From: Flavisolibacter ginsengisoli DSM 18119
GTDB taxonomy: Bacteria > Bacteroidota > Bacteroidia > Chitinophagales > Chitinophagaceae
Direction of reading: 5' to 3'
DNA length: 64,000 bases
Assembly (NCBI RefSeq): GCF_900129295.1
Contig: NZ_FQUU01000016.1
Location: 1-64,000 of the forward strand
The stretch's first letter is position 1, and each line of letters opens with the position of its first letter. The notes below the pieces were generated by a model. It had not been told where the DNA came from. It worked only from the letters and a program-made list of their open reading frames with translations, and did no database searches. Positions 1 through 64,000 of this stretch are shown in pieces. The translations under genes and the position numbers were made by a program.

Positions 1-129
1 TGTTGCTGGCTTTCGTTGCTGCACAGTAGTTTTCCTTGCAGCTGATAATACCTTTAATCCGTTTCCCGTTTGATTACTTTCTCTCTCAGCTGTTACTTAA
101 TTTATGATCTTACTACCTTTGTCTCAGCA

Positions 130-300
130 TCCTATAAGCAGTTCCCGCATACTATGGGACTGCAGGTCCCGCACATTGCGGGATAAAAGAAAAGGAAGTG
201 GCGCTGTATGCTTTGCGAAGCAATATACTTTTACGCATCTGCAACCGATGTTTTACAGTCGCCACTTTTGTAAAAACTTTTTCTCTCTGCATAGTATTAA
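130..300 (-). ncRNA. Structured non-coding end of IS110 element, candidate bridge RNA
   Basis: This stretch lies directly downstream of the IS110-type transposase on the same (minus) strand and has no convincing reading frame. It is full of inverted repeats. A long stem pairs 196-208 with 253-267 (one bulged base). A GCTT/AAGC hairpin sits at 209-222. GGGAC/GTCCC arms lie at 156-170 and TCCCGC/GCGGGA arms at 167-183. IS110-family elements are known to carry a structured guide (bridge or seek) RNA in a non-coding end, downstream of the transposase in the IS1111 group. The RNA function is inference from position and structure; the large stem followed on minus by a T-rich run could instead be a transcription terminator. 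Confidence 0.35.
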
Positions 301-332
301 GATCCTCAGGTAAATAAGATTATGTACCAGGT

Positions 333-1363
333 CTACGGCTTCAGTAGCTCATAAGGTTCCCCTGTTTTGATCACATGATAGATCCTGCTTAAAGTCTTTG
401 CAGCCAGCTTTATGATTAATTTTTTGTGATCACATCCTTTTCTCTCTTCGTAATAGACCATCAGGGAAGGATCCTGTTTGGCGGCTACCCAGGCTCCTTC
501 CACAAGGTAGCTTCTAAGGAGGCGCTTGCTTCTGTAGGTAATGCCACGGCTGTAGGTTTTTTCTCCACTGCTATGCAGGGAAGGCACCAGTCCAATATAG
601 CTGCTCAGGTGATCAATATTTCTAAACCTCCTGATGTCACCTACTTCTGCCAGCATTCCAATGGCTGTCAAAGGACCAATGCCTGGAACGCTTCTGAGCA
701 GGTAATAATCTTTTTTAAAGTGCTTGCGTGCATAGCTCCTTAATTCATTTCCTACATGCAGGTACTGTTTGCGAAGGAAAAGGTATTCTTCCAACCTGCT
801 TTTCATGGCTTCGGTGGCCGGAGCATAGGACCATCTTTGTTTGTACACCCACTGGATCATGTCTTTGCTCCAGTTAACATTGTCATAGGTTTCAGGTAGT
901 ACAATTCCGTAGTACAAGAGCATGGACTTAATGTGACATTTAATGCGCCTGAGGCTTTTGACCAGGTCATTACGCCTGCGAAAAAGGCTACGGAACTGCT
1001 CCTGCTTATGATTGGGGATATAAATACCTTTCAGTCTTCCTGCCTGAAGTTCTCGTGCCAGGTGAGCACTGTCTACCTTATCTGTTTTTGTGGTTACTTG
1101 TTTATTACCCCTTGCGATGTCACCTGGATTGACCACCAGCACTTCCCAACCTGCAGCTGTGAGTGAATGATAGATATGATAGCCACAGCAACAGCATTCA
1201 TAGCAACACTGTACATGGTGATGCGGGAAATGCCTTGCCGTGTAGCCAATCAGAAGATCAGCATTTGCATCAATGGTGAATCGTTTAAGTATGAGATGTT
1301 CTTCCTGGAGGTTACTGCCCAAGTTTTTTTATGGACGTCTAAGCCAATAAAGAGTTGTTTCAT
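333..1363 (-). pseudogene. IS110-family transposase, frameshifted
   Basis: DEDD-type transposase/recombinase of the IS110 family, which moves its element through an RNA-guided recombination reaction. The main frame (333-1322) shows the YECC region, the TDKVDSAHLA catalytic aspartates, and the C-terminal Transposase_20 domain with PGIGPLTA and a serine region HSSGEK. The true start is an ATG at 1363 preceded by a good ribosome site (GGAGG); it encodes MKQLFIGLDVHKKTWAVTS with the first catalytic Asp. That frame (codon start 1363) is offset by one base from the main frame (TTG at 1322), so a single-base deletion near 1300-1320 separates the first catalytic Asp from the rest. A product started at the TTG would lack that Asp. 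The gene is therefore probably inactive, unless rescued by programmed frameshifting or caused by a sequencing error. Confidence 0.85.
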
Positions 1364-1433
1364 AACCTACCTCCGAATTTTAGAAGGGTAAGCTACTCTT
1401 TTACATGAATGCTTTGCAAAAGCATGGCAGGTG

Positions 1434-1530
1434 TACTAACTTCAGCTATAAACATTAATCAACTTCAAAGCAAAGGCCGAGCGATAGGAACATTGACGTC
1501 CTTGCCTTCTCAATTGCTTTAACGTTAGCC
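1434..1530 (+). repeat. attC-like spacer A ending in AACGTTAGCC
   Basis: This non-coding spacer lies in front of the first small gene of the accessory array. It begins near CTAAC (1436-1440) and ends in AACGTTAGCC (1521-1530), with weakly complementary inner segments. The terminal GTTAGCC (1524-1530) is exactly complementary to GGCTAAC just after the next gene (1884-1890), which is the relation seen between the two ends of an integron gene cassette. The assignment is inference; the box does not fit the strict GTTRRRY consensus. Confidence 0.35.
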
Positions 1531-1553
1531 ACCATAAGTAGCATCTGTTTTAT

Positions 1554-1874
1554 ATGAAACTTTTGATTGGGCAATTAGCTATTATCATACTGGTACTTGG
1601 AACAACTGGATTGCTTTATTTGACCTATAGCCAAGCCTCTTTTGAATATACTGTTTTACTTGTGTTATGGATTGTAGTTGTGATAACCTTAGGTATTTGG
1701 ACGAGAGCAAATCCTAAGAAAGCTTTCCTTTTTATTTTGGTATTTTATACATTGAGTATTGCAATCAAAGATGCATTGTATGGTGGCGAGTACATTTTAA
1801 CTATTTTGTTCCATTTGTATTTTGTTGCTTCTATGGTTATAGGAATGAGGGGAACAAGGGAAGAGTATAAATAG
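1554..1874 (+). CDS. Small hypothetical membrane protein
   Basis: I do not recognise this 106-residue protein. It is almost entirely hydrophobic: an N-terminal segment (about residues 4-24), a second (32-48), a third (56-70) and a fourth near the C-terminus (80-98), separated by short charged turns such as TRANPKK, with a charged tail RGTREEYK. Three or four membrane spans in the inner membrane are likely. The ATG at 1554 has no Shine-Dalgarno sequence, normal for Bacteroidota. It is a single gene between two non-coding spacers whose ends are complementary (GTTAGCC before, GGCTAAC after), so it looks like a one-gene module of the accessory array. No function can be assigned. Confidence 0.6.
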   Translation: MKLLIGQLAIIILVLGTTGLLYLTYSQASFEYTVLLVLWIVVVITLGIWTRANPKKAFLFILVFYTLSIAIKDALYGGEYILTILFHLYFVASMVIGMRGTREEYK

Positions 1875-1883
1875 CTGACGGGC

Positions 1884-2040
1884 GGCTAACATTGGATTCA
1901 CAAAAGCGGGCTTTCGAATGATAGAGCAGCACCTTATCTTTATTCACCAGTAGAAGGAAGATTTAGCAGCAAAACTATGAATGCCCTGCCTTCGTAAATC
2001 CCTTCTGCGTTGCCTGCAATGCTTTATCTTGTCTGACAAA
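1884..2040 (+). repeat. attC-like spacer B
   Basis: This non-coding spacer between two small + strand genes starts with GGCTAAC (1884-1890), the exact complement of GTTAGCC in front of the upstream gene. It contains inverted arms AGAAGGAAGATTTA (1952-1965) and TAAATCCCTTCT (1995-2006). Its sequence is not clearly related to the other spacers, but position and architecture are the same. I see no gene in it. Confidence 0.35.
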
Positions 2041-2047
2041 TACAATC

Positions 2048-2371
2048 ATGAAAAATATTACTGCAATATTCCTGTTGATGATTTCGTCCCTGGTTTGTTT
2101 TTCGCAAAAGAAGGAAAACATTCACCTTTCGGGAGCCGTTTACTCTGACCTTGGCGAATTACTTAAAAATGGTTTTCTTACCTTCAAAAGAAACCGACAT
2201 CACGTAAGTACAGTTACCGATAGCCTTGGAAATTTTAAAGTCAGTGGGCTTCAAAAAGGAATGTATAAAGTGCATTTTGAAATAATGAAAGGCTATTACT
2301 ATGTAGATACCACTGTTAAGGTCTCCAAAAACTCAAATATAGGACGACTAATTTTCAGGGTTGTAAAATAA
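2048..2371 (+). CDS. Secreted carboxypeptidase-regulatory-like (Ig-fold) domain protein
   Basis: This 107-residue protein has a clear N-terminal signal peptide (about residues 1-19, hydrophobic core then a likely cut near CFSQ). The rest matches the short beta-sandwich typical of carboxypeptidase-regulatory-like or CnaB domains in Bacteroidota: LSGAVYSDLGELLKNG, a middle strand VSTVTDSLGNFKVSGL and KGMYKVHFE. Such domains usually sit at the N-terminus of TonB-dependent receptors; here the domain stands alone, so the protein is probably periplasmic or surface-exposed with no catalytic role. It is flanked by non-coding hairpin spacers on both sides and reads in the same direction as its neighbours. 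The domain call is good by motif; its biological role is unknown. Confidence 0.65.
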   Translation: MKNITAIFLLMISSLVCFSQKKENIHLSGAVYSDLGELLKNGFLTFKRNRHHVSTVTDSLGNFKVSGLQKGMYKVHFEIMKGYYYVDTTVKVSKNSNIGRLIFRVVK

Positions 2372-2399
2372 ATCAATGGAATATAAGTACGATATAATG

Positions 2400-2537
2400 C
2401 AGCACAGCAGGCAGCAATATGTTTATAAAATTGTGGCGGAGGTTAAGCATTCAACTATAAATCGCTATTTTGCTTTTGTGGTTAATTGAAACAGACGTTT
2501 TTCAAATCCCACAACTTCATAAACACTTAACGTTTGT
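2400..2537 (+). repeat. attC-like spacer C with long hairpin arms
   Basis: This non-coding spacer has two arms that pair at 14 of 16 positions: GTTTATAAAATTGTGG (2421-2436) and CCACAACTTCATAAAC (2509-2524). Right after the second arm comes TTAACGTTTGTACG (2527-2540). The segment GTTTGTACGCAATCG (2532-2546) is nearly complementary to the sequence that ends the following gene (3241-3258), again like the two ends of a cassette. No gene is seen in the spacer. Confidence 0.45.
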
Positions 2538-2572
2538 ACGCAATCGGGCGACACTCCAAAACTGACAAGTGA

Positions 2573-3247
2573 ATGTTAGATATTCTTCAGCAAGACGACT
2601 ATAAAATTATACATCTCACAGACGGTGAACTTTTGAGCGAAGCCGTTAAATTGATTGACAAAGGCAAAGCAGACGGAATTAACCTCAATTATATCCGAAA
2701 CTGGCGGACGGATTTAGAACCGTTGAGAAATTCAAAGACCATAAAGTGTCTGGCTGTAAATGATTATCCGCCGTCAATGCAATACGATTATTCTGCAGTT
2801 CAAACTCTGACGAACTTGCAACATTTATCAATAAACACGACGGACAAAAAGGAAATCGATTTTTCAGCTTTTCCGTTTCTGACAAGTGTTGCACTAACAT
2901 GGCGACCTAAAGCAAAATCACTTTTTAGTTGTGTGCAACTTCAAAGATTGTTTCTTTATCGTTATACTGGACAAGACTTAACGGAACTTTCCAGTTTAAA
3001 GAATTTGAAGTTCTTGCGGGTAAACTTAGGTTTGGTCATTTCATTGCGTGGACTAAAAGAAATTACAACTCTTGAAGAACTGATGTTAATGCAAACGACG
3101 AAATTAGAAGACATTGAAGACCTTTTAACATTAAAGCATCTTAAACGTTTACGAATAGACAATTGCAAACGAGTAAGAAACATTAGAGCTGTGAAGAGAA
3201 TGAATATTCCAAAACTTGAAATTGTAGGTACGACACCGGACGATTGA
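2573..3247 (+). CDS. Leucine-rich-repeat protein, hypothetical
   Basis: This 224-residue soluble protein shows degenerate leucine-rich repeats of about 22-24 residues: LRNSKTIKCLAVND, LTNLQHLSINTT, FPFLTSVALTW, CVQLQRLFLYR, LSSLKNLKFLRVN, ITTLEELMLMQ and LKHLKRLRIDNC. There is no signal peptide or membrane segment, so it is probably cytoplasmic. Repeat scaffolds of this type bind other proteins; in bacterial accessory regions they often act as immunity or interaction proteins, but nothing here proves that. The start is ATG at 2573. The gene is bounded by spacers C and D, whose outer ends are complementary to each other across the gene (2532-2546 versus 3241-3258, which includes the stop codon), so gene and spacer look like one mobile unit. 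Confidence 0.65.
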   Translation: MLDILQQDDYKIIHLTDGELLSEAVKLIDKGKADGINLNYIRNWRTDLEPLRNSKTIKCLAVNDYPPSMQYDYSAVQTLTNLQHLSINTTDKKEIDFSAFPFLTSVALTWRPKAKSLFSCVQLQRLFLYRYTGQDLTELSSLKNLKFLRVNLGLVISLRGLKEITTLEELMLMQTTKLEDIEDLLTLKHLKRLRIDNCKRVRNIRAVKRMNIPKLEIVGTTPDD

Positions 3248-3249
3248 AT

Positions 3250-3440
3250 GCGTACAACAATCGGTTTGCTGCTATGCTGGCTGACATTGCGCAGCATCAA
3301 CTTTTGCAAGCTTTCCAGCAGTAGCTCCAGCCGACAATGCGGTATTGGGCAACTCAATATATTTTGTACTTTGGCTATTCAATCGGCTTCAGTTGCCAGG
3401 ATGACAAATATAAAAATATTGGCAAAGTAGCAAGCCGGAA
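3250..3440 (+). repeat. attC-like spacer D, copy 1 of a 190-nt diverged repeat
   Basis: This spacer aligns along its whole length with the spacer at 6165-6360. Shared blocks include GCTGGCTGACATT, GCAGCATCAACTTTTG, ATATATTTTGTACTT and TCGGCTTCAGTTGC. Its ends form imperfect inverted arms CGGTTTGCTGCTATGC (3262-3277) and GCAAAGTAGCAAGCCG (3422-3437), pairing at 13 of 16 positions or 15 with G-T wobbles. A short open frame from 3248 to 3430 lies inside the repeat and has no protein character. A hairpin-forming recombination site is inferred; a MITE-like repeat is the alternative. Confidence 0.55.
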
Positions 3441-3457
3441 ACCTTATTTAGAAGTCT

Positions 3458-4000
3458 ATGATAAAAATACTTTTAATTATCATTTTAGGACAAGTAGCAT
3501 TTTGTAACCTTAATGCACAGGTAACTAATAGTTCTTACGTTAATCAATATGGTGAAAAGGTTTTACAGCTTTCAATAGTTGTTCCCACGAACCTGAAAGA
3601 AACATGGAAACTTTTTACAACGGACGAAGGCCTAAAAAAATGGATTGCGCCTGTTGCAAAAATTGACATGAAAACTGGTGGCGCAATCAAAACGAATTAT
3701 AACCGAAGTAAAACTGTTGAGGATTCGACTTCAATAAAACTCGACATAATCAATTACCTGGAAAACGAAATGCTTACACTAAAAGTTAATCTAAATAACA
3801 GTTTCCCAGCAGAAGCCAAAAAAGAAGATAAAAACCTGCAGGAAATCCTGCAATTTGTAAAACTCGACGAAAACAATACGAAAATTATTTCTTCAATGGT
3901 GGGCTGGGGTCAAGGCATTCATTGGGATAAAGCATATAATTTTTTTGAGAAAGGAAATGACTGGACCTTTAAAGAAGTATTGAAGCTTTTCCAAAAATGA
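3458..4000 (+). CDS. Exported SRPBCC (AHSA1-like) domain protein
   Basis: This 180-residue protein has a signal peptide (about residues 1-20, MIKILLIIILGQVAF then CNLNA). The mature part matches the START-like SRPBCC fold of the activator-of-Hsp90-ATPase (AHSA1) group: VVPTNLKETWKLFTTDEGLKKW, the turn IAPVAKIDMKTGGAI, and the C-terminal helix HWDKAYNFFEKGNDW. These folds bind hydrophobic ligands in a cavity. Cytoplasmic members are common; an exported one is less usual but frequent in Bacteroidota accessory DNA. It is a single gene between non-coding spacers, with ATG at 3458. The family call is confident; the ligand is unknown. Confidence 0.75.
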   Translation: MIKILLIIILGQVAFCNLNAQVTNSSYVNQYGEKVLQLSIVVPTNLKETWKLFTTDEGLKKWIAPVAKIDMKTGGAIKTNYNRSKTVEDSTSIKLDIINYLENEMLTLKVNLNNSFPAEAKKEDKNLQEILQFVKLDENNTKIISSMVGWGQGIHWDKAYNFFEKGNDWTFKEVLKLFQK

Positions 4001-4300
4001 AATGCCTGCAGCCACCAGGGCATTGGCAATAGTGCGGGCGACAAAAAAGATCAATCGGCAGAAAACGTTAATAAGCTTTTGCTCCAAGGCGACGAACAAA
4101 GCCAGGCTAATTCTTAACTTAAACTTTTTATAACTTTATTTGGCACAACGCACATCACCCTGGCAACGTATACATATTCCTCTTTGAAGTTTTATCTTCC
4201 TGGGGAGCAGTGTTGCCAGGAGGTAACTCACTATAAAACGGTGCTGGATTGGGAGGGTATGAACACTTGAACCACACCGCGAGTCCGTTACATCGTGTGG
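4001..4300. other. Non-coding spacer E of the accessory array
   Basis: No convincing gene is present. The segment directly after the SRPBCC gene carries AAAACGTTAATAAG (4065-4078 region) and several short GC-rich words resembling the other spacers (GCATTGGCAATAGTGCGGGCGAC), but I could not find long paired arms. The second half, up to the terminator of the downstream minus-strand small gene, shows nothing recognisable. Confidence 0.3.
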
Positions 4301-4332
4301 GAAGAAAGAAGCCCGGTATTGTGAACCGGGCT
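4301..4332 (-). terminator. Rho-independent terminator of the lysine-rich small gene
   Basis: A perfect 8-bp stem AGCCCGGT/ACCGGGCT with a 7-nt loop spans 4310-4332, followed on the minus strand by a T-rich run (4309-4301). It begins 15 nt after the stop codon of the 31-codon gene on the same strand, which supports that gene being transcribed. Confidence 0.8.
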
Positions 4333-4347
4333 CTCTGCGTTTTGACC

Positions 4348-4443
4348 TTACCGAGCTTTTTTCTTTGGATCCGCTTTCTTTTGTGCTGAGCTTTTCTTTT
4401 TAACAGGCTTATTCTTCTTAGGTTCAGTTGTCTTTTTCGGCAT
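4348..4443 (-). CDS. 31-residue lysine-rich basic peptide
   Basis: This very short gene encodes 31 residues, of which 13 are Lys and one Arg, in a KK/KKK pattern broken by Pro, Ala, Ser and Thr (starts MPKKTTEPKKNKPVKKK, ends ADPKKKAR). There is no hydrophobic segment. The composition recalls histone-H1-like tails and small nucleic-acid-binding or ribosome-associated basic peptides. It is the only minus-strand gene in the array and has its own strong terminator right after the stop, which argues against a chance frame. Upstream of the ATG is an A/T-rich leader without Shine-Dalgarno, as usual here. I do not recognise a family; nucleic-acid binding is inference from charge only. Confidence 0.6.
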   Translation of the reverse strand: MPKKTTEPKKNKPVKKKSSAQKKADPKKKAR

Positions 4444-5007
4444 ACAATTAAATTTAAGGTTAGTGAATTATTTACTCATAGCTGAAGAGTATTTCTCCCG
4501 TTCTTTCATGATGTCCTTTCAGAAGTGGCAACTTTACAGCCTGAATAAGTAAATAAAGATATGCCTATAAGGGTAAATTTAATATTTGATTAAGGTCAGC
4601 CGCCCGGGCATATTGTAAACCTATTTACCCCTTGTTGCTGTTCTAAATAAAAAATAGCTATGAGCTGAGCTCATTCTAGCAACAGCATGCTAACGACAGG
4701 ACCGGTTATTGGTAAGTAAATACCGGTGTTAGAGATTTAAACAAACAACCACAACGGCGATAAATGCCGCTAAAATCAGCTTTGCAAATGCAGGACTAAA
4801 GAATTGTGCAACTGTGCAACATAAGATGACCCATCAGTACATATGCACGTAGAGGTGATATAATATGCAAACCTGTTTATGAGCCCCGCTATTCCTTAAT
4901 AGATTTCGTTGCTACAAATAAGTAACCCTTAGGTTGTTTTGATCGTTTTAGTTATGATCCCCATCAATGAGATCAACTATCAATTATTAATAATATAAGC
5001 AGGCGTT
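4444..5007. other. Gene-free region with several palindromes
   Basis: No gene is supported in these 564 bases. I see a 15-bp perfect palindrome around one base, ATGAGCTGAGCTCAT (4660-4674); paired ACCGGT boxes (4701-4706 and 4722-4727); and a small CGGC/GCCG hairpin near 4755-4770. These may be regulator sites or RNA structure for either flanking gene (the lysine-rich gene on minus, the hydrolase on plus). Nothing more can be said. Confidence 0.4.
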
Positions 5008-6027
5008 ATGAAACAAGGTCAAACATCAAAGCTGTTCTTATTGACCGCTTTTTGTTATTGCGTTCATGTTGGTTTTACGCAATCGAAAGATAGTTGCATT
5101 ACTAAGTATTCGGAAGTCTTAGTAGAGGCAGGCGGGCATAAACTTCATATGGATATCCAGGGTGAAGGTTCACCTACGGTCATCTTTGAAAATGGCAGCG
5201 GTGATTTTTCATTTATCTGGAGCCAGGTGCAACCTGAAATTGCAAAACTTACAAAAACCGTATCCTACGACAGAGCAGGATACGGATGCAGCGAACAAGG
5301 TCCTTTGCCAAGAACAAGCAGGCAAATTTGCTGGGAATTGCACACAGCATTAAAGAATGCGGGAGTACAACCTCCCTATATTTTAGTAGGTCAGTCCTTT
5401 GGAGGTTTTATTGCTCGTGCTTTTGCAAGATATTATTCAGGCGAAGTGGCAGGAATGATATTGGTAGAAGCCGTACAGGAAGACCAAAAAATTTTTATGG
5501 GAAGCGATACGCCTATGCGAATTCGCCAATTTGCAAAAGGCAGAATAGCTCCTGAAATACAAACTTCTTTTATACCATTGCCTGATACAGTAACAAGATC
5601 TTCAACAGTGCGAGGTGAAATAGACCCGTTGTTTAAAAGGTTTCCTGAGAATATTCAAAGAAGGCAGATGTGGGCACAATCACAACCACATTATATACCT
5701 GCGGTACAGGCAGAGATGGAATGGTCACCTGAAGATGTTTCAAATTTATATCAGCACCGAAATGAGAAAGAATATCTACTCGGTAATATGCCTTTAATAG
5801 TTATGACAAGAGGCAAAGGTGGATTTGAAGGAATGAAAGATTCGTTACAATTAGAAAAAGACAGGCTTGCGTCACAGGAGCAGTTAGTGCATCTTTCTTC
5901 CAACAGTAAACAAATCATTGATATGCATAGTGGCCATAATATTCATGTAGAAGACCCCGGCGCGGTGATTGAAGCAATTGAAGAAGTATTGATTGCAGTA
6001 AAAAGTGGAACTCCATTAAAACAGTAA
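5008..6027 (+). CDS. Secreted alpha/beta hydrolase
   Basis: This 339-residue hydrolase has an N-terminal signal peptide (about residues 1-25, ending GFTQ). The alpha/beta-hydrolase fold begins with the VEAGGHKLHMDIQGEG strands and shows TVIFENGSGD (oxyanion region), VSYDRAGYG, the nucleophile elbow GQSFGG with Ser130, and the catalytic His in SGHNIHVEDP (His310). The acid residue is not certain. Substrate cannot be told from sequence; esterase, lipase or peptidase activity is possible, in the periplasm or outside. The start is ATG at 5008. It stands alone in the accessory array, followed by spacer copy 2. Family certain, substrate unknown. Confidence 0.85.
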   Translation: MKQGQTSKLFLLTAFCYCVHVGFTQSKDSCITKYSEVLVEAGGHKLHMDIQGEGSPTVIFENGSGDFSFIWSQVQPEIAKLTKTVSYDRAGYGCSEQGPLPRTSRQICWELHTALKNAGVQPPYILVGQSFGGFIARAFARYYSGEVAGMILVEAVQEDQKIFMGSDTPMRIRQFAKGRIAPEIQTSFIPLPDTVTRSSTVRGEIDPLFKRFPENIQRRQMWAQSQPHYIPAVQAEMEWSPEDVSNLYQHRNEKEYLLGNMPLIVMTRGKGGFEGMKDSLQLEKDRLASQEQLVHLSSNSKQIIDMHSGHNIHVEDPGAVIEAIEEVLIAVKSGTPLKQ

Positions 6028-6164
6028 TTCTTCCCGTTTACCTGGTGAACATAGCCAAGACGTATAAGCTGACATTTTAAAAGAATGCGCCTTTACTTGC
6101 GATCACAATCAGTACTAAGGGTTGACTACAACGCTTTTGGTGACACACACGATGGAAAGGTATG

Positions 6165-6360
6165 CACATACAAACTGTTTGTTGCTAAGCTGGCTGACAT
6201 TACGCAGCATCAACTTTTGTTTATTTATCATTAGTAGCTTCGGCAGACATTACGCAATTGATCAGTAGAATATATTTTGTACTTAGGTTTTCTATTCGGC
6301 TTCAGTTGCAGGGCTAAATATTATAAAATACCTGAACAGCAGCAAGCCGTAACCGTTAGC
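6165..6360 (+). repeat. attC-like spacer F, copy 2 of the 190-nt repeat
   Basis: This is a diverged copy of the spacer at 3250-3440, in the same orientation and also downstream of a single + strand gene. Arms CTGTTTGTTGCT (6175-6186) and AGCAGCAAGCCG (6338-6349) pair imperfectly, allowing wobbles. It ends in GTAACCGTTAGC (6349-6360), matching the AACGTTAG box that ends spacer A. No gene is seen in 6028-6164 either. Confidence 0.55.
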
Positions 6361-6390
6361 AGCTATGTAATTGGCACACCCTAATGACAC

Positions 6391-6699
6391 GAAAAACCAT
6401 TTAAATATTCTGACAGTATTTTCCTTTTACAACTGTTTTCTTTTTGGGTACATCTGGAGAACACGGCGGACAACTTTTGGAAGTTCCCTTGCCTTAATAA
6501 TGCTCATTGCGATATAAGCTTATTCCCAATTGGTATGCCTGGAGTTCTTCTACAAGACAGAATAAGTTTGCCATTTATTATAGTTGCAATATTGCAATCC
6601 CCGATATATGGTTTTATAACTGACAAGGTAAATTCAGCCCGACAATTGCGGGTAACATCTTTTACAATTTACTTTATTCATATTGTATTGCGACTTTAA
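6391..6699 (+). pseudogene. Possible remnant of a small membrane protein gene
   Basis: A frame without stop runs from 6388 to the TAA at 6697-6699 (about 102 codons), but has no ATG until 6535. The second half reads like a membrane protein end: IGMPGVLLQDRISLPFIIV, AILQSPIYGFITDK, then FTIYFIHIVLRL and stop. The first half is weakly hydrophobic and ends LFSFWVHL before a polar part. It lies exactly where the next cassette gene would sit, just after spacer F. A decayed small membrane protein gene, or a gene using a non-standard start, is my reading. The rest of the gap, 6700-6949, shows nothing. Confidence 0.3.
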
Positions 6700-6949
6700 T
6701 AAAATAACTGTCAGGAGAAAACTGGCGCATTTAACTCAACATAGTACAAGGTAATGCCTCTCAAACTAATAAATCTCTTTGGTCATATAAGTCGTAAGTT
6801 CAACTTTAATTTTTATTATATATTTGCAGATATCAAGTTACGGGCCTCATGAAACCTTCTGTATTCTTTCCCTTCCAAAGCTGCACGATCATTTGCCAAT
6901 AGCTGATGAAGTAATCTTAACATCTTAAGTCATTATAAAACTTGCAGCA

Positions 6950-9900
6950 ATGAGAAAATATTTCATTCTCCTGTTTTTGATATTTCTTGCAGCCGGCGGT
7001 GCAGCGCAATCAGGATTTTCAACCATAGCCAAACTCCGCTCCATTACGATTACGGATGCAACAAAAGACAAGACCCAGGCCAAGGTTTGGACCTATGCTA
7101 ACAGGTGGTGGTGCGTACTGGCGACCTCGGAAGGTTCGAAGATATTTCGCCTGGACGGGGACATCTGGACACCTGTTTATATCATAGCTCATATGAAAAC
7201 AGGGCAAACCGATTGCCTGGTCTCAGGAGATATGATCCATATCCTGATGTTTAGGGGCGCACTGACATCTTATCTTTATTCTTTTCAATACAATCCAGCA
7301 AGCAATACCTATGCTATCTGGAATCAAAGAACCAATTTCTCGTCCCTATCTCTTCCTTCCGGTCCTAAAACAGCTACGCTGGCCATAGATAGCAAAGGTA
7401 GAATGTGGATCGCTTCTGGTGATGGCAGCAATGTATTAGCATGGTGGAGTGATGCTCCTTATTCCAGCTTCAGCGCTCCGATTACTATTGCTTCAGGCAT
7501 TGCCAGTAACGATAGGTATGTTATCACAAGCATGCCGGGTAAAATAGGAATCTTCTGGTCCAATCAAAAAACCAAAAGATTTGGCTTTAAAACCCATAAA
7601 GATGGCAGCAGTCCAAACACCTGGACTGCAGATGAAGTGCCTGCTTCGCAATCTGCTCAAGATGATATTGGTGCAGGTATGGCAAGCAATCAGTTTAATG
7701 TCCAGTCAACAAGCGATGGTACGCTCTATTGCGCTGCAAAGACCAATTATAATAAAACAGGAAACCCTCAGTTAATCATGCTTGTACGCAGGCCAAACGG
7801 CAAATGGGATAATGCTTACACTGTTTCGGTATATCCAACAGGATCCCAACCCACCGTGCTCTTAAATGAGAGTGCCCAAAGAGTAAACATTGTATATACT
7901 ACAAAGGAAGGCGGCGGAAATATCGCTTACTGCGAAAGCGCAACCAATTCTATCACCTTTGGACCAGCCTACACATTGATCAATGGTGACGGGGGCATTT
8001 TGGACTTCAGTACTTCTACACACCAACCCTACCCATCCAATGCTGTGGTTATAGCTACCAATACAAGCACCTCGCCCTATGAAGCAATCAGTGTAAGAAC
8101 TTCAGATTTAAATTCGGGAGATTCATCTGCACCAATAGTTTTGAGTATTAACCGCCAATTACCCATTAACCCCGCCACTGATGGGGGTTCTGTAACCTAC
8201 AGGATTACTTTCTCTAAAAGCGTTACCGGTGTGGATGCAGGTGATTTTAAACTAACAAAAACAGGAACAGCAAACGGATCAATTTCTTCAGTAATTCCAG
8301 TTGGCCTCGATGGTTTTGTCTATGACGTAACAGTTTCTTCACTTATCGGTACAGGGGATTTACGACTCGATCTAAAATCTACCGGGGTTACAATAAAGGA
8401 TGTTTTCGGTAATATCATCACAAAAAAATATGCCGAGGGACAGCCTTATACAGTAGGGCAGGCACCATCGGTAGCCAATGTAATAAGAGGGCCATATTTG
8501 CAAAACACCAGTGGAACTTCTATCATGATACGCTGGCGAACCGATGTACCAACCGATTCAAAGGTGGTGGTCGGAACAACTTATGGCAACTATACTATAA
8601 GTGCCACAGATTCCCTGGTAACCACTGAACACAAAGTTCAAGTGACAGGGCTAAAATCCGCTAGCAAATACTTTTACCGATTCGGGAGTTCTGCACTTCC
8701 TGTACTTGGAGACGCCTCTTATTATTTTTCGTCCGCTCCGCCAACTTCCACTAAACAAAAGTTACGTTTTGCAGCATTTGGCGATGAGGGTAGTTATTAC
8801 ACCACACAATCCAATGTGCTGAACTCCTACCTGCGCAATACTGCCAATAGCCCCGCTGATGTAATGCTAATTTTGGGGGACAACGCTTATGAAGACGGAA
8901 CCGACACAGATTTTCAGAACAATTTCTTTGTCCCTTTTCAAAATACAATTTTGAAAAACCATTCTTTATTCCCAACACCTGGTAATCACGAATATCATAC
9001 GACACCGCAAAACTCGATGGCAGCCCCTTACTTTCAGAATTTTTCTACACCTTATTCAGGAGGATGTGGTGGGGTCCCTTCCGGGAACGAAGGCTATTAT
9101 TCCTTCAATTGGGGTAATGTACACTTCCTTAGCCTGAATTCTTATGGTGAAGAAACTTCATCGAACCTGCGCCTCTATGATACACTTAGCCCGCAGGTTA
9201 TCTGGGTGAAAAAAGATCTGGAAGCGAACACCCTTCCCTGGACCATTGTATACTTTCACCATCCCCCATTTACAAAGGGCACCCGCAATTCAGATGTAGA
9301 GAACGAACTCATTTATATTCGTAAAAACTTTATCCGCATCCTGGAGCGCTATGGGGTGGACCTCGTTTTGAATGGGCACAGCCATGTGTATGAACGCTCT
9401 TATTTACTGAAAGGATACTACGAGACTGAAGCTGAATTTAACCTGAGTACAGATGCTGTCACGGCCTCTTCTGGTAAATACGATGGCTCCCCAAATTCCT
9501 GTCCGTTTGTTTCAACCACAAAAAAAGTAAACCACGGGACTGTATATGTTGTAGATGGTGCAGCATCTTCGGTAGGAGAAGATGTTGATCCCAACTTCCC
9601 GCACGATGCCCTTCCTTTTTCCAGTCTAAAAGGAAGCATGTTTTTCCTGGAAATTGAAAACAACAGGCTTGATGGCAAATGCTTTAAGGAAGATGGCACT
9701 ACTATTGACCAGTTTACCATTTTAAAAACGGTCAATAAAACGTCCAACATTTCTGTTCCCAGTGGCTCCTCCGTTACGCTGAAAGCAAGTTGGCCAGGTT
9801 TATACAAATGGTCTACAGGCGATACCACCAACAGCATTACGGTGAACCCAACTTCCAATGTAACCTATACCGTAACAGACGGAATGGGTTGCCTGCAGGA

Positions 9901-10216
9901 TAAATTCCAAATTATAGTTACTGCAGCCGGGTTGACAAGGAATGCAAACAATAATAACAACAAATGGTTGAATTCACCGCTGATTCAGGTATTTCCTAAC
10001 ATTATACAAAGAGGAAACACTTTAACACTAAGGTCAGGTTATACAGAAACCCTGAATGCATCTTTGATGGATGAAAACGGACGAATGATTCGTTCATTCA
10101 AATTTACCGGAACCACTACTTTGGAAACCAGCAACCTAGCTACAGGCGTCTATTTTATTATGATCAAAAATAAAAATAGGTTAGAAAAACAAAAGATCGT
10201 CATAACTACCAACTAA
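6950..10216 (+). CDS. Secreted purple-acid-phosphatase-like metallophosphatase with T9SS tail
   Basis: This 1088-residue multidomain exoprotein hydrolyses phosphate esters by family. Order: signal peptide (1-20, ends GGAAQ); an N-terminal repeat-rich, probably beta-propeller part (about 25-385); an Ig-like domain (390-500, SVTYRITFSKSVTGVDAGDF); a purple-acid-phosphatase N-terminal fibronectin-like domain (about 512-600, RGPYLQNTSGTSIMIRW); the metallophosphatase domain (about 605-880) with all metal motifs, FGDEGS, LGDNAY, GNHEYH, FHHPP and NGHSHVYER; a PKD-like domain (930-985); and a C-terminal type IX secretion sorting domain (about 1012-1088) ending GVYFIMIKNKN. It should cross the outer membrane by T9SS and be released or surface-bound. 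It is a lone gene, with ATG at 6950. The propeller front end is the unusual part. Confidence 0.9.
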   Translation: MRKYFILLFLIFLAAGGAAQSGFSTIAKLRSITITDATKDKTQAKVWTYANRWWCVLATSEGSKIFRLDGDIWTPVYIIAHMKTGQTDCLVSGDMIHILMFRGALTSYLYSFQYNPASNTYAIWNQRTNFSSLSLPSGPKTATLAIDSKGRMWIASGDGSNVLAWWSDAPYSSFSAPITIASGIASNDRYVITSMPGKIGIFWSNQKTKRFGFKTHKDGSSPNTWTADEVPASQSAQDDIGAGMASNQFNVQSTSDGTLYCAAKTNYNKTGNPQLIMLVRRPNGKWDNAYTVSVYPTGSQPTVLLNESAQRVNIVYTTKEGGGNIAYCESATNSITFGPAYTLINGDGGILDFSTSTHQPYPSNAVVIATNTSTSPYEAISVRTSDLNSGDSSAPIVLSINRQLPINPATDGGSVTYRITFSKSVTGVDAGDFKLTKTGTANGSISSVIPVGLDGFVYDVTVSSLIGTGDLRLDLKSTGVTIKDVFGNIITKKYAEGQPYTVGQAPSVANVIRGPYLQNTSGTSIMIRWRTDVPTDSKVVVGTTYGNYTISATDSLVTTEHKVQVTGLKSASKYFYRFGSSALPVLGDASYYFSSAPPTSTKQKLRFAAFGDEGSYYTTQSNVLNSYLRNTANSPADVMLILGDNAYEDGTDTDFQNNFFVPFQNTILKNHSLFPTPGNHEYHTTPQNSMAAPYFQNFSTPYSGGCGGVPSGNEGYYSFNWGNVHFLSLNSYGEETSSNLRLYDTLSPQVIWVKKDLEANTLPWTIVYFHHPPFTKGTRNSDVENELIYIRKNFIRILERYGVDLVLNGHSHVYERSYLLKGYYETEAEFNLSTDAVTASSGKYDGSPNSCPFVSTTKKVNHGTVYVVDGAASSVGEDVDPNFPHDALPFSSLKGSMFFLEIENNRLDGKCFKEDGTTIDQFTILKTVNKTSNISVPSGSSVTLKASWPGLYKWSTGDTTNSITVNPTSNVTYTVTDGMGCLQDKFQIIVTAAGLTRNANNNNNKWLNSPLIQVFPNIIQRGNTLTLRSGYTETLNASLMDENGRMIRSFKFTGTTTLETSNLATGVYFIMIKNKNRLEKQKIVITTN

Positions 10217-10625
10217 AGAAATGTAGCTGATACCCAACGAAAGTGGCGAATCACATTCAGCATATGAAAGCCTTATAACTTTTATGAGATAAATCACAAA
10301 AGTGAACATAACAAACTCACTGTCAAATTCAGTATGTCAGAAAATGATAAATATGTTTTCAAAAAGGTACAACCTGTTTGAAAACTTAAGGTCATTTCAG
10401 AATTTTTTATAGCAGCGCTGTAGTTTATTTGAATGCCTTGTTTTTTTGCAAGGGATTTGAACCTGTATTTATTCATGATTCACATAAATCTTAAGTCTTC
10501 AATCTTTTCAAACCTTCGTTCAATAAACGGTATTGGATAAGAAAAATTAAGGGTCGCAATTCAGGCATAGATTGAGTTTCTGCAACAACGTGATACGTCA
10601 ACTATATTCTATTTTATTAGCCCAA
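10217..10625. other. Intergenic region without recognised gene
   Basis: About 400 bases between the convergent phosphatase and glutamate dehydrogenase genes. A 60-codon minus frame (10294-10476) exists but has no family character and low-complexity codon use. No terminator for the phosphatase gene is obvious. Confidence 0.5.
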
Positions 10626-10656
10626 CAAAAAGCCCTGTTCCTTTTGGAAACAGGGC
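10626..10656 (-). terminator. Rho-independent terminator of the ccm-gdh transcript
   Basis: On minus, GCCCTGTTTCC pairs with GGAACAGGGC around a short A-rich loop (10632-10656) and is followed by TTTTTGTTG. It lies about 25 nt after the stop of the glutamate dehydrogenase gene and should end that transcript. Confidence 0.85.
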
Positions 10657-10680
10657 GATATTGGTTTTCTCATGTTCTTA

Positions 10681-12102
10681 CTATGGGAAGATACCCAACT
10701 CGGCGTAGCTGGTGCCCACCTTATTGATGGCCACTACATAAGCTGCTGTGCGCATATCAGGTATTTGGGGGTTGCTTTTCCAGGCATCCATGATCTCACG
10801 GGTAGCAGTGATCATGGTCTCTTCAAGACCACTGTGAACCAGGTCCACTTCCTCTGGTCCGTGCATGATGAACTGCCGTTCACGTGTACTAACCTGCCTG
10901 TTGGTCAATTCCTCGATCTGGCCAAGTATGTGCTGGTTCATATTTTCTGTAAAACGCTTTTCCATACGTCCGTAGCGAACGTGGCTAAGGTTCTTTAACC
11001 ATTCGAAATAGGAAACAGTAACACCACCTGCGTTGAGGTACATATCCGGAACTACCAGCGTACCTTTTGTTACAAACACTTCATCTGCTTCTGGTGTTAA
11101 AGGCCCGTTGGCGCCTTCACCAATGATCCTTGCTTTTACCCGTGGTGCGTTTTCTCCATTGATAACGTTTTCCAGGGCTGCAGGAATCAGGATGTCGCAA
11201 TCATATTCCAGTGCATCGGTATTCTTGGCAAAATTAGATCCACCAGGGAAGTTCAGGATAGAGCCGGTTTTTTTGCGATGCTCAAATACGGCATCTACAT
11301 CCAGGCCGTCTTCGCTATAAACTGCACCTTCATATTCTGCCAGGGCAATGATTTTGGCACCGGCATTGTGGAAGAACTTGGCAGCATGGTAACCAACATT
11401 ACCCAATCCCTGTACGATTACTCTTTTGCCTTCAACACCCACTGTCAACCCTAATTTCTCCATTACATCGGGCATCTGGCATACTTCACGGATACCAAAG
11501 AAGATACCCATACCAGTTGCTTCCCTTCGGCCACGAACGCCACCTTGTGTTACAGGCTTACCAGTTACGCAACCTGCAGCGTCTATTTCGCCCGGGCGTA
11601 AACTGGCGTATGTATCAACGATCCATGCCATTTCTCTTTCGCCAGTTCCATAATCGGGTGCAGGAACGTCAGTACCCGGACCGATAAAGTTTTTCTTTAC
11701 CAGTTCGGCCGTATATCGACGGGTTACTTTTTCCAGTTCATAAACTGAATATTTTCTTGGGTTGATCTTGATACCACCTTTTCCACCACCAAAAGGTACG
11801 TTTACGATGGCGCATTTATAGGTCATTAAGGCGGCGAGGGCCATTACTTCATCCTGGTTGACCTCGGCAGCGAAGCGGATACCTCCTTTACAAGGTGTTT
11901 TGTGCTGTGAGTGTTGTACGCGGTAGGCTTCTATAACCTCTATACGTCCATCATCCATGCGTACAGGAAATTTCATACGGTAAACAGCATTGCAAGCTTT
12001 TATTTGTTCCAGTATTCCCGGATCCCAGTTAGTAAATTTTGCTGCTCTATCAAAGCTTTTTTCAACGGCGCCGAAAAAGCTGTATTCTTCGTTAGCTGAC
12101 AT
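10681..12102 (-). CDS. gdhA: Glu/Leu/Phe/Val dehydrogenase (glutamate dehydrogenase)
   Basis: This 473-residue NAD(P)-dependent glutamate dehydrogenase interconverts glutamate with 2-oxoglutarate and ammonia in the cytoplasm. The substrate-binding and catalytic lysines are seen in KGGIRF (Lys72), TYKCAIV (Lys96) and PFGGGKGGI (Lys108), with the same 24- and 12-residue spacing as the Clostridium enzyme. The Rossmann domain follows with VQGLGNVGYHAAKF (about residues 230-243), then EGANGPLTPEAD and LNAGGVTVSYFEW. Length and motifs fit the short hexameric type. It starts 16 nt after ccmD and shares its terminator at 10626-10656, so it is probably read from the ccmC promoter. Cofactor choice cannot be told by eye; leucine or phenylalanine dehydrogenase is unlikely given the length. 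Confidence 0.92.
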   Translation of the reverse strand: MSANEEYSFFGAVEKSFDRAAKFTNWDPGILEQIKACNAVYRMKFPVRMDDGRIEVIEAYRVQHSQHKTPCKGGIRFAAEVNQDEVMALAALMTYKCAIVNVPFGGGKGGIKINPRKYSVYELEKVTRRYTAELVKKNFIGPGTDVPAPDYGTGEREMAWIVDTYASLRPGEIDAAGCVTGKPVTQGGVRGRREATGMGIFFGIREVCQMPDVMEKLGLTVGVEGKRVIVQGLGNVGYHAAKFFHNAGAKIIALAEYEGAVYSEDGLDVDAVFEHRKKTGSILNFPGGSNFAKNTDALEYDCDILIPAALENVINGENAPRVKARIIGEGANGPLTPEADEVFVTKGTLVVPDMYLNAGGVTVSYFEWLKNLSHVRYGRMEKRFTENMNQHILGQIEELTNRQVSTRERQFIMHGPEEVDLVHSGLEETMITATREIMDAWKSNPQIPDMRTAAYVVAINKVGTSYAELGIFP

Positions 12103-12118
12103 GAACTACTATTTTAGA

Positions 12119-12334
12119 TTAAGAATTATTGTTTTCCAATTTCGAGATCTTTCTGTCGAGGCGTATAAGATAAAGTATGATACCAATGAATATGGTTACT
12201 ATTACTGCTACCACTACATAGATCTTTCCATTTTTGCGCAATTCATCTGCCATTGGCACTGCAGTGCTATCCTGTGCAAAAAGGGTAAGGCAAATCAAAA
12301 AGGATAAAATAGAAAGGAGGGTTCGTTTTATCAT
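12119..12334 (-). CDS. ccmD: CcmD-family protein
   Basis: This 71-residue protein has a signal-like hydrophobic N-terminus (MIKRTLLSILSFLICLTLFA), a short polar stretch with MADELRKNGKIYVVV, one membrane helix (VVVAVIVTIFIGIILYLI), and a charged tail LDRKISKLENNNS. That is the CcmD pattern of Bacteroidota: a small partner of CcmC in cytochrome c maturation that helps release heme-loaded CcmE. I chose the ATG at 12334, which overlaps the ccmC stop by one base (TAATG), rather than an ATG 60 bases upstream inside ccmC. It is followed after 16 nt by glutamate dehydrogenase. Confidence 0.8.
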   Translation of the reverse strand: MIKRTLLSILSFLICLTLFAQDSTAVPMADELRKNGKIYVVVAVIVTIFIGIILYLIRLDRKISKLENNNS

Positions 12335-13050
12335 TACTGTAAGTATGTTTTTTCTTTCAGGGCCTTCAACCTTATTTTCAACGTTGTGATCCATACACCT
12401 AATAAGGTCCAGCCTATGATGGCGGGATAAAATACCAGGCGCATCTGTGGTGCCAGCGCTTTAAAGTCAAGTGCCGGGTTATCAGTGCGCACGCCGCCGG
12501 GTCCTTCACCGCCAGGGTGCAGGCTTGGCAACAGTCTTGGAATGATCCAAATGGCAGGGAATAAAAAGGCAAATGCAAAAATGTTATAGACTGCCCCGAT
12601 CCTTGCGCGCTTGTCAATATCACTGATAGAATCGCGCAGTACCAGGTAAGCGAAATAAATAAGAAGCGCAATGGCCGCCCCGATCAATTTAGGTTCTTTG
12701 GCGATCTGGCTAAAAGACTCATAAGCAGGCCGGTTGGGATCTACCCAGGTATAAGACATCCAGATAGCACCTGTGGCATATCCTAATATGCCGAAAATGA
12801 TACCTATGGTTGCATATTCCCTTGAACGGGTGTCATGATGCAAATCGTTCGTACGTAGGTATTTTACGGCCTGCACAGCCGAGATGATAAATAAAATCAT
12901 CATGGCAAACCACATGCACACGTGGAAGTAGAGGTTCCGGATCGTTTCATTCAGTTGAGGCAGCCGGGGCACATTATTCCATAACAGGCCCGCTATAAGC
13001 GTGTAAACAAGAAGGACAATACACAGTATTTTCCACCACCATTTTTTCAT
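12334..13050 (-). CDS. ccmC: Cytochrome c biogenesis protein CcmC/CcsA, heme handling
   Basis: This 238-residue integral membrane protein of the heme-handling family binds heme at the periplasmic face and presents it for cytochrome c maturation. Six membrane spans are visible. The N-terminal region has RNLYFHVCMWFAMM with the conserved His, and a tryptophan-rich motif (GAIWMSYTWVDPN) comes at about residues 97-110. A second conserved His lies in LLPSLHPGGEG. This is the length of CcmC rather than the longer CcsA. The start is ATG at 13050, with a promoter match 45-75 nt upstream. It overlaps ccmD at its end. ccmB lies 196 nt upstream on the same strand. Confidence 0.9.
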   Translation of the reverse strand: MKKWWWKILCIVLLVYTLIAGLLWNNVPRLPQLNETIRNLYFHVCMWFAMMILFIISAVQAVKYLRTNDLHHDTRSREYATIGIIFGILGYATGAIWMSYTWVDPNRPAYESFSQIAKEPKLIGAAIALLIYFAYLVLRDSISDIDKRARIGAVYNIFAFAFLFPAIWIIPRLLPSLHPGGEGPGGVRTDNPALDFKALAPQMRLVFYPAIIGWTLLGVWITTLKIRLKALKEKTYLQ

Positions 13051-13093
13051 AAACTGGGGTTATTAAAGCAGCAATCGCTTTATAATTTGGGAG

Positions 13094-13124
13094 CAAAAAT
13101 AAGGGAAGGATGTTAGTTGACAAG
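13094..13124 (-). promoter_or_regulatory. Promoter for ccmC-ccmD-gdh
   Basis: On minus, CTTG (13124-13121) and TATTTTTG (13101-13094) are separated by 19 nt. This is the Bacteroidota housekeeping promoter pattern (-33 TTG-type, -7 TAnnTTTG). It lies 44 nt before the ccmC start codon, in the 196-nt gap behind ccmB, so ccmC-ccmD-gdh can be transcribed apart from ccmB. Confidence 0.65.
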
Positions 13125-13246
13125 TTGACTTTGGTTGGAAAGTGGAAAAGACTGCCTATTCTTACTTATTTATTTAAGGTTAAAATCATAAATACGAAAC
13201 AGCTTTACTACTTAGAAAAAGAAAGTATGCTTACTATTCCAGCCCT

Positions 13247-13934
13247 TTAATCTTTCCATAAGAAAGGGAAGAGGATGATGGCAAGCAGGATAACTAAAAT
13301 GTCTGAGCCAAACAATAAAAGGATGTTGGCTGCGGGCACGGGAATATTGGTAACAAAGACTGCATTGGACACTTTCATTAAAACGAGTAGCTGGGGTACT
13401 ATAATGGGAAAGCCTAATATGGCCATTATAGCAGCATTCTGTTGTGCCTTAGCAGCAATGGCTGCTAAAAATGTAAAAACCAGGCTCAGGCTCCAGCTTC
13501 CTAAAAAAGTGATCCCAATAAAAGGCCAGGTTCTCTTGACGGGATAATCCATAAAAAGAGAAAAAAGAAACATGCTAAGGGCACTCATGGCCAGCATTAA
13601 CAGGGAATTGAAAAGGAGTTTGGCCAGGACAAAATTTTGAGGGCTGGCGATTGTATGGTAATAGAGCATCCGGCTACGGTTCTCCTGCAAAAAGCTTTTG
13701 GCCACCGCATTAATACTGATAAATAGCTGTATGATCCAGAAAAGTCCGTTCCATGTGCTGGTGCCAGGGTTTTCAATAGCCATATATAAAACAAATATGG
13801 TTGCTCCCACATATAATAAGACACCATAAAAAGCATATTGCTGTCTTATCTCTAATAAAACATCTTTTTTAAATAAGGTCCATATTTGATCGAAAGCCCT
13901 GATAAAAGAATTTTTGCGAAAATAGACTTTTCAT
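13247..13934 (-). CDS. ccmB: Heme exporter protein CcmB, apparent 1-nt frameshift near start
   Basis: This is the membrane subunit of the CcmAB heme/cytochrome c maturation ABC transporter. From 13810 down, the frame shows the CcmB spans and ENRSRMLYYHTIASPQN, but it has only a GTG there and would lack the first 40 or so residues. Upstream in the same frame the DNA encodes typical CcmB N-terminal sequence (IWTLFKKDVLLEIRQQYAF) with no start codon before a stop. An ATG at 13934 lies in the neighbouring frame; removing one T from the TTTT run (13922-13919 on minus) fuses it to a full-length CcmB of about 229 residues. So there is either a one-base insertion making a broken gene, a sequence error, or an unusual start. 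No ccmA is nearby. Confidence 0.75.
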
Positions 13935-13970
13935 TTTTTTAGCTCATCTCATAATTTGTATTTTGTCGGA

Positions 13971-14957
13971 ATGTATGATTTGAAAAGATTTACGGGTTTT
14001 GCGATAGCTACCATTTTATTATTGTCAGCCTGCGGTAATGAAGGACGGGACCAACAAAAAGGAACTAATGCTGTTGTAACCAATAAGGATAGCCCTTTGA
14101 TTTCAAAATTGGATACAACATATAGTAAGCCTGCAGATTCTACCAGTGCTTCAATAGATGATGAAAGGGGAAAGGAAGTATTGTTACACTTTAACCTGGA
14201 AAAGGGAAGGTCTTATGCTTATGACATAGCATTAAACATTGGACAGGATATCCAGGAAAGAAAAATGAACACGGGAATGAACTGGAAATATATACTCCAG
14301 GTGATCAATGATAGCAAGTCATTGAAGACTATTAAAGTGACCTATGACCGCATAGCGATGTCTATGGATATGGGCGCCCAAAAGATGGAGTTTAATTCGG
14401 ATGGTCCTGTTGGTGATCCTTCCAATCCATTAAATATGGTGGGAAACTTGTTTGCTGCCATGAAGGGAAAAAGCTTTACAATGAAAGTAGACACTAATGG
14501 TGAGATAAGGGAAGTGGATGGCATGGACAAGTTAGGAGAAGAGCTTGTTGCAGGCATGCAGGTTCCGGAAGGAACAAAACAGAAGTTGCTAGAAAGCTTC
14601 AGGTCTAAATTCAATGAAAATGATGTAAAGGAAACTTTCTCACAAACTTTTTCAATACTGCCTGGTAAAAAGGTGAAGGTGGGTGATACCTGGGAAAAAG
14701 AATCTTTGATAAGGGTTGGTCCTGCGAAGGGTAAGCTTTTGACAGTTTATACAGTGCGTTCAATGAACGGAAATACGGTGAAACTTTCAGGAAAGGGAAA
14801 GCTTCAATCTGAAACCGGAAAGGAAGCTGGTCGTCAAAATTCCAACCTGGTGATTGATGCGCCTACAGGCCTGGTTTTGGAAAATGTTTTTGACATGAGC
14901 ACTGAAGGCCAGGAGAAATGGCATACACATGGCAGGATAACCGGTAAGAAATTATAA
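13971..14957 (+). CDS. DUF6263-type lipoprotein
   Basis: This is a lipoprotein of about 328 residues. The signal peptide ends in the lipobox LLSAC with Cys21, counted from the ATG at 13971; a TTG 15 bases upstream is in frame but gives a poorer signal. After a low-complexity Ser/Thr/Asp linker (about 25-65) comes the conserved domain: LEKGRSYAYDIALN, MNWKYILQVINDSK, the central SDGPVGDPSNPLN, and SILPGKKVKVGDTWEKE. This pattern resembles the DUF6263 family of Bacteroidota lipoproteins, whose function is unknown. It should be anchored in the outer membrane. It is transcribed divergently from ccmB and converges on tdk. Confidence 0.75.
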   Translation: MYDLKRFTGFAIATILLLSACGNEGRDQQKGTNAVVTNKDSPLISKLDTTYSKPADSTSASIDDERGKEVLLHFNLEKGRSYAYDIALNIGQDIQERKMNTGMNWKYILQVINDSKSLKTIKVTYDRIAMSMDMGAQKMEFNSDGPVGDPSNPLNMVGNLFAAMKGKSFTMKVDTNGEIREVDGMDKLGEELVAGMQVPEGTKQKLLESFRSKFNENDVKETFSQTFSILPGKKVKVGDTWEKESLIRVGPAKGKLLTVYTVRSMNGNTVKLSGKGKLQSETGKEAGRQNSNLVIDAPTGLVLENVFDMSTEGQEKWHTHGRITGKKL

Positions 14958-15012
14958 GACATGACTGCAATAGAACAAGGTTATGTATTGAATTACTAAT
15001 ATTTTCCCGTAA

Positions 15013-15591
15013 TTAGTCTAAGGCACCGTCAAGCGTAAAACAGTTGCGGCAGCGTGGTTCATAGGCATTTTTTGCACCCAGCATGATCTGTTCTTCGTTA
15101 GGGATAATGCGGTAGGAGTAATTCGCTATGTTGCCGCATTTGACACAGATAGCATGCAGTTTGGTGATATAATCTGCTTTAGCCAGTAAAAATGGTATTT
15201 GTCCAAATGGCTTGGCCATATAATCCATATCCAGGCCGGCAACGATAACCCTCACGCCCCGTAGTGCCAGCTCATCACAGACGTTGGCGATCTCATCATC
15301 AAAGAATTGAGCCTCGTCAATGCCTACCACATCTGCGTCCTGGGCTAATAATAACAATGTTTGAGAGCTTTCAATAGGGGTGGAGTGAATGGCATTTTCA
15401 TCGTGAGATACAATTTTGATCTCATCATAACGCACATCAATGGCAGGTTTAAAGATCTCGACTTTTAAATTGGCGATCCTGGCCCGCTTTAATCTCCTGA
15501 TCAATTCTTCAGTTTTCCCCGAGAACATTGAGCCGCAGATCACTTCAATCCACCCACGTCGCTCCCCTTTGATATTTGGTTCGATGAACAT
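15013..15591 (-). CDS. tdk: Thymidine kinase
   Basis: This 192-residue type II thymidine kinase phosphorylates thymidine with ATP in the pyrimidine salvage pathway, in the cytoplasm. The Walker A loop GSMFSGKTE is at residues 20-28, the DEAQFF motif with the catalytic Glu is in the middle (about 94-99), and the structural zinc site is made by CVKCG and CRNC (about 149-152 and 181-184). The lasso region [13 protein letters not shown] is present. Length is normal. It is monocistronic and divergent from the next gene. No anomaly. Confidence 0.95.
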
Positions 15592-15709
15592 CCGGATAAA
15601 TTATGGCTTGTTTATTAATCTATTTGCAATCTGTTAGTACTTTTAGGCACGTCTTTTCGTTAAAGACCTAAACATCCTATTGTTAAAAACAGCGAAAGTA
15701 CCATAAACA

Positions 15710-16549
15710 ATGGAAAGAATTAATGCTCTTATTGATAAGATATACCAACAAAAAGAACAAGGTGTATCTCCTGCTCAAATATTACCAACCGTTCAATTGC
15801 TCCAGTCGGAAATAGTAAAGCTGCAACAAAAAAACGGTGTTCTTGGTACATCCAAAGTAGCTGTTATCATGCCTGTTCATTCCAATTATCATGCTGTTGA
15901 AACGCCAGTGGCTGACATGCCAAAATTGGAAGAACCAGCGCCTGTACTTATTAATAAAGCAGCACAGCAACCTGCCGGCAGTCCACAGGAAATAAAACGG
16001 CCGGAAGTTCAATCAACCAATGCTGAACAAGCTTCGGGCAATGGGTACTTTCTTCGTAAACCTTCTTTTGAACCTGCTCCTCAAGAGGAAATATCTTATA
16101 AAGAAGAACCTGTGAAAAAAGAAGAAGCTCCGAGGCCCGCGGTATTACAAAGCAATTTTTATCATGCTTTTGACACCGTGGAAGAAACCCCTACGCTTAT
16201 GCAACACCAGCCACGCAAGGAGGTGCATGAACTGATAGGCGACCAGGGAGAATCGTTAAATGACAGGCTGAAGCAGGAAAAGAAAGAAGTGGTGCATGCC
16301 CTGAAGGATACTCCTATAAAAGACCTGCGCAAAGGCATTGGCATCAATGACAGGTTTACCTTCGTTAGTGAATTGTTCCGCGGCGACGATGCTATGTATG
16401 AAAGAAGCATAAAAACCATAAATGGGTTTAATATTTTGTCAGAGGCTGAATACTGGATCAACAGGGAATTGAAATTCAAATTAGGCTGGAATGACAATAA
16501 AGAGGAAGTACAACATTTTTATCACCTGGTAAGAAGGCGATTTGCCTGA
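15710..16549 (+). CDS. Conserved hypothetical protein, Bacteroidota type
   Basis: This 279-residue soluble protein has an N-terminal helical part (1-45, MERINALIDKIYQQKEQG, likely coiled coil). A long Pro/Glu/Ala-rich unstructured middle follows (about 55-185). The well-conserved-looking C-terminal domain (about 185-279) contains LNDRLKQEKKEVVHALKD, KGIGINDRFTFVSELFRGD and EYWINRELKFKLGW. I recall such proteins as widespread and uncharacterised in Bacteroidota; no function can be assigned. There is no signal peptide. The 3' end overlaps the convergent kdtA by 28 bases. Confidence 0.75.
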   Translation: MERINALIDKIYQQKEQGVSPAQILPTVQLLQSEIVKLQQKNGVLGTSKVAVIMPVHSNYHAVETPVADMPKLEEPAPVLINKAAQQPAGSPQEIKRPEVQSTNAEQASGNGYFLRKPSFEPAPQEEISYKEEPVKKEEAPRPAVLQSNFYHAFDTVEETPTLMQHQPRKEVHELIGDQGESLNDRLKQEKKEVVHALKDTPIKDLRKGIGINDRFTFVSELFRGDDAMYERSIKTINGFNILSEAEYWINRELKFKLGWNDNKEEVQHFYHLVRRRFA

Positions 16550-17751
16550 ATGTAGTGGAGCACTTCGGCCGTTCCTCCAGTGTTCTTGGTTATATAATGC
16601 AGGGCATGTAATCCTGCACTTTGTAAATAGGTCTCATTTTCAAGGAAGCTGTCAACCCTTTTACGCCATTGTTCCTTGTCACGAACACTAAAAGCACCGC
16701 CTGCAGCGATAAGTTCCTTTGCTTCCCTGTATTTATGGTAATTGGGTCCAAATATCACTGACTTACCATATACAGCAGCTTCCAGGATATTGTGGATGCC
16801 ATCCCTGGTAAAACCACCTCCTATATAGGCTATAGTAGCATATTTATACAACCTGGAAAGCATTCCCACATTATCTATGATCAATACCATTTCTTTACCT
16901 GTTCTTTTTTCATAATTGGAATAACGGATAGAGTTGGTAAATAACGCTTCCACTTCTGAAATGTGCTCTTCATCTATCTCGTGGGGTGCCAAAATCAGTT
17001 TGACAGGCATGTATCCTGAGAGCATTTTCTCGTCTTCTTTCCAGGTGCTTCCAGCAACAACCACCCGATCATTCCCCACAAAATTATTAATGACTGGAAG
17101 ATCACTAAAATTGTCAGCGATTTCCCTGACCCGGTCAAATCTTGTATCCCCGCTAATAGAGCAATGGGTGATGTTATTTTCTTTAAGTAGCTGAAAAGAT
17201 GCCTTATCCTGCACAAAAAGGTGTTGGAATAACATCAAGACCTTTTTGTAAAACTGGCCATACCATTTAAAAAAGGCCTGGTCCTTTCTGAAAACGGCGG
17301 ACACTAGTAGAAGTGGGATATGCCTGGAGGCAGCTTCAGAAAGATGATGGATCCAGAATTCATACTTAACAAAAATTATCAGCTCAGGATGGAGGGTGTT
17401 GATAAACTGTCTGGCATTTGCCCTGGTATCTACAGGAAGGTAGGTTACATAGTGGGCAGCAGCTGTTTTCTTTGCCACCTGGTACCCCGAAGGAGAGAAA
17501 AAGGTTACTACAATTTTATGACCTGGATATTGCTTATTTAATCCGGAAATTATTGGTTTACCTTGTTCAAATTCACCAGCAGAGGAACAATGCATCCAAA
17601 TAACTCTATCGGTTTTTTTTATGTTTTCCTGCAACTCCCTGTAAAGATCTTTTCTACCCTGGAGCCATTCCTTTGCTTTTTTACTACGTAAAGAAGCCAG
17701 GCGAATACCCAATACATAGAGGCGGATCATGGTATTATATAATAATAGCAA
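16522..17751 (-). CDS. kdtA: 3-deoxy-D-manno-octulosonic acid (Kdo) transferase
   Basis: This 409-residue GT30-family enzyme adds Kdo from CMP-Kdo to lipid A precursors at the inner face of the cytoplasmic membrane. The N-terminal glycosyltransferase-N domain shows VIWMHCSSAGEFEQGKP with the catalytic Glu region, FFSPSGYQVAKK and YLPVDTRANARQF. The linker has VKYEFW, and the C-terminal GT-B half has VAGSTWKEDE, LAPHEIDEEH and YIGGGFTRDGIHNILEA. All are typical. There is an N-terminal membrane-anchor-like segment (residues 1-20). The start is ATG at 17751. It is convergent and slightly overlapping with the preceding gene. This shows the organism makes lipopolysaccharide or lipooligosaccharide core. 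Confidence 0.95.
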   Translation of the reverse strand: MLLLYNTMIRLYVLGIRLASLRSKKAKEWLQGRKDLYRELQENIKKTDRVIWMHCSSAGEFEQGKPIISGLNKQYPGHKIVVTFFSPSGYQVAKKTAAAHYVTYLPVDTRANARQFINTLHPELIIFVKYEFWIHHLSEAASRHIPLLLVSAVFRKDQAFFKWYGQFYKKVLMLFQHLFVQDKASFQLLKENNITHCSISGDTRFDRVREIADNFSDLPVINNFVGNDRVVVAGSTWKEDEKMLSGYMPVKLILAPHEIDEEHISEVEALFTNSIRYSNYEKRTGKEMVLIIDNVGMLSRLYKYATIAYIGGGFTRDGIHNILEAAVYGKSVIFGPNYHKYREAKELIAAGGAFSVRDKEQWRKRVDSFLENETYLQSAGLHALHYITKNTGGTAEVLHYIQANRLLTR

Positions 17752-17774
17752 ACTATGGCCGGTTTAATGGTGGG

Positions 17775-17820
17775 CAAAAATAGAACTCTATCTGTGGCCA
17801 CCCATATTTTCCTATTTTTG
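17775..17820. promoter_or_regulatory. Divergent -7 boxes for kdtA and the nucleotide-sugar cluster
   Basis: Two TATTTTTG boxes face away from each other in the 132-nt gap: minus 17782-17775 (24 nt before the kdtA start) and plus 17813-17820 (63 nt before the aminotransferase start). Both fit TAnnTTTG; neither has a clear -33 box at the best spacing. Confidence 0.45.
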
Positions 17821-17883
17821 CGCGCCTGTTCAGGATACCCATTAAGTTTATTGTGTATAAATGACAGGCTTAAATTTTAAAGA

Positions 17884-19026
17884 ATGCGCCCAATACAAAT
17901 GGTTGATCTTAAGCTTCAATACCAGAAGATCAAACCTCAAATTGATGAAGCCGTTTTACAAGTTGTGGAAAGTTGTGCATTTATCAATGGACCGCAGGTT
18001 CAAAGTTTTACAACAAAATTATCTGAATATACAGGCTCAAAACATGTAATTCCTTGTGCCAATGGTACAGATGCATTGCAAATTGCCATGATGGCATTGG
18101 GTTTGCAAGAAGGGGACGAAGTGATCACACCATCATTTACCTATATAGCCACCACTGAGGTCATAGCTTTGCTTAAGCTGACACCTGTATTTGTAGATGT
18201 TGATGCTCAGACATTTTGTATCAACCCGGCAGACATAGAAAGAGCCATTACTCCAAAAACAAAAGCTATAGTACCAGTTCATTTATATGGGCAAGCTGCG
18301 AACATGGAGGAGATCATGAAAATAGCTGAAGCACACAAGCTATACGTTATTGAAGATAATGCCCAGGCTATAGGCTGTGATTACTATTTTTCAAATGGTA
18401 CGGTAAAGAAGACAGGATCTATCGGAACCATTGGTACCACTTCTTTCTTTCCATCTAAAAACCTGGGATGCTTTGGTGATGGCGGTGCGATGATGACTGA
18501 AGATGATTCATTGGCAGATCAACTGAAGATGGTAGCCAACCACGGTCAAAGCAAGCGCTATTATCATGATGTGGTAGGCTGCAACAGCCGGCTTGATACA
18601 ATACAGGCGGCGGTGCTGGAAGTGAAGCTTGAGCATCTTGATGAATATATAGCCGCCCGAAGGGCTGTAGCTGACTATTATGATGCTGCTTTTGCAGGGC
18701 ATTCGGAAATTACAACCCCTTTCAGATCAAGCAGTTGCAAGCATGTTTTTCATCAATATACCCTCATTTTAAATGGGGTTGATAGAAACAAATTACATGA
18801 TTATCTTGCAGAGCATAAGATTCCTTCCATGATCTATTACCCTGTTCCAGCACATCGCCAAAAGATGTTCTCTCATTTCAATTCTTCCAGTACAGAATTA
18901 CCTGTTACTGATTGGTTGACAGAACGTGTGATATCGCTTCCAATGCATACGGAAATGGAACAGGAGCAGTTACAATTTATCACCGATAAAGTTTTAGAAT
19001 TTATAACCCTTAATCATACAGTATGA
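17884..19026 (+). CDS. DegT/DnrJ/EryC1/StrS-family sugar aminotransferase
   Basis: This 380-residue PLP-dependent aminotransferase converts a keto nucleotide-sugar to an amino sugar, using glutamate as usual donor. Seen are CANGTDALQIAMMALGL (phosphate site), DEVITPSFTYIATTE, the aspartate region VIEDNAQAIG, the PLP lysine in FFPSKNLGCFGDGGAM (Lys192), and NSRLDTIQAAVL. The sequence looks closest to the WbpE/WlbC kind that works on UDP-3-keto-GlcNAc uronic acid, but substrate is not provable by eye. It is the first gene of the nucleotide-sugar cluster and overlaps ugd by four bases (ATGA), so the two are translationally coupled. The ATG at 17884 is preferred over an out-of-frame ATG at 17861. 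Confidence 0.9.
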   Translation: MRPIQMVDLKLQYQKIKPQIDEAVLQVVESCAFINGPQVQSFTTKLSEYTGSKHVIPCANGTDALQIAMMALGLQEGDEVITPSFTYIATTEVIALLKLTPVFVDVDAQTFCINPADIERAITPKTKAIVPVHLYGQAANMEEIMKIAEAHKLYVIEDNAQAIGCDYYFSNGTVKKTGSIGTIGTTSFFPSKNLGCFGDGGAMMTEDDSLADQLKMVANHGQSKRYYHDVVGCNSRLDTIQAAVLEVKLEHLDEYIAARRAVADYYDAAFAGHSEITTPFRSSSCKHVFHQYTLILNGVDRNKLHDYLAEHKIPSMIYYPVPAHRQKMFSHFNSSSTELPVTDWLTERVISLPMHTEMEQEQLQFITDKVLEFITLNHTV

Positions 19027-20348
19027 AAATTACAGTTGTAGGAACCGGATACGTTGGTTTAGTAACCGGAACTTGTCTTGCAGAAACCGGGAACCACGTT
19101 TGCTGCGTAGATATTGACGAGCGTAAAGTGAATAAGCTAAGAAATGGCCAGATCACTATTTATGAGCCAGGACTGGAGAAATTGTTTGAAAGAAACCTGA
19201 AGGAAGAACGTTTAAGCTTTACTACTGACCTGAAGGAAGGATTGGAAGATTCAGAAATAGTATTTCTTGCCCTGCCTACACCTCCGGGTGAGGATGGATC
19301 GGCAGACCTGAAATATGTGCTGGGTGTTGCTGACCACATAGGAAAGCTGCTTAAAGATTATAAGATCATCATAGATAAGAGTACAGTACCTGTTGGAACC
19401 GCAGAAAAAGTTCATGCAGCTATAGCAAAGAATTACAATGGTGAATTTGACGTGGTATCCAATCCTGAGTTTTTAAGAGAAGGGGTAGCTGTTGAAGATT
19501 TTATGAAGCCTGACAGGATCGTTATCGGAACTACTTCAGAAAGAGCTAAGGTTTTACTCACAGAATTATATGGTCCATATGTGCGCCAGGGTAACCCTAT
19601 CATATTCATGGATGAACGTTCTGCAGAATTAACCAAGTATGCAGCGAATGCATTCCTTGCCACAAAGATCTCTTTCATGAACGAAATAGCTCAAATGTGC
19701 GAGCGCCTTGGAGCTGATGTGGATATGGTGCGTAAAGGAATTGGTAGTGATGAGCGTATAGGGAAACGTTTCCTTTTCCCCGGGATTGGATATGGTGGAA
19801 GTTGTTTTCCTAAAGATGTTAAGGCATTGGTTTATTCCGCAAAGGAAGTAGCATATGATTTTGCTATTCTGGATGCAGTTACAGAAGTGAATGAAAGACA
19901 AAAAATACACCTGGTATCTAAGATCAGGCGTTATTTTAATAATGACCTGGCAGGTAAGAAATTCGCCGTATGGGGCCTGGCATTCAAGCCTAACACCGAT
20001 GATATCCGTGAAGCGCCTTCCCTGGAGATCATTTCAGCATTGCTAGAGAGTGGTGCCTCTGTATGTGCGTTTGACCCTGAAGCTGTTAATAATGTAAAAC
20101 AAATTTTTGGTGACAGGATCAATTTTGCAGAGACGCAATATGATTGTATTGAGAATGCCGATGCCTTGATAGTTGCTACTGAATGGAATGAGTTCAGAAC
20201 TCCGGATTTTGATAAAATATTATCTCTTTTAAAAGACCCGGTAATATTTGATGGACGTAATGTATTTGACGTCCAGGTAATGGAGAAGAAAGGATTTCAT
20301 TATGAAAGCATAGGCCGTTCATCGGTAAACCAACCCAAATTCGTTTAA
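19023..20348 (+). CDS. ugd: UDP-glucose 6-dehydrogenase
   Basis: This 441-residue enzyme oxidises UDP-glucose to UDP-glucuronate with two NAD+, in the cytoplasm. The N-terminal Rossmann motif is [12 protein letters not shown] (residues 4-15). Also seen are [44 protein letters not shown], and the catalytic Cys261 in [14 protein letters not shown]. The C-terminal domain has [17 protein letters not shown]. Length and motifs are standard. It overlaps both neighbours (ATGA upstream, TAATG downstream). The next gene uses its product, so the pair makes UDP-glucuronate then UDP-xylose. Confidence 0.95.
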
Positions 20349-21328
20349 TGAAAAAAAGAATATTGATTACCGGTGGCGCAGGTTTCCTTGGATCTCACCT
20401 GTGCGACCGGTTTATTGCTGAAGGTTATCACGTGATCGCGATGGACAACCTTATCACCGGCGATCTGAAAAATATAGAACACTTATTCAAACTGGAACAT
20501 TTTGAGTTTTACCACCATGATGTAACTAAGTTCATTCATGTGCCTGGGGAACTGGATTATATCCTTCACTTTGCATCTCCTGCAAGTCCTATAGATTATT
20601 TAAAGATACCAATCCAGACCCTGAAAGTGGGAGCAATGGGTACGCATAATTGCCTTGGTTTGGCAAAGGCCAAAAGCGCCAGGATCCTTGTAGCCTCCAC
20701 GAGTGAGGTATATGGCGATCCTCTTGTACATCCCCAGACAGAAGAATATTGGGGCAATGTGAATCCCGTTGGTCCAAGAGGAGTTTATGATGAAGCGAAA
20801 AGGTATATGGAATCAATCACTATGGCTTATCATACTTTTCATGGCGTAGATACAAGGATCATCCGCATATTCAATACTTACGGACCACGGATGCGACTTA
20901 ATGACGGCAGGGCTCTACCTGCATTCATTGGACAGGCATTACGCGGAGAAGATATGACAGTATTTGGTGATGGATCTCAAACAAGGTCTTTCTGTTATGT
21001 CAGTGACCTGGTAGAAGGTATTTACCGATTGCTTTTAAGTGATTATTCCCTTCCTGTAAATATTGGAAACCCGGATGAGATTTCTTTGAAGGATTTTGCC
21101 GAGGAAGTATTGCAATTAACAGGTGGAAAGGTGAATATTATCTATAAGCCGCTGCCAGCTGATGATCCGAAACAGAGAAAGCCAGATATCACTAAGGCAA
21201 GGAATATTCTTGGATGGGCACCTTTAATAGGACGTAAAGAAGGATTGGCAAAAACCTACGATTACTTTAAAACACTGTCTTCGGAAGAATGGTCTAAACA
21301 ACCAAAGGAATTTCAAAGCAGGAAATAA
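20348..21328 (+). CDS. UDP-glucuronic acid decarboxylase (UDP-xylose synthase)
   Basis: This 326-residue extended short-chain dehydrogenase carries out NAD-dependent decarboxylation of UDP-glucuronate to UDP-xylose. Motifs: the Rossmann motif [15 protein letters not shown] (residues 6-20), [20 protein letters not shown] (the signature of the UXS family), STSEVYGDP, the active-site Tyr and Lys in [10 protein letters not shown], and [14 protein letters not shown]. The SPASP stretch and the RMRLNDGR end distinguish it from GalE and RmlB. It overlaps ugd by one base. A 130-nt gap with a promoter match follows. Substrate assignment is strong by motif and by adjacency to ugd. Confidence 0.92.
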
Positions 21329-21431
21329 TACTTTCTATATTTCAGGAAACCTGGATTGATAGCGAATTGTCGTAGCCTTTTCAAAACAGAGTGGATAGGC
21401 TACAATAATTATTATCAATGTCCAGGTAACC

Positions 21432-21462
21432 TTTCCATATTGGCAGTTCAAAGATATATTTG
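21432..21462 (+). promoter_or_regulatory. Promoter for the second half of the sugar cluster; fixes the downstream start
   Basis: TTTC (21432-21435), 19 nt, then TATATTTG (21455-21462). A TTG codon at 21460 in frame with the next gene falls inside the -7 box, so translation must begin at the ATG at 21484 instead. Confidence 0.65.
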
Positions 21463-21483
21463 CACCCATTACAACTAACACTT

Positions 21484-22773
21484 ATGTTCCAGGAACTTAT
21501 TGATAAAAAGGAAAAGCTGGCTGTTATAGGCCTGGGCTATGTTGGCCTGCCTATAGCTCTGGAATTTGCCCGTAAAATATCTGTAATAGGTTTTGATATT
21601 AATTCAAAACGTATTGATATGATGAAACAGGGTATTGATCCAAGTAATGAACTGGATAAAAAAGCCTTCGAAGGATGCGATATTGAATTCACGAATTCAC
21701 TGGATGTATTGCGGGAAGCAAGGTTCTTTATTGTTGCAGTTCCAACCCCGGTTGATGAACATAATGTTCCAGATCTCACTCCAGTAAAGAAAGCATCTGA
21801 AACAATTGGTAAGGTCATTAAGAAAGGTGATTATGTAATTTTTGAATCTACAGTTTACCCAGGCTGTACTGAAGAAGATTGTCTGCCTATTATTGAAAAG
21901 CTTTCCGGGCTTAAAAACAGGCTGGATTTTAAATCCGGGTACTCACCGGAAAGGATCAACCCAGGGGATAAAAAGCATACTTTATCTTCTATTGTAAAAG
22001 TAGTTTCCGGCTGTGATAAGGAATCTCTTGAAACGGTAGCCAAAGTTTATGAATTGGTAGTGAAAGCGGGTGTTCATAAAGCATCTTCTATTAAGGTAGC
22101 TGAAGCAGCGAAGATCATTGAGAATACACAACGCGACCTGAACATAGCGCTGATGAATGAACTGTCAATCATCTTTGACAAGATGGGTATTAACACCTAT
22201 GAAGTACTGGAGGCAGCGGGAACAAAATGGAATTTTTTAAAGTTTAGCCCGGGACTTGTTGGCGGGCATTGTATTGGTGTAGATCCTTATTATCTCACCT
22301 ACAAAGCCAGCGAATTGGGTTATAACTCAAGGGTAATATTGGCAGGCAGGTATATCAATGATAATATGTCATTGTATGTTGCACGCAAGGTTGTCCGCCA
22401 CATAATAAGTAATGTAAGTGATGTAAAGTCTGCAAGGGTATTGGTGATGGGTGCTACATTTAAAGAGAATGTAAGTGACATAAGAAATTCAAAAGTTGCT
22501 GATGTAGTCAAAGAATTGAAGGAATTCTTTTTGAATGTTGATGTTGTTGATCCGCATGCTGACAGTGAAGAATTAAAACATGAATATGGCTTCGGCCTGG
22601 CTGATGGAATAGGTAAGGATTATGATGCAGTGATCGTAACTGTATGTCATGAGCCATATGCAGATTTGGATGATGCCTATTTTGCATCCATTACCAAACC
22701 AAATGCCCTGATTGCAGATCTTAAAGGGATTTACCGGGGAAAAGTAAAGAACAGAAATTACTGGAGTTTTTAA
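21484..22773 (+). CDS. Nucleotide-sugar dehydrogenase (WbpA/TviB-type, UDP-HexNAc 6-dehydrogenase)
   Basis: This 429-residue member of the UDP-glucose/GDP-mannose dehydrogenase superfamily oxidises a UDP-N-acetylhexosamine to the uronic acid by likely homology to WbpA, TviB and WecC. It shows LAVIGLGYVGLPIALEFA, VAVPTPVDEHNVPDL, ESTVYPGCTEE, GYSPERINPGDK, NTQRDLNIALMNE, and the catalytic Cys263 in LVGGHCIGVDPYYLTYKA; that last motif is typical of the UDP-ManNAc/GlcNAc branch, unlike the GGSCFPKD of ugd. The C-terminal domain has MGATFKENVSDIRNSK. Start is chosen from the promoter overlap at 21455-21462. rfbC follows after 2 nt. With the upstream aminotransferase it may contribute to amino-uronic sugars; exact substrate is inference. 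Confidence 0.9.
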   Translation: MFQELIDKKEKLAVIGLGYVGLPIALEFARKISVIGFDINSKRIDMMKQGIDPSNELDKKAFEGCDIEFTNSLDVLREARFFIVAVPTPVDEHNVPDLTPVKKASETIGKVIKKGDYVIFESTVYPGCTEEDCLPIIEKLSGLKNRLDFKSGYSPERINPGDKKHTLSSIVKVVSGCDKESLETVAKVYELVVKAGVHKASSIKVAEAAKIIENTQRDLNIALMNELSIIFDKMGINTYEVLEAAGTKWNFLKFSPGLVGGHCIGVDPYYLTYKASELGYNSRVILAGRYINDNMSLYVARKVVRHIISNVSDVKSARVLVMGATFKENVSDIRNSKVADVVKELKEFFLNVDVVDPHADSEELKHEYGFGLADGIGKDYDAVIVTVCHEPYADLDDAYFASITKPNALIADLKGIYRGKVKNRNYWSF

Positions 22774-22775
22774 TT

Positions 22776-23336
22776 ATGCCATTTATTCCTACACCCATAC
22801 AAGATCTGTTCATTTTTGAACCTAAGGTATTTGAAGACAACAGGGGATATTTTTTTGAGGCTTATAATGAACAGGTTTTTAAAGCAGGTGGTATTGATAT
22901 AAAATTTGTGCAGGATAATCAATCAAAATCATCCTATGGTGTAATAAGAGGGTTGCACTACCAGCAAGACCCATTTGCTCAAACAAAACTGGTCCGTGTG
23001 CTGCAAGGAAAGATACTTGATGTAGCTATAGACATTAGGAAAGGGTCTCCCTATTTTGGAAAAAGTTTTTCTATTGAGCTTTCTGCTGATAACAAAAGGC
23101 AGCTTTTAGTTCCTGCAGGGTTTGCACATGGGTTTTCGGTACTCTCTGATACAGCCGTTGTTCTGTATAAATGTGATCGTTTTTATAATAAAGAAAGTGA
23201 AGGAGGTATACGTTTTGATGATCCCAGCCTTGGGATAGATTGGGGTATACCAAAAGGAGAGGAGCTTGTTTCAGAAAAGGACCTGCTATTGCCATTTTTA
23301 AATGAATGCCATAACAATTTTGAATTCAGAAAATGA
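22776..23336 (+). CDS. rfbC: dTDP-4-dehydrorhamnose 3,5-epimerase
   Basis: This 186-residue RmlC cupin epimerises dTDP-4-keto-6-deoxyglucose to the L-lyxo form, third step of dTDP-L-rhamnose synthesis. Seen are FEDNRGYFFEAYNEQVF, VQDNQSKSSYGVIRGLHYQ with catalytic His61, VAIDIRKGSPYFGK, VPAGFAHGF and the catalytic Tyr131 in VVLYKCD. Length is standard. It overlaps rfbD by four bases (ATGA). rfbA and rfbB, needed for the first two steps, are not in the window. Confidence 0.95.
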   Translation: MPFIPTPIQDLFIFEPKVFEDNRGYFFEAYNEQVFKAGGIDIKFVQDNQSKSSYGVIRGLHYQQDPFAQTKLVRVLQGKILDVAIDIRKGSPYFGKSFSIELSADNKRQLLVPAGFAHGFSVLSDTAVVLYKCDRFYNKESEGGIRFDDPSLGIDWGIPKGEELVSEKDLLLPFLNECHNNFEFRK

Positions 23337-24193
23337 GTGATGGTAGAAAGATATTGGTGTCGGGAAGTAACGGACAACTGGGCAGTGAACTCCAGGAGAT
23401 AGCCAGGCAGTTTAAAGAATTTCAATTTGTATTTTTTTCACGGGCCGAACTTTCCATAACTGACAGGGCCGCCCTTGAAAAGATGTTTATTTTACACCGC
23501 CCTTCCTATTTTATCAATTGTGCTGCCTATACAGCGGTGGATAAAGCAGAAAAGGAAAAAGAGATTGCAGAGGAGATCAATGGCCATGCCGTTGGTGCTA
23601 TTGCCACCTTATGCAGCCAATATGACTGCAGGTTGATTCATATTTCTACAGATTACGTTTTTAATGGCAAAGCCAGCACTCCTTTAAAGGAAGACGACCC
23701 TGTAGACCCTGTTAATGCTTATGGTGATTCAAAGCTATTGGGAGAAAGACTTGCTATGCAGCATACAGATGCTGTAATTATACGAACCTCATGGGTTTAC
23801 TCAAAGTATGGCAACAATTTCGTGAAAACGATGAAACGGTTGATGGGAGAGAAAGAAAGTATCAGCGTTGTTCACGACCAGGTAGGATCCCCTACGTATG
23901 CTGCGGACCTTGCAACAGCGATCATGGAAATCATCACTTCGGGAAAATGGGAACCAGGAATTTATAATTACAGTAATTCAGGTGTGATAAGCTGGTTTGA
24001 CTTTGCCAATGAAATCAAAATACAGTTGCATTCAAAATGCGAAGTTTATCCCATTCCCACTTCGCAATTTCCTACTCCAGCTAAAAGACCTGCTTACTCA
24101 GTACTTGATAAAGAGAAGATTCAGTCGGTATATCATATCAAGGCAAGGGAATGGAAAGAAAGTTTAAAAGAGTGCATTGATAAACTGGGCTAA
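23333..24193 (+). CDS. rfbD: dTDP-4-dehydrorhamnose reductase
   Basis: This 286-residue short-chain dehydrogenase of the RmlD type reduces dTDP-4-keto-L-rhamnose to dTDP-L-rhamnose with NAD(P)H. Seen are ILVSGSNGQLGSELQ (nucleotide site, residues 7-21), NCAAYTAVDKAE, STDYVFNGKASTPLKEDD, the catalytic Tyr/Lys in NAYGDSKLLGE, and IRTSWVYSKYGNNFVKTM. It ends the nucleotide-sugar cluster. Its 3' end overlaps the convergent argH by four bases. Assignment is firm. Confidence 0.95.
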   Translation: MSDGRKILVSGSNGQLGSELQEIARQFKEFQFVFFSRAELSITDRAALEKMFILHRPSYFINCAAYTAVDKAEKEKEIAEEINGHAVGAIATLCSQYDCRLIHISTDYVFNGKASTPLKEDDPVDPVNAYGDSKLLGERLAMQHTDAVIIRTSWVYSKYGNNFVKTMKRLMGEKESISVVHDQVGSPTYAADLATAIMEIITSGKWEPGIYNYSNSGVISWFDFANEIKIQLHSKCEVYPIPTSQFPTPAKRPAYSVLDKEKIQSVYHIKAREWKESLKECIDKLG

Positions 24194-25491
24194 TTAAATT
24201 TCTGCAATACTTTTTCCATTTCGCTTTTGATGCCTATCGTTGAAAGGTTTCCTATGCTGCCTTCATGTGTGTGTTGAAGTCCTTTTGAGAGATCAAAATA
24301 AAAATCTCCTTTTTCAATAGCGTTGCCTACTTGTTGATAAGCATCACGGAAAGGTATACCCTGGTTAACTAATTCATTTACTGCTTCCACACTAAAAAGA
24401 TACTTGTATTTAGGATCATCAAGAATATGATCCTTAATTTCAATATTTGACAGCATCAGCACTGCCATTTGAAAACAAGCTTTTAATTCTTCTATGGCTG
24501 GAAATAAGATCTCTTTTGTTAATTGGAGGTCGCGGTGATAGCCAGAAGGCAAATTATTCAATAAGAGAATCAATTCATTGGGTATGGATTGAATGCGGTT
24601 GCACTTTGCCCTGATTAATTCAAAAACATCAGGATTCTTTTTGTGAGGCATGATGCTGCTACCTGTTGTTAATTCTGGGGGAAAAGAAATGAACCCAAAG
24701 TTCTGGTTGAGGTAGAGGCAGCAATCCATTGATAATTTACTAAGGGTGGCAGCCAGGCATGAAAGTCCCATTGCCACAATCTTTTCAGTTTTACCACGGC
24801 TCATCTGGGCATAAACTGAATTATGGTTAAGGGATCCAAATTGCAACAATTCTGTTGTCCTTTTCCGGTTCAAAGGGAAAGAAGAGCCGTAGCCAGCACC
24901 ACTCCCTAATGGATTTTTATTTGCAACCTGGTAAGCTGAAGCCAAAACCTCAAGGTCATCAACGAGGCTTTCAGCATACGCTCCAAACCATAATCCAAAT
25001 GAAGAAGGCATGGCTATTTGTAAATGGGTGTAGCCTGGTAAAAGCTTATCCTTGTATTTTTCGCTTTGTGTTAGCAGGAGCTGGAATAGTTCAGTAGCAT
25101 CCTCCTTGATTTTCAACACTTCGGCCCGGAGGTAAAGTTTTATATCCACGGCTACCTGGTCGTTGCGGCTCCGACCGCTATGGATCATTTTACCAATCTC
25201 GCCAATACGTTTGGTTAGTAAAAATTCTACCTGTGAATGAACATCTTCTGCATCTTCTTCTATGACAAACTGGCCATCAATTATTTCTTTTTCAATTGCA
25301 TGAAGTGCCTGCACTGCCTTTGCCGAATCCTCCTTTGTCATCAAACCAACTTCACCGAGCATCGTAACATGTGCAATGGAACCCTGCACATCATAAGGTG
25401 CTAAAGCCAGGTCAAATTCCTTATCTCTTCCTACTGTAAACTTTTCAACCGATTCTGAAACAGATGTCGATTCCTTTTGCCATAGCTTCAT
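24190..25491 (-). CDS. argH: Argininosuccinate lyase
   Basis: This 433-residue enzyme of the fumarase/aspartase superfamily cleaves argininosuccinate to arginine and fumarate, the last step of arginine synthesis. It shows the signature SSIMPHKKNPDVFEL with the flexible catalytic loop, SGRSRNDQVAVDIKLYLR, and GYTHLQIAMPSSFGLW. The N-terminus KLWQKESTSVSESVEKFTVG is typical. The length is slightly short of the common 455-470. It is the only arg gene here not contiguous with the operon: a methyltransferase gene on the opposite strand separates it from argE, so it probably needs its own promoter. Confidence 0.95.
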   Translation of the reverse strand: MKLWQKESTSVSESVEKFTVGRDKEFDLALAPYDVQGSIAHVTMLGEVGLMTKEDSAKAVQALHAIEKEIIDGQFVIEEDAEDVHSQVEFLLTKRIGEIGKMIHSGRSRNDQVAVDIKLYLRAEVLKIKEDATELFQLLLTQSEKYKDKLLPGYTHLQIAMPSSFGLWFGAYAESLVDDLEVLASAYQVANKNPLGSGAGYGSSFPLNRKRTTELLQFGSLNHNSVYAQMSRGKTEKIVAMGLSCLAATLSKLSMDCCLYLNQNFGFISFPPELTTGSSIMPHKKNPDVFELIRAKCNRIQSIPNELILLLNNLPSGYHRDLQLTKEILFPAIEELKACFQMAVLMLSNIEIKDHILDDPKYKYLFSVEAVNELVNQGIPFRDAYQQVGNAIEKGDFYFDLSKGLQHTHEGSIGNLSTIGIKSEMEKVLQKFN

Positions 25492-25862
25492 ATCATTATT
25501 TTTTGGAATACTGCAACTTTGATGTCTATTAAGCCAGTAAAAATACTAAGCAATGGATGAACTTCACTAGCAGTTATCCTAATGACAATAAATTAAACCT
25601 TCTTTATACTCATCAATTCAACATAGTTATCAACAATTTTGCTTCTCATTTACAAAAACCATATATTAGTACTAGTAATAAGGTATTGATTCGAAATCTT
25701 CTCCGATACAAATTCTTAATGCTTCGGGCCATCAAAAAAAGGTTATAGAACTCTTATAAAAGTCCGCAGTTTATACCCTGGTTAACCAAAGTCATGCAAA
25801 GCCGGATATAAGTATTTTATTGTTTAAATCCAGATTGTTTTTAAACGAATCAAGAATTGTAT
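25492..25862. other. Divergent intergenic region, no gene seen
   Basis: About 370 A/T-rich bases between argH (minus) and the methyltransferase gene (plus). A 63-codon plus-strand frame (25557-25748) has no protein character. No clear TAnnTTTG box or terminator was found for either neighbour. Confidence 0.5.
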
Positions 25863-26594
25863 ATGAAACTCAGGAACCCAAAGGGGAGGGATGATTTATC
25901 AATTCAAAGAAAGTATAAAGTTCTTGAAGTTGGTGGAGGACATAATCCGAGCACCAGGTCGAATGTTATTGTCGATAAATATATTTATAACAATTATCAC
26001 AGGAGCGGTGATCTGAAGATATATAACAACCAGGAATTTGTATGTGCTGATGGAGAGTGTTTACCGTTTGAAGATAAATCATTTGATTATGTTATTTGCT
26101 GCCAGGTATTAGAGCATGTAAATGATCCTATAAAATTTGTAAAGGAACAACAACGTGTTGCACAAGGAGGTTATATAGAAACCCCTTCTTTGATAGGAGA
26201 ATTTTTAATGCCTAAAGAATCTCATAAATGGGTGTCACTTGAAATTGATGAAAAGATAGTATTGTATGAAAAAGAGAAAGTTCAATTTAAGGCCATTCGC
26301 GATTATGGATATCTATTTTTAGATTTTTTACCAAGACAATCCATTGGGTATAAAGTAATGCAAAAAACACATTTTAATATACTTAGCATTAATTATGAAT
26401 GGAAAGATGAAGTCGAATTAATTGTTAACCCGGACAGTTCTTATTATTTTGATTTTTTTACTAAGCCATGGGATGAAGGAATATGTAATAAGCTCTTGAG
26501 ATACAAAAGTATCAATGAAGAGTTTTATTCTTCCTTAAATGCATTCCTGGCGCTTTGTAAAAATGTGTTTAGGAGTAAAATATTGAAAGTTTGA
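25863..26594 (+). CDS. Class I SAM-dependent methyltransferase
   Basis: This protein of about 243 residues has the methyltransferase_11 core: motif I VLEVGGGHNPST (near residue 22), the acidic loop VCADGECLPFEDKSFDYVIC, and the post-core CQVLEHVNDPIKFVKEQQRV. It then has a longer C-terminal part with HKWVSLEIDEKIVLYEKEKV. The target is unknown; such stand-alone enzymes in Bacteroidota often modify sugars or lipids of surface polymers. The TTG at 25857 is in frame, but the ATG at 25863 is the better start. It lies alone on plus between argE and argH, interrupting the arginine genes, and looks like an insertion. The A/T content looks higher than its neighbours by eye. Confidence 0.8.
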   Translation: MKLRNPKGRDDLSIQRKYKVLEVGGGHNPSTRSNVIVDKYIYNNYHRSGDLKIYNNQEFVCADGECLPFEDKSFDYVICCQVLEHVNDPIKFVKEQQRVAQGGYIETPSLIGEFLMPKESHKWVSLEIDEKIVLYEKEKVQFKAIRDYGYLFLDFLPRQSIGYKVMQKTHFNILSINYEWKDEVELIVNPDSSYYFDFFTKPWDEGICNKLLRYKSINEEFYSSLNAFLALCKNVFRSKILKV

Positions 26595-26608
26595 TTTTAT
26601 ATATCTAA

Positions 26609-27679
26609 CTACAATATTTCAGATAAAACCTGGATGTAAATATCAATTCCATTTTTAATTTCCTCAACATAGATATATTCATCTGCCATGTGGCTCCTGG
26701 CTGAATCCCCTGGGCCTATTTTAAGAGCTGGAAAAGACATCAAAGCTTTATCTGAAGTTGTTGGAGAACCATAGTACGTTAACCCTAAAGAAATTCCTGA
26801 ACGCACAAGGGGATGTTGAAGAGGTATAATTGAAGACCTTATGCGGAGGCTCCTTGGAGATACATCACTATTGATATTATCTTTAATAGTTTCAACTACT
26901 TCTTCCAGAGTATATTGTTCATTAACCCGAACATCGATGACAAATTTGCATTGTGCAGGAACCACATTGTGGGCTTTGTTATCTGTTTCAATAACAGTTA
27001 CACTCATTTTTACAGCGCCGAGGAGATCAGATACTTTTTCAAAATGATGATTGGAAATCCATTCAATATCCTTCACTGCCTTATAGATTGCATTTTCTCC
27101 TTCATTTCTCGCAGCATGGCCTGCCTTGCCCATGGCTGTACAATCTAAAACAACTAATCCCTTTTCTGCTATTGCCATTTGCATTAATGTAGGTTCTCCT
27201 ACAATGGCACAATCAATGGGTGGAAGAAATTTTAATGCATTTTCGATGCCTCCCGCACCAGATATTTCTTCTTCTGCTGTAGCTGCATAAGCCAGGTTGT
27301 ATTGAAGGGAATCATTTTCATAATAGTGCAGGAAAGTCATCATCAGTGCTACAAGGCAACCACCTGCATCATTACTGCCAAGTCCGTATAATTTTCCATC
27401 TTCTATTTTTCCATCAAAGGGATCGCGGGTGTAATTGCTATTTGGCCTTACAGTATCATGATGTGAATTAAGAAGAATGGTTGGTTTGGAACTATCAAAA
27501 AATTTGTTTAAGGCCAAAACATTATTTCCAACCCTGGTGACCTGAACACCCTTGCCTGACAAAAACTTAGTTATTTCGCTGGCTGTCTGCCATTCATCTT
27601 TACTGAAAGAAGGTAATGTAATTAAATGACGAAGAAGAGCTATAGCTTCCTGTTTTAGTATTTCAGTTTCGTTATTCAT
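26609..27679 (-). CDS. argE: M20-family deacylase, acyl-ornithine/citrulline deacylase
   Basis: This 356-residue zinc-dependent M20 peptidase-family amidohydrolase removes the acyl group from an acylated arginine intermediate. Zinc ligands and catalytic residues are seen: LLNSHHDTVRP, LYGLGSNDAGG, ATAEEEISGAGG, CAIVGEPT and SARSHMADEYIYVEE. The inner dimerisation domain lies at about 170-270. It overlaps argB by 8 bases, last gene of the main operon. Because the pathway here uses acyl-ornithine carbamoylation, the true substrate is probably N-succinyl- or N-acetyl-citrulline rather than acetylornithine; this is inference from the neighbouring carbamoyltransferase. DapE is the alternative but the operon argues against it. 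Confidence 0.85.
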   Translation of the reverse strand: MNNETEILKQEAIALLRHLITLPSFSKDEWQTASEITKFLSGKGVQVTRVGNNVLALNKFFDSSKPTILLNSHHDTVRPNSNYTRDPFDGKIEDGKLYGLGSNDAGGCLVALMMTFLHYYENDSLQYNLAYAATAEEEISGAGGIENALKFLPPIDCAIVGEPTLMQMAIAEKGLVVLDCTAMGKAGHAARNEGENAIYKAVKDIEWISNHHFEKVSDLLGAVKMSVTVIETDNKAHNVVPAQCKFVIDVRVNEQYTLEEVVETIKDNINSDVSPRSLRIRSSIIPLQHPLVRSGISLGLTYYGSPTTSDKALMSFPALKIGPGDSARSHMADEYIYVEEIKNGIDIYIQVLSEIL

Positions 27680-28457
27680 TAATTATAGTTGTACCCTGGT
27701 TCCCGGCAATTAACTGTTCAAGTTGATCGGCCTGCCCAATAATTACTTTTGTAACTCCACTATCCAATGCTACGAAAGCATTGTCAAGTTTTGGAAGCAT
27801 GCCTGCAAAGACCAGGTTTTTGTCTTTAAGTTCACTATAATAGCCAGGTGTTAAGAACCTGATAACTGTTTCATTATCGTTGGCATCCAATAAGACACCG
27901 GCTTTTTCGAATGAATAGATCAGTGATACATCATAATGAGCAGCTAGTCCTTTGGCTATTTCCTGGGCTATAGTATCTGCATTTGTATTCAATAGCTGGC
28001 CATTTTTGTCATGTGTTATAGGCGCCATAACAATGCTTATATCCTGGCTAAGTAAATTTTTAAATAAGGGTACATTTATAATGTCTATATCGCCAACAAA
28101 GCCATAATCCACGTTCGGATGATTTCTTTTATGCGCCTGGATGGCATTCCCATCGGCTCCGCATAATCCAATGGAATTGCATCCATGTGATTGTAATCGG
28201 GCCACTATATTTTTATTAATATAACCTGCATAGACCATAGTGACCACCTTAAGTGTATCAGCATCCGTTATTCTACGACCATCCACAAGTTGTTGAGGAA
28301 TTTCAAGTTGGGAGGCCAATTTTGTTGCCAGTTTCCCCCCTCCATGCACGAGTATTTTTTTGCCTGGTGTGGATGCAAACGATTTTAAAAAGGAGGATAA
28401 AGAAGCCTCATTATCAATGATATTACCACCTATCTTTATTACAGATAAAGTTTCCAA
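27672..28457 (-). CDS. argB: Acetylglutamate (acylglutamate) kinase
   Basis: This 261-residue amino-acid-kinase-family enzyme phosphorylates N-acylglutamate with ATP, second step of the pathway. Seen are IKIGGNIIDN (Lys8 and glycine loop), VHGGGKLATKLA, RITDADTLKVVTMVYAG with the conserved Arg, GLCGADGNAI, and LNTNADTIAQEIA. Length fits ArgB of the arginine-insensitive short type, without the N-terminal helix used for hexamer formation and feedback inhibition, which suggests control is at transcription. It lies 5 nt after the carbamoyltransferase and overlaps argE. Whether it prefers acetyl or succinyl substrate is not visible. Confidence 0.93.
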   Translation of the reverse strand: METLSVIKIGGNIIDNEASLSSFLKSFASTPGKKILVHGGGKLATKLASQLEIPQQLVDGRRITDADTLKVVTMVYAGYINKNIVARLQSHGCNSIGLCGADGNAIQAHKRNHPNVDYGFVGDIDIINVPLFKNLLSQDISIVMAPITHDKNGQLLNTNADTIAQEIAKGLAAHYDVSLIYSFEKAGVLLDANDNETVIRFLTPGYYSELKDKNLVFAGMLPKLDNAFVALDSGVTKVIIGQADQLEQLIAGNQGTTIINE

Positions 28458-28462
28458 TAGTA

Positions 28463-29416
28463 TTAATTTGATCTAAGTATCTCATTTAAAACAGCCTGGG
28501 CTGCCCAAACCCTGTTTGATGCTTCCCTGGTTATGATACTGTTGGGACCATCAAGAATTTCATCACTTAATTCAACATTTCTTCTTACCGGCAAACAATG
28601 CATTACTTTGGCATTGTTCGTTAGCTTAAGTTTATCATTCGTAAGCATCCAGGATGGATCTGTGGACAGAACCTGTCCATAATCCTGGTAAGCACTCCAG
28701 TTCTTTACATAGATGTAATCCGCCTCTTTTAAAGCTTCATTTTGGTCATGAACTATATTGGCCCCATTGGTGAATTGCTCAGCTAATTCATATCCATTAG
28801 GATGTGTGATCACAAATTCAGCTTCTCCCCAGGCATTGATCCATTGAGCAAAACTATTGGCAACACACTGAGGTAAGGGCTTAACATGGGGTGCCCAGGT
28901 CAGCACGATCTTAGGTCTTCTTGTTTCCCTGAACGTTTCTTTAATGGTAATAACATCTGTGAGGCTTTGCAAGGGGTGGAGTGTAGCGCTCTCAAGGCTC
29001 ACTATGGGTATGCCAGCATATTTAATGAATTGCTGGATGTATTGTTCACTGTAGTCTTCTTCACGGCTTTTGAGGGTAGGGAAGGTGCGTATAGCCAGGA
29101 TATCAAAATAATTACCCATGATGGGTGCAGCATCTTTTACATGTTCAACAGTGCTGCCATTCATGATGGCGCCCTCCTCAAATTCAAGTGACCAACCTTC
29201 TGAACCCACATTGAAGACGATTGCTTCCATACCCAGGTTTTGTGCAGCAATCTGTGTGCTCAAACGGGTGCGCATACTGGGATTTAGGAAAAGACATCCT
29301 ATCCTTTTATTAACTCCTATGGTTTTATCTTTAAACGGGTCAGCCTTATAAAGCAATGCTTTTTCAACAATGGCATTTATATCTTTTACATCATGTGCGG
29401 AAATGAACTGTTTCAA
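28463..29416 (-). CDS. argF': N-succinylornithine (acylornithine) carbamoyltransferase
   Basis: This 317-residue transcarbamylase transfers carbamoyl from carbamoyl phosphate to an acylated ornithine. It shows the carbamoyl-phosphate loop SMRTRLST (residues 47-54), HPLQSLTD, TWAPHVKPLPQ and the family motif MHCLPVRRN. The substrate-choosing position, Glu92 in the Xanthomonas N-acetylornithine enzyme and Pro90 in the Bacteroides fragilis N-succinylornithine enzyme, is Val90 here (MNGSTVEH). Published swaps of that Glu to small residues including Val turn the acetyl enzyme into a succinyl one, so N-succinylornithine is the predicted substrate. Ordinary ornithine carbamoyltransferase is excluded by the motif set. 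argD follows upstream after 54 nt. Confidence 0.92.
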   Translation of the reverse strand: MKQFISAHDVKDINAIVEKALLYKADPFKDKTIGVNKRIGCLFLNPSMRTRLSTQIAAQNLGMEAIVFNVGSEGWSLEFEEGAIMNGSTVEHVKDAAPIMGNYFDILAIRTFPTLKSREEDYSEQYIQQFIKYAGIPIVSLESATLHPLQSLTDVITIKETFRETRRPKIVLTWAPHVKPLPQCVANSFAQWINAWGEAEFVITHPNGYELAEQFTNGANIVHDQNEALKEADYIYVKNWSAYQDYGQVLSTDPSWMLTNDKLKLTNNAKVMHCLPVRRNVELSDEILDGPNSIITREASNRVWAAQAVLNEILRSN

Positions 29417-29470
29417 TTTAAATAGGGTTATATGTGTTGTTCTATGTCTTCTTTAATTAAATTTTTTTAT

Positions 29471-30646
29471 TCAGGCTGACACTTCATCCACCGGAATATT
29501 TTGTTCACTCCGCAATTCATTAATTGCTTCCTGGAGTGCGTCAAGGAATTCATCCATTTGTTTGCGTGTTATAGTTAATGCCGGTAATAAGCGGATGACA
29601 TTTGGTTTAGCCTCCCCCGTAAAAACATTGTGATGTAATAACAGGTTTTTGCGAAGATCTTTTAAACCTAATGGAACATCAAACCCTATCATTAATCCTA
29701 AACCCCGAACATTTTCAATACCGTCAATTTTCCTTAATTTATTAATAAGGTACTGGCCACGCTGTTTTGATTTCTCTACCAGGTCCTCTTCTTCCATTAC
29801 CTCCAGTACAGCAAGGCCTGCAGCGCAAGCCAGGTGATTTCCTCCGAAGGTGGTACCTAACATTCCATATTTTGGTTTGATATGCGAAGCAATTAAAATG
29901 CCGCCAATGGGAAAGCCATTTCCCATTCCTTTTGCCATAGTATAAATATCTGCGTTGATCCCAGCATGATCAAAAGCGAAAAACTTTCCGCTTCTGCCAT
30001 AACCACATTGCACTTCATCAGCAATGAGTATAACTCCGTTTTCATCGCATAACTTCCGAAGCAATTGCAAAAACCCTGGGGAAGCTAACGTAATTCCACC
30101 TACACCTTGTACTGCTTCAATAATCACTGCTGCTACTTCAGTGCCGTTAGTTTGAAAATATTCTTTTAACGCCGCTTCATCATTGAATGGCAGGAATACT
30201 ACATTTTCAGTTTCATTGACAGGAGCAATGATCGATGGATTATCGGTTGCAGCTACAGCTAAAGACGTTCTGCCATGGAAAGCTTTTTTAAAGGCAATTA
30301 TCTTTTTACGACCTGTATGAAAAGAAGCCAGCTTCAATGCATTTTCATTGGCCTCAGCACCGCTGTTAACAAGAAAAAGTTGGTAGTCTTCTTTTCCGCT
30401 AAGTTTTGATAGTTTCTTTGCGAGTTCTTTTTGAATAGGAATTTGAACAGAATTTGAATAGAAGGCGATCTTATTTAGCTGTTCTTCAATTCTCTTTACC
30501 CAATGCTGATTGGAATGTCCAATACTAATTACAGCATGGCCCCCATACATATCCAGGTATTGTACTCCGTTTTCATCCCATACATAAGAATCTTTTGCTC
30601 TTTCTATGGTGATATCATTGATAGGGTAAACATCGAAAAGTTTCAT
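29471..30646 (-). CDS. argD: Acyl-ornithine aminotransferase
   Basis: This 391-residue class III PLP aminotransferase forms acyl-ornithine from the acylglutamate semialdehyde with glutamate as donor. Seen are LFLVNSGAEANENALKLA, FKKAFHGRTSLAVAATD, the aspartate in ILIADEVQCGYGRSGKFFAF, and the PLP lysine Lys239 in YTMAKGMGNGFPIGG. It overlaps proC by four bases (ATGA), so both are coupled. By the substrate logic of the operon it should accept the succinylated intermediate; that is inference. The length is typical. Confidence 0.93.
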   Translation of the reverse strand: MKLFDVYPINDITIERAKDSYVWDENGVQYLDMYGGHAVISIGHSNQHWVKRIEEQLNKIAFYSNSVQIPIQKELAKKLSKLSGKEDYQLFLVNSGAEANENALKLASFHTGRKKIIAFKKAFHGRTSLAVAATDNPSIIAPVNETENVVFLPFNDEAALKEYFQTNGTEVAAVIIEAVQGVGGITLASPGFLQLLRKLCDENGVILIADEVQCGYGRSGKFFAFDHAGINADIYTMAKGMGNGFPIGGILIASHIKPKYGMLGTTFGGNHLACAAGLAVLEVMEEEDLVEKSKQRGQYLINKLRKIDGIENVRGLGLMIGFDVPLGLKDLRKNLLLHHNVFTGEAKPNVIRLLPALTITRKQMDEFLDALQEAINELRSEQNIPVDEVSA

Positions 30647-31446
30647 GATTGTTTGTATAAATTATTAGCAATATTGGATGAGAGTTTGATTCCCTTAATA
30701 AGCGCTGAACTTAATCCCTGGTGTTCCATTTCATTTAACCCTGCAATTGTGCAACCCTTTGGAGAGGTCACTTTATCAATTTCCTGCTCAGGGTGAGTTT
30801 TGTTGGCTATGAGCAGCTTTGCTGCGCCAAATGCTGTTTGTGCAGCTATTGTAAGTGCATCATGTGCATGAAACCCTATTTCTACGCCACCCTGAGAAGC
30901 CGCCCTGATGGTGCGTAGGAAAAATGCTATACCACATGCACATAAAGCCGTGGCAGCACTCATAAGGTCCTCATTAATTACTATACACTGTCCCATTGTA
31001 TTAAACAGATCCTGCACCAGAGATATATCTTTCTCTGTAGCATTCACAGCTGAAAGGCAGGTCATACTTTCTCTTACCTTCATAGCTGTGTTAGGCATAG
31101 CCCTGACAATTCGTATATTTTCTCCTAATTTTTCACGGAACACCTGAGTATGTGCCCCTGTAACAACTGAAACAACCAATTGAGTTTTTAGATTAATGGC
31201 AGGCCTGATCTGAGCCAGGGCTTCATCTAATTGTTGTGGCAGCACACAGATGAAGATGGCATCAGCGTCCTGAATAGCTTTGGCATTATCAGTTTCTGCC
31301 TTAAAGCCTTTACCGGCTATACTTTCCAGGGCAGCAAGATTGCGACGGGTGATAGTAATATCAGCGGGCTCACATGCCAAGGAATTGATCAATCCTTCAG
31401 TCAGAGCCATTCCAATATTTCCTCCTCCAATGATAGATGCTTTCAT
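30643..31446 (-). CDS. proC: Pyrroline-5-carboxylate reductase
   Basis: This 267-residue enzyme reduces pyrroline-5-carboxylate to proline with NAD(P)H. The N-terminal Rossmann motif is ASIIGGGNIGMALTEGLI. Then follow FICVLPQQLDEAL, VRAMPNTAMKVRESMTCL, and the C-terminal dimer domain with VTSPKGCTIAGLNEME (the ProC signature). Its place inside the arginine operon, between argC and argD, is a known habit in Bacteroidota. Pathway link: glutamate semialdehyde from ornithine catabolism or the proline branch. It has 9 nt to argC and overlaps argD. Confidence 0.93.
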   Translation of the reverse strand: MKASIIGGGNIGMALTEGLINSLACEPADITITRRNLAALESIAGKGFKAETDNAKAIQDADAIFICVLPQQLDEALAQIRPAINLKTQLVVSVVTGAHTQVFREKLGENIRIVRAMPNTAMKVRESMTCLSAVNATEKDISLVQDLFNTMGQCIVINEDLMSAATALCACGIAFFLRTIRAASQGGVEIGFHAHDALTIAAQTAFGAAKLLIANKTHPEQEIDKVTSPKGCTIAGLNEMEHQGLSSALIKGIKLSSNIANNLYKQS

Positions 31447-31455
31447 ATTATAACA

Positions 31456-32433
31456 TTAAAATGCTGTTGCCTTTAGGGCTAACCCTTCTTTTTCATTCAT
31501 GCCAAACATTAAGTTGAAGTTCTGAACAGCCTGGCCTGATGCCCCTTTTAATAAATTATCAATTGCCGAATGGACTACCAGTTTGGTCCCCACTTTTTCT
31601 AATTGTATAATACACTTATTTGTATTAACCACTTGTTTTAAAGTAATCTCCTGCCTGCTTACTATGGTAAAAGATTGATCTTTATAAAAATCCTGGTAAA
31701 GGTCAAATAACTGTTGATGATCCCACTGGCAATTGATCATGGAGCTTATAAAAATACCCCTTGTAAAATCACCCCGCCAGGGAACAAAATTAATTTCAGG
31801 GGCTTGGGCACCTAATTGATCCAGGGATTGATTGATCTCTTTTAAATGCTGATGTGTTAATGTTTTATAAGCCTGGATGTTATTAGCTCTCCAGCTAAAA
31901 TGAGAGGTAGAAGAAAGGCCCTGTCCTGCACCTGTGGAACCGGTAATGCCAGTACTATGCACTTCATTTAGTATACCTGCTGCTGCCAGGGGTAGCAATC
32001 CTAACTGTATAGCTGTTGCAAAGCAGCCTGGATTAGCGATGTTTTGGGCAGTGGTGATCTTATCTTTATTTAACTCCGGAAGGCCGTATATGAATTTCCT
32101 AGACTGGAAATTAGAATTGGAATCTAATCGAAAGTCCTGTGAAAGGTCTATAATTTTTATATGGGCAGGTACCTCATTGGCCTCAAGAAATTTCTTTGCT
32201 TCACCATGACCCACGCATAAAAAAAGAGCATCCACATCATTTGATAATTGACCTGAAAAAATAAGGTCAATATCGCCAACAAGGTCATGATGAACAGAGG
32301 TTACGGGCTTGCCTGCATTACTGCGGCTATGAATATAAGAAAGCGTAACTCCGGGATGGTTTATCAGGAGTCGTATAAGTTCACCTCCTGTGTAGCCAGC
32401 ACCTCCAATAATGCCGATCTTTATATTTTTCAT
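31456..32433 (-). CDS. argC: N-acyl-gamma-glutamyl-phosphate reductase
   Basis: This reductase of about 325 residues converts acylglutamyl phosphate to the semialdehyde with NADPH. Motifs: the Rossmann start IGIIGGAGYTGGELIRLL, FLCVGHGEAKKF, IIDLSQDFRL, YGLPELNK, and the catalytic Cys in NPGCFATAIQLGLLPL; then STGITGSTGAGQGLSSTSHFSWR. The short form (about 325 residues) is standard here. I prefer the ATG at 32433 (MKNIKIG), just after the cupin stop, over one 12 bases upstream that would overlap it. Third enzyme of the pathway. Confidence 0.93.
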   Translation of the reverse strand: MKNIKIGIIGGAGYTGGELIRLLINHPGVTLSYIHSRSNAGKPVTSVHHDLVGDIDLIFSGQLSNDVDALFLCVGHGEAKKFLEANEVPAHIKIIDLSQDFRLDSNSNFQSRKFIYGLPELNKDKITTAQNIANPGCFATAIQLGLLPLAAAGILNEVHSTGITGSTGAGQGLSSTSHFSWRANNIQAYKTLTHQHLKEINQSLDQLGAQAPEINFVPWRGDFTRGIFISSMINCQWDHQQLFDLYQDFYKDQSFTIVSRQEITLKQVVNTNKCIIQLEKVGTKLVVHSAIDNLLKGASGQAVQNFNLMFGMNEKEGLALKATAF

Positions 32434-32435
32434 GT

Positions 32436-32783
32436 TCAAATGCAATTTATCCTATCCATTATAGTTGAGGGATTGGAACAAAGTAAAAACTCAACATCCC
32501 CTGATCCATTATTTTTAATGCAATGTTTTTTCCCTGCTTCAATATGAATTCCTTCTCCCGGATTGAGTTCTATTGTTTCGCCTTCAACAAGAAGATTTGC
32601 TGTGCCCTTAAGGATATAAAAGAATTGTTGTGCCTCCTTGTGATAGTGAAGTTGTTCCAAAGTGCCTGGTGGCATTCTCTCCTGTTTAATGGAAAGGTTC
32701 TTATTATCAACCAAATTCCATCCATCACATTCAGCGCCCCATTTATAATGTTTTAAGGGATAATATTTTGAAATGGCATGCAT
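32436..32783 (-). CDS. Small cupin-domain protein inside the arg operon
   Basis: This 115-residue single-domain cupin_2 protein has two cupin motifs: PPGTLEQLHYHKEAQQFFYILKG (motif 1, His metal ligands and Glu) and NPGEGIHIEAGKKHCIKNNG (motif 2, last His ligand). The N-terminal part KHYKWGAECDGWNLVDNKNL is hydrophilic, without a signal peptide. Such small cupins are often sugar- or amino-acid-derivative isomerases or metal sensors; the exact role is unknown. It overlaps argG by one base (TAATG) and touches argC, so it is surely translated with the operon. A regulatory or side-reaction role in arginine synthesis is possible inference only. Confidence 0.85.
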   Translation of the reverse strand: MHAISKYYPLKHYKWGAECDGWNLVDNKNLSIKQERMPPGTLEQLHYHKEAQQFFYILKGTANLLVEGETIELNPGEGIHIEAGKKHCIKNNGSGDVEFLLCSNPSTIMDRINCI

Positions 32784-34021
32784 TATTTATTTGATTCCTG
32801 TACCTGGTGGTAGATTGAGGTTTGATTGCCAAATATCTTACTGAATCCTCTTACATCCTCACCTGTAAATCCTGTGTTCATTTCGCCATACTTTCCGAAC
32901 TTACTGCTCATGAGATCATACGCTGAATTAATGCCTATAACCTGGAATCTATATGGTAGAAGCTGAACAAAAACCTCACCTGTTACATTTTCCTGCGAGT
33001 TTTGGAAAAAAGCTTCAATATCCCTCATCACAGGATCAAGGATCTGGCCCTCGTGTAGCCAATTGCCGTAAAATAAGGCCAACTGATCTTTCCAGTTTAG
33101 TTGCCATTTGGTCAACACGTGCTTCTCAAGAGCATGATGTGATTTTAAAATGATCATTGGAGCAGCAGCTTCAAAACCTACACGTCCTTTTATACCTATA
33201 ATAGTATCTCCGACATGTATATCTCTTCCAATACCGTAAGCGCCTGCAATAGCTTGGAGTTGTTGAATTGCCTCGGCAGGGTGAGCAAAAGACTGGTCGT
33301 TAATAGCAATCAGTTCCCCCTTATTAAAATGCAATTTTATCTCTTCATCGCCGGTTTTTGAAACATGGGTTGGCCAGGCTTCTTCAGGCAACATTCCTTT
33401 AGAAGATAAAGTCTCTTTTCCTCCTACACTGGTGCCCCATAACCCTTTGTTTATGGAATACACAGCCTTAGCAAAATTCATTTCTACTCCCTTGAATTTC
33501 AAATAATCTATCTCTTCTTCCCGGCTTAATTTAAGGTCCCGTATTGGTGTTATTATCTCAACCCCGGGGATCATAATATGAAAGATCATATCAAAGCGTA
33601 CCTGGTCGTTTCCAGCTCCTGTACTTCCATGGGCAACAGCTTTAGCGCCCATTGCTTTTGCATGTTCAGCTATATGCAGCGCCTGTACCAACCTTTCAGC
33701 ACTTACACTTAAAGGATATGTATTATTCTTAAGAACATTTCCAAATACGAGGTATTTAATGATCCTGTCATAATAGCTTTTCACAGCATCAATAGTCGTA
33801 TGAGATTTTACACCTAGTTTATAGGCATGTGCTTCTATATCTTTTAATTCTTCTTCAGTGAAGCCACCAGTATTAACTATAATACTATGAACTTCATAAC
33901 CTTGCTCATCGGTTAAATATTTTACACAAAAAGAAGTATCTAAACCTCCGCTAAATCCTAGAATTATTTTTTCGCCTTTCCTTTCCTGGGAACCTTTTAA
34001 AGAATCAATTTTTGAAACCAT
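32783..34021 (-). CDS. argG: Argininosuccinate synthase
   Basis: This 412-residue enzyme condenses citrulline and aspartate with ATP to argininosuccinate. The PP-loop ILGFSGGLDTSFCVKYL (about residues 20-36), VAHGSTGAGNDQVRFD and the SSKGMLPEEAW region are visible, as is IGRDIHVGDTIIGIKGRVGFEAA. The C-terminal helix is present. The start is ATG at 34021, 15 nt after the GNAT gene. No anomaly; second gene of the operon. Confidence 0.95.
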   Translation of the reverse strand: MVSKIDSLKGSQERKGEKIILGFSGGLDTSFCVKYLTDEQGYEVHSIIVNTGGFTEEELKDIEAHAYKLGVKSHTTIDAVKSYYDRIIKYLVFGNVLKNNTYPLSVSAERLVQALHIAEHAKAMGAKAVAHGSTGAGNDQVRFDMIFHIMIPGVEIITPIRDLKLSREEEIDYLKFKGVEMNFAKAVYSINKGLWGTSVGGKETLSSKGMLPEEAWPTHVSKTGDEEIKLHFNKGELIAINDQSFAHPAEAIQQLQAIAGAYGIGRDIHVGDTIIGIKGRVGFEAAAPMIILKSHHALEKHVLTKWQLNWKDQLALFYGNWLHEGQILDPVMRDIEAFFQNSQENVTGEVFVQLLPYRFQVIGINSAYDLMSSKFGKYGEMNTGFTGEDVRGFSKIFGNQTSIYHQVQESNK

Positions 34022-34036
34022 TGCTATTGAAAGAAT

Positions 34037-34750
34037 TTAGAAGTGGAAAAAGTTAAATAGGCTCATTTTGAGTTTCCTATTTGTATTACGGTCAGAATTG
34101 TTCTTTTCAATACCGCGTAATCTTTTTAGAAATTTGCTTTGCTTGATCTTGAGTAATCTTTCATACACCTTACTTTTCTTTTCAAAATGCTCACTCGTTT
34201 CCTGTGGCTGGTAATGATCTTTTGGATCGTAAAGCATGGCAGTACAAAGGCAGTTTTTGCGTTCTTTACTCATTAGAATATCATAATTGACGCAACTTTT
34301 GCATCCTGCCCAGAATTTTTCATCCTGCGTGAGTTCAGAATAAGTAACAGGTTCGTAGCCAAGATCGCTATTGATCTTCATTACAGCCAGGCCTGTTGTG
34401 AGCCCAAAGATCTTTGCTTCCGGGTATTTTTCACGGCTGAGTTTAAAAATGCGTTCTTTAATAGCTTTAGCCACACCACTTTTGCGAAAGTCAGGGGATA
34501 CAATTAACCCGGAGTTAGCCACATACTCACCTTCCCAGGTTTCTATATAACAAAACCCAACCCATGTACCCTCGTTAGTGACAGCTATTACAGCCTTGCC
34601 CTCTTCAATTTTCTGTGAAATATATTCTGGTGATCTTTTAGCTATACCTGTACCACGGGCTTTTGCCGAAGACTCCATTTCATTTGTAATGGTTTCGGCA
34701 TATTTTTTATCTTCTGGTGTTGCCACCCTAATGACAATATTCTGTTCCAA
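34037..34750 (-). CDS. GNAT acyltransferase, likely N-acyl(succinyl)glutamate synthase
   Basis: This 237-residue first structural gene of the arginine operon has the GNAT fold: IRVATPEDKKYAETI, GKAVIAVTNEGTWVGF, a beta strand GEYVANSGLIVSPDFRKSG with the acetyl/succinyl-CoA loop RKSGVAKAIK, and FGLTTGLAVMKINSDLGYEPV. A Cys-rich piece (CKSC, then CLC) and a basic C-terminal tail follow. No other argA or argJ is present, so it probably makes the N-acylglutamate that starts the pathway. I recall the same gene position in Bacteroides, where it has been proposed as a novel N-acyl/succinylglutamate synthase. The start is a TTG at 34750; the next in-frame ATG is at codon 25 and upstream there is only a stop. 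Confidence 0.8.
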   Translation of the reverse strand: MEQNIVIRVATPEDKKYAETITNEMESSAKARGTGIAKRSPEYISQKIEEGKAVIAVTNEGTWVGFCYIETWEGEYVANSGLIVSPDFRKSGVAKAIKERIFKLSREKYPEAKIFGLTTGLAVMKINSDLGYEPVTYSELTQDEKFWAGCKSCVNYDILMSKERKNCLCTAMLYDPKDHYQPQETSEHFEKKSKVYERLLKIKQSKFLKRLRGIEKNNSDRNTNRKLKMSLFNFFHF

Positions 34751-34782
34751 TTTGTAAAAAGAATTGTTGTAAGTAGTTGGAT

Positions 34783-34861
34783 AACCAATCCTGTACCAAT
34801 AAACTTGGGAGATTTCACTGATAGGGGCCTTGGTTAATGGCTCGTCCTATCAGCAACCAGG
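34783..34861 (-). promoter_or_regulatory. Candidate arginine attenuator, competing hairpins
   Basis: On minus, right after the Arg codons of the leader ORF, five segments can pair in exclusive ways: 1 CCTGGTT (34861-34855), 2 CTGATAGG (34853-34846), 3 AACCAAGG (34835-34828), 4 CCTATCAG (34825-34818), 5 TTGGTT (34788-34783). Pairs 2:4 (8 bp, perfect), 1:3 and 3:5 are possible. A T-run follows at 34763-34756, not directly behind a stem, so the terminator form is not certain. Ribosome stalling at the leader's Arg codons would choose between the forms. Confidence 0.5.
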
Positions 34862-34966
34862 TCGTCGTCTTGAGAGGTAGCGAAAAATATCAAAACATAC
34901 ATCATACATGCGGGTAGAAATGCGCGCATGAAAGATATAATGCTTGTTATGTATGTTGTTGCTCAT
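34850..34966 (-). CDS. Arginine-rich leader peptide of the arg operon
   Basis: This short ORF encodes 38 residues. It begins MSNNIHNKHYIF, continues with HARISTRMYDV and ends SRRRPGC and stop. Six residues are Arg, with three consecutive Arg codons (AGA CGA CGA, 34870-34862) three codons before the stop. It starts about 8 nt after a predicted transcription start and lies about 100 nt before the first arg structural gene, where a leader-peptide attenuator is expected. Its stop codon lies within segment 2 of the downstream hairpin set. I know no family for the peptide itself; the role, sensing charged tRNA-Arg by ribosome stalling, is inferred from design. A chance ORF is the alternative, but RRR at the end of a short leader before an arginine operon is unlikely by accident. 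Confidence 0.65.
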   Translation of the reverse strand: MSNNIHNKHYIFHARISTRMYDVCFDIFRYLSRRRPGC

Positions 34967-34980
34967 TTATGTGGGAAATG

Positions 34981-35013
34981 CAAATCTATATTTAATTCTG
35001 GTTTATTTTCAAT
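34981..35013 (-). promoter_or_regulatory. Promoter of the arginine operon
   Basis: On minus, ATTG (35013-35010), 21 nt, TAGATTTG (34988-34981). Transcription would start near 34974, giving a leader of about 225 nt containing the leader peptide and hairpins before the GNAT gene. Confidence 0.6.
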
Positions 35014-35199
35014 AATAATCTCTAAATAGTACACATTTTTAAGGTAGACATTACTAAAAAAGCTTCGGGAAAATATCAGATTGCTAAACCAAAACGCCTG
35101 ATCTTGCTATAGGAACTGGTATTTTTTCTAAATTCCTGATAACCGGGCATGATATTTTCAATTAAGATTTTATGAATATTTTATTATAATTCCCCATTT

Positions 35200-35472
35200 A
35201 TGATCACCTACCAGGAATATTTGTCTCTACATGAAGATATACAAACACAGCTATTATCTGTAGATGGCGTATGCCTGGACCTTGTTAGGAATTGCAGGAA
35301 TATTACTGTGGAATTGTATTCATTATACCAGTTTTACGTGGAGATCTTCTTTGATAAAGCCACGGAGGAGCCGTTGTATTTAAAAGCCTTCAATAAACTA
35401 GAATTACTCGATCCCTATCTTGACCAGGTGGATATTGCCGAACTAAAAGGAATAAGAGAAGGAGGATATTAA
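35200..35472 (+). CDS. Small conserved hypothetical protein
   Basis: This 90-residue soluble, acidic, all-helical-looking protein (YLSLHEDIQTQLL, LYSLYQFYVEIFFDKA, YLKAFNKLELLDPYL) is not one I recognise. There is no signal peptide. It is monocistronic with an excellent terminator just after the stop, divergent from the arginine operon leader, so the 228-nt gap may hold promoters for both. The ATG at 35200 is the only sensible start. No function assigned. Confidence 0.65.
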   Translation: MITYQEYLSLHEDIQTQLLSVDGVCLDLVRNCRNITVELYSLYQFYVEIFFDKATEEPLYLKAFNKLELLDPYLDQVDIAELKGIREGGY

Positions 35473-35480
35473 TAAATTAA

Positions 35481-35506
35481 AAAACCGGTCGAAGACCGGT
35501 TTTTTG
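35481..35506. terminator. Bidirectional terminator between small gene and tRNA-Gln
   Basis: A perfect 8-bp stem AACCGGTC/GACCGGTT with a GAA loop (35483-35501) has a T-run on plus (35500-35505) and an A-run before it (35479-35484) that serves as T-run on minus. It ends the 35200-35472 gene on plus and the tRNA-Gln transcript on minus. Confidence 0.85.
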
Positions 35507-35577
35507 TTGAGCTACTAGGATTCGAACCTAGACAGACAGAACCAAAATCTGTAGTGCTACCGTTACACCATAGCTCA
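35507..35577 (-). tRNA. tRNA-Gln (anticodon TTG)
   Basis: A 71-nt cloverleaf: acceptor TGAGCTA (35577-35571) pairs with TAGCTCA (35514-35508), discriminator A. The anticodon loop is TTTTGGT with TTG, and the T-arm has GGTTCGAATCC. CCA is not encoded. A strong promoter lies 39 nt upstream. Confidence 0.95.
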
Positions 35578-35615
35578 AACTCAACCTATATTGATATTGC
35601 GATCAAAAAGGAGTG

Positions 35616-35647
35616 CAAAAATAAAGGCACAGGCAAGATGAACCAAA
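35616..35647 (-). promoter_or_regulatory. Promoter of tRNA-Gln
   Basis: On minus, TTTG (35647-35644), 20 nt, TATTTTTG (35623-35616): a perfect match to the Bacteroidota promoter, about 39 nt before the mature tRNA 5' end. Confidence 0.75.
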
Positions 35648-35761
35648 TTTTTTAAGAGATTCCTACTATTTACCTGCTATTTGATTATAAATAGTCTACA
35701 GATAATATTTTGCATGCCATCCTCACAGAAAAGAAAATAACTACATTTATGAAAAACCATT

Positions 35762-37054
35762 ATGCCATTTGACCGCCGCAATTTTATACAGAAAGCCGGT
35801 ATAGCCACTGCAACAGCTTTTTTTAGTACCCTGGTTCAGCCATCATGGAGTAGAAACCTGGAAAGGGCCATAAGAAATAGTGAAAACCTGACTGCAGATG
35901 AATTGGCAAATGAAGAAGAGTTTTGGTATTATATACAGCAGTCCTTCACAGTTTCCCCTTCAATCATTAATTTAAATAATGGGGGAGTATCACCAGCGCC
36001 AAAAACAGTGCAGGATGCAATGAAAAGGTACTATGATTACTGTAATGAAGCCCCGAGTTATTATATGTGGCGGGTTCTGGACCAGGGAAGAGAAACTTTA
36101 AGAGGTAACCTGGCAAAAATGGCCGGATGCTCTTCCGATGAAATTGCTATAAACCGTAATTCCTCGGAAGGATTAGAAACTGTCATTTTTGGTTTGCCCC
36201 TTAAGCAGGGAGACGAGGTAGTGGTGGCTAAACAGGATTATCCGAATGTAGTTAATGCATGGAAACAAAGAGAACTAAGAGACGGAATAAAGATCAATTG
36301 GGTAAACCTGGAATTGCCAACAGAGGACAAAAGCTATTTAGTGAAGCAATATATAAATGCTTTTACCTCCAAAACGAAGGCTGTAAACATTACCCATATA
36401 ATAAATTGGAATGGCCAGATTATACCTGTAAAGGAAATAGCGCAGGAAGCACATAAAAGAAATATTGATGTATTGGTAGACGGTGCCCACAGCTTTGCTC
36501 ATTTTGACTTCAGGATTCCCGACCTGGATGCTGATTATTTTGCAACAAGCCTGCATAAATGGCTTTATGCTCCAATAGGTAGCGGTATGCTATACGTGAA
36601 AAAGGAAAAGATCAAAAATCTTTATCCCATGTTTGCAGGGGATAATCCTTTAAAAGACGATATAAGGAAATTTGAAAATCTTGGCACCCGCCCATTTTAT
36701 ATTGAGCAAGCTATTGGTAAAGCTTTAGAATTTCATGACATGATAGGTAGTGAAAGGAAAGAAAAAAGGTTGCATTACCTTAAGAATTATTGGATGGATA
36801 AGGTAAAAGATATTCCAAATGTGAAAATTCATACTTCACTACATCCAAAATGGGGATGTGCTATTGGCCTTGTTTCTATAGAAGGGAAAAAACCGTCTGA
36901 GCTAGATAACTTTCTTTTTAGTAATTACAAAATTCATACTACTTCGATAGAATGGGAAAATATTAAGGGTGTTCGCATAACACCTAATGTTTATACAACT
37001 ACTAAAAACCTGGATGTCCTGGTTAATGGTATAGCCAATTTTGCAAAGGTTTAG
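35762..37054 (+). CDS. Tat-exported class V aminotransferase-like PLP enzyme
   Basis: This 430-residue protein of the class V aminotransferase/isopenicillin-N-epimerase-like group has a twin-arginine signal at the N-terminus (DRRNFIQKAGIATATAFF), so it should be exported folded to the periplasm with its PLP. The core shows NLNNGGVSPAPKTVQDAM, AINRNSSEGLETVIFGL, GDEVVVAKQDYPNV, VLVDGAHSFAHFDF and the PLP lysine Lys266 in SLHKWLYAPIGSGMLY. The substrate is unknown: an amino-acid racemase/lyase or desulfurase activity is possible. The following permease gene, 14 nt downstream, suggests amino-acid or peptide uptake linked to it. Confidence 0.88.
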   Translation: MPFDRRNFIQKAGIATATAFFSTLVQPSWSRNLERAIRNSENLTADELANEEEFWYYIQQSFTVSPSIINLNNGGVSPAPKTVQDAMKRYYDYCNEAPSYYMWRVLDQGRETLRGNLAKMAGCSSDEIAINRNSSEGLETVIFGLPLKQGDEVVVAKQDYPNVVNAWKQRELRDGIKINWVNLELPTEDKSYLVKQYINAFTSKTKAVNITHIINWNGQIIPVKEIAQEAHKRNIDVLVDGAHSFAHFDFRIPDLDADYFATSLHKWLYAPIGSGMLYVKKEKIKNLYPMFAGDNPLKDDIRKFENLGTRPFYIEQAIGKALEFHDMIGSERKEKRLHYLKNYWMDKVKDIPNVKIHTSLHPKWGCAIGLVSIEGKKPSELDNFLFSNYKIHTTSIEWENIKGVRITPNVYTTTKNLDVLVNGIANFAKV

Positions 37055-37068
37055 GTGATACCTGCTTC

Positions 37069-38427
37069 ATGTCACATAACTTAAAACGTAAGATCACGCT
37101 TTTACAGGCCACTTCCATCAATATGATTGACATGGTTGGGATTGGGCCTTTTGTTGTGATACCCCTGGTTATTGGATATTTCAATAGCCCTTTATTTTTA
37201 TATGCCTGGATATTTGGGGCTGTGATTGCTTACCTCGATGGTATGATCTGGAGTGAACTGGGAGCATCTTTTCCCCTGGCTGGCGGAAGCTATAATTTTC
37301 TCAGGGAGGCGTATGGCAGGAGAGGAGGAAAATTAATGAGCTTTTTGTTCGTTTGGCAAACATCAATCCAGGCGCCCCTGGTAGTAGCTTCAGGCTCCAT
37401 AGGATTTGCGCAGTATGTGAAATACCTTGTACCCCTAAATCTGTATGAAGAAAAGTTGGTTTCAGTGGTCGTTATAGTTTTCCTTGTGTTATTATTATAC
37501 AGGAAAATAGAAACTATTGGAAAGCTTTCGGTATTACTTTGGGTAGGTGTGATGATTACTATTGTTTGGATCATTGCCGGCGGTTTTACGCACAAGCAGA
37601 TACCCTATAATTTTTGGCCAAACGATACCAGCGAGTTCTTTAAGGCAGCATTCTGGATTGCTCTTGGACAAGGTAGTGTGAAAACTATTTATAGCTACCT
37701 GGGTTACTATAATGTTTGCCACCTGGGAGGAGAAATTGTAAGACCGGAAAAAAATATTCCAAGAAGTATTTTTATTTCAATTACTGGCATAGCTATTTTA
37801 TACCTTGCTATGAATATAAGTATTGTTGGTGTAGTTCCATGGCAGGAAGCAAAAAACTATTCATTTATTGTCAGCGTATTCATTGAAAGAATTTATGGAA
37901 TTGGAGCCGCCAGAATTGCCACAGCTCTTGTATTATGGGTTGCTTTTGCATCTCTGTTCGCTGTGCTGTTGGGATATTCCAGGGTTCCATACGCTGCAGC
38001 ACTCGATAACAATTTTTTCAAACCATTTGCCAAACTACACCCTACAAAGGAATTCCCTTATATTTCACTACTCTATATTGCCGGACTGGGAATTATTTTC
38101 TCATTAAGTTTTTCACTGAAAGGAGTGATAAGTGCCATATTAGCTATGCGTATCCTTGTTCAATTTATTGCCCAATCCATTGCCGTAGTTTTACTTAGAA
38201 GGAGAAATAAAGCAAAGGTGTTGCCTTTCAGCATGTGGGTTTATCCACTTCCTGTGATTACCTCTATTTTGATATGGCTATTCGTGTTTTTTTCTACTGG
38301 TTGGTTTGCCCTTTGGGGCATATTAATAGCTCTTGCAGGGGTAATAGCTTTTTTTATCAAGGAGCACTTTGAAAAAAAAGCCATTCTATTAATAAAAAAG
38401 GAGGAGAGAAGTTCAACTACTTTCTAA
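37069..38427 (+). CDS. APC-family amino-acid permease
   Basis: This 452-residue inner-membrane transporter of the amino acid-polyamine-organocation family has twelve or so membrane spans. Conserved first-helix features are ATSINMIDMVGIGPFVVIP and then GASFPLAGGSYNFLREAYG; the middle has GYYNVCHLGGEIVRPEKNIPRS, the typical loop between helices 6 and 7. Substrate cannot be read. It is likely cotranscribed with the upstream PLP enzyme. Its end overlaps tyrS (opposite strand) by four bases. Confidence 0.9.
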   Translation: MSHNLKRKITLLQATSINMIDMVGIGPFVVIPLVIGYFNSPLFLYAWIFGAVIAYLDGMIWSELGASFPLAGGSYNFLREAYGRRGGKLMSFLFVWQTSIQAPLVVASGSIGFAQYVKYLVPLNLYEEKLVSVVVIVFLVLLLYRKIETIGKLSVLLWVGVMITIVWIIAGGFTHKQIPYNFWPNDTSEFFKAAFWIALGQGSVKTIYSYLGYYNVCHLGGEIVRPEKNIPRSIFISITGIAILYLAMNISIVGVVPWQEAKNYSFIVSVFIERIYGIGAARIATALVLWVAFASLFAVLLGYSRVPYAAALDNNFFKPFAKLHPTKEFPYISLLYIAGLGIIFSLSFSLKGVISAILAMRILVQFIAQSIAVVLLRRRNKAKVLPFSMWVYPLPVITSILIWLFVFFSTGWFALWGILIALAGVIAFFIKEHFEKKAILLIKKEERSSTTF

Positions 38428-39701
38428 TGAACCACTAGCAGGTAATAATTCTTTTTTCCCTTTTGGATCAACAGGTATTTATGATGAAGTAGCTGCGATG
38501 CATCAACCATATGTGTAACCCCTGGCACCTTATGCCGGTTGATACTTACTCCTCCATTCTGTATCATTTTTCTTGCCTCTCCCTTACTTGGAAAAACATT
38601 GGTTTCTGAAAGAAGTGTAATGACATCTATACCATTTCCCAATTTCTCTTTGTCGTAAGAAATGTTGATAATCCCTTTCATTCCTTGCAAATCTTCTGCA
38701 CTTAAAGATTCTGCAGAAGCATTTTGTTGGGTAAATAGTTTTTGAGTGGTATCAATAGCTTTTTTATATTCCTCATTGCCATGTACAAATATGGTAAGTT
38801 CTTCTGCAAGTTTCCTTTGCAGCACACGGGCTGAAGGATCGGATTGATGTTCAGTGATAAGTTCATCAATAACTTCTTTAGGCAAAAAGGTGAATATTTT
38901 TATCCACTTTTCAGCATCATTATCAGCCGCATTTAACCAAAACTGGTAAAACTGGTAGGGAGTGGTTTTGGTTGGATCAAGCCATATATTTCCTTGTTCT
39001 GTTTTTCCAAATTTCCCGCCATCAGCTTTTTTTATTAATGGGCAGGTAAAGGCGAACGCTTCACCACCTATCTTACGACGAATTAATTCTATACCCGTAG
39101 TAATATTTCCCCATTGGTCACTGCCGCCCATCTGCAGTTTACAATTGTTGTTCTTATACAGCCAATAAAAATCATAGCCCTGGATCAATTGATAAGTAAA
39201 TTCAGTAAAGCTTATGCCAGTTTCGCTATCTATTCTTTTTCGAACGCTTTCCTTACTCATCATATAATTAACCGTAATATGTTTACCGGCATCTCTTATG
39301 AATTCTAAAAAATTCATTTCCTTGAACCAATCGTAATTATTAACCATTTCTGCAGCATTAGGTTTACCTGGTGTAAAGTCAAGAAACTTCATTAACTGGT
39401 TTTTTACGCCTTCCTGGTTTCTCTTTAATTCTTCTTCACTTAACAGGTTCCTTTCCTGGCTTTTACCTGTGGGATCACCAATCATACCAGTGGCCCCACC
39501 AACTAACGCAATAGGTTTATGGCCAGCCTTTTGCATATGTACTAAAATTAATATAGGAACCAGGCTGCCAATGTGTAGAGAATCGGCTGTAGGGTCAAAT
39601 CCTATATAACCAGCGGTCATTTCCTTGTTTAATTGCTCTTCAGTACCTGGCACAATATCCTGAATGAGGCCGCGCCAGCGCAGTTCCGGGATCAAATTCA
39701 T
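38424..39701 (-). CDS. tyrS: Tyrosyl-tRNA synthetase
   Basis: This class I synthetase of about 425 residues charges tRNA-Tyr with tyrosine in the cytoplasm. HIGH-like motif DSLHIGSLVPILI, KFGKTEQGNIWL (KMSKS-like loop, here KFGKT as in the TyrRS bacterial type), GYDFYWLYKNNNCKLQMGGSDQWGNIT, and the C-terminal S4 RNA-binding domain (about 355-425, NVFPSKGEARKMIQNGG). I use the ATG at 39701 (MNLIPELRWRG). An in-frame start at 39758 would add 19 unusual residues and would include the likely -7 box TACTTTTG (39729-39722). Confidence 0.95.
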   Translation of the reverse strand: MNLIPELRWRGLIQDIVPGTEEQLNKEMTAGYIGFDPTADSLHIGSLVPILILVHMQKAGHKPIALVGGATGMIGDPTGKSQERNLLSEEELKRNQEGVKNQLMKFLDFTPGKPNAAEMVNNYDWFKEMNFLEFIRDAGKHITVNYMMSKESVRKRIDSETGISFTEFTYQLIQGYDFYWLYKNNNCKLQMGGSDQWGNITTGIELIRRKIGGEAFAFTCPLIKKADGGKFGKTEQGNIWLDPTKTTPYQFYQFWLNAADNDAEKWIKIFTFLPKEVIDELITEHQSDPSARVLQRKLAEELTIFVHGNEEYKKAIDTTQKLFTQQNASAESLSAEDLQGMKGIINISYDKEKLGNGIDVITLLSETNVFPSKGEARKMIQNGGVSINRHKVPGVTHMVDASQLLHHKYLLIQKGKKNYYLLVVH

Positions 39702-39721
39702 TTTTTGTTGGCTTTGAGCAG

Positions 39722-39823
39722 CAAAAGTAGGTAGCAAAAAACAATTTCCTTTTAACACCTTCGTTTTCAGTAAGTATTTGTACGAAGTAGATTATGAATT
39801 TGAGGTTTTGTAGTTTACATTTG
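39722..39823. promoter_or_regulatory. Divergent -7 boxes for tyrS and the porV-like gene
   Basis: TACTTTTG on minus (39729-39722) lies 21 nt before the tyrS ATG; TACATTTG on plus (39816-39823) lies 61 nt before the porV-like ATG. Both match TAnnTTTG; neither has a convincing -33 box. Confidence 0.45.
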
Positions 39824-39883
39824 TTTTGCAACCAGACTAGCTAAAATCCAATACTAATCCATTGCTTATTGAAAATTGACTAA

Positions 39884-40999
39884 ATGAAAATCAACCACCT
39901 GGCATTGTTGCTGGTATTCCTTACCAGCATGGCTACTACTTCTGCTCAATTCAGAAAGTATTCCAATGAATTTTTAAATATAGGTGCCGGAGCACGGGGT
40001 TTAGCTATGGGCAGTGCCCAGGTAGCTTCTGTTATGGATGGTACCGCAGGATATTGGAATCCTGCCGGGCTAATGGGCGTTAAGGATCACCCTAACGTAA
40101 ATATCATGCATGCGGAATATTTTGCCGGTATAGGTAAATATGATTTTGCCAGCATAGCGTTACCAGTTTCGGGAAATAAAAGGACGCTGGCATTTTCCGC
40201 GTTGCGCTTTGCGGTGGATGATATCATGAACACACTTTTTTTGGTTGAACCGGATGGTTCAGTTAATTACAATAACATCCAGGCTTTTTCTTCAGCTGAT
40301 TATGCATTTCTTTTCTCTTTTGCTCAAAAATTAAAAGAAACAACTAATAAGAATGTAAACTTTGGTTTGAATGCTAAAGTGATTCATAGGAGTGTGGGCA
40401 AGTTTGCAAAAGCATGGGGATTTGGATTAGATGCTGGGCTACAAATAAAGGCTGATAAATGGCTTTTTGGATTTGCCGGGCGGGATATAACAACTACATT
40501 CAATGCATGGTCTTTTAATTTTACTGAAAAGGAAAAGGAAGCTTTATACCTCACTAATAACGAAATACCAGTTAAATCGACTGAAATGACAGCTCCAAGG
40601 CTAATACTAGGAGTTGCCCGGGATTTCAGACTAGGGAAAAAATCATCTCTGCTCGCGGAAGCAAATTTTGATCTAACATTTGACGGAAAGAGAAATACAC
40701 TTATCAGTGCAGATCCGGTAAGCGTAGACCCCAAACTTGGATTGGAATTTAATATTAATAAGGTTTTCTTTCTCAGAGGGGGGATCAATAATTTTCAAAA
40801 GGGATTATCTGATGGCGATACTTTGAATCTTAAAAAAGTTTGGATCTATCAACCAAGCGCAGGTGCAGGCTTTAAAATTCAAAATGTAAAAATAGATTAC
40901 GCATTTACAAATCTTGCCAACCAATCAAATCCATTATTTACCCATGTTTTTTCTCTCCAGGTAGACCTGGTAAATGACAAAAGGAAAAAAAATAAATAA
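39884..40999 (+). CDS. PorV/PorQ-family outer-membrane protein (PorV2-like)
   Basis: This 371-residue outer-membrane beta-barrel protein has a signal peptide (about 1-21, ending TTSAQ). The start of the mature chain, LNIGAGARGLAMGSAQVASV and GTAGYWNPAGLM, is the PorV family signature. Then come alternating strands such as FASIALPVSG and WLFGFAGRD. PorV shuttles type IX secreted proteins on the outer membrane and works with PorU, the sortase. It lies 26 nt upstream of the PorU-type gene, so both are cotranscribed. The pair resembles the PorV2/PorU2 set found in Chitinophagia in addition to, or instead of, the classic pair; which one cannot be told from this window alone. Confidence 0.85.
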   Translation: MKINHLALLLVFLTSMATTSAQFRKYSNEFLNIGAGARGLAMGSAQVASVMDGTAGYWNPAGLMGVKDHPNVNIMHAEYFAGIGKYDFASIALPVSGNKRTLAFSALRFAVDDIMNTLFLVEPDGSVNYNNIQAFSSADYAFLFSFAQKLKETTNKNVNFGLNAKVIHRSVGKFAKAWGFGLDAGLQIKADKWLFGFAGRDITTTFNAWSFNFTEKEKEALYLTNNEIPVKSTEMTAPRLILGVARDFRLGKKSSLLAEANFDLTFDGKRNTLISADPVSVDPKLGLEFNINKVFFLRGGINNFQKGLSDGDTLNLKKVWIYQPSAGAGFKIQNVKIDYAFTNLANQSNPLFTHVFSLQVDLVNDKRKKNK

Positions 41000-41025
41000 T
41001 CCTTGCTCCCCAAAACTATATTTCA

Positions 41026-44000
41026 ATGAAAAAATTTCTATTTGGTTTATTGATTACCTGCAGCTTTATGGCCAAGGCGCAAGTGTACAATAACGAATGG
41101 ATCCAGGGCTTTTCCAAGTCTTACTATAAATTTAAAATAGGGAAAGATGGCCTTTTCCGGATATCAAAAGCGCTTTTAGATAGTGCCGGACTGGGGACTA
41201 CACCTGCGGAGGAATTTCAACTTTGGAGAAATGGTGTCCAGGTTCCCATATATACCTCAGTAGCCACAGGACCTCTTCCGGCAGGGGCCTATATTGAATT
41301 TTGGGGGCAGATGAATGATGGTATACCTGATAAACAACTATACCGACATCCTGAATACCAGGTAGATGATAAATGGAGTTTATCTACTGATACCTCCACG
41401 TATTTTTTAACTTCAAATAATGTAATAGGTAATAATCTTAGGATAGTCGATGATAATAATAATGTCTCTGGAACAACATTACCAGTAGAGCCATATTTTT
41501 TATATACTGCAGCCAGGCATTTTAAGGATAAAATCAACAATGGAAAGGCTGTCAACGTTGGTGAAAATTTATATTCCTCCTCTTATGATAAATGCGAAGG
41601 CTGGTCTTCGGCAGATATTGTGACCTCTGCTTCTACAAATGGCATAACTTATGGAAACAATACTTCAACTTTAAATAATTTATTTGTTTATACCGGTGCA
41701 GGTGCACCATCACCTTCCTTTAAAATAGCGATATCGGGGAATGCTAATTATTTACGCCGTTATACTGCATCTATAAATGGTGATTCAGTAATTGGAAATC
41801 AATTTATAGAATATACTTCAGTTATAGATTCAACCACTTTTAATATATCCAGTATAGCGTCAAGTAACGCTTCAATTAATGTAAAGAATATTGCTTTTGT
41901 AGAATGTCCAACCGATCTTCCCTGTCAAACAGATAGAATTGTAATACATAAATATGAATTGACCTATCCCAGGCAATTTAATTTCGGCGGGGCCAGTAAT
42001 TTTGAATTTTCACTTCCTGCCAGCAGCAGCGGTTATAATCTTCAAATCTCAAATTTTGTTTTTGGAAGTACTTTGCCGGTTCTCTATGACCTTTCAAATA
42101 AAAGAAGGTATATAGCTGATGTAACCTCAAGTCCATTGCTGAAATTTGTTTTACCAGCTTCTGACATTTTTCGCAGATTGGTTTTAGTAAGTGAAGATGC
42201 ATCAAATATTAATGCTGTATCTGGAATGCAAAGTGTAGTTTTTAAGGATTATAGTAAGGCAGACCAGGTAGGTGATTATCTGATTATTTCTCACCCTTAT
42301 TTATTTAATGGGTCAAATGGAAATCCGGTTGAAGACTATAGAGCATACAGAAGTTCAGTGCCAGGGGGATCGTTTAATGCAAAAATTTATTTGTCAGATG
42401 AATTAATAGATCAGTTTGCATTTGGAATTAAAAAACATCCTTTAGGAATCAGGAATTTTATTCGATTTGCACGGAATACATTTCCAGTGATGCCAAAACA
42501 TGTTTTTTTAATTGGAAGTGGAGTATATTATGTTCAGCAAAAAGCTTATGAAAATAGTACTGATCCAACAATAAAATCCAACCTAGACCGGCTAAACCTG
42601 GTACCTACATTCGGTTGGCCGGCATCAGATATATTATTAACTGCAGAACCCGGAAGTTCTATTCCTGAAATACCAATTGGACGTTTATCAGTTGTTTATC
42701 CGCAGGAAGTCACTGTTTACTTAAATAAAGTAAAGGAATATGAACAGGCACAAGCCAATCAATCTCCATCTTCTGATAGAAAATGGATGAAGAACGTTGT
42801 TCATATTGTTGGTGCCAGTGATGATAACCTGGGACATATCCTTGCCCAGTCAATGGAAGGATTTAGAAAAATTATTATTGACACACTTTATGGAGCTAAA
42901 GTTTCTACTTTTTCTAAAAGTTCAGCAGATGCGGTTCAACAATTAAGTAGTCAGGACCTTTCCGATTTAATAAATAATGGAACAAGTCTTATAACCTATT
43001 TTGGTCATTCTTCTGCCAGTACACTTGAATTCAACCTGGATAACCCGGAAAATTATTCCAACCAGGGTAAATATCCTTTATTTATCGGGTTAGGATGTAA
43101 TGCTGGTAATTTCTTTAGTTATAATCCAACACGTTTTATAACGAAAGAAACTTTATCAGAGAAATATGTATTATATCCAAATCGTGGAACTATCGGGTTT
43201 ATTTCAAGTACGCATTTTGGTATTGTACAATACCTTGACATTTGGAATTCCCGGGCATATAAAAGGATCAGTAATACCAGTTACGGAAAAAGTATAGGGG
43301 AGATAATGAAAAAAACGGCTGAAGATGTTTTTAGTGCCCAGTCCCAGGAAGACTTTTATGCCAGAGCTAATGTGGAGGAGAGCGAACTTCATGGTGACCC
43401 TGCTATAACAATTAATTCACCACCTAAAGCTGATTACGTCATAGAAGATCAAATGGTGAAAGTTACCCCGGGATTTGTTTCTGTTGCAGATGCAACTTTC
43501 AAAGTGGATATTAAGACATTAAATATTGGAAAAGCAGTAAAGGATAATATCATTATTGAAATAAAGCGTCAATTTCCTGATCAATCAATTGTGGTAGTAA
43601 GAAGAGATTCGATTTTTAAATCTTCAGAAAGAACCTTGTCAAACTTTTCCAGGTTCGAAGATTCAATTTCATTGACCATTCCAATAGACCCTGTTCATGA
43701 TAAAGGTTTAAACAAACTTATTGTTACTGTAGACCCGGATAATGCAGTAGATGAACTATTTGAAACCAATAATAGCGTAACGAAAGAAGTAATGATATAC
43801 GAAGATGAAGCGCGTCCAGTATACCCATACAATTATGCAATTATCAATAAGAATAATATCAAAATGTATGCTTCTACCGCTAATCCATTTAGTGTGAGTA
43901 AGGAGTATAGAATGGAAATGGATACCACTGAGCTATTTAATTCGCCATTCAAAGTAACCAGGTCATTAACACAAGGTGGTGGTGTTATGGAATTTGATCC

Positions 44001-46188
44001 GGGAATAAGTTTTACTGATAGCACAGTTTATTATTGGAGAGTTGCGCCAGTACCTGCCTCAGGTCCTTATGCATGGAATACTGCCTCTTTTATTTATTTA
44101 TCCAATAGTGCACCTGGTTTTAATCAATCGCATTATTTCCAACATTTAAAATCAAATACAGAAAATATAAGTTTGGATTCTATTTCTAGACAGTGGGGTT
44201 ATAATAACAGTACAAGTGATTTATTTGTAAGAAATGGTGTATTTCCCACAGCTGCCAGCTTTGCTGTTGATTTTTCTGTGGCAATTAACGGGGATGCTTA
44301 TATCCGAAGTGTTTGCGGTATATCAAATATTATTGTAAATGTTATAGATTCCCGCACATTTCAGCCCTGGGTAAACGCGCCGACCGGGTCTAGTAGATTT
44401 GGCAGTGATGTTGTCTGTGGGGATAGCAGGATATATAATTTTCAATTCAATATACTTGATACGAATAAAAGAAGAAAGCTTGTTGAATTTTTAGATTTAA
44501 TTCCAAAAGGATTTTATGTAATAGTTAAAAATACTTCAGGAACTGAGATGGGAAGTAATACATATCCAGATACCTGGAAAAAAGATACCACGTATTTAGG
44601 CATGGGAAATAGTATTTATCATCGGTTATATAATCAAGGGTTTAAGGATATTGATTCTTTCAACAGACCAAGAGCATGGATATTTATTTATAAAAAAGAT
44701 GATGCAATTGAATTTCAGCCGAAGTATTCTTTTAGTGATGGTCTATATGATAAAATTACTTTGGCAGCAACGTGTAATACAAAAGATACCATTGGGTATA
44801 TTACTTCTCCTCGATTTGGACCTGCTAAGGCATGGAAGCAATTAGTTTGGGCAGGACTGGTAACAGATTCTGTACCTGGTGATGATCCTGTTATTGATAT
44901 TGTGGGAATCAAACAAACGGGGGAAGCAGATACATTGTTTAAACATATTGATCTGAATCAAAAATCATTTGACATTTCCAGTGTTAACGCTAAACAATAT
45001 CCATTCCTGGAATTACACATGCGGAATATAGATACAATAAACTATACTCCTTTTCAATTAAAGTATTGGCGAATATTAAATGATCCAGCTCCTGAGGGTG
45101 CTGTAGCTCCAAATATTTTTTATAGTATGTCTGATACTTTAGATGTTGCAGAACCATTAAATTTTAAAGTAGCCTTTAAAAATGTTAGCGAAGTAAATTT
45201 TTCTGATAGTATTATGATCAAGGCTTCCATTACTGATAAGAATAATGTAATACATACATTGCCTGTGTGGAAACAAAAAGCATTGATGAAAAATGACACC
45301 TTACTTATTAGTAATCCAATAGATACAAGGAAGTTAACGGGAAATAATTCGGTTTTTGTTGAAGTAAATCCAGATAATGATCAGCCGGAACAGTATCATT
45401 TCAATAATGTTTTTTATAAAGCATTTTATGTTCGTCCTGACACTATCAATCCTGTAATGGATGTAACATTTGATAATGTGCATATTCTAAATCATGATAT
45501 TGTTTCAGCGCGGCCCGATATCGTCATTAAGTTAAAGGATGAGGCTAAATGGTTTTTGCTGAGTGATACTTCTACTATGAAGATACAGGTACGTTTTCCG
45601 GATGGTCATTTGGAAGATTACAATTTTGGCGGGAACACAATTCAATTTACCCCTGCGCAACAAGCTCATAGTACTAATAATGTAGCCACTCTCACCATGA
45701 AGCCTTTCTTTGACCAGGATGGAGATTATGAACTCCTGGTTACAGGTAAGGATATGAGCCAGAACCAGGCAGGTGCCTTACAATACAGAGTATCGTTCCA
45801 GGTTTTCAATAAGGCGATGATATCAAATATGTTGAATTACCCAAATCCATTCACTACATCAACTGCATTTGTTTTTACAATAACTGGAAGTGAAGTACCT
45901 CAGAATATAAAAATTCAAATATTAACTGTTACGGGCAAAATTGTCAGGGAGATCACAAAAGACGAATTAGGTCCGCTAAGAGTTGGTCGAAATATTACAG
46001 AGTTCAAATGGGATGGAACCGATAAATATGGTGGAAAACTGGGTAACGGAATTTATTTATATCGGGTAGTGACTAACTTAAATGGAAAGGCATTAGATAA
46101 ATTTGATCAGTTGGATGCTAGCGGAAAAGCTTATGATTTAAACAAGTATTTCAATAAAGGATATGGGAAAATGTATTTAATGAGATAA
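41026..46188 (+). CDS. Type IX secretion sortase, PorU-like C25 peptidase (PorU2-like)
   Basis: This 1720-residue protein, longer than the roughly 1150 of classic PorU, has a signal peptide (1-18, ends AKAQ). N-terminal beta domains are followed by a C25 (gingipain-fold) cysteine peptidase domain (about 430-800). The likely catalytic His661 is in YFGHSSAS and Cys691 in LGCNAGNFF; GDPAITI closes it. Long beta-sandwich stretches with CARDB-like repeats follow (850-950, 1380-1480, DPDNAVDELFETNNS), and the C-terminus (about 1600-1720) has a FlgD-like YPNPF domain, NGIYLYRVVTN. By family, PorU cuts off T9SS sorting signals at the cell surface and attaches substrates to lipopolysaccharide. It follows the PorV-like gene after 26 nt. 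The extra C-terminal half is what separates it from standard PorU. Confidence 0.85.
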   Translation: MKKFLFGLLITCSFMAKAQVYNNEWIQGFSKSYYKFKIGKDGLFRISKALLDSAGLGTTPAEEFQLWRNGVQVPIYTSVATGPLPAGAYIEFWGQMNDGIPDKQLYRHPEYQVDDKWSLSTDTSTYFLTSNNVIGNNLRIVDDNNNVSGTTLPVEPYFLYTAARHFKDKINNGKAVNVGENLYSSSYDKCEGWSSADIVTSASTNGITYGNNTSTLNNLFVYTGAGAPSPSFKIAISGNANYLRRYTASINGDSVIGNQFIEYTSVIDSTTFNISSIASSNASINVKNIAFVECPTDLPCQTDRIVIHKYELTYPRQFNFGGASNFEFSLPASSSGYNLQISNFVFGSTLPVLYDLSNKRRYIADVTSSPLLKFVLPASDIFRRLVLVSEDASNINAVSGMQSVVFKDYSKADQVGDYLIISHPYLFNGSNGNPVEDYRAYRSSVPGGSFNAKIYLSDELIDQFAFGIKKHPLGIRNFIRFARNTFPVMPKHVFLIGSGVYYVQQKAYENSTDPTIKSNLDRLNLVPTFGWPASDILLTAEPGSSIPEIPIGRLSVVYPQEVTVYLNKVKEYEQAQANQSPSSDRKWMKNVVHIVGASDDNLGHILAQSMEGFRKIIIDTLYGAKVSTFSKSSADAVQQLSSQDLSDLINNGTSLITYFGHSSASTLEFNLDNPENYSNQGKYPLFIGLGCNAGNFFSYNPTRFITKETLSEKYVLYPNRGTIGFISSTHFGIVQYLDIWNSRAYKRISNTSYGKSIGEIMKKTAEDVFSAQSQEDFYARANVEESELHGDPAITINSPPKADYVIEDQMVKVTPGFVSVADATFKVDIKTLNIGKAVKDNIIIEIKRQFPDQSIVVVRRDSIFKSSERTLSNFSRFEDSISLTIPIDPVHDKGLNKLIVTVDPDNAVDELFETNNSVTKEVMIYEDEARPVYPYNYAIINKNNIKMYASTANPFSVSKEYRMEMDTTELFNSPFKVTRSLTQGGGVMEFDPGISFTDSTVYYWRVAPVPASGPYAWNTASFIYLSNSAPGFNQSHYFQHLKSNTENISLDSISRQWGYNNSTSDLFVRNGVFPTAASFAVDFSVAINGDAYIRSVCGISNIIVNVIDSRTFQPWVNAPTGSSRFGSDVVCGDSRIYNFQFNILDTNKRRKLVEFLDLIPKGFYVIVKNTSGTEMGSNTYPDTWKKDTTYLGMGNSIYHRLYNQGFKDIDSFNRPRAWIFIYKKDDAIEFQPKYSFSDGLYDKITLAATCNTKDTIGYITSPRFGPAKAWKQLVWAGLVTDSVPGDDPVIDIVGIKQTGEADTLFKHIDLNQKSFDISSVNAKQYPFLELHMRNIDTINYTPFQLKYWRILNDPAPEGAVAPNIFYSMSDTLDVAEPLNFKVAFKNVSEVNFSDSIMIKASITDKNNVIHTLPVWKQKALMKNDTLLISNPIDTRKLTGNNSVFVEVNPDNDQPEQYHFNNVFYKAFYVRPDTINPVMDVTFDNVHILNHDIVSARPDIVIKLKDEAKWFLLSDTSTMKIQVRFPDGHLEDYNFGGNTIQFTPAQQAHSTNNVATLTMKPFFDQDGDYELLVTGKDMSQNQAGALQYRVSFQVFNKAMISNMLNYPNPFTTSTAFVFTITGSEVPQNIKIQILTVTGKIVREITKDELGPLRVGRNITEFKWDGTDKYGGKLGNGIYLYRVVTNLNGKALDKFDQLDASGKAYDLNKYFNKGYGKMYLMR

Positions 46189-46267
46189 CAGTGTAAAAAG
46201 GAGATAAAAGTAATTTAAAGAATATGTTTAAGTTATTATAAGGTGCATTTTAAATAACTGTAATAAT

Positions 46268-47716
46268 ATGCATTTCAGGATTTATGAGAGTAAGTTTTTT
46301 TCTATACCCATATTTTTTGTCCTGCTTCCTGTTTTTTTTGTTTTACATGGATATTCGGAAAATTTGTTATTGATTAATTTTAATGACATGCTGCTATTGA
46401 TGCTATTTTATATAGCGTTAGAGGCTTGTCTTTTTCTTGTATATCTCAGAATTTATAAGAATTCTTTTAAGTCAGCATTGGCTGTATTCTTAAGCTTTAG
46501 CATTTATTTTTTCTTTGGAGCTTTTCATGATTTAGTAAAATCATTTGTAAACAATTTCTTATCCAGTTATACTTTTTTGCTGATTTTACCCACTCTATCA
46601 TTTTTATTTTCCCTTATTTATTTAAAGCAAAGAGGGTTTTCTAAGAAACTCGCAGTTTATTTGAATTTTCTATTCATTTTTTTAATTTTTACAGACATTG
46701 GAATAATTATATTCAAGGTTATTAATTATGATGATAAAGAGTTTTCAATCTCGACGTCTTCAACAAATAAAAAACCGAATATTTATTTAATTGTTGTTGA
46801 TGAATATGCTGGAGAAGATCAATTAAAAAGCACTTTCCATTGTGAAAACCATCTTTTTTTTAATGCATTAAGTGCACTGAATTTTTCTGTTATCAAATAC
46901 TCCAAAAGTAATTATAGTTCTACTCCATTTTCAATTGCTTCCTTAATGTCAATGTCATTTCACAATGAACTAAGCAATTTCGAATATACAGATGAAAATT
47001 TAAAATATTGCTTTACGAAAATTTCAAAAAGCAATGTTGTATCCGGCCTTAAAAGTGCCGGATACCAATTTTTTAATTACTCGATTTTTGATATTGAAGG
47101 GGAAAATTCTCTAATCAACAAAACGTTTTTGAAATCCGGAACGCAGCTTATTACCTCGCAAACATTGTGGAACAGGGTTAAAAGAGACTTATATGAAAAT
47201 TTTGTATTCAGGTATATGCGTAATACTTCTTTGTATAAGCATTTAATCATGAAAGATTATTATAACAATGAACTATTGTATGATAGAACGGCTCAGGCAA
47301 TCAAACATTCCGGCAACCCCAAATTCGTTTATACTCATCTGCTAATGCCTCATTTCCCATATTACTTTAATCCGGATGGAAAATTAAATTCTATAGAAAA
47401 ATTAGGTCCAGAAAATTTGAAAAATAAGTCATTATACTTGGGGTATTTGCAATATGCAAACAAAAAAATACTTGATCTATTGAATAAACTCATAAGTGAA
47501 GATAAGAATGCTATTGTAGTACTTTTAAGTGACCATGGTTATAGATATGCTAATGATGGAAATATGATTTATTCAAATCTCTTAGCAATTTATGATATGC
47601 AACATTATATTTCGGATATTGAATCTTTACATTCTAATGTGAATGTTTTTAGATTGCTTTTTAATTCTTTATTTAAGACAAATCTTAAACTTCTGCCCGA
47701 CAAGAATTTTAAATAA
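46268..47716 (+). CDS. Membrane sulfatase-fold (alkaline phosphatase superfamily) transferase
   Basis: This 482-residue protein has about five N-terminal membrane helices (residues 10-155), then a periplasmic alkaline-phosphatase-like domain: IYLIVVDEYAGEDQL (metal aspartate), SSTPFSIASLMSMS (candidate nucleophile Ser/Thr), THLLMPHFPYYF and LLSDHGYRYAND (metal Asp/His). This layout is that of lipoteichoic-acid-synthase/phosphoethanolamine- or phosphoglycerol-transferase relatives and of membrane sulfatases; it likely decorates surface glycan or lipid. No sulfatase Cys signature (CxPxR) is visible, so a phospho-transferase is preferred. It is a lone plus-strand gene 79 nt after porU-like, convergent with the next gene. 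Confidence 0.75.
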   Translation: MHFRIYESKFFSIPIFFVLLPVFFVLHGYSENLLLINFNDMLLLMLFYIALEACLFLVYLRIYKNSFKSALAVFLSFSIYFFFGAFHDLVKSFVNNFLSSYTFLLILPTLSFLFSLIYLKQRGFSKKLAVYLNFLFIFLIFTDIGIIIFKVINYDDKEFSISTSSTNKKPNIYLIVVDEYAGEDQLKSTFHCENHLFFNALSALNFSVIKYSKSNYSSTPFSIASLMSMSFHNELSNFEYTDENLKYCFTKISKSNVVSGLKSAGYQFFNYSIFDIEGENSLINKTFLKSGTQLITSQTLWNRVKRDLYENFVFRYMRNTSLYKHLIMKDYYNNELLYDRTAQAIKHSGNPKFVYTHLLMPHFPYYFNPDGKLNSIEKLGPENLKNKSLYLGYLQYANKKILDLLNKLISEDKNAIVVLLSDHGYRYANDGNMIYSNLLAIYDMQHYISDIESLHSNVNVFRLLFNSLFKTNLKLLPDKNFK

Positions 47717-47732
47717 ATTGAATTGTTCTTAA

Positions 47733-48860
47733 CTATTCAGGCTTTCCTTTTAGCACAAACGAAACAAGTAGTAATATAAATGAAAGTATGGATAACAGGA
47801 ATCTATTGTGCCATTCATCACAGGAAAGCATTGCAGTACTCATTATTAGAAAAATATTGAATAGCAGGTATATGGTTTCCGGAACAATATTTTTAACCAA
47901 TTTTCTCAAGCCAAATAAAATAAATAGGTAACTAGTATAAAAATATATTCCTATAAATATATTATGTAGAGGTGAATAGTATTCCCTTGCTGCACCCCAA
48001 AAGGCAATTAGTCTCTTACTGGCCAGGTTAAAGAACAATGAAGAATGATTGGTAATTATGTACCATAATCCTTCCATAGGACTTTTATTTACAGGAATAT
48101 TAATTGCATTTGAAGTTTGTAATGATGGAACTCCGCAAAGTATCATCTCTTTAGAATAGGGAAGTAAATAATCCAGCTCTCCACCTGAACTTAATGCAAA
48201 GTTTAACAGGTAATATAAAGAAAGCAAGCCAGCAGCAAAAAATATAGAGAGTAATACCAAAGCTTTTTTCCTGTAAAATTTAAATATGCAAAAAGCTATA
48301 GTTGATGGAATAAAAAATAAGCCGGTAGGCCGTGTAAAATATAATATGGCCATTCCAAAAATTAGTAAACAAATGTATTTTAAAGAAAGCTTATTGATGG
48401 AGAAGAGCAGGAAAGTATAAATAATTACAAAGCTAAAGTATAAGGATTCCGTAAATAGATACAAGTCATATATTTCATAATAAATCATGCAAATCAATAA
48501 GGCTGTCATAACAAATGCCTTAAAATGACTTCTTGTAAAGTGAAGATTTAATTTATAAAACAATGCCATGGAAGTTGCATTAAATATTAGCTGAATAATT
48601 ACAATCAGAACAGGAAAAGTATGAGTTGATTTACTTAACGCAATCAATAGGATTTGGATGGAATAGAAAATAAAATTGGGAGATGCATAATGTCTGTTTA
48701 TTAAAAAAAAATCTGCCTGTTCAATATATTTTTTAGATTCAAAATCAGTTACAATTCCAGAACGCCAAAATAATATTAGGTGTACGATTAGCCATAAAAT
48801 CCCCAGCAGCAGTAGGCTCTTTTTAACAGTGAACCATTTTTCGATGTTTTTGATTTCCAT
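47733..48860 (-). CDS. Multi-spanning membrane protein, GT-C-like
   Basis: This 375-residue protein has about ten membrane helices. The first periplasmic loop holds RSGIVTDFESKKYIEQADFF, which resembles the acidic catalytic loop of GT-C glycosyltransferases (PMT/ArnT/GT39 type) that use lipid-linked sugars. After further helices comes YFTRPTGLFFIP, a piece also found in that class. The C-terminus has NRFLLSILSFILLL. Exact activity unknown; a role in transferring sugar to surface polymers is inferred. It is on minus, 38 nt downstream of the acyltransferase gene, so both may be cotranscribed. Confidence 0.65.
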   Translation of the reverse strand: MEIKNIEKWFTVKKSLLLLGILWLIVHLILFWRSGIVTDFESKKYIEQADFFLINRHYASPNFIFYSIQILLIALSKSTHTFPVLIVIIQLIFNATSMALFYKLNLHFTRSHFKAFVMTALLICMIYYEIYDLYLFTESLYFSFVIIYTFLLFSINKLSLKYICLLIFGMAILYFTRPTGLFFIPSTIAFCIFKFYRKKALVLLSIFFAAGLLSLYYLLNFALSSGGELDYLLPYSKEMILCGVPSLQTSNAINIPVNKSPMEGLWYIITNHSSLFFNLASKRLIAFWGAAREYYSPLHNIFIGIYFYTSYLFILFGLRKLVKNIVPETIYLLFNIFLIMSTAMLSCDEWHNRFLLSILSFILLLVSFVLKGKPE

Positions 48861-48897
48861 TAGTAAGGACGTAAATGTGAATTGGTTTTATTGAATT

Positions 48898-49998
48898 TTA
48901 ATGAAAATATTTTTTAAGAGCTAATATTGGTTTTTCCAATACGTAAAAGCTGGCAATACTAAGCAGAATGGTGGTCAATAAGCTTATTATTGAAATCGAT
49001 AAGGTTGATTTAAATATAGATGGTAATAAGTTAAATGAAATATTTGAAAATAAATAGGCGATGACTAAGTATACTGGAATATGGAATACGTAAAGACCAT
49101 ATGAAATCTTGCCCAGGAAACTAAAAATTTGCAGGTTTTTTACTAATGAGCTGAATTTTGTTTCATTAGTAACCAGTAAATAAATGATACATCCAAAGAA
49201 TGCTGCAGTTATACTATATCCAACAGTTGAAAATATATTATTGTCATGTTCAACATTTCCAAATATTAATAAACTTGAAATAATTAAAGCAATAAAAATT
49301 AAAAAAATAAATTTAATCAAAGTGGGTGGGAATATTTTACCTTGTTTTAATTGAATAGATATAACGCAACCTATAAGTAAGCTATCCATTCTTGCAAAAG
49401 TATTATAGTATAAACCATTTGAGTTTTGAGGATATAAAACCCAAATTAATATTCGTAGGACAAAGGCACTAAATATCAAAATAGATATAAAATATTTTAA
49501 GGATTTAAGTGACTTAAATAAAAAAATAACTAAAGGCCAAAAAATATAAAATTGTTCTTCTATAGCTAATGACCAAAAATGTAATAGATAAGGTTCAGGT
49601 GGTTTGCCTTTCCAAATCACAAGCCAGTTTTGCATGCATAACCAATACCAAATTTGATTTTGATTGTAATAGGTTAACGTAGAATCAGGTGATTTGTCTG
49701 AAAAAAGTAATGGTGAATTAATGAAAAATATAAATAAAACCAAATAGTATACTGGTAATATTCTTAATATACGTTTAATATAAAAGTTGGAAAAATAATA
49801 AGGATTTTCTTTTGTGTGCAAAAGAATATTTGTTATTAGAAAACCCGAAAGCACGAAAAATAAATCAACTCCTACCCATCCTAAACGAAAAAGACTGAAA
49901 TGCCAAAAGAGATGATAAAGTAGTACAATGGAAATTGCAAAACCTCTTGCAAGATTGAGTGTAGGATAATACACCCTTGAAGCAATTTGTTCATGCAT
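48898..49998 (-). CDS. Acyltransferase family 3 (OafA-like) membrane protein
   Basis: This 366-residue integral membrane O-acyltransferase has about ten spans. Seen are the first-helix LNLARGFAISIVLLYHLFWHF with the catalytic His, GWVGVDLFFVLSGFLITN, RRI-type IKRILRILPVYYLVLF, and LLHFWSLAIEEQFYIFWPL, all hallmarks of the family. It acetylates or acylates sugars of surface polysaccharide. No C-terminal SGNH domain is present. The ATG at 49998 is the natural start. Its neighbour on the same strand is the GT-C-like gene. Confidence 0.92.
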   Translation of the reverse strand: MHEQIASRVYYPTLNLARGFAISIVLLYHLFWHFSLFRLGWVGVDLFFVLSGFLITNILLHTKENPYYFSNFYIKRILRILPVYYLVLFIFFINSPLLFSDKSPDSTLTYYNQNQIWYWLCMQNWLVIWKGKPPEPYLLHFWSLAIEEQFYIFWPLVIFLFKSLKSLKYFISILIFSAFVLRILIWVLYPQNSNGLYYNTFARMDSLLIGCVISIQLKQGKIFPPTLIKFIFLIFIALIISSLLIFGNVEHDNNIFSTVGYSITAAFFGCIIYLLVTNETKFSSLVKNLQIFSFLGKISYGLYVFHIPVYLVIAYLFSNISFNLLPSIFKSTLSISIISLLTTILLSIASFYVLEKPILALKKYFH

Positions 49999-50052
49999 GT
50001 AGCAAATTCTAGTGGATTATGTAAAACTTAATACCTAGAGTACTGGGATAAT

Positions 50053-50643
50053 TCAATCTTTCAGATTTATTTTCCGAAGAAAATATTTTCCAATCATATC
50101 AAATTCGAGATTGGCCTTATCTTTTTCCTTTAAATACTGAAGGTTGGTATGTTCATAGGTATATGGAATTATAGCGACTTTGAAAGAGTTCTTCTTTACC
50201 TCAAATGCAGTTAAGCTAATCCCATTTATACAAATCGACCCTTTTTCGATAATCAAGGGAGCAAACTTTTTAGAATAGGTAAATTCAAACACAAAGCTTC
50301 CTGTTTTGTCCTTGATATTTTTGCAAATACCCGTTGTATCCACATGACCCTGAACGAAATGCCCATCCATCCTGCTAGAAAGTAATAGGCTTCTTTCAAG
50401 GTTGATTATACTTCCTGGAGCCCAGCCATTCAATTCAGTTTTTTCTAAAGTTTCTTCAACAGCGGTTACTTTGTGGCGATCAGCCTCAATTTCTTCCACA
50501 GTAAGGCAGACACCATTGTGTGAAACACTTTGATCTACTTTAAGGTCTGCTGAAATAGCGGATTTTATCCAAAAGCTTTTGTTTGTACCTGAAGCAGTAA
50601 TGTCTGTTATTATACCTGTGCTTTCAATAATGCCTGTAAACAT
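50053..50643 (-). CDS. ribE: Riboflavin synthase, alpha subunit
   Basis: This 196-residue enzyme dismutates two 6,7-dimethyl-8-ribityllumazine to riboflavin. It has two homologous lumazine-binding barrels: MFTGIIESTGIITDI with VSHNGVCLTVEEI (first) and DGHFVQGHVDTTG with GSICINGISLTAFEV (second). Length is normal. It is a lone gene on minus, with no FMN riboswitch visible in the 98 nt before it. The start is ATG at 50643. Confidence 0.95.
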   Translation of the reverse strand: MFTGIIESTGIITDITASGTNKSFWIKSAISADLKVDQSVSHNGVCLTVEEIEADRHKVTAVEETLEKTELNGWAPGSIINLERSLLLSSRMDGHFVQGHVDTTGICKNIKDKTGSFVFEFTYSKKFAPLIIEKGSICINGISLTAFEVKKNSFKVAIIPYTYEHTNLQYLKEKDKANLEFDMIGKYFLRKINLKD

Positions 50644-50674
50644 GAGGTAAAATTCGGTAGTTTTTGCATTTTAT

Positions 50675-50734
50675 TTTGGAATAAAACCTTTTTGAACCTT
50701 ATCTTTGCCCACCCTAAAACAATTTAAAGGAGGT
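50675..50734 (+). promoter_or_regulatory. Promoter and strong Shine-Dalgarno of rpsU
   Basis: TTTG (50675-50678), 21 nt, TATCTTTG (50700-50707) is a perfect promoter match. The leader then has AAAGGAGGT (50726-50734) seven nt before the ATG. Shine-Dalgarno sites are rare in Bacteroidota because bS21 helps to hide the anti-SD, and rpsU is a known exception used for autoregulation. Confidence 0.8.
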
Positions 50735-50741
50735 ATATAGC

Positions 50742-50939
50742 ATGCTTATTATAGATTCAAAGGACTGCGAAAACATAGATAAAGCTTTAAAGAAATATAA
50801 AAAGAAATTTGAAAAAGCTAAGATCTTGTTGCAGTTACGTGAAAGGCAGTCTTTCACCAAGCCTTCTGTTGAACGCAGGAATCAGGTATTGAAGGCAGTT
50901 TACAAGCAGAAAATAGCTAGCGGAAAGATCGAAGCTTAA
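50742..50939 (+). CDS. rpsU: 30S ribosomal protein S21
   Basis: This 65-residue small-subunit protein bS21 binds 16S rRNA near the anti-Shine-Dalgarno tail. The sequence shows the usual basic helices: IDKALKKYKKKFEKAKIL, LRERQSFTKPSVERR. In Bacteroidota bS21, with bS6 and bS18, hides the 3' tail of 16S rRNA so that ribosomes ignore Shine-Dalgarno sites; its own mRNA carries a perfect site and so is translated best when bS21 is scarce. That logic is known from the phylum and fits the leader seen here. The length is normal. xerC follows after 66 nt. Confidence 0.95.
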   Translation: MLIIDSKDCENIDKALKKYKKKFEKAKILLQLRERQSFTKPSVERRNQVLKAVYKQKIASGKIEA

Positions 50940-51005
50940 TTTAAGCTTTTACCTCTTCAATATATTATAGCTGCAAGGTATTTTGTACTTTGCAGCTATT
51001 GTTTT

Positions 51006-51905
51006 ATGCATATACCTCATCCAATCTTCCAACCTTTTATAGATTACCTTAAATATGAAAAAAGGTATTCTCAGCATACAATTGTTTCCTACCAAACGGA
51101 TCTTATATCATTTAATGATTATATTATTATGCAGTATGGAGAAACTCAATTGAGTTCCTTATCTCACATATACATAAGAACCTGGTTAGCTTCATTAAAG
51201 GATGAAGGACTTTCAGAACGTTCAATAAACAGGAAAATATCAAGTTTAAAATCTTTTTTTAAATACTATCTTAAAAGGGGAGTGATCACTCAAAATCCAA
51301 TGGGAAAGGTAATATCGCCTAAGAGTCAAAAGCGTTTACCTGTATTTATTAGAGATAAGGAAATTAATACCCTTTTACAACACGTTGAATTTCCAAATAA
51401 TTGGTCAGGAAAAACAGAAAGGTTGTTATTGACCGTTTTTTACGATACTGGTATGAGGTTAAGTGAGCTGATCAATCTCAATAGAAGCCAGGTTAATTTT
51501 GCCAACCATTCTTTGAAGGTTTTGGGAAAGGGTAATAAAGAACGGATCATCCCAATAAGCCCTGAATTGGCTTCCTCAATTAAAGACTATATCCATGATT
51601 CAGATACGAATTACCCAGATTTTCCAAAGGATTTTCTTTTACATGATGAAAAGGGTAAACAATTAAGGCCACGTAAGGTATATACAATTGTCAACAAGTA
51701 TCTAAGCTTAGTAACTACAGCTGAGAAGCGAAGTCCCCATATTTTACGACACAGTTTTGCCACTCATATGATGAACAACGGAGCAGATTTGAATGCAGTA
51801 AAAGAATTGCTTGGCCATTCCAGTTTAGCAGCAACCCAGGTTTATACACATAATACTATAGAGAAGCTAAAAGAGATATATAAAAAGTCCCATCCAAAAG
51901 CATAA
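51006..51905 (+). CDS. xerC: XerC/XerD-type tyrosine recombinase
   Basis: This 299-residue site-specific recombinase has an N-terminal SAM-like core-binding domain (about 5-90: FIDYLKYEKRYSQHTIVSYQTDL) and a catalytic domain with Arg151 (YDTGMRLSEL), Lys175 (LGKGNKER), His245/Arg248 (PHILRHSFATHM), His271 (LLGHSSL) and nucleophile Tyr280 (TQVYTH). Length and full catalytic set fit the housekeeping Xer enzymes that resolve chromosome dimers at dif. Whether it is XerC or XerD cannot be decided without its partner. It lies between rpsU and hpf, likely cotranscribed, away from the mobile region, so not an integrase. Confidence 0.88.
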   Translation: MHIPHPIFQPFIDYLKYEKRYSQHTIVSYQTDLISFNDYIIMQYGETQLSSLSHIYIRTWLASLKDEGLSERSINRKISSLKSFFKYYLKRGVITQNPMGKVISPKSQKRLPVFIRDKEINTLLQHVEFPNNWSGKTERLLLTVFYDTGMRLSELINLNRSQVNFANHSLKVLGKGNKERIIPISPELASSIKDYIHDSDTNYPDFPKDFLLHDEKGKQLRPRKVYTIVNKYLSLVTTAEKRSPHILRHSFATHMMNNGADLNAVKELLGHSSLAATQVYTHNTIEKLKEIYKKSHPKA

Positions 51906-52038
51906 AATTGACAGGCGTCATTAAAATAAAAGGATTTTCTTCTTGGTAAAAAATGGGTTATGTTTTAACTTCATACCGGACCAAAAACCAAAAGAAGTAG
52001 TTCTTTGAAACATTTTTTCACAGCTTAAATCAATTTCT

Positions 52039-52338
52039 ATGATTGTTCATGTTCAAGCAATTCATTTTGATGCAGACAGCAAACTGATAGATTATGTAAC
52101 CAAGAAAATTGAGAAGTTACAGCAATACCATGACCGGATCATCAAAGTGGATGTTTTTCTGATCCTAGATAATGTAGTCCATACAATTAAAGATAAGATT
52201 GCAGAAATAAGGGTACATGTTCCAAAATCAGATTTTTTTGTAAAAACAACAAGCAAGTCATTTGAGGCTTCTTTTGACGAAGCATTGGAAGCAATTGTGC
52301 AACAAATAAAAAAGAAAAAAGAAAAGCAAGCTGCTTAA
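52039..52338 (+). CDS. hpf: Ribosome hibernation-promoting factor (HPF/RaiA short form)
   Basis: This 99-residue protein of the short HPF/YfiA family has a single beta-alpha-beta-beta-beta-alpha domain: VHVQAIHFDADSKLIDYVTKK, KVDVFLILDNV, AEIRVHVPKSDFFVKTTSKSF and a Lys-rich end KKKKEKQAA. It binds the decoding site of idle ribosomes. It has no long C-terminal dimerisation domain. An excellent terminator follows. Confidence 0.93.
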   Translation: MIVHVQAIHFDADSKLIDYVTKKIEKLQQYHDRIIKVDVFLILDNVVHTIKDKIAEIRVHVPKSDFFVKTTSKSFEASFDEALEAIVQQIKKKKEKQAA

Positions 52339-52343
52339 ATTAT

Positions 52344-52370
52344 AAAGACCCCGGTTACCCCGGGGTCTTT
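52344..52370 (+). terminator. Terminator after hpf
   Basis: AAAGACCCCGG/CCGGGGTCTTT (52344-52354 and 52360-52370), an 11-bp stem with a short loop, then TTATTTT. It separates hpf from the tRNA-tuf operon. Confidence 0.9.
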
Positions 52371-52428
52371 TATTTTCAGATAATACAATTTTTTTCTCAT
52401 CAATATTTTTTCAATTGTCATTTTCCTT

Positions 52429-52436
52429 TACCTTTG
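52429..52436 (+). promoter_or_regulatory. -7 box for the tRNA-tuf operon
   Basis: TACCTTTG, matching TAnnTTTG, 45 nt before the first tRNA. The -33 region is only T-rich (TTTTTT near 52405-52410). It is the only promoter match between the hpf terminator and tRNA-Thr. Confidence 0.55.
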
Positions 52437-52480
52437 CCTTCCCAAAAAAAGGGGTAGTTCTTTGTAAATCATTAAAAAAT

Positions 52481-52553
52481 GCCACTTTAGCTCAGCTGGT
52501 AGAGCAACTGATTTGTAATCAGTAGGTCGTTGGTTCGATTCCGACAAGTGGCT
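52481..52553 (+). tRNA. tRNA-Thr (anticodon TGT)
   Basis: Acceptor GCCACTT/AAGTGGC, discriminator T, anticodon stem ACTGATT-TGT-AATCAGT, and T-arm GTTGGTTCGATTCCGAC. First tRNA of the group before tuf. Confidence 0.95.
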
Positions 52554-52571
52554 CAGGAATAAATTTATTGG

Positions 52572-52654
52572 GGGCAGGTTCCAGAGCGGCCAAATGGGGC
52601 GGACTGTAAATCCGCTGTCTTTCGACTTCAGTGGTTCGAATCCACTCCTGCCCA
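52572..52654 (+). tRNA. tRNA-Tyr (anticodon GTA)
   Basis: A class II tRNA of 83 nt with a long variable arm (GCTGTCTTTCGACTTCAG): acceptor GGGCAGG/CCTGCCC, discriminator A, anticodon GTA in GGACTGTAAATCC. Confidence 0.95.
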
Positions 52655-52657
52655 CAT

Positions 52658-52693
52658 ACTGTAATTGATAATTTCATAATTGTCAATTACAGT
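52658..52693 (+). other. Hairpin between tRNA-Tyr and tRNA-Gly
   Basis: ACTGTAATTGA (52658-52668) and TCAATTACAGT (52683-52693) are perfect 11-base complements, with a second AATT/AATT pair inside. This gives one nearly continuous 15-bp hairpin in the tRNA spacer. It may serve tRNA processing or partial termination. Confidence 0.6.
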
Positions 52694-52762
52694 TTAGTTC
52701 TTTAAAATATGTTTGTATCATGCAGTTTTTAAAATTGTTGGTACAGTAGGAAATATGGATAA

Positions 52763-52835
52763 GCGGAAGTAGCTCATTTGGTAGAGCGATAGCCTTCCAA
52801 GCTATAGGTGGCCGGTTCGAGCCCGGTCTTCCGCT
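52763..52835 (+). tRNA. tRNA-Gly (anticodon TCC)
   Basis: Acceptor GCGGAAG/CTTCCGC, discriminator T, anticodon TCC in ATAGCCTTCCAAGCTAT, and T-arm GGCCGGTTCGAGCCCGGTC. Confidence 0.95.
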
Positions 52836-52875
52836 CCAGGTAAGATGACAGACTTGCAAAAGCAAGCGTGGATAG

Positions 52876-52925
52876 TGACAGTTGATGATTGCTCTTCACT
52901 GTTTGCTAACAACGGTCAACTGTCA
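52876..52925 (+). other. Inverted repeat between tRNA-Gly and tRNA-Thr
   Basis: TGACAGTTGA (52876-52885) and TCAACTGTCA (52916-52925) are perfect 10-base complements 30 nt apart, in the 100-nt spacer between two tRNA genes. The design is like the hairpin in the preceding spacer. Confidence 0.55.
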
Positions 52926-52935
52926 ACCGACAAAA

Positions 52936-53007
52936 GCCGTTGTAGCTCAGGGGCAGAGCACTTCCTTGGTAAGGAAGAGGTCGTGAGTTCAATTCTCATC
53001 AACGGCT
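52936..53007 (+). tRNA. tRNA-Thr (anticodon GGT)
   Basis: Acceptor GCCGTTG/CAACGGC, discriminator T, anticodon GGT in CTTCCTTGGTAAGGAAG, and T-arm GTGAGTTCAATTCTCAT. It lies 184 nt before tuf and is probably cotranscribed with it. Confidence 0.95.
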
Positions 53008-53191
53008 CTTCTTACAGTATTTGTGATGCTTGCATTTCAGATACGGCATATAACATAGCTGTAATTGGTGATGGAAGGTTTGGAGTTTCCATTGCTGGTA
53101 ACATATGAAGTATCCTTCGATTCATTGATGAAATGATAGGAGGTTTTTCAATTTAATAAATTTATAACTCCACAACTAAAAACCGATAAAA

Positions 53192-54379
53192 ATGTCTAAA
53201 GAGACCTTTAAGAGGGAGAAACCTCACGTTAACGTTGGTACCATCGGTCACGTAGACCACGGTAAAACAACATTGACTGCCGCTATTACTGAGATCCTTT
53301 CTAAAAAGGGATTAGCGACAGCAAAAAAATATGATGAAATTGATGGTGCACCTGAAGAAAAAGAAAGGGGTATCACCATCAATACTGCTCACGTAGAATA
53401 TCAAACAGCAACACGTCACTATGCGCACGTTGACTGTCCTGGTCACGCTGACTATGTGAAGAACATGATTACTGGTGCTGCCCAAATGGATGGTGCTATT
53501 TTAGTTGTGGCTGCTACAGATGGTCCTATGCCTCAAACAAAGGAACACATCCTTCTTGCCCGCCAGGTAGGTGTTCCCCGTATTGTGGTATTTATGAATA
53601 AAGTTGACCTTGTTGATGATCCTGAATTATTGGAGCTTGTGGAAATGGAAATCCGTGAATTATTGAGCTCTTATGGTTTTGATGGAGATAATACTCCAAT
53701 CATCAAAGGTTCTGCAACTGGTGCTTTAGCTGGTGAAGAAAAATGGGTTAAAGGTGTTGAAGAATTGATGGATGCTGTAGATAGCTACATTCCATTGCCT
53801 CCACGCCCGGTTGATCAACCATTCCTGATGTCAGTTGAAGACGTTTTCTCTATTACTGGTCGTGGTACTGTTGCCACTGGCCGTATTGAAAGAGGTCGCA
53901 TCAAAGTTGGTGAAAGTGTTGAGATCGTTGGTTTACAGGAAACTCCACTTACATCTACTTGTACTGGTGTTGAGATGTTCCGTAAGTTGTTGGACGAGGG
54001 TGAGGCTGGTGATAATGCTGGTTTATTATTACGCGGTATTGAGAAAACTCAGATCCGTCGTGGTATGGTAATCTGTAAGCCAGGTTCTATTACTCCACAC
54101 ACTGAGTTTAAAGGTGAAGTTTATGTATTAAGCAAAGAAGAAGGTGGACGCCACACTCCATTCTTCCAAAAATATCGTCCTCAGTTCTATTTCAGAACAA
54201 CGGACGTTACTGGTGAGGTAGAATTGCCTGCAGGTACAGAAATGATCATGCCTGGCGATAATACATCATTAACTGTTAGACTGATCCAGCCTATTGCCAT
54301 GGAGAAAGGTTTGAAGTTTGCGATTCGTGAAGGTGGTCGTACAGTTGGTGCCGGTCAGGTTACTGAAATCTTAAAATAA
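53192..54379 (+). CDS. tuf: Elongation factor Tu
   Basis: This 395-residue GTPase delivers aminoacyl-tRNA to the ribosome. G1 loop [13 protein letters not shown] (about 18-30), switch [41 protein letters not shown] (G3), NKVD (G4, about 135) and SATGALAGE (G5); domains 2 and 3 follow with [13 protein letters not shown] and the C-terminal [19 protein letters not shown]. Full length. A weak AGGAGG lies 53 nt before the start, too far to be its Shine-Dalgarno. Part of the tRNA-tuf-tRNA-Trp-secE-nusG operon. Confidence 0.98.
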
Positions 54380-54405
54380 GCTTTGAGCCAAAAGCTTTTA
54401 GCTTT

Positions 54406-54484
54406 ATCCGCCAAGGCGGATTGCAAATGATCACTATATTTGCAATATAATTCTAAAAGCTGTTAGCATTTGCTAATAGCTTTT
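54406..54484 (+). other. Two hairpins and a -7 box between tuf and tRNA-Trp
   Basis: ATCCGCC/GGCGGAT (54406-54421) forms a tight hairpin. AAAAGCT-TTAGC / GCTAA-AGCTTTT (54455-54484) forms a 12-bp stem with one mismatch. Between them ATTGCAAAT and ATTTGCAAT repeat inversely around a TATATTTG promoter-like box (54435-54442). This may give partial termination after tuf and a fresh start for tRNA-Trp-secE-nusG. Confidence 0.5.
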
Positions 54485-54492
54485 AGCTTTCT

Positions 54493-54563
54493 ACGGGCAT
54501 AGTTCAATGGCAGAATAGCGGTCTCCAAAACCGTTGATGGGAGTTCGAATCTCTCTGCCCGTG
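54493..54563 (+). tRNA. tRNA-Trp (anticodon CCA)
   Basis: Acceptor ACGGGCA/TGCCCGT, discriminator G, anticodon CCA in CGGTCTCCAAAACCG, and T-arm GGGAGTTCGAATCTCTC. It lies in the usual Bacteroidota place between tuf and secE. Confidence 0.95.
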
Positions 54564-54636
54564 CTAATTGATTTGAAAATGGATAATCTGGAAACTATGT
54601 GGCAGACTAAACATTTCAAATTACCAAATTGCAACC

Positions 54637-54831
54637 ATGAATAAAGTATCTAATTATTTCCGTGATTCTTATAAGGAATTAATGGAAAAGGTGACCTGGC
54701 CTAACTGGACACAATTACAACAGTCTACAATGATTGTTTTAGCTGCTACGTTGCTGATAACAGCCGTTGTAGGTGCAATGGACTTTGTAGCAGCAGGTGG
54801 GTTGAATCTTATCTATAAAATGTTCAAATAA
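54637..54831 (+). CDS. secE: Preprotein translocase subunit SecE
   Basis: This 64-residue essential membrane subunit of the SecYEG channel has an amphipathic N-terminal helix (NYFRDSYKELMEKVTWPNW, with the conserved VTWP) and one membrane helix (MIVLAATLLITAVVGAMDFV). Normal for the short form. It ends one base before the nusG ATG (TAA then ATG), so translation is coupled. Confidence 0.95.
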   Translation: MNKVSNYFRDSYKELMEKVTWPNWTQLQQSTMIVLAATLLITAVVGAMDFVAAGGLNLIYKMFK

Positions 54832-55416
54832 ATGGAAGCTACAGCGCAAAATACGCAACAGCCGCAACAACAGGAAACCAAGTGGTATGTTCTGCGTGTT
54901 GTTAGCGGGAAGGAGCGAAAAGTAAAAGAATACCTTGACAAGGAAGTATCAAGAGGTGGATGGAGCGAGGTTGTCAAACAGGTTTTTTTACCGGTTGAGA
55001 AAGTATATAAAGTTCAGAATGGAAAGAAAGTAATGCGGGAGCGTAACTATTATCCCGGTTATGTTATGATTGAGATCGCTGATGGCAAATTAGGTGATGA
55101 TCTTAGAGATGTGATTAAGAATACTTCAAATGTTATACATTTCCTGGGTAAAGAGAATCCTATTGCTTTGCGTAAAGCCGAGGTAAATAAAATGCTCGGC
55201 AAAATGGATGAAATGGCAGAAGCCGGTGGAGTAAGCATGAGTGAGCCTTTTATTGTTGGGGAGACAATTAAGATAATAGAAGGACCTTTTAATGACTTTA
55301 ACGGGGTAATTGAAGAAGTAAATGATGAGAAAAAGAAATTGAAGGTTACTGTAAAGATATTTGGCCGTTCTACGCCTGTTGAATTGAACTATATGCAGGT
55401 AGAAAAAATAAGTTAA
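54832..55416 (+). CDS. nusG: Transcription antitermination factor NusG
   Basis: This 194-residue factor binds RNA polymerase and joins transcription to Rho or ribosomes. NGN domain: KWYVLRVVSGKERKVKEYL, then NYYPGYVMIEI and FLGKENPIALRKAEV. The C-terminal KOW domain has VGETIKIIEGPFNDFNGVIEEV and GRSTPVELNYMQVEKI. The N-terminus carries a Gln-rich extension (QNTQQPQQQETK). A strong terminator follows. Confidence 0.96.
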   Translation: MEATAQNTQQPQQQETKWYVLRVVSGKERKVKEYLDKEVSRGGWSEVVKQVFLPVEKVYKVQNGKKVMRERNYYPGYVMIEIADGKLGDDLRDVIKNTSNVIHFLGKENPIALRKAEVNKMLGKMDEMAEAGGVSMSEPFIVGETIKIIEGPFNDFNGVIEEVNDEKKKLKVTVKIFGRSTPVELNYMQVEKIS

Positions 55417-55436
55417 TCCAGAGAAGATATAGTAAT

Positions 55437-55464
55437 AAAAAGCCATCCAATCGGATGGCTTTTT
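55437..55464 (+). terminator. Terminator after nusG
   Basis: AAAAAGCCATCC and GGATGGCTTTTT form a 12-bp stem with an AATC loop and a T-run; it is symmetrical. It separates nusG from the rplK operon. Confidence 0.92.
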
Positions 55465-55520
55465 ATTTGTTGGTTACTTTATTATTCTAACTGTCTTATT
55501 AACAAAAAATATCCTCTTTG

Positions 55521-55554
55521 TTGCTCTCCAATTAAGTTAAATTATATACATTTG
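55521..55554 (+). promoter_or_regulatory. Promoter of the rplKAJL operon
   Basis: TACATTTG (55547-55554), an exact TAnnTTTG, with TTG at 55521-55523 as -33 (spacing slightly long at 23). It lies about 107 nt before the rplK start. Confidence 0.6.
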
Positions 55555-55578
55555 CGGCCCCAATTAGTTCTTTTTTGT

Positions 55579-55640
55579 CCCGCTAGACGGGTTATGAGGA
55601 ATTTGGGAGACCCGGTAGTCGCTGAGATGAAGGGTCGCTT
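55579..55640 (+). promoter_or_regulatory. Structured rplK leader, possible L1 autoregulation site
   Basis: CCCG/CGGG hairpin (55579-55591). Further on, GGGAG (55605-55609) joins GACCC (55609-55613), which pairs with GGGTC (55632-55636), and GAGATGAA lies just before that. A GGGAG facing an ATGAA-type loop beside a short helix resembles the L1-binding site in 23S rRNA and in L1 operon leaders. Autogenous control by L1 is known for this operon in other bacteria; here it is inference from motif and position. Confidence 0.4.
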
Positions 55641-55660
55641 GAACCAATAAATCGAAGAAA

Positions 55661-56104
55661 ATGGCAAAAGAAATCACTGGCTATGTAAAGCTTCAGTGCA
55701 AAGGTGGCCAGGCTAATCCTGCACCTCCAATTGGTCCGGCATTGGGTTCCAAAGGTGTTAACATCATGGAATTCTGTAAGCAATTCAATGCAAGGACGCA
55801 AGACAAGATGGGAAAAGTTCTCCCTGTATTACTTACTGTATATTCTGATAAGTCTTTTGACTTTGTTATTAAAACTCCACCAGCAGCTGTCCAATTGAAG
55901 GATGCCGCAAAAATTCAAAGTGGTTCAAAAGAGCCTAATCGTCAAAAAGTTGGAAAGGTGACCTGGGCACAGGTTGAAGAGATCGCAAAAGATAAAATGG
56001 CCGATCTTAACGCCTTTACATTGGAAAGCGCCATGAGCATGGTAGCTGGTACTGCCCGCAGTATGGGTTTGACGGTTGAAGGAACTGCTCCCTGGCAAAA
56101 ATAA
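55661..56104 (+). CDS. rplK: 50S ribosomal protein L11
   Basis: This 147-residue protein binds the GTPase centre of 23S rRNA. N-terminal [35 protein letters not shown] (proline-rich loop) and the C-terminal rRNA-binding half with [17 protein letters not shown] and [15 protein letters not shown]. Length standard. First gene of the operon. Confidence 0.97.
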
Positions 56105-56130
56105 TTTTGAACTAATTAAAAAGAATTAAA

Positions 56131-56826
56131 ATGGCATTCATTCCTAAAAAAAGAAAAGCAATCAACTCAAAAGTTGATGCGAAAAAGGCTTATTCTTTGA
56201 AAGATGCTTCTGCATTGGTTAAAGAGGTGAATACAACGAAGTTTGATGCTTCTGTTGACTTACATATACGTTTAGGTGTAGATCCTAAAAAAGCTGATCA
56301 GGCAATCCGTGGAACAGTTACTTTACCTCACGGTACTGGTAAAACAAAAAAAGTACTTGTGCTTTGTGGTCCTGACCAGGAAGCTGCAGCAAAAGGCGCA
56401 GGCGCTGATTATGTAGGTTTAGATGAATTTGTTCAAAAAATCGAGGGCGGATGGACAGATGTTGATGTTATTGTAGCAACTCCGGCTGTAATGCCTAAGA
56501 TAGGTAGGCTAGGTAAAATATTAGGACCTCGTAACCTAATGCCAAACCCAAAGACTGGTACTGTAACAAATGATGTTGCTTCTGCAGTTAATGAAGTTAA
56601 AGGTGGTAAAATTGCTTTTAAAGTTGACAAGGCTGGAATCATACATGCCTCTATTGGACGTGTTTCTTTTAGTCCGGATAAAATTGCTGCCAACAGCCAG
56701 GAATTGATCAATGCAATCATTAAAGCAAAACCTGCCACAGCCAAAGGAACTTACCTGAAGGGTTTGACTATGGCCAGTACCATGAGTCCTGGTATTGCTA
56801 TTGACACTAAAACTTTTGTTCACTAA
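56131..56826 (+). CDS. rplA: 50S ribosomal protein L1
   Basis: This 231-residue protein binds the L1 stalk of 23S rRNA and in many bacteria represses its own operon. Domain I shows [20 protein letters not shown] and [19 protein letters not shown]; also seen are [26 protein letters not shown] and [21 protein letters not shown]. Normal length, 26 nt from rplK. Part of rplKAJL. Confidence 0.97.
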
Positions 56827-56853
56827 TCCTAACCATGGATAAAACGTATTATA

Positions 56854-57384
56854 ATGACTAAAGAACAAAAAAATGAAGTAATAGAAGCGTTAAAAGAGAA
56901 ATTTTCTCAGTACAACAACTTCTATGTTACAAATACAGAATCTTTAAGCGTAGAACAGGTATCTAAGCTTCGCCGCGTATGTTTCAACAAGAATGTTGAA
57001 ATGAAAGTGGCAAAGAATACATTAATAAGAAAAGCGCTTGAATCCCTAGGCAATGAGAGCTATGCAGGCATGTTTGATTCTTTGAATAATGTAACTGCCC
57101 TAATGTTTTCAGAAAATCCCAAAGAGCCAGCTTTAATTATTTCCTCTTTCCGTTCAGAAAGCAAAGGAGAAAAGCCTGAATTAAAAGCAGCTTTTATTAA
57201 TGGAGACATTTATAGTGGTGACAGTAACCTGAAAACTCTGACACAGATCAAGACCAAAAATGAATTGATCGGTGAAGTGATCGGTTTATTGCAATCTCCT
57301 GCAAAAAGAGTGTTGGCTGCTTTATTGCACCATCATGAAAAACAAGCAGAAGGTGCTTCTACCGAAGCTACTGCAGCAGAATAG
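56854..57384 (+). CDS. rplJ: 50S ribosomal protein L10
   Basis: This 176-residue protein anchors L7/L12 dimers to the ribosomal stalk. YNNFYVTNTESLSVEQVSKLRR, VEMKVAKNTLIRKALE and the C-terminal L12-binding helix LQSPAKRVLAALLHHHEKQ are visible. Only 27 nt separate it from rplA, so a long L10 leader of the E. coli type is absent. rplL follows after 159 nt. Confidence 0.96.
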   Translation: MTKEQKNEVIEALKEKFSQYNNFYVTNTESLSVEQVSKLRRVCFNKNVEMKVAKNTLIRKALESLGNESYAGMFDSLNNVTALMFSENPKEPALIISSFRSESKGEKPELKAAFINGDIYSGDSNLKTLTQIKTKNELIGEVIGLLQSPAKRVLAALLHHHEKQAEGASTEATAAE

Positions 57385-57543
57385 TTTTTATAAACTATAT
57401 ATCGTAGAACTGTTTAGGACCAAATATATTTGACTATCCTGAATAGATCAACATAAACCCAGGCCTGAGGGTCAATAAAGGCAAAATTTTTTTAAACCCT
57501 CCGTCGGAGCAATAGCTGTGAAGTCGGAAAAAATTTAAATTAA
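57385..57543 (+). promoter_or_regulatory. Long rplJ-rplL spacer with -7 box and hairpin
   Basis: A TATATTTG box (57425-57432) and a small CTCC/GGAG hairpin (about 57500-57511) lie in the 159-nt gap. A separate start here, or an RNA processing site, could raise L7/L12 output to the four copies per ribosome needed. No good -33 box is seen. Confidence 0.35.
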
Positions 57544-57918
57544 ATGGCAGACGTTAAAAATCTTGCAGAACAATTAGTAGGCCTTACTGTTAAAGAAGTA
57601 CAGGAATTGGCCGATTTCTTAAAATCAGAATACGGTATTGAGCCAGCTGCAGCTACAGTTGTTGCAGGTCCAGCTGCAGGCGGTGCTGCTCCAGCTGCTG
57701 AAGAAAAAACTACTTTCAATGTAATTTTAAAAAGCGCAGGTGCTTCTAAATTGAATGTTGTTAAAATCGTTAAGGATTTAACAGGATTAGGCTTAAAAGA
57801 AGCTAAAGATCTGGTAGATGGCGCTCCGAAACCAATCAAAGAAGGTGTAGACAAAGCTACTGCTGAAGAATTAGCTGCTAAGCTGAAAGAAGCTGGTGCT
57901 GATGTTGAAATCGCATAA
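57544..57918 (+). CDS. rplL: 50S ribosomal protein L7/L12
   Basis: This 124-residue stalk protein recruits translation GTPases. N-terminal dimer domain ([20 protein letters not shown]), an Ala/Gly/Pro hinge (about 38-56), and the C-terminal domain with [41 protein letters not shown] and a helix rich in Ala. A strong terminator follows within about 20 nt, so rpoB is not in the same transcript. Confidence 0.97.
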
Positions 57919-57940
57919 CATAACTCTCTTTTATTAAGTG

Positions 57941-57967
57941 ATGGCTCCCCAAGGGGAGCCATTTTTT
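57941..57967 (+). terminator. Terminator after rplL
   Basis: ATGGCTCCCC/GGGGAGCCAT, a 10-bp stem with an AA loop (57941-57962), then TTTTTT. It ends the ribosomal operon before rpoB, unusual for bacteria where rplJL-rpoBC form one unit. Confidence 0.93.
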
Positions 57968-58073
57968 ATAATAAATTGAGCAGGAACAATATTTTTTTTC
58001 TATCATTTAATTTTCCTGGTTATCAATTACTTAATATACTGACTTTTTAAATCAACCTTGGTATGGTAATTTT

Positions 58074-58105
58074 ATTGTGAAAAGCTATACTGAGCCCTAT
58101 ATTTG
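58074..58105 (+). promoter_or_regulatory. Promoter of the glycosyltransferase-asnB pair
   Basis: ATTG (58074-58077), 20 nt, TATATTTG (58098-58105). The TTG at 58103 that could start the next gene lies inside the -7 box, so translation begins at the ATG at 58124. Confidence 0.7.
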
Positions 58106-58123
58106 CTAGTAACCTTATGTAAA

Positions 58124-59035
58124 ATGTTATCACCCCTAACACCCAAACCAAGAGTATCTGTTATTACACTTAATTGGAATAACCAGGAAATCACTTGCGA
58201 TCTACTTCGTTCAATAAAAGAACTGAACACTTATCCAAATCTGGAGGTTATAGTCGTCGATAATGCTTCAAAACTTGATCCTACCCACGCTTTTTTATCT
58301 GTTTTCCCCGATGCCAAAGTGATACGCAATAAAAGCAATCTTGGGTTTAGTGCAGGTAATAATGTTGGGATACGACAAGCTTCTGGTGATTATTTATTCC
58401 TGGTAAATAACGATACAGAATTTACTCCGCACCTTATTGAAGGTTTAGTAGAAATATTTACCAGGTTTCCTGATGCAGGTATGGTTAGTCCAAAGTTCCA
58501 TTACTTCTTTGCCAAAGGAACTATTGAATATGCTGGTTATAATCCTGTAAATATATTTACCGGTAGAAATTCTATGATTGGCTGCCGTGAAAAAGATCTG
58601 GGGCAATATAATGCCGTAAAAGAAACTAATTATGCTCACGGTGGTGGAATGATGGTAAGTAGAAAAGTGATTGAAGAAGTAGGCCTTATGCCTGAAGACT
58701 TTTTCCTTTACTATGAAGAACTGGACTGGTCTGTGAAAATTAAAAAGAAAGGATTTAAAATATATTATCAACCAGCTTCGCTTATTTATCATAAGGAGTC
58801 AATGACAACCGGGAAGATGAGTCCTTTGAAAACATTCTACCTGACAAGAAACAGAATATTGTTTATGCGGAGAAATGTTCCCATTCTTGGATTGGGTGTC
58901 TTTGTTTTGTATTTTATATTATTTACTATTCCAAAGAATACAATGACCTATTTGGTAAAAAAACAAGGAGAACATTTAAAGTGGTTCTGGAAAGGAATTC
59001 TTTGGCATTTTAACTCAAAAATTAAATTTAACTGA
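58124..59035 (+). CDS. GT2-family glycosyltransferase
   Basis: This inverting GT-A glycosyltransferase of about 303 residues has a C-terminal membrane part. VSVITLNWNNQEITCDLLRSI (start of fold), VIVVDNASKLD, NLGFSAGNNVGIRQASG, the DxD-like LVNNDTEF, and AHGGGMMVSRKVIEEVGLM plus DFFLYYEELDWS are present; all are of the rhamnosyl/N-acetylglucosaminyl type found in surface polysaccharide synthesis. The last 50 residues carry a hydrophobic segment (LGLGVFVLYFILFTI). Start fixed by the promoter overlap. asnB follows after 5 nt. The substrate is unknown. Confidence 0.9.
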   Translation: MLSPLTPKPRVSVITLNWNNQEITCDLLRSIKELNTYPNLEVIVVDNASKLDPTHAFLSVFPDAKVIRNKSNLGFSAGNNVGIRQASGDYLFLVNNDTEFTPHLIEGLVEIFTRFPDAGMVSPKFHYFFAKGTIEYAGYNPVNIFTGRNSMIGCREKDLGQYNAVKETNYAHGGGMMVSRKVIEEVGLMPEDFFLYYEELDWSVKIKKKGFKIYYQPASLIYHKESMTTGKMSPLKTFYLTRNRILFMRRNVPILGLGVFVLYFILFTIPKNTMTYLVKKQGEHLKWFWKGILWHFNSKIKFN

Positions 59036-59040
59036 CAGCC

Positions 59041-60942
59041 ATGTGTGGGATAGCCGGATTTATAGATTTTCATAAAACATCTGATATTGATATCGTTAGA
59101 AAAATGACCGATGCCATGGACCATAGGGGTCCGGATGATGCAGGTTATGAAGTGTACGAAGCGCACCAGGCATTGATTGGGTTTGGACAACGACGCTTGT
59201 CTATCCTCGACCTTTCGCCTCTTGGTCATCAACCGATGCACTTCAATGATTTCATTGTAAACTTCAATGGCGAGATATATAACTTCAAAGAAGTAAGGCA
59301 GGAACTTATAGAAAAGGGCTATAGTTTCAATTCCTGGTCAGATACTGAAGTCATTTTAAAGGGATACCACTGCTGGGGATTAGATGTAGTACATAAATTC
59401 ATTGGAATGTTTGCCATAGCCTTATATGACAAACAAAAAGAACAAGTAATTTTTATTAGGGACAGGGCTGGAGTTAAGCCTTTGTATTATTATTGGAAAA
59501 ATAATGTATTACTTTTTGGTTCAGAATTAAAGGGACTTTACGAGCATCCCGCATTCGAAAAGAACATTGATACCAATAGTCTGGCTTTATTCCTTCAGTT
59601 TAGTTATATACCAGCACCTCATTGCATTTTCAATAATACTTATAAATTACTCCCAGGGCATTTTTTAATAGTAGATTTAAAAACAAAAGATCTCCAGGTT
59701 AAAAAATACTGGGATGTGTTTGATCAATATAATAAGCCGGAAATCAAGATCTCAGATAATGAAGCAATTGAACAAACGGACAAACTTTTAAAGAATGCCT
59801 ATGAATATCGAATGGTCGCAGATGTTCCTGTAGGTATATTTTTAAGTGGAGGTTATGATAGCAGCAGTGTTGCAGCACTCTTGCAAACTGGTAGAACTGA
59901 AAGATTAAAAACTTTTACAATCGGGTTTCATGAAGCTGAATTCAATGAAGCTCCCGAAGCAAAAAAAATAGCCAATTACCTTGGCACGGATCATACAGAG
60001 TGGTATTTAACTGCAAAGGAGGCGGGTGCAGTATTAAGTAAACTTCCTGAAATCTATGATGAGCCATTTGCCGATAATAGCACCGTACCTACTGTATTGG
60101 TTAGTCAGTTGGCAAGGCAGCAGGTTACTGTTGCATTAAGTGCAGATGGGGGAGATGAGATATTTGGGGGATATAACAAATTCAGCCAGGCTGAAAAATA
60201 TACATCAAGTATACCTTCTTCCATTCAAACTTTCCTTAGTGGAACAATGTCTTTGATAAATCCTGAGAGCATTTATTATTTCAACAGGAAGTATAATTTT
60301 CCGACACGGTATGAAAAAATGAAACTTATCTGGAAAAAGAAAGACCCTGTCTCAGCAATGAAATATATCGGTCAGTACATTACGGAAACCGAGGTAGAGA
60401 CATTTCTTGGAAAGCCTTTTGAAAGATATAATACTTTCTTTGAAGAGGGCGACAAGCTTCAAAAGAATGCCGGAATAACAAATAAATTATTAGCGGTCGA
60501 TTACAAAACCTTCCTGGTTGATAATAACCTTGTAAAGGTAGATAGGGCTACTATGTCAGTAAGCCTTGAAGGTCGCGAGCCTATGCTTGATCACAGGATC
60601 ATTGAATTCCTTGCTCAATTGCCTTCCAACTTCAAAATACGTAATGGTGTAACTAAATGGTTATTAAAAGAAGTGGTGCATAAATACATTCCTAAGGAAT
60701 TAATGGAAAGACCTAAGCGTCCATTCATTGCTCCTTTGACTGTATGGTTCAAGGAAGACTTGCAGGATCAACTAAAGTATTTTTTAAGTGAGAGCAGCCT
60801 TTCTAAAACTGGTGTCTTTGATCCAAAGCCAATCGTACAATTAAGAGATGAATACCTTGCTGGTAAAAAGGTAAATTATCAAAAATTGTGGCAGGTATTG
60901 ATGTTCCAGTTATGGTACAATAGGTGGGTAAACAAATTATAA
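59041..60942 (+). CDS. asnB: Asparagine synthase (glutamine-hydrolysing)
   Basis: This 633-residue enzyme makes asparagine from aspartate, glutamine and ATP. N-terminal Ntn glutaminase domain with nucleophile Cys2 (MCGIAGFIDF) and MDHRGPDDAGYE, FNGEIYNFKEVR, RDRAGVKPLYYY. The synthase domain has the PP-loop VPVGIFLSGGYDSSSVAALL, SADGGDEIFGGYNKF, and VDRATMSVSLEGREPMLDH. Many relatives in polysaccharide clusters amidate uronic acids rather than make free asparagine. It is cotranscribed with a glycosyltransferase, so that alternative is open. Length is typical of the long form. Confidence 0.9.
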   Translation: MCGIAGFIDFHKTSDIDIVRKMTDAMDHRGPDDAGYEVYEAHQALIGFGQRRLSILDLSPLGHQPMHFNDFIVNFNGEIYNFKEVRQELIEKGYSFNSWSDTEVILKGYHCWGLDVVHKFIGMFAIALYDKQKEQVIFIRDRAGVKPLYYYWKNNVLLFGSELKGLYEHPAFEKNIDTNSLALFLQFSYIPAPHCIFNNTYKLLPGHFLIVDLKTKDLQVKKYWDVFDQYNKPEIKISDNEAIEQTDKLLKNAYEYRMVADVPVGIFLSGGYDSSSVAALLQTGRTERLKTFTIGFHEAEFNEAPEAKKIANYLGTDHTEWYLTAKEAGAVLSKLPEIYDEPFADNSTVPTVLVSQLARQQVTVALSADGGDEIFGGYNKFSQAEKYTSSIPSSIQTFLSGTMSLINPESIYYFNRKYNFPTRYEKMKLIWKKKDPVSAMKYIGQYITETEVETFLGKPFERYNTFFEEGDKLQKNAGITNKLLAVDYKTFLVDNNLVKVDRATMSVSLEGREPMLDHRIIEFLAQLPSNFKIRNGVTKWLLKEVVHKYIPKELMERPKRPFIAPLTVWFKEDLQDQLKYFLSESSLSKTGVFDPKPIVQLRDEYLAGKKVNYQKLWQVLMFQLWYNRWVNKL

Positions 60943-60970
60943 AAAGCCGATTATTTATACAGGGTACTGA

Positions 60971-62179
60971 TCATTCAGTACCCTGGTTGTATAAAGTATT
61001 GCTTACCTCAGTTTTAGTATGAACCGTATGAATAAATGTTTTATTAGCATTTTTCATTTGAAAGGCAGTCATAATCATTGCTATTACTGCTTCAGGCATT
61101 TTTAATATGGCATTAAATAATTTCTTATTCACTAATACTATTGGAAGAGCTACTGCAAGTGTCACGAAATACAAAATTCCAGTAATAAGAAAGTAAACAA
61201 ACCAACCCGAGTTCAGAAAAAATGTTATAACTACTAAAAGAGGTAAGAGCAATATTAAATATGCTCTTGGTAGTACGAGGTTATTAGCAATAGCAAGGTT
61301 AAAGTAACTTACATTCCCTTTCAAAAGTTGTTTAATGCCAGGGAAAAAGAATTGTTTCATATAAACAAACTGGCTGGATAACCATCTTTTTCTTTGTTGT
61401 TGGAAGGCCTGTAAAGAATCTACCTTTTCGTCAAAAATGAGTGCGTCTTCCAGGTATTCAATTTTAATTCTTTGCTCTACAATTTTAATTTGTAATGGCC
61501 TGTCAAAGCCTCCTACCGCATGAATTTCACTTAATACTTTTTTAACTGTATTGTACTCAAAAGCCATTCCTGATCCTATCACTGCAGAAGCGAGACCAAC
61601 TGCATTGGTGCCCTTACGAAATATATGGTTATTGATACCTTCACTACATGAATCTAAGATAGCATAGGAAGTATCCATATTCTTTGCTACTCTTTGTCCC
61701 TGGATAGCCTTGGCGTTTGCATTAAAAGCATCGTTGACTTTCCGGAGAAAGTTTTTTGCAAGCACATTGTCAGCATCGCAGATAAGGGCAATGTCATATT
61801 CTTTTGCGATCTTGTTAAAGCCTACATTTAAAGCTTTGGCCTTAGTACTTTTTTCGAACTTTACCTCTATAACTTCCACGTCAATCTTTCTCAATTCAAT
61901 TAATGTTTCTTCCTGGAAAGAATCAGCCAATATGTATACATCATATAATTCTCTGGGATAATCTAACTTCAACATACTGTTGGCGGTAGATACTATAATT
62001 CCATCTTCTTTATAAGCAGGCACAAAAACCGCTATTCTTTTTGAAGGGGTAGTGGCAGCAAATTTGCCTTTTTTATAAAAAAGTTTGCCTGAAACAGAAA
62101 GTATAAACAAATAAAGGACAGAGAGAAAAAAATATACAAAAATGATCCAGAAAAAAACATTCAAAAAGGTACTCAACAT
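60971..62179 (-). CDS. Membrane GT2-family glycosyltransferase
   Basis: This 402-residue processive-type glycosyltransferase has an N-terminal membrane helix (7-30), the GT-A domain with RIAVFVPAYKEDGIIVSTA, the acidic motif ALICDADNVLAKNF, VGGFDRPLQIKIVEQ, and the Q-x-x-R-W motif QQQRKRWLSSQFVY. Three or four C-terminal helices follow. The layout is like cellulose or hyaluronan synthase relatives, so it may polymerise a glycan. Two points differ from the model: the substrate is unknown and the chain is short. It converges on asnB. Confidence 0.88.
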   Translation of the reverse strand: MLSTFLNVFFWIIFVYFFLSVLYLFILSVSGKLFYKKGKFAATTPSKRIAVFVPAYKEDGIIVSTANSMLKLDYPRELYDVYILADSFQEETLIELRKIDVEVIEVKFEKSTKAKALNVGFNKIAKEYDIALICDADNVLAKNFLRKVNDAFNANAKAIQGQRVAKNMDTSYAILDSCSEGINNHIFRKGTNAVGLASAVIGSGMAFEYNTVKKVLSEIHAVGGFDRPLQIKIVEQRIKIEYLEDALIFDEKVDSLQAFQQQRKRWLSSQFVYMKQFFFPGIKQLLKGNVSYFNLAIANNLVLPRAYLILLLPLLVVITFFLNSGWFVYFLITGILYFVTLAVALPIVLVNKKLFNAILKMPEAVIAMIMTAFQMKNANKTFIHTVHTKTEVSNTLYNQGTE

Positions 62180-62336
62180 GATTAAATAGGTTTATGGAAA
62201 AGGTGGTTTTCAGAAAAGGTTCAAATACAAATCATTAATATAAAATTAGTGCCAACAAACTATTTCTTCCTGTCAGTTGTTCTATCCATCTTCTTATGGC
62301 CACTATATAGGCCTTTTATTTTTATCAATCTTAAAA

Positions 62337-63254
62337 TTATAAACTAAGGTAAGGTGCTATTTTAGAATAGGTGGAATCATTTATCAAAACAATATTTTTG
62401 AGTTCCTCCAGTTTTTTATATGTTCCATGCTGATTTCTGTATTCAATAATTGCATTCGCCAGATTCCATTTTATATAAGGATGTGCCTTTAATTGCTCCT
62501 TACTGCATTCATTTAAAGGTATTTTTTTTACATCGGAGCCCGATTTTAGATAGTTTCTGATCATTTTGAAAGTGGAATCAGGAAGGCCATAAGTTTCTGC
62601 AATTTGATCAACTGAATAAAAGCCACCAAGCTTATTTCTAAAATTAATAATACGTTGCGCCAATCGAGGACCAATTCCTGGCAATTGAATAAAGGCATTC
62701 GTATCTGCCTGGTTAATTTCTACTATGAATATTTCTTTTTTCTGGCTTTTATTATTTGAATAAGAATAGGGGTTGAACGGCGATTTTATTGATTCACAAT
62801 TTATGTAGTTTTTTACCCGGTCATAAAAGCCTGGGGGTAGGTTCCAAATACGGGTTAAATCCTCAGGCTTATAAAACCTTCCTCCTTTACTCCTGTATTT
62901 AATTATGGTTGTAGCAGTTTTTTCATTCAAACCAAGTTTTTTCCATCCTTCCAGGGTTATAGAATTAGGGTCAAATTGAAAGAGTTCACCCGCAATGAAA
63001 CCAGGTTGTTTTTTATATTTATAGGCACTGGCATAATCTTTCTCAGTTCTAAATGTACTTCCTTCCTTTTTTTCGAGGCTGTCAACACCTTTAACTAAAA
63101 CAGGTAAAACCTTTATAAAATTTGGATCAGGTTTAGGTTGAAAAATACGGGGTAGAGTATAAATGACAGCTAATAAAAATAATACTGCAATAGCACCTAT
63201 GCGATCTCTTTTGCCAAAAGTTAGATAATCCCTGATAAAATCTTTCCAAAACAT
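62337..63254 (-). CDS. Helix-hairpin-helix (ComEA-like) membrane-anchored protein
   Basis: This 305-residue protein has one N-terminal membrane helix (RIGAIAVLFLLAVIYTLP, about 18-35), then three helix-hairpin-helix repeats: WKKLGLNEKTATTIIKYRSKG (about 105-150), LPGIGPRLAQRIINFRNKLGG (about 192-240) and YIKWNLANAIIEYRNQHGT (about 255-300). HhH repeats bind DNA backbone without sequence choice; ComEA-type proteins take up DNA in the periplasm. Whether it is exported or faces the cytoplasm is uncertain. It lies alone between the glycosyltransferase and rpoB, opposite to both ribosomal genes. Confidence 0.85.
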   Translation of the reverse strand: MFWKDFIRDYLTFGKRDRIGAIAVLFLLAVIYTLPRIFQPKPDPNFIKVLPVLVKGVDSLEKKEGSTFRTEKDYASAYKYKKQPGFIAGELFQFDPNSITLEGWKKLGLNEKTATTIIKYRSKGGRFYKPEDLTRIWNLPPGFYDRVKNYINCESIKSPFNPYSYSNNKSQKKEIFIVEINQADTNAFIQLPGIGPRLAQRIINFRNKLGGFYSVDQIAETYGLPDSTFKMIRNYLKSGSDVKKIPLNECSKEQLKAHPYIKWNLANAIIEYRNQHGTYKKLEELKNIVLINDSTYSKIAPYLSL

Positions 63255-63324
63255 GTCAAAAAGTTACAATCTATTAAAGCTATCCCAAAATACAAAATGG
63301 CTTAATCTTTGAGAGGAAAAAAAC

Positions 63325-63355
63325 CTTGTTGGTGTAGCTTAAATCCTTACTTTTG
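63325..63355 (+). promoter_or_regulatory. Promoter of rpoB
   Basis: CTTG (63325-63328), 19 nt, TACTTTTG (63348-63355), a strong match. It gives a leader of about 135 nt before the rpoB ATG. The leader has no obvious hairpin. A separate promoter is expected since rplL ends in a strong terminator 5.4 kb upstream. Confidence 0.7.
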
Positions 63356-63496
63356 CAGTCCTTTAGTTTTGGCCAAAAACATTTTGACGTCGCAATTCAT
63401 GCTTAAATAGTTCAGTTTCAAAGCGTTTACATCTTAGGAAGTAAAGGCCTGAAATCGATTTGCCCGTCAATAAACATTAAACCGGTTTTTAATCAT

Positions 63497-64000
63497 ATGC
63501 CTACAACATTGAATCAAAGGGTCAACTTCGGTAAAATTGGAAACATAGCCGATACACCTGACCTTCTTGCTGTTCAGATCCAGTCTTTTAAAGAGTTCTT
63601 CCAGTTAGAAACCACTCCCGACAAAAGAAACGTTGAAGGTTTGTTCCGTGTATTCAAGGAAAACTTTCCTATCACAGACACCCGAAACATCTTTGTTCTT
63701 GAGTTCCTGGATTACTTTATCGATCCTCCCCGTTACACGATTGAAGAGTGTATGGAGCGTGGATTAACGTACGCTGTACCTCTGAAGGCAAAGCTTCGCC
63801 TGAGCTGTAACGACGAAGAGCATATTGACTTCCAGACAATCGTTCAGGATGTATTCCTTGGAAACATCCCTTACATGACGCCACGTGGTACATTCGTTAT
63901 CAATGGTGCTGAGCGTGTAGTTGTTTCACAACTTCACCGTTCTCCTGGAGTATTCTTCGGTCAGTCAGTTCACCCGAATGGTACAAAGATCTATTCCGCA
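63497..64000 (+). CDS. rpoB: RNA polymerase beta subunit, partial (N-terminal 168 codons)
   Basis: The gene is open at the window end. It begins [20 protein letters not shown] and continues [35 protein letters not shown]-like [40 protein letters not shown] and [16 protein letters not shown], all the conserved beta-subunit N-terminal lobe. It forms the catalytic core with beta-prime. No stop in the 504 bases seen. Start ATG at 63497; no Shine-Dalgarno. The rest, with rpoC, should lie just beyond the window. Confidence 0.97.

Follow-up and report, generated by a model that had tools for sequence, protein, structure and literature searches.

A candidate arginine-sensing leader peptide upstream of the arginine biosynthesis operon of Flavisolibacter ginsengisoli

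We identified a short ORF, here proposed as argL, ahead of the arginine biosynthesis genes within the 64 000 nt of DNA analysed (the window), and consider it very likely that this leader exerts ribosome-mediated, arginine-responsive control over the arg operon in place of the repressor ArgR. Ribosome pausing, the direction of the switch and the response to arginine are inferred. A ribosome-sensing arginine leader had been put forward in a preliminary description of this DNA, and the proposal is now supported by the conservation of the leader amongst relatives, by compensatory changes in a hairpin that we term P1, and by the lack of ArgR matches in 191 Chitinophagaceae genomes; neither a response to arginine nor termination has been shown. 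Clustered Arg codons, a rare-codon bias that points to one tRNA, and a hairpin at the stop codon with alternative pairing partners are together what a ribosome-mediated leader needs.

The leader ORF and the operon downstream

The leader ORF lies on the minus strand, from an ATG to a TGA (34966-34850), and its 38 codons specify the peptide MSNNIHNKHYIFHARISTRMYDVCFDIFRYLSRRRPGC, with the C-terminal end RRRPGC. Six of the codons encode Arg, including the consecutive control codons AGA CGA CGA (Arg-Arg-Arg; 34870-34862, minus strand), which are positioned four to six codons before the TGA. The ORF is therefore present as first described, with its six Arg codons and three in a row near the end. 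The promoter that had been claimed just before it was also recognizable, as a TAnnTTTG box read from the sequence (TAGATTTG, 34988-34981, minus strand) with a TTG at 35012-35010, 21 nt upstream of the box. A TAnnTTTG box was found within 60 nt upstream of 45/136 Chitinophagaceae leader starts, against 4.2 expected from mononucleotide shuffles. A tRNA-Gln (TTG) gene is encoded on the same strand upstream of the leader promoter (35506-35577, minus strand). An overlapping 31-codon ORF in another frame (34834-34929) was rejected as the leader, since the clustering of Arg codons is absent from the two other frames (see the scan below).

The leader TGA is separated by 99 nt from the start codon of the next gene (TTG, 34750). 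The distance of about 100 nt previously given to the first arginine gene thus holds as a gap, but the first gene of the operon encodes a GNAT-family acetyltransferase with no function assigned (34037-34750; Pfam Acetyltransf_1 just above the cut-off), and argG is the second. Downstream of the GNAT gene, and like it on the minus strand, follow argG, encoding argininosuccinate synthase (32783-34021; TIGR00032 above cut-off), a gene for a small cupin protein (32436-32783), argC (31456-32445; TIGR01850 above cut-off), a proC gene of the pyrroline-5-carboxylate reductase family (30643-31446; TIGR00112 above cut-off), an argD-type aminotransferase gene (29471-30646; TIGR00707 at 374.4 bits, under the cut-off of 410.05), argF′, encoding N-acylornithine carbamoyltransferase (28463-29416; PRK04523 at 283.4 bits, just under the cut-off of 288), argB, encoding acylglutamate kinase (27672-28457; TIGR00761 above cut-off), and a gene for an ArgE/DapE-type deacylase (26609-27679; TIGR01910 at 148.1 bits, under the cut-off of 217.6). 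The argH gene lies apart from the operon (25491-24190). Between it and the ArgE-type gene, a gene with a methyltransferase domain is encoded on the opposite strand (25857-26594, plus strand) and apparently splits the arginine genes.

The place of the GNAT gene is conserved, and its product has no close curated family (PRK07757 at 28.9 bits against a cut-off of 154) and contains Cys in its C-terminal part. The protein is a candidate for the enzyme of the first, N-acylating step of the arginine pathway, a function that we infer; to our knowledge, the enzyme of this step is unassigned in Bacteroidota.

The GNAT gene was present in 155/195 Chitinophagaceae genomes, and the DNA upstream of it was read for 149. 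The six genomes left out were G143, in which the GNAT gene is at the contig start, and G043, G090, G121, G128 and G147. One upstream region (L028) contained runs of N and was excluded from both the ORF count and the genus count, leaving 148 usable regions. A leader was defined as an ORF of 12-95 codons with its stop 75-180 nt before the GNAT gene and the pattern R.?R within its last nine residues. This rule was passed by 140 of the 148 regions and failed by 8, whereas 20 rounds of dinucleotide shuffling gave a mean of 8.55 and a maximum of 17, so the ORF is not a product of chance. When at least three Arg residues were demanded, 121/148 regions passed against 2.05 in shuffles. The reverse complement gave 28 regions with the two-Arg rule and 13 with three or more Arg, and with any of the other 19 amino acids in place of Arg no count exceeded 52 (Pro), followed by 39 (Leu). 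The leader stops of relatives mostly fall approximately 85-160 nt before the GNAT gene, and a leader that could be classed occurred in at least one member of 81 of the 83 genera read. The preliminary description had named the conservation in relatives of a short ORF bearing an Arg-codon cluster as part of the evidence that would support its proposal, and such an ORF is found before GNAT-argG across the family.

The leaders fell into three classes. Class A (n=55), to which the window belongs, has ends such as PRRGC and RRRPEC and carries hairpin P1; class B (n=53) has RRPRI-like ends and class C (n=36) VRVRR-like ends. No two classes were found within one genus. It should be noted that class A was defined by its hairpin and classes B and C by their last residues, so that the RR end of class C is true by definition. 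Five of the 149 upstream regions remained unclassed (L028, L093, L104, L131 and L149). Structure alignment of class C with RNAalifold gave no structure (energy 0), and hairpins spotted by eye in this class were not counted.

Hairpin P1 and its competing pairings

Hairpin P1 occupies 34853-34818 of the minus strand and includes the stop codon of the leader. In order, it consists of the 5′ arm CTGATAGG (34853-34846), which contains the TGA, ACGA, GCC, the loop ATTAACCAA, GGC, C and the 3′ arm CCTATCAG (34825-34818). The GCC (34841-34839) and GGC (34829-34827) form an inner stem that encloses the 9-nt loop (34838-34830). Further downstream, the element GGATTGGTTATCC (34791-34779, minus strand), distinguished by covariation and alternative folds, offers competing partners: its TTGGTTA (34788-34782) has a complement in TAACCAA within the P1 loop (34836-34830), and its GATTGG (34790-34785) has one, with a single mismatch, in CCTATC within the 3′ arm.

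All of the segments for which exclusive pairings had originally been proposed could be located, namely CCTGGTT (34861-34855), CTGATAGG (34853-34846), AACCAAGG (34835-34828), CCTATCAG (34825-34818) and TTGGTT (34788-34783). The pairings themselves fared unequally: the CTGATAGG/CCTATCAG hairpin is kept in relatives and AACCAA/TTGGTT is partly kept, but CCTGGTT/AACCAAGG, judged by eye, is not.

The CTGATAGG/CCTATCAG hairpin had a folding energy of -13.5 kcal/mol (z -4.06), which none of 200 shuffles equalled. The P1 pattern had a single exact match in its own 4.68-Mb genome and none in 100 shuffles of the window. Covariation was assessed in 43 sequences (41 distinct) drawn from 51 matched loci. 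In this alignment, 98.7 % of the cells were paired, against 31.9-42.0 % for slid structures. The number of cells changed on both sides was 37 against 12.7 in shuffled alignments, and the covariation score was 0.227 against 0.109, neither value being reached in 500 shuffles. The compensatory changes that had been sought in the hairpin arms of relatives are therefore found in P1, where they affect two of the three inner pairs; seven of the eight outer pairs are invariant. There was no excess over shuffles in the number of P1 pairs with double changes (3 versus 2.6) or in further pair types (7 versus 6.7). The sequences are related, so the shuffle figures here, and the Fisher figure below, overstate their independence.

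Covariation also extended to the competing pairings. Across 52 elements, the longest complementary run between the P1 loop and the downstream GGAYTGGT averaged 4.96 nt, against 4.20 for species-swapped pairs (300 permutations, largest 4.51). In the 36 of 55 class A elements that contain the ACC/TGGT motif (the other 19 lack it), the nucleotides immediately 5′ of ACC and 3′ of GGT were Watson-Crick partners in 22, against 9.1 expected, a number not reached in 5000 trials. Likewise, CCTRTC of the P1 3′ arm can pair with the downstream GAYTGG. Amongst the 73 of 147 unique elements with the needed motif, A at the variable arm position was accompanied by T in 13, C in 2 and A in 1, and G by C in 33, T in 19, A in 4 and G in 1 (Fisher P 0.0009), an association that is modest and uncorrected for kinship. 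Judging from the covariation of loop and arm, it seems that the one downstream element can pair with either of them.

Constrained folding of the window leader gave full P1 with a ribosome placed five codons before the stop and a shortened P1 with the ribosome four codons before it. With the ribosome on the stop, or with none, the predicted fold was a long competing helix and not P1. The folds of 13 species differed in detail, and the competing helix of the window was not predicted in all of the relatives folded.

Finally, the P1 pattern was scanned over the contigs of GTDB genomes without demanding any ORF or gene, giving at least 117 stretches that are not a random sample. Among the matches listed, a GNAT start lay at most 300 nt downstream in 114/117 stretches, the exceptions being L255 and L337, where the DNA ends, and L289. 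Also among the matches listed, argG was downstream in 94/94 loci with more than 1500 nt of sequence, and argC in 66/66 with enough DNA. The association of P1 with GNAT-argG is near-exclusive. The 80 named records among the matches listed all bear Bacteroidota names, many of them Chitinophagaceae, except that L289 comes from a Candidatus Thiodiazotropha MAG, has no GNAT gene within the 497 nt available downstream and may represent chance or a mis-binned contig. Records of Sediminibacterium and Niabella type strains are among those in which the scan located the element. Pooling the family and scan sets gave 170 class A elements, 156 of them distinct after 14 duplicated places were accounted for. 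In 155/156 of these, the TGA of P1 closed an open frame of 15 or more codons, and at least two Arg residues were present in the last ten codons in 153/156, against 21/312 for the other two frames. The elements without two Arg in the last ten codons were L023/L320, L041 and L289.

Arg codons and the mode of action of the leader

The Arg codons near the leader end are biased to the rare CGA. Of the 329 Arg codons in the last ten leader codons of the scan set (116 loci), 141 were CGA, against 300/4273 in the long ORFs of these loci and 7/98 in the earlier codons of the leaders. The Chitinophagaceae set gave CGA in 231 of 444 control Arg codons, against 4/84 in the arg operon genes of the window. 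A tRNA search of the genome, with scoring of 150 out of 271 initial candidates, gave 43 matches that were all typed, and the tRNA-Arg genes amongst them have the anticodons UCU, CCU, ACG and CCG, which leaves CGA to the ACG tRNA. Pairing of inosine with A makes for slow decoding. The accessible part of one study states that tRNA-Arg(ACG) carrying inosine decodes CGU, CGC and CGA in most bacteria (PMC3711424).

These features suggest the following model. The promoter just upstream would give rise to a transcript in which the 38-codon ORF is translated. When tRNA-Arg(ACG, i.e. ICG) is under-charged, the ribosome would pause at the Arg codons near the end, most of which belong to that tRNA in this family, above all at CGA, and leave the stop-codon segment CTGATAGG free, so that P1 could form. 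A ribosome that reached the stop would instead cover CTGATAGG, and the P1 3′ arm and loop would be free to pair with GGAYTGGT. The P1 state is proposed to allow, and the competing state to prevent, expression of GNAT-argG-argC-proC-argD-argF′-argB-argE, the leader standing in for the repressor ArgR, which was not found in Chitinophagaceae. The direction of the switch, from pause to P1 to an active operon, is inferred from geometry. In class C leaders, the last two Arg codons adjoin the stop codon, and the logic of P1 cannot be transferred to them unchanged, because a ribosome stalled there would cover the stop-codon segment.

We searched all three classes for intrinsic terminators, defined as a hairpin plus a U-tract. 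These were in excess in class B (24/53 versus 7.6 expected) and class C (16/36 versus 8.2), but not in class A (5/55 versus 7.8), and the window (L001) was not among the five. No classical intrinsic terminator was found in the window. A looser hairpin search (class A 9/55, class B 18/53, class C 19/36) had no shuffle control and was not used as evidence. Given the lack of a terminator excess in class A, we do not file the window leader in the trpL/hisL class, which is defined by an intrinsic terminator and which it is proposed to resemble in its working as far as that step, and Rho-dependent, translational or unusual termination is still possible.

Two forms of leader control were considered for the final step. 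One, to which we assign a little under an even chance, is that the leader acts through GNAT translation or Rho, the pause or P1 shielding or exposing a loading site without any intrinsic terminator. It accords with the lack of U-tract terminators in class A, and the Staphylococcus aureus rbfL leader provides, in the available part of its description, a precedent for an arginine-sensing leader that acts on translation (PMC13009471). However, the window leader stops 99 nt from the GNAT start and does not overlap the start region, unlike rbfL. The other, tenable but somewhat more doubtful, is transcription attenuation of the trpL/hisL kind, with P1 as antiterminator and an intrinsic terminator formed either by the competing helix or by a hairpin further on. 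P1 begins at the leader stop, and the first control codons are sufficiently distant from it that a ribosome paused on them would leave it free; terminator-like hairpins are more frequent than in shuffles for classes B and C, but the class A count, from which the window is missing, runs against this form.

A different mechanism, which we judge improbable, is that of an arrest peptide resembling TnaC or the arginine attenuator peptide of fungi, in which it is the nascent chain that halts the ribosome, whether or not free arginine takes part, and tRNA charging is not sensed. Its support comes from 32 distinct leaders of the HTK type, all equally long, compared in 493 pairs over the region ahead of the last 12 codons only. 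Changes at codon positions 1/2/3 numbered 1267/721/5528, and 4426 codon changes were synonymous against 1834 nonsynonymous; third positions drift while amino acids are kept, which indicates that the HTK-type peptide is held by selection. In three other length groups of 5-6 leaders each (92/65/176, 62/57/182 and 56/46/115) the excess of third-position changes was weaker, and in two class B groups, compared over the whole leader (296/245/379 and 535/486/857), it was weak. Furthermore, by eye, the N-terminal part of the leader is not conserved across classes and families while the Arg cluster is, and the bias towards the rare CGA points to sensing at the level of the codon. Selection at the amino-acid level outside the Arg codons is not required by simple codon sensing and does not fit it; within ribosome-mediated leader control, it is possible that the nascent chain has a supporting role.

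Neither the leader nor its RNA matched a known family. Searches with the Rfam 15 covariance models at E up to 5 found a true tRNA upstream together with weak matches, the one over the leader being to Entero_CRE (19.7 bits against a gathering score of 55), and no match at gathering score was obtained in the loci of 20 relatives. A T-box or other known Rfam RNA was rejected on these grounds, there being no match at the window or at the 20 relatives' loci. None of five leaders matched Pfam or NCBIfam at E 1.

Ribosome-mediated attenuators of amino-acid operons include trpL, hisL, thrL, pheL and the ilv/leu leaders. The window leader resembles those of trpL/hisL in being a short ORF before a biosynthetic operon, with codons for its own pathway near the stop and a hairpin that overlaps the stop. 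It differs in that the amino acid is arginine, in its rare-codon bias, in the lack of a terminator excess in class A and in having a hairpin type that depends on lineage. The fungal arginine attenuator peptide is likewise encoded by a leader and responsive to arginine, as is proposed here, but it is eukaryotic and stalls with free arginine.

Our literature search, which did not cover most subscription journals or supplementary files, turned up no account of such a leader peptide, with arginine as its amino acid, before a bacterial arginine operon. The closest candidates within the phylum come from Flavobacterium psychrophilum, where the available text reports strong indications that operons for amino-acid biosynthesis are attenuated by leader peptides, with structured 5′ elements at pheA and hisG amongst others; its main text mentions arginine once, for cyanophycin, and the supplementary table was not covered (PMC9723704). 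The accessible part of a report on Bacteroides 5′ UTRs notes short ORFs reminiscent of leader peptides (PMC7366714). In S. aureus, the short upstream ORF rbfL is described as sensing arginine limitation via rare Arg codons; unlike the window leader, it controls a biofilm regulator and overlaps the ribosome-binding site, starvation lowers expression, and the peptide and phylum are different (PMC13009471, available part). A 2005 survey of Actinobacteria, as far as its available text goes, did not detect any conserved RNA structure ahead of the arginine operons of that group, and refers to arginine T-boxes elsewhere (PMC1262725). Arginine T-boxes also control arginine genes at the RNA level, but a T-box binds tRNA directly, and no Rfam T-box match was obtained here. 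Pseudomonas aeruginosa carA, like the window, has a leader peptide upstream of a gene that serves arginine synthesis (cited in PMC4997734); in the accessible part of that paper, it differs in that possible attenuation provides pyrimidine control, whereas arginine control is transcriptional. Neither arginine nor the string Bacteroid- appears in the main text of a 2010 survey of attenuation (PMC2965389), and arginine is not mentioned in the available part of PMC4833913.

ArgR and leaders across Bacteroidota

Ordinary ArgR-type repression with an incidental ORF is hardly credible in this family: ArgR is known from other Bacteroidota (110/296 phylum genomes), but its domain PF01316 was found in 0/191 Chitinophagaceae genomes, the window's own included, by a search that was positive in 9/14 control genomes, and the leader ORF is conserved far beyond chance (140/148); we reject ArgR control for Chitinophagaceae on this basis, although an unrelated arginine repressor is not excluded.

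A GNAT match was present in 124 phylum genomes (Chitinophagaceae included), and 70 upstream regions from outside the family, picked for family spread, were read. Leaders with at least three Arg residues were found in 26 of the 70, against 2.1 by shuffling, and 44 failed. By family, they occurred in f2 (4/5), f3 (5/7), f5 (3/13), f8 (5/7), f23 (8/8) and f37 (1/3, possibly a chance match), and in none of the other 13 families read. Some failures may be noted: L159 and L162 (f8) and L167 (f24) do not meet the three-Arg rule, though Arg-rich leader ends are recorded for all three under a less strict one.

The Arg codons of the 26 leaders from other families comprised 34 CGG, 26 AGG, 19 CGA, 15 CGC, 12 CGT and 4 AGA. 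Visual inspection of their control codons showed AGG to be frequent in f8 and f2, CGG in f23, and CGT and CGC in f5. Across families, the amino acid Arg is thus kept, while codon and tRNA differ.

None of the 26 leader-bearing genomes from outside the family had an ArgR match. Three of the 44 leader-failing genomes did: G417 and G425, both of f11, and G222, with five weak copies (E 1.6e-7). In the leaderless G417 and G425, argR is located directly before GNAT-argG, one genome corresponding to L390 and the other to L391, so that argR occupies the site where other genomes have the leader peptide. Both a leader with three Arg residues and an ArgR match were lacking in all four f4 genomes read and in 10 of the 13 from f5. 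Inverted repeats of the AGATA...TATCT type lie upstream of the GNAT gene in L174, L175 and L187 (f5) and L186 (f4), which have no leader or ArgR match. Without an estimate of their chance occurrence, these repeats can only be called possible operators for some other regulator; L167 and L212 also contain single hits.

A broader idea, which we regard as unlikely in its full form, is that of an ancient, phylum-wide Bacteroidota sensor, in which a slow codon read by a single tRNA-Arg, a selected nascent chain and a terminator-less switch between hairpin and distal loop do the job of ArgR, leader and argR having been swapped at one operon position. The narrower proposal of ribosome-mediated leader control in Chitinophagaceae offers a possible answer to how arginine synthesis is controlled in a large group of Bacteroidota without ArgR, and can be tested at one locus. 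If it is true, arginine joins the amino acids whose operons are sensed by the ribosome, and the leaders represent a natural assay for the decoding of CGA by tRNA-Arg(ICG).

The comparison of leaders also shows a case in which the sensor, the cluster of Arg codons, is kept and the RNA switch is replaced, the hairpin type changing between lineages. In f5, the three loci L192, L196 and L197 share a hairpin-like stretch, GGAAATAGGTGAGTCCATTTCC (with one GGGAAT variant), which follows leaders ending in RRRP and represents a switch unlike P1.
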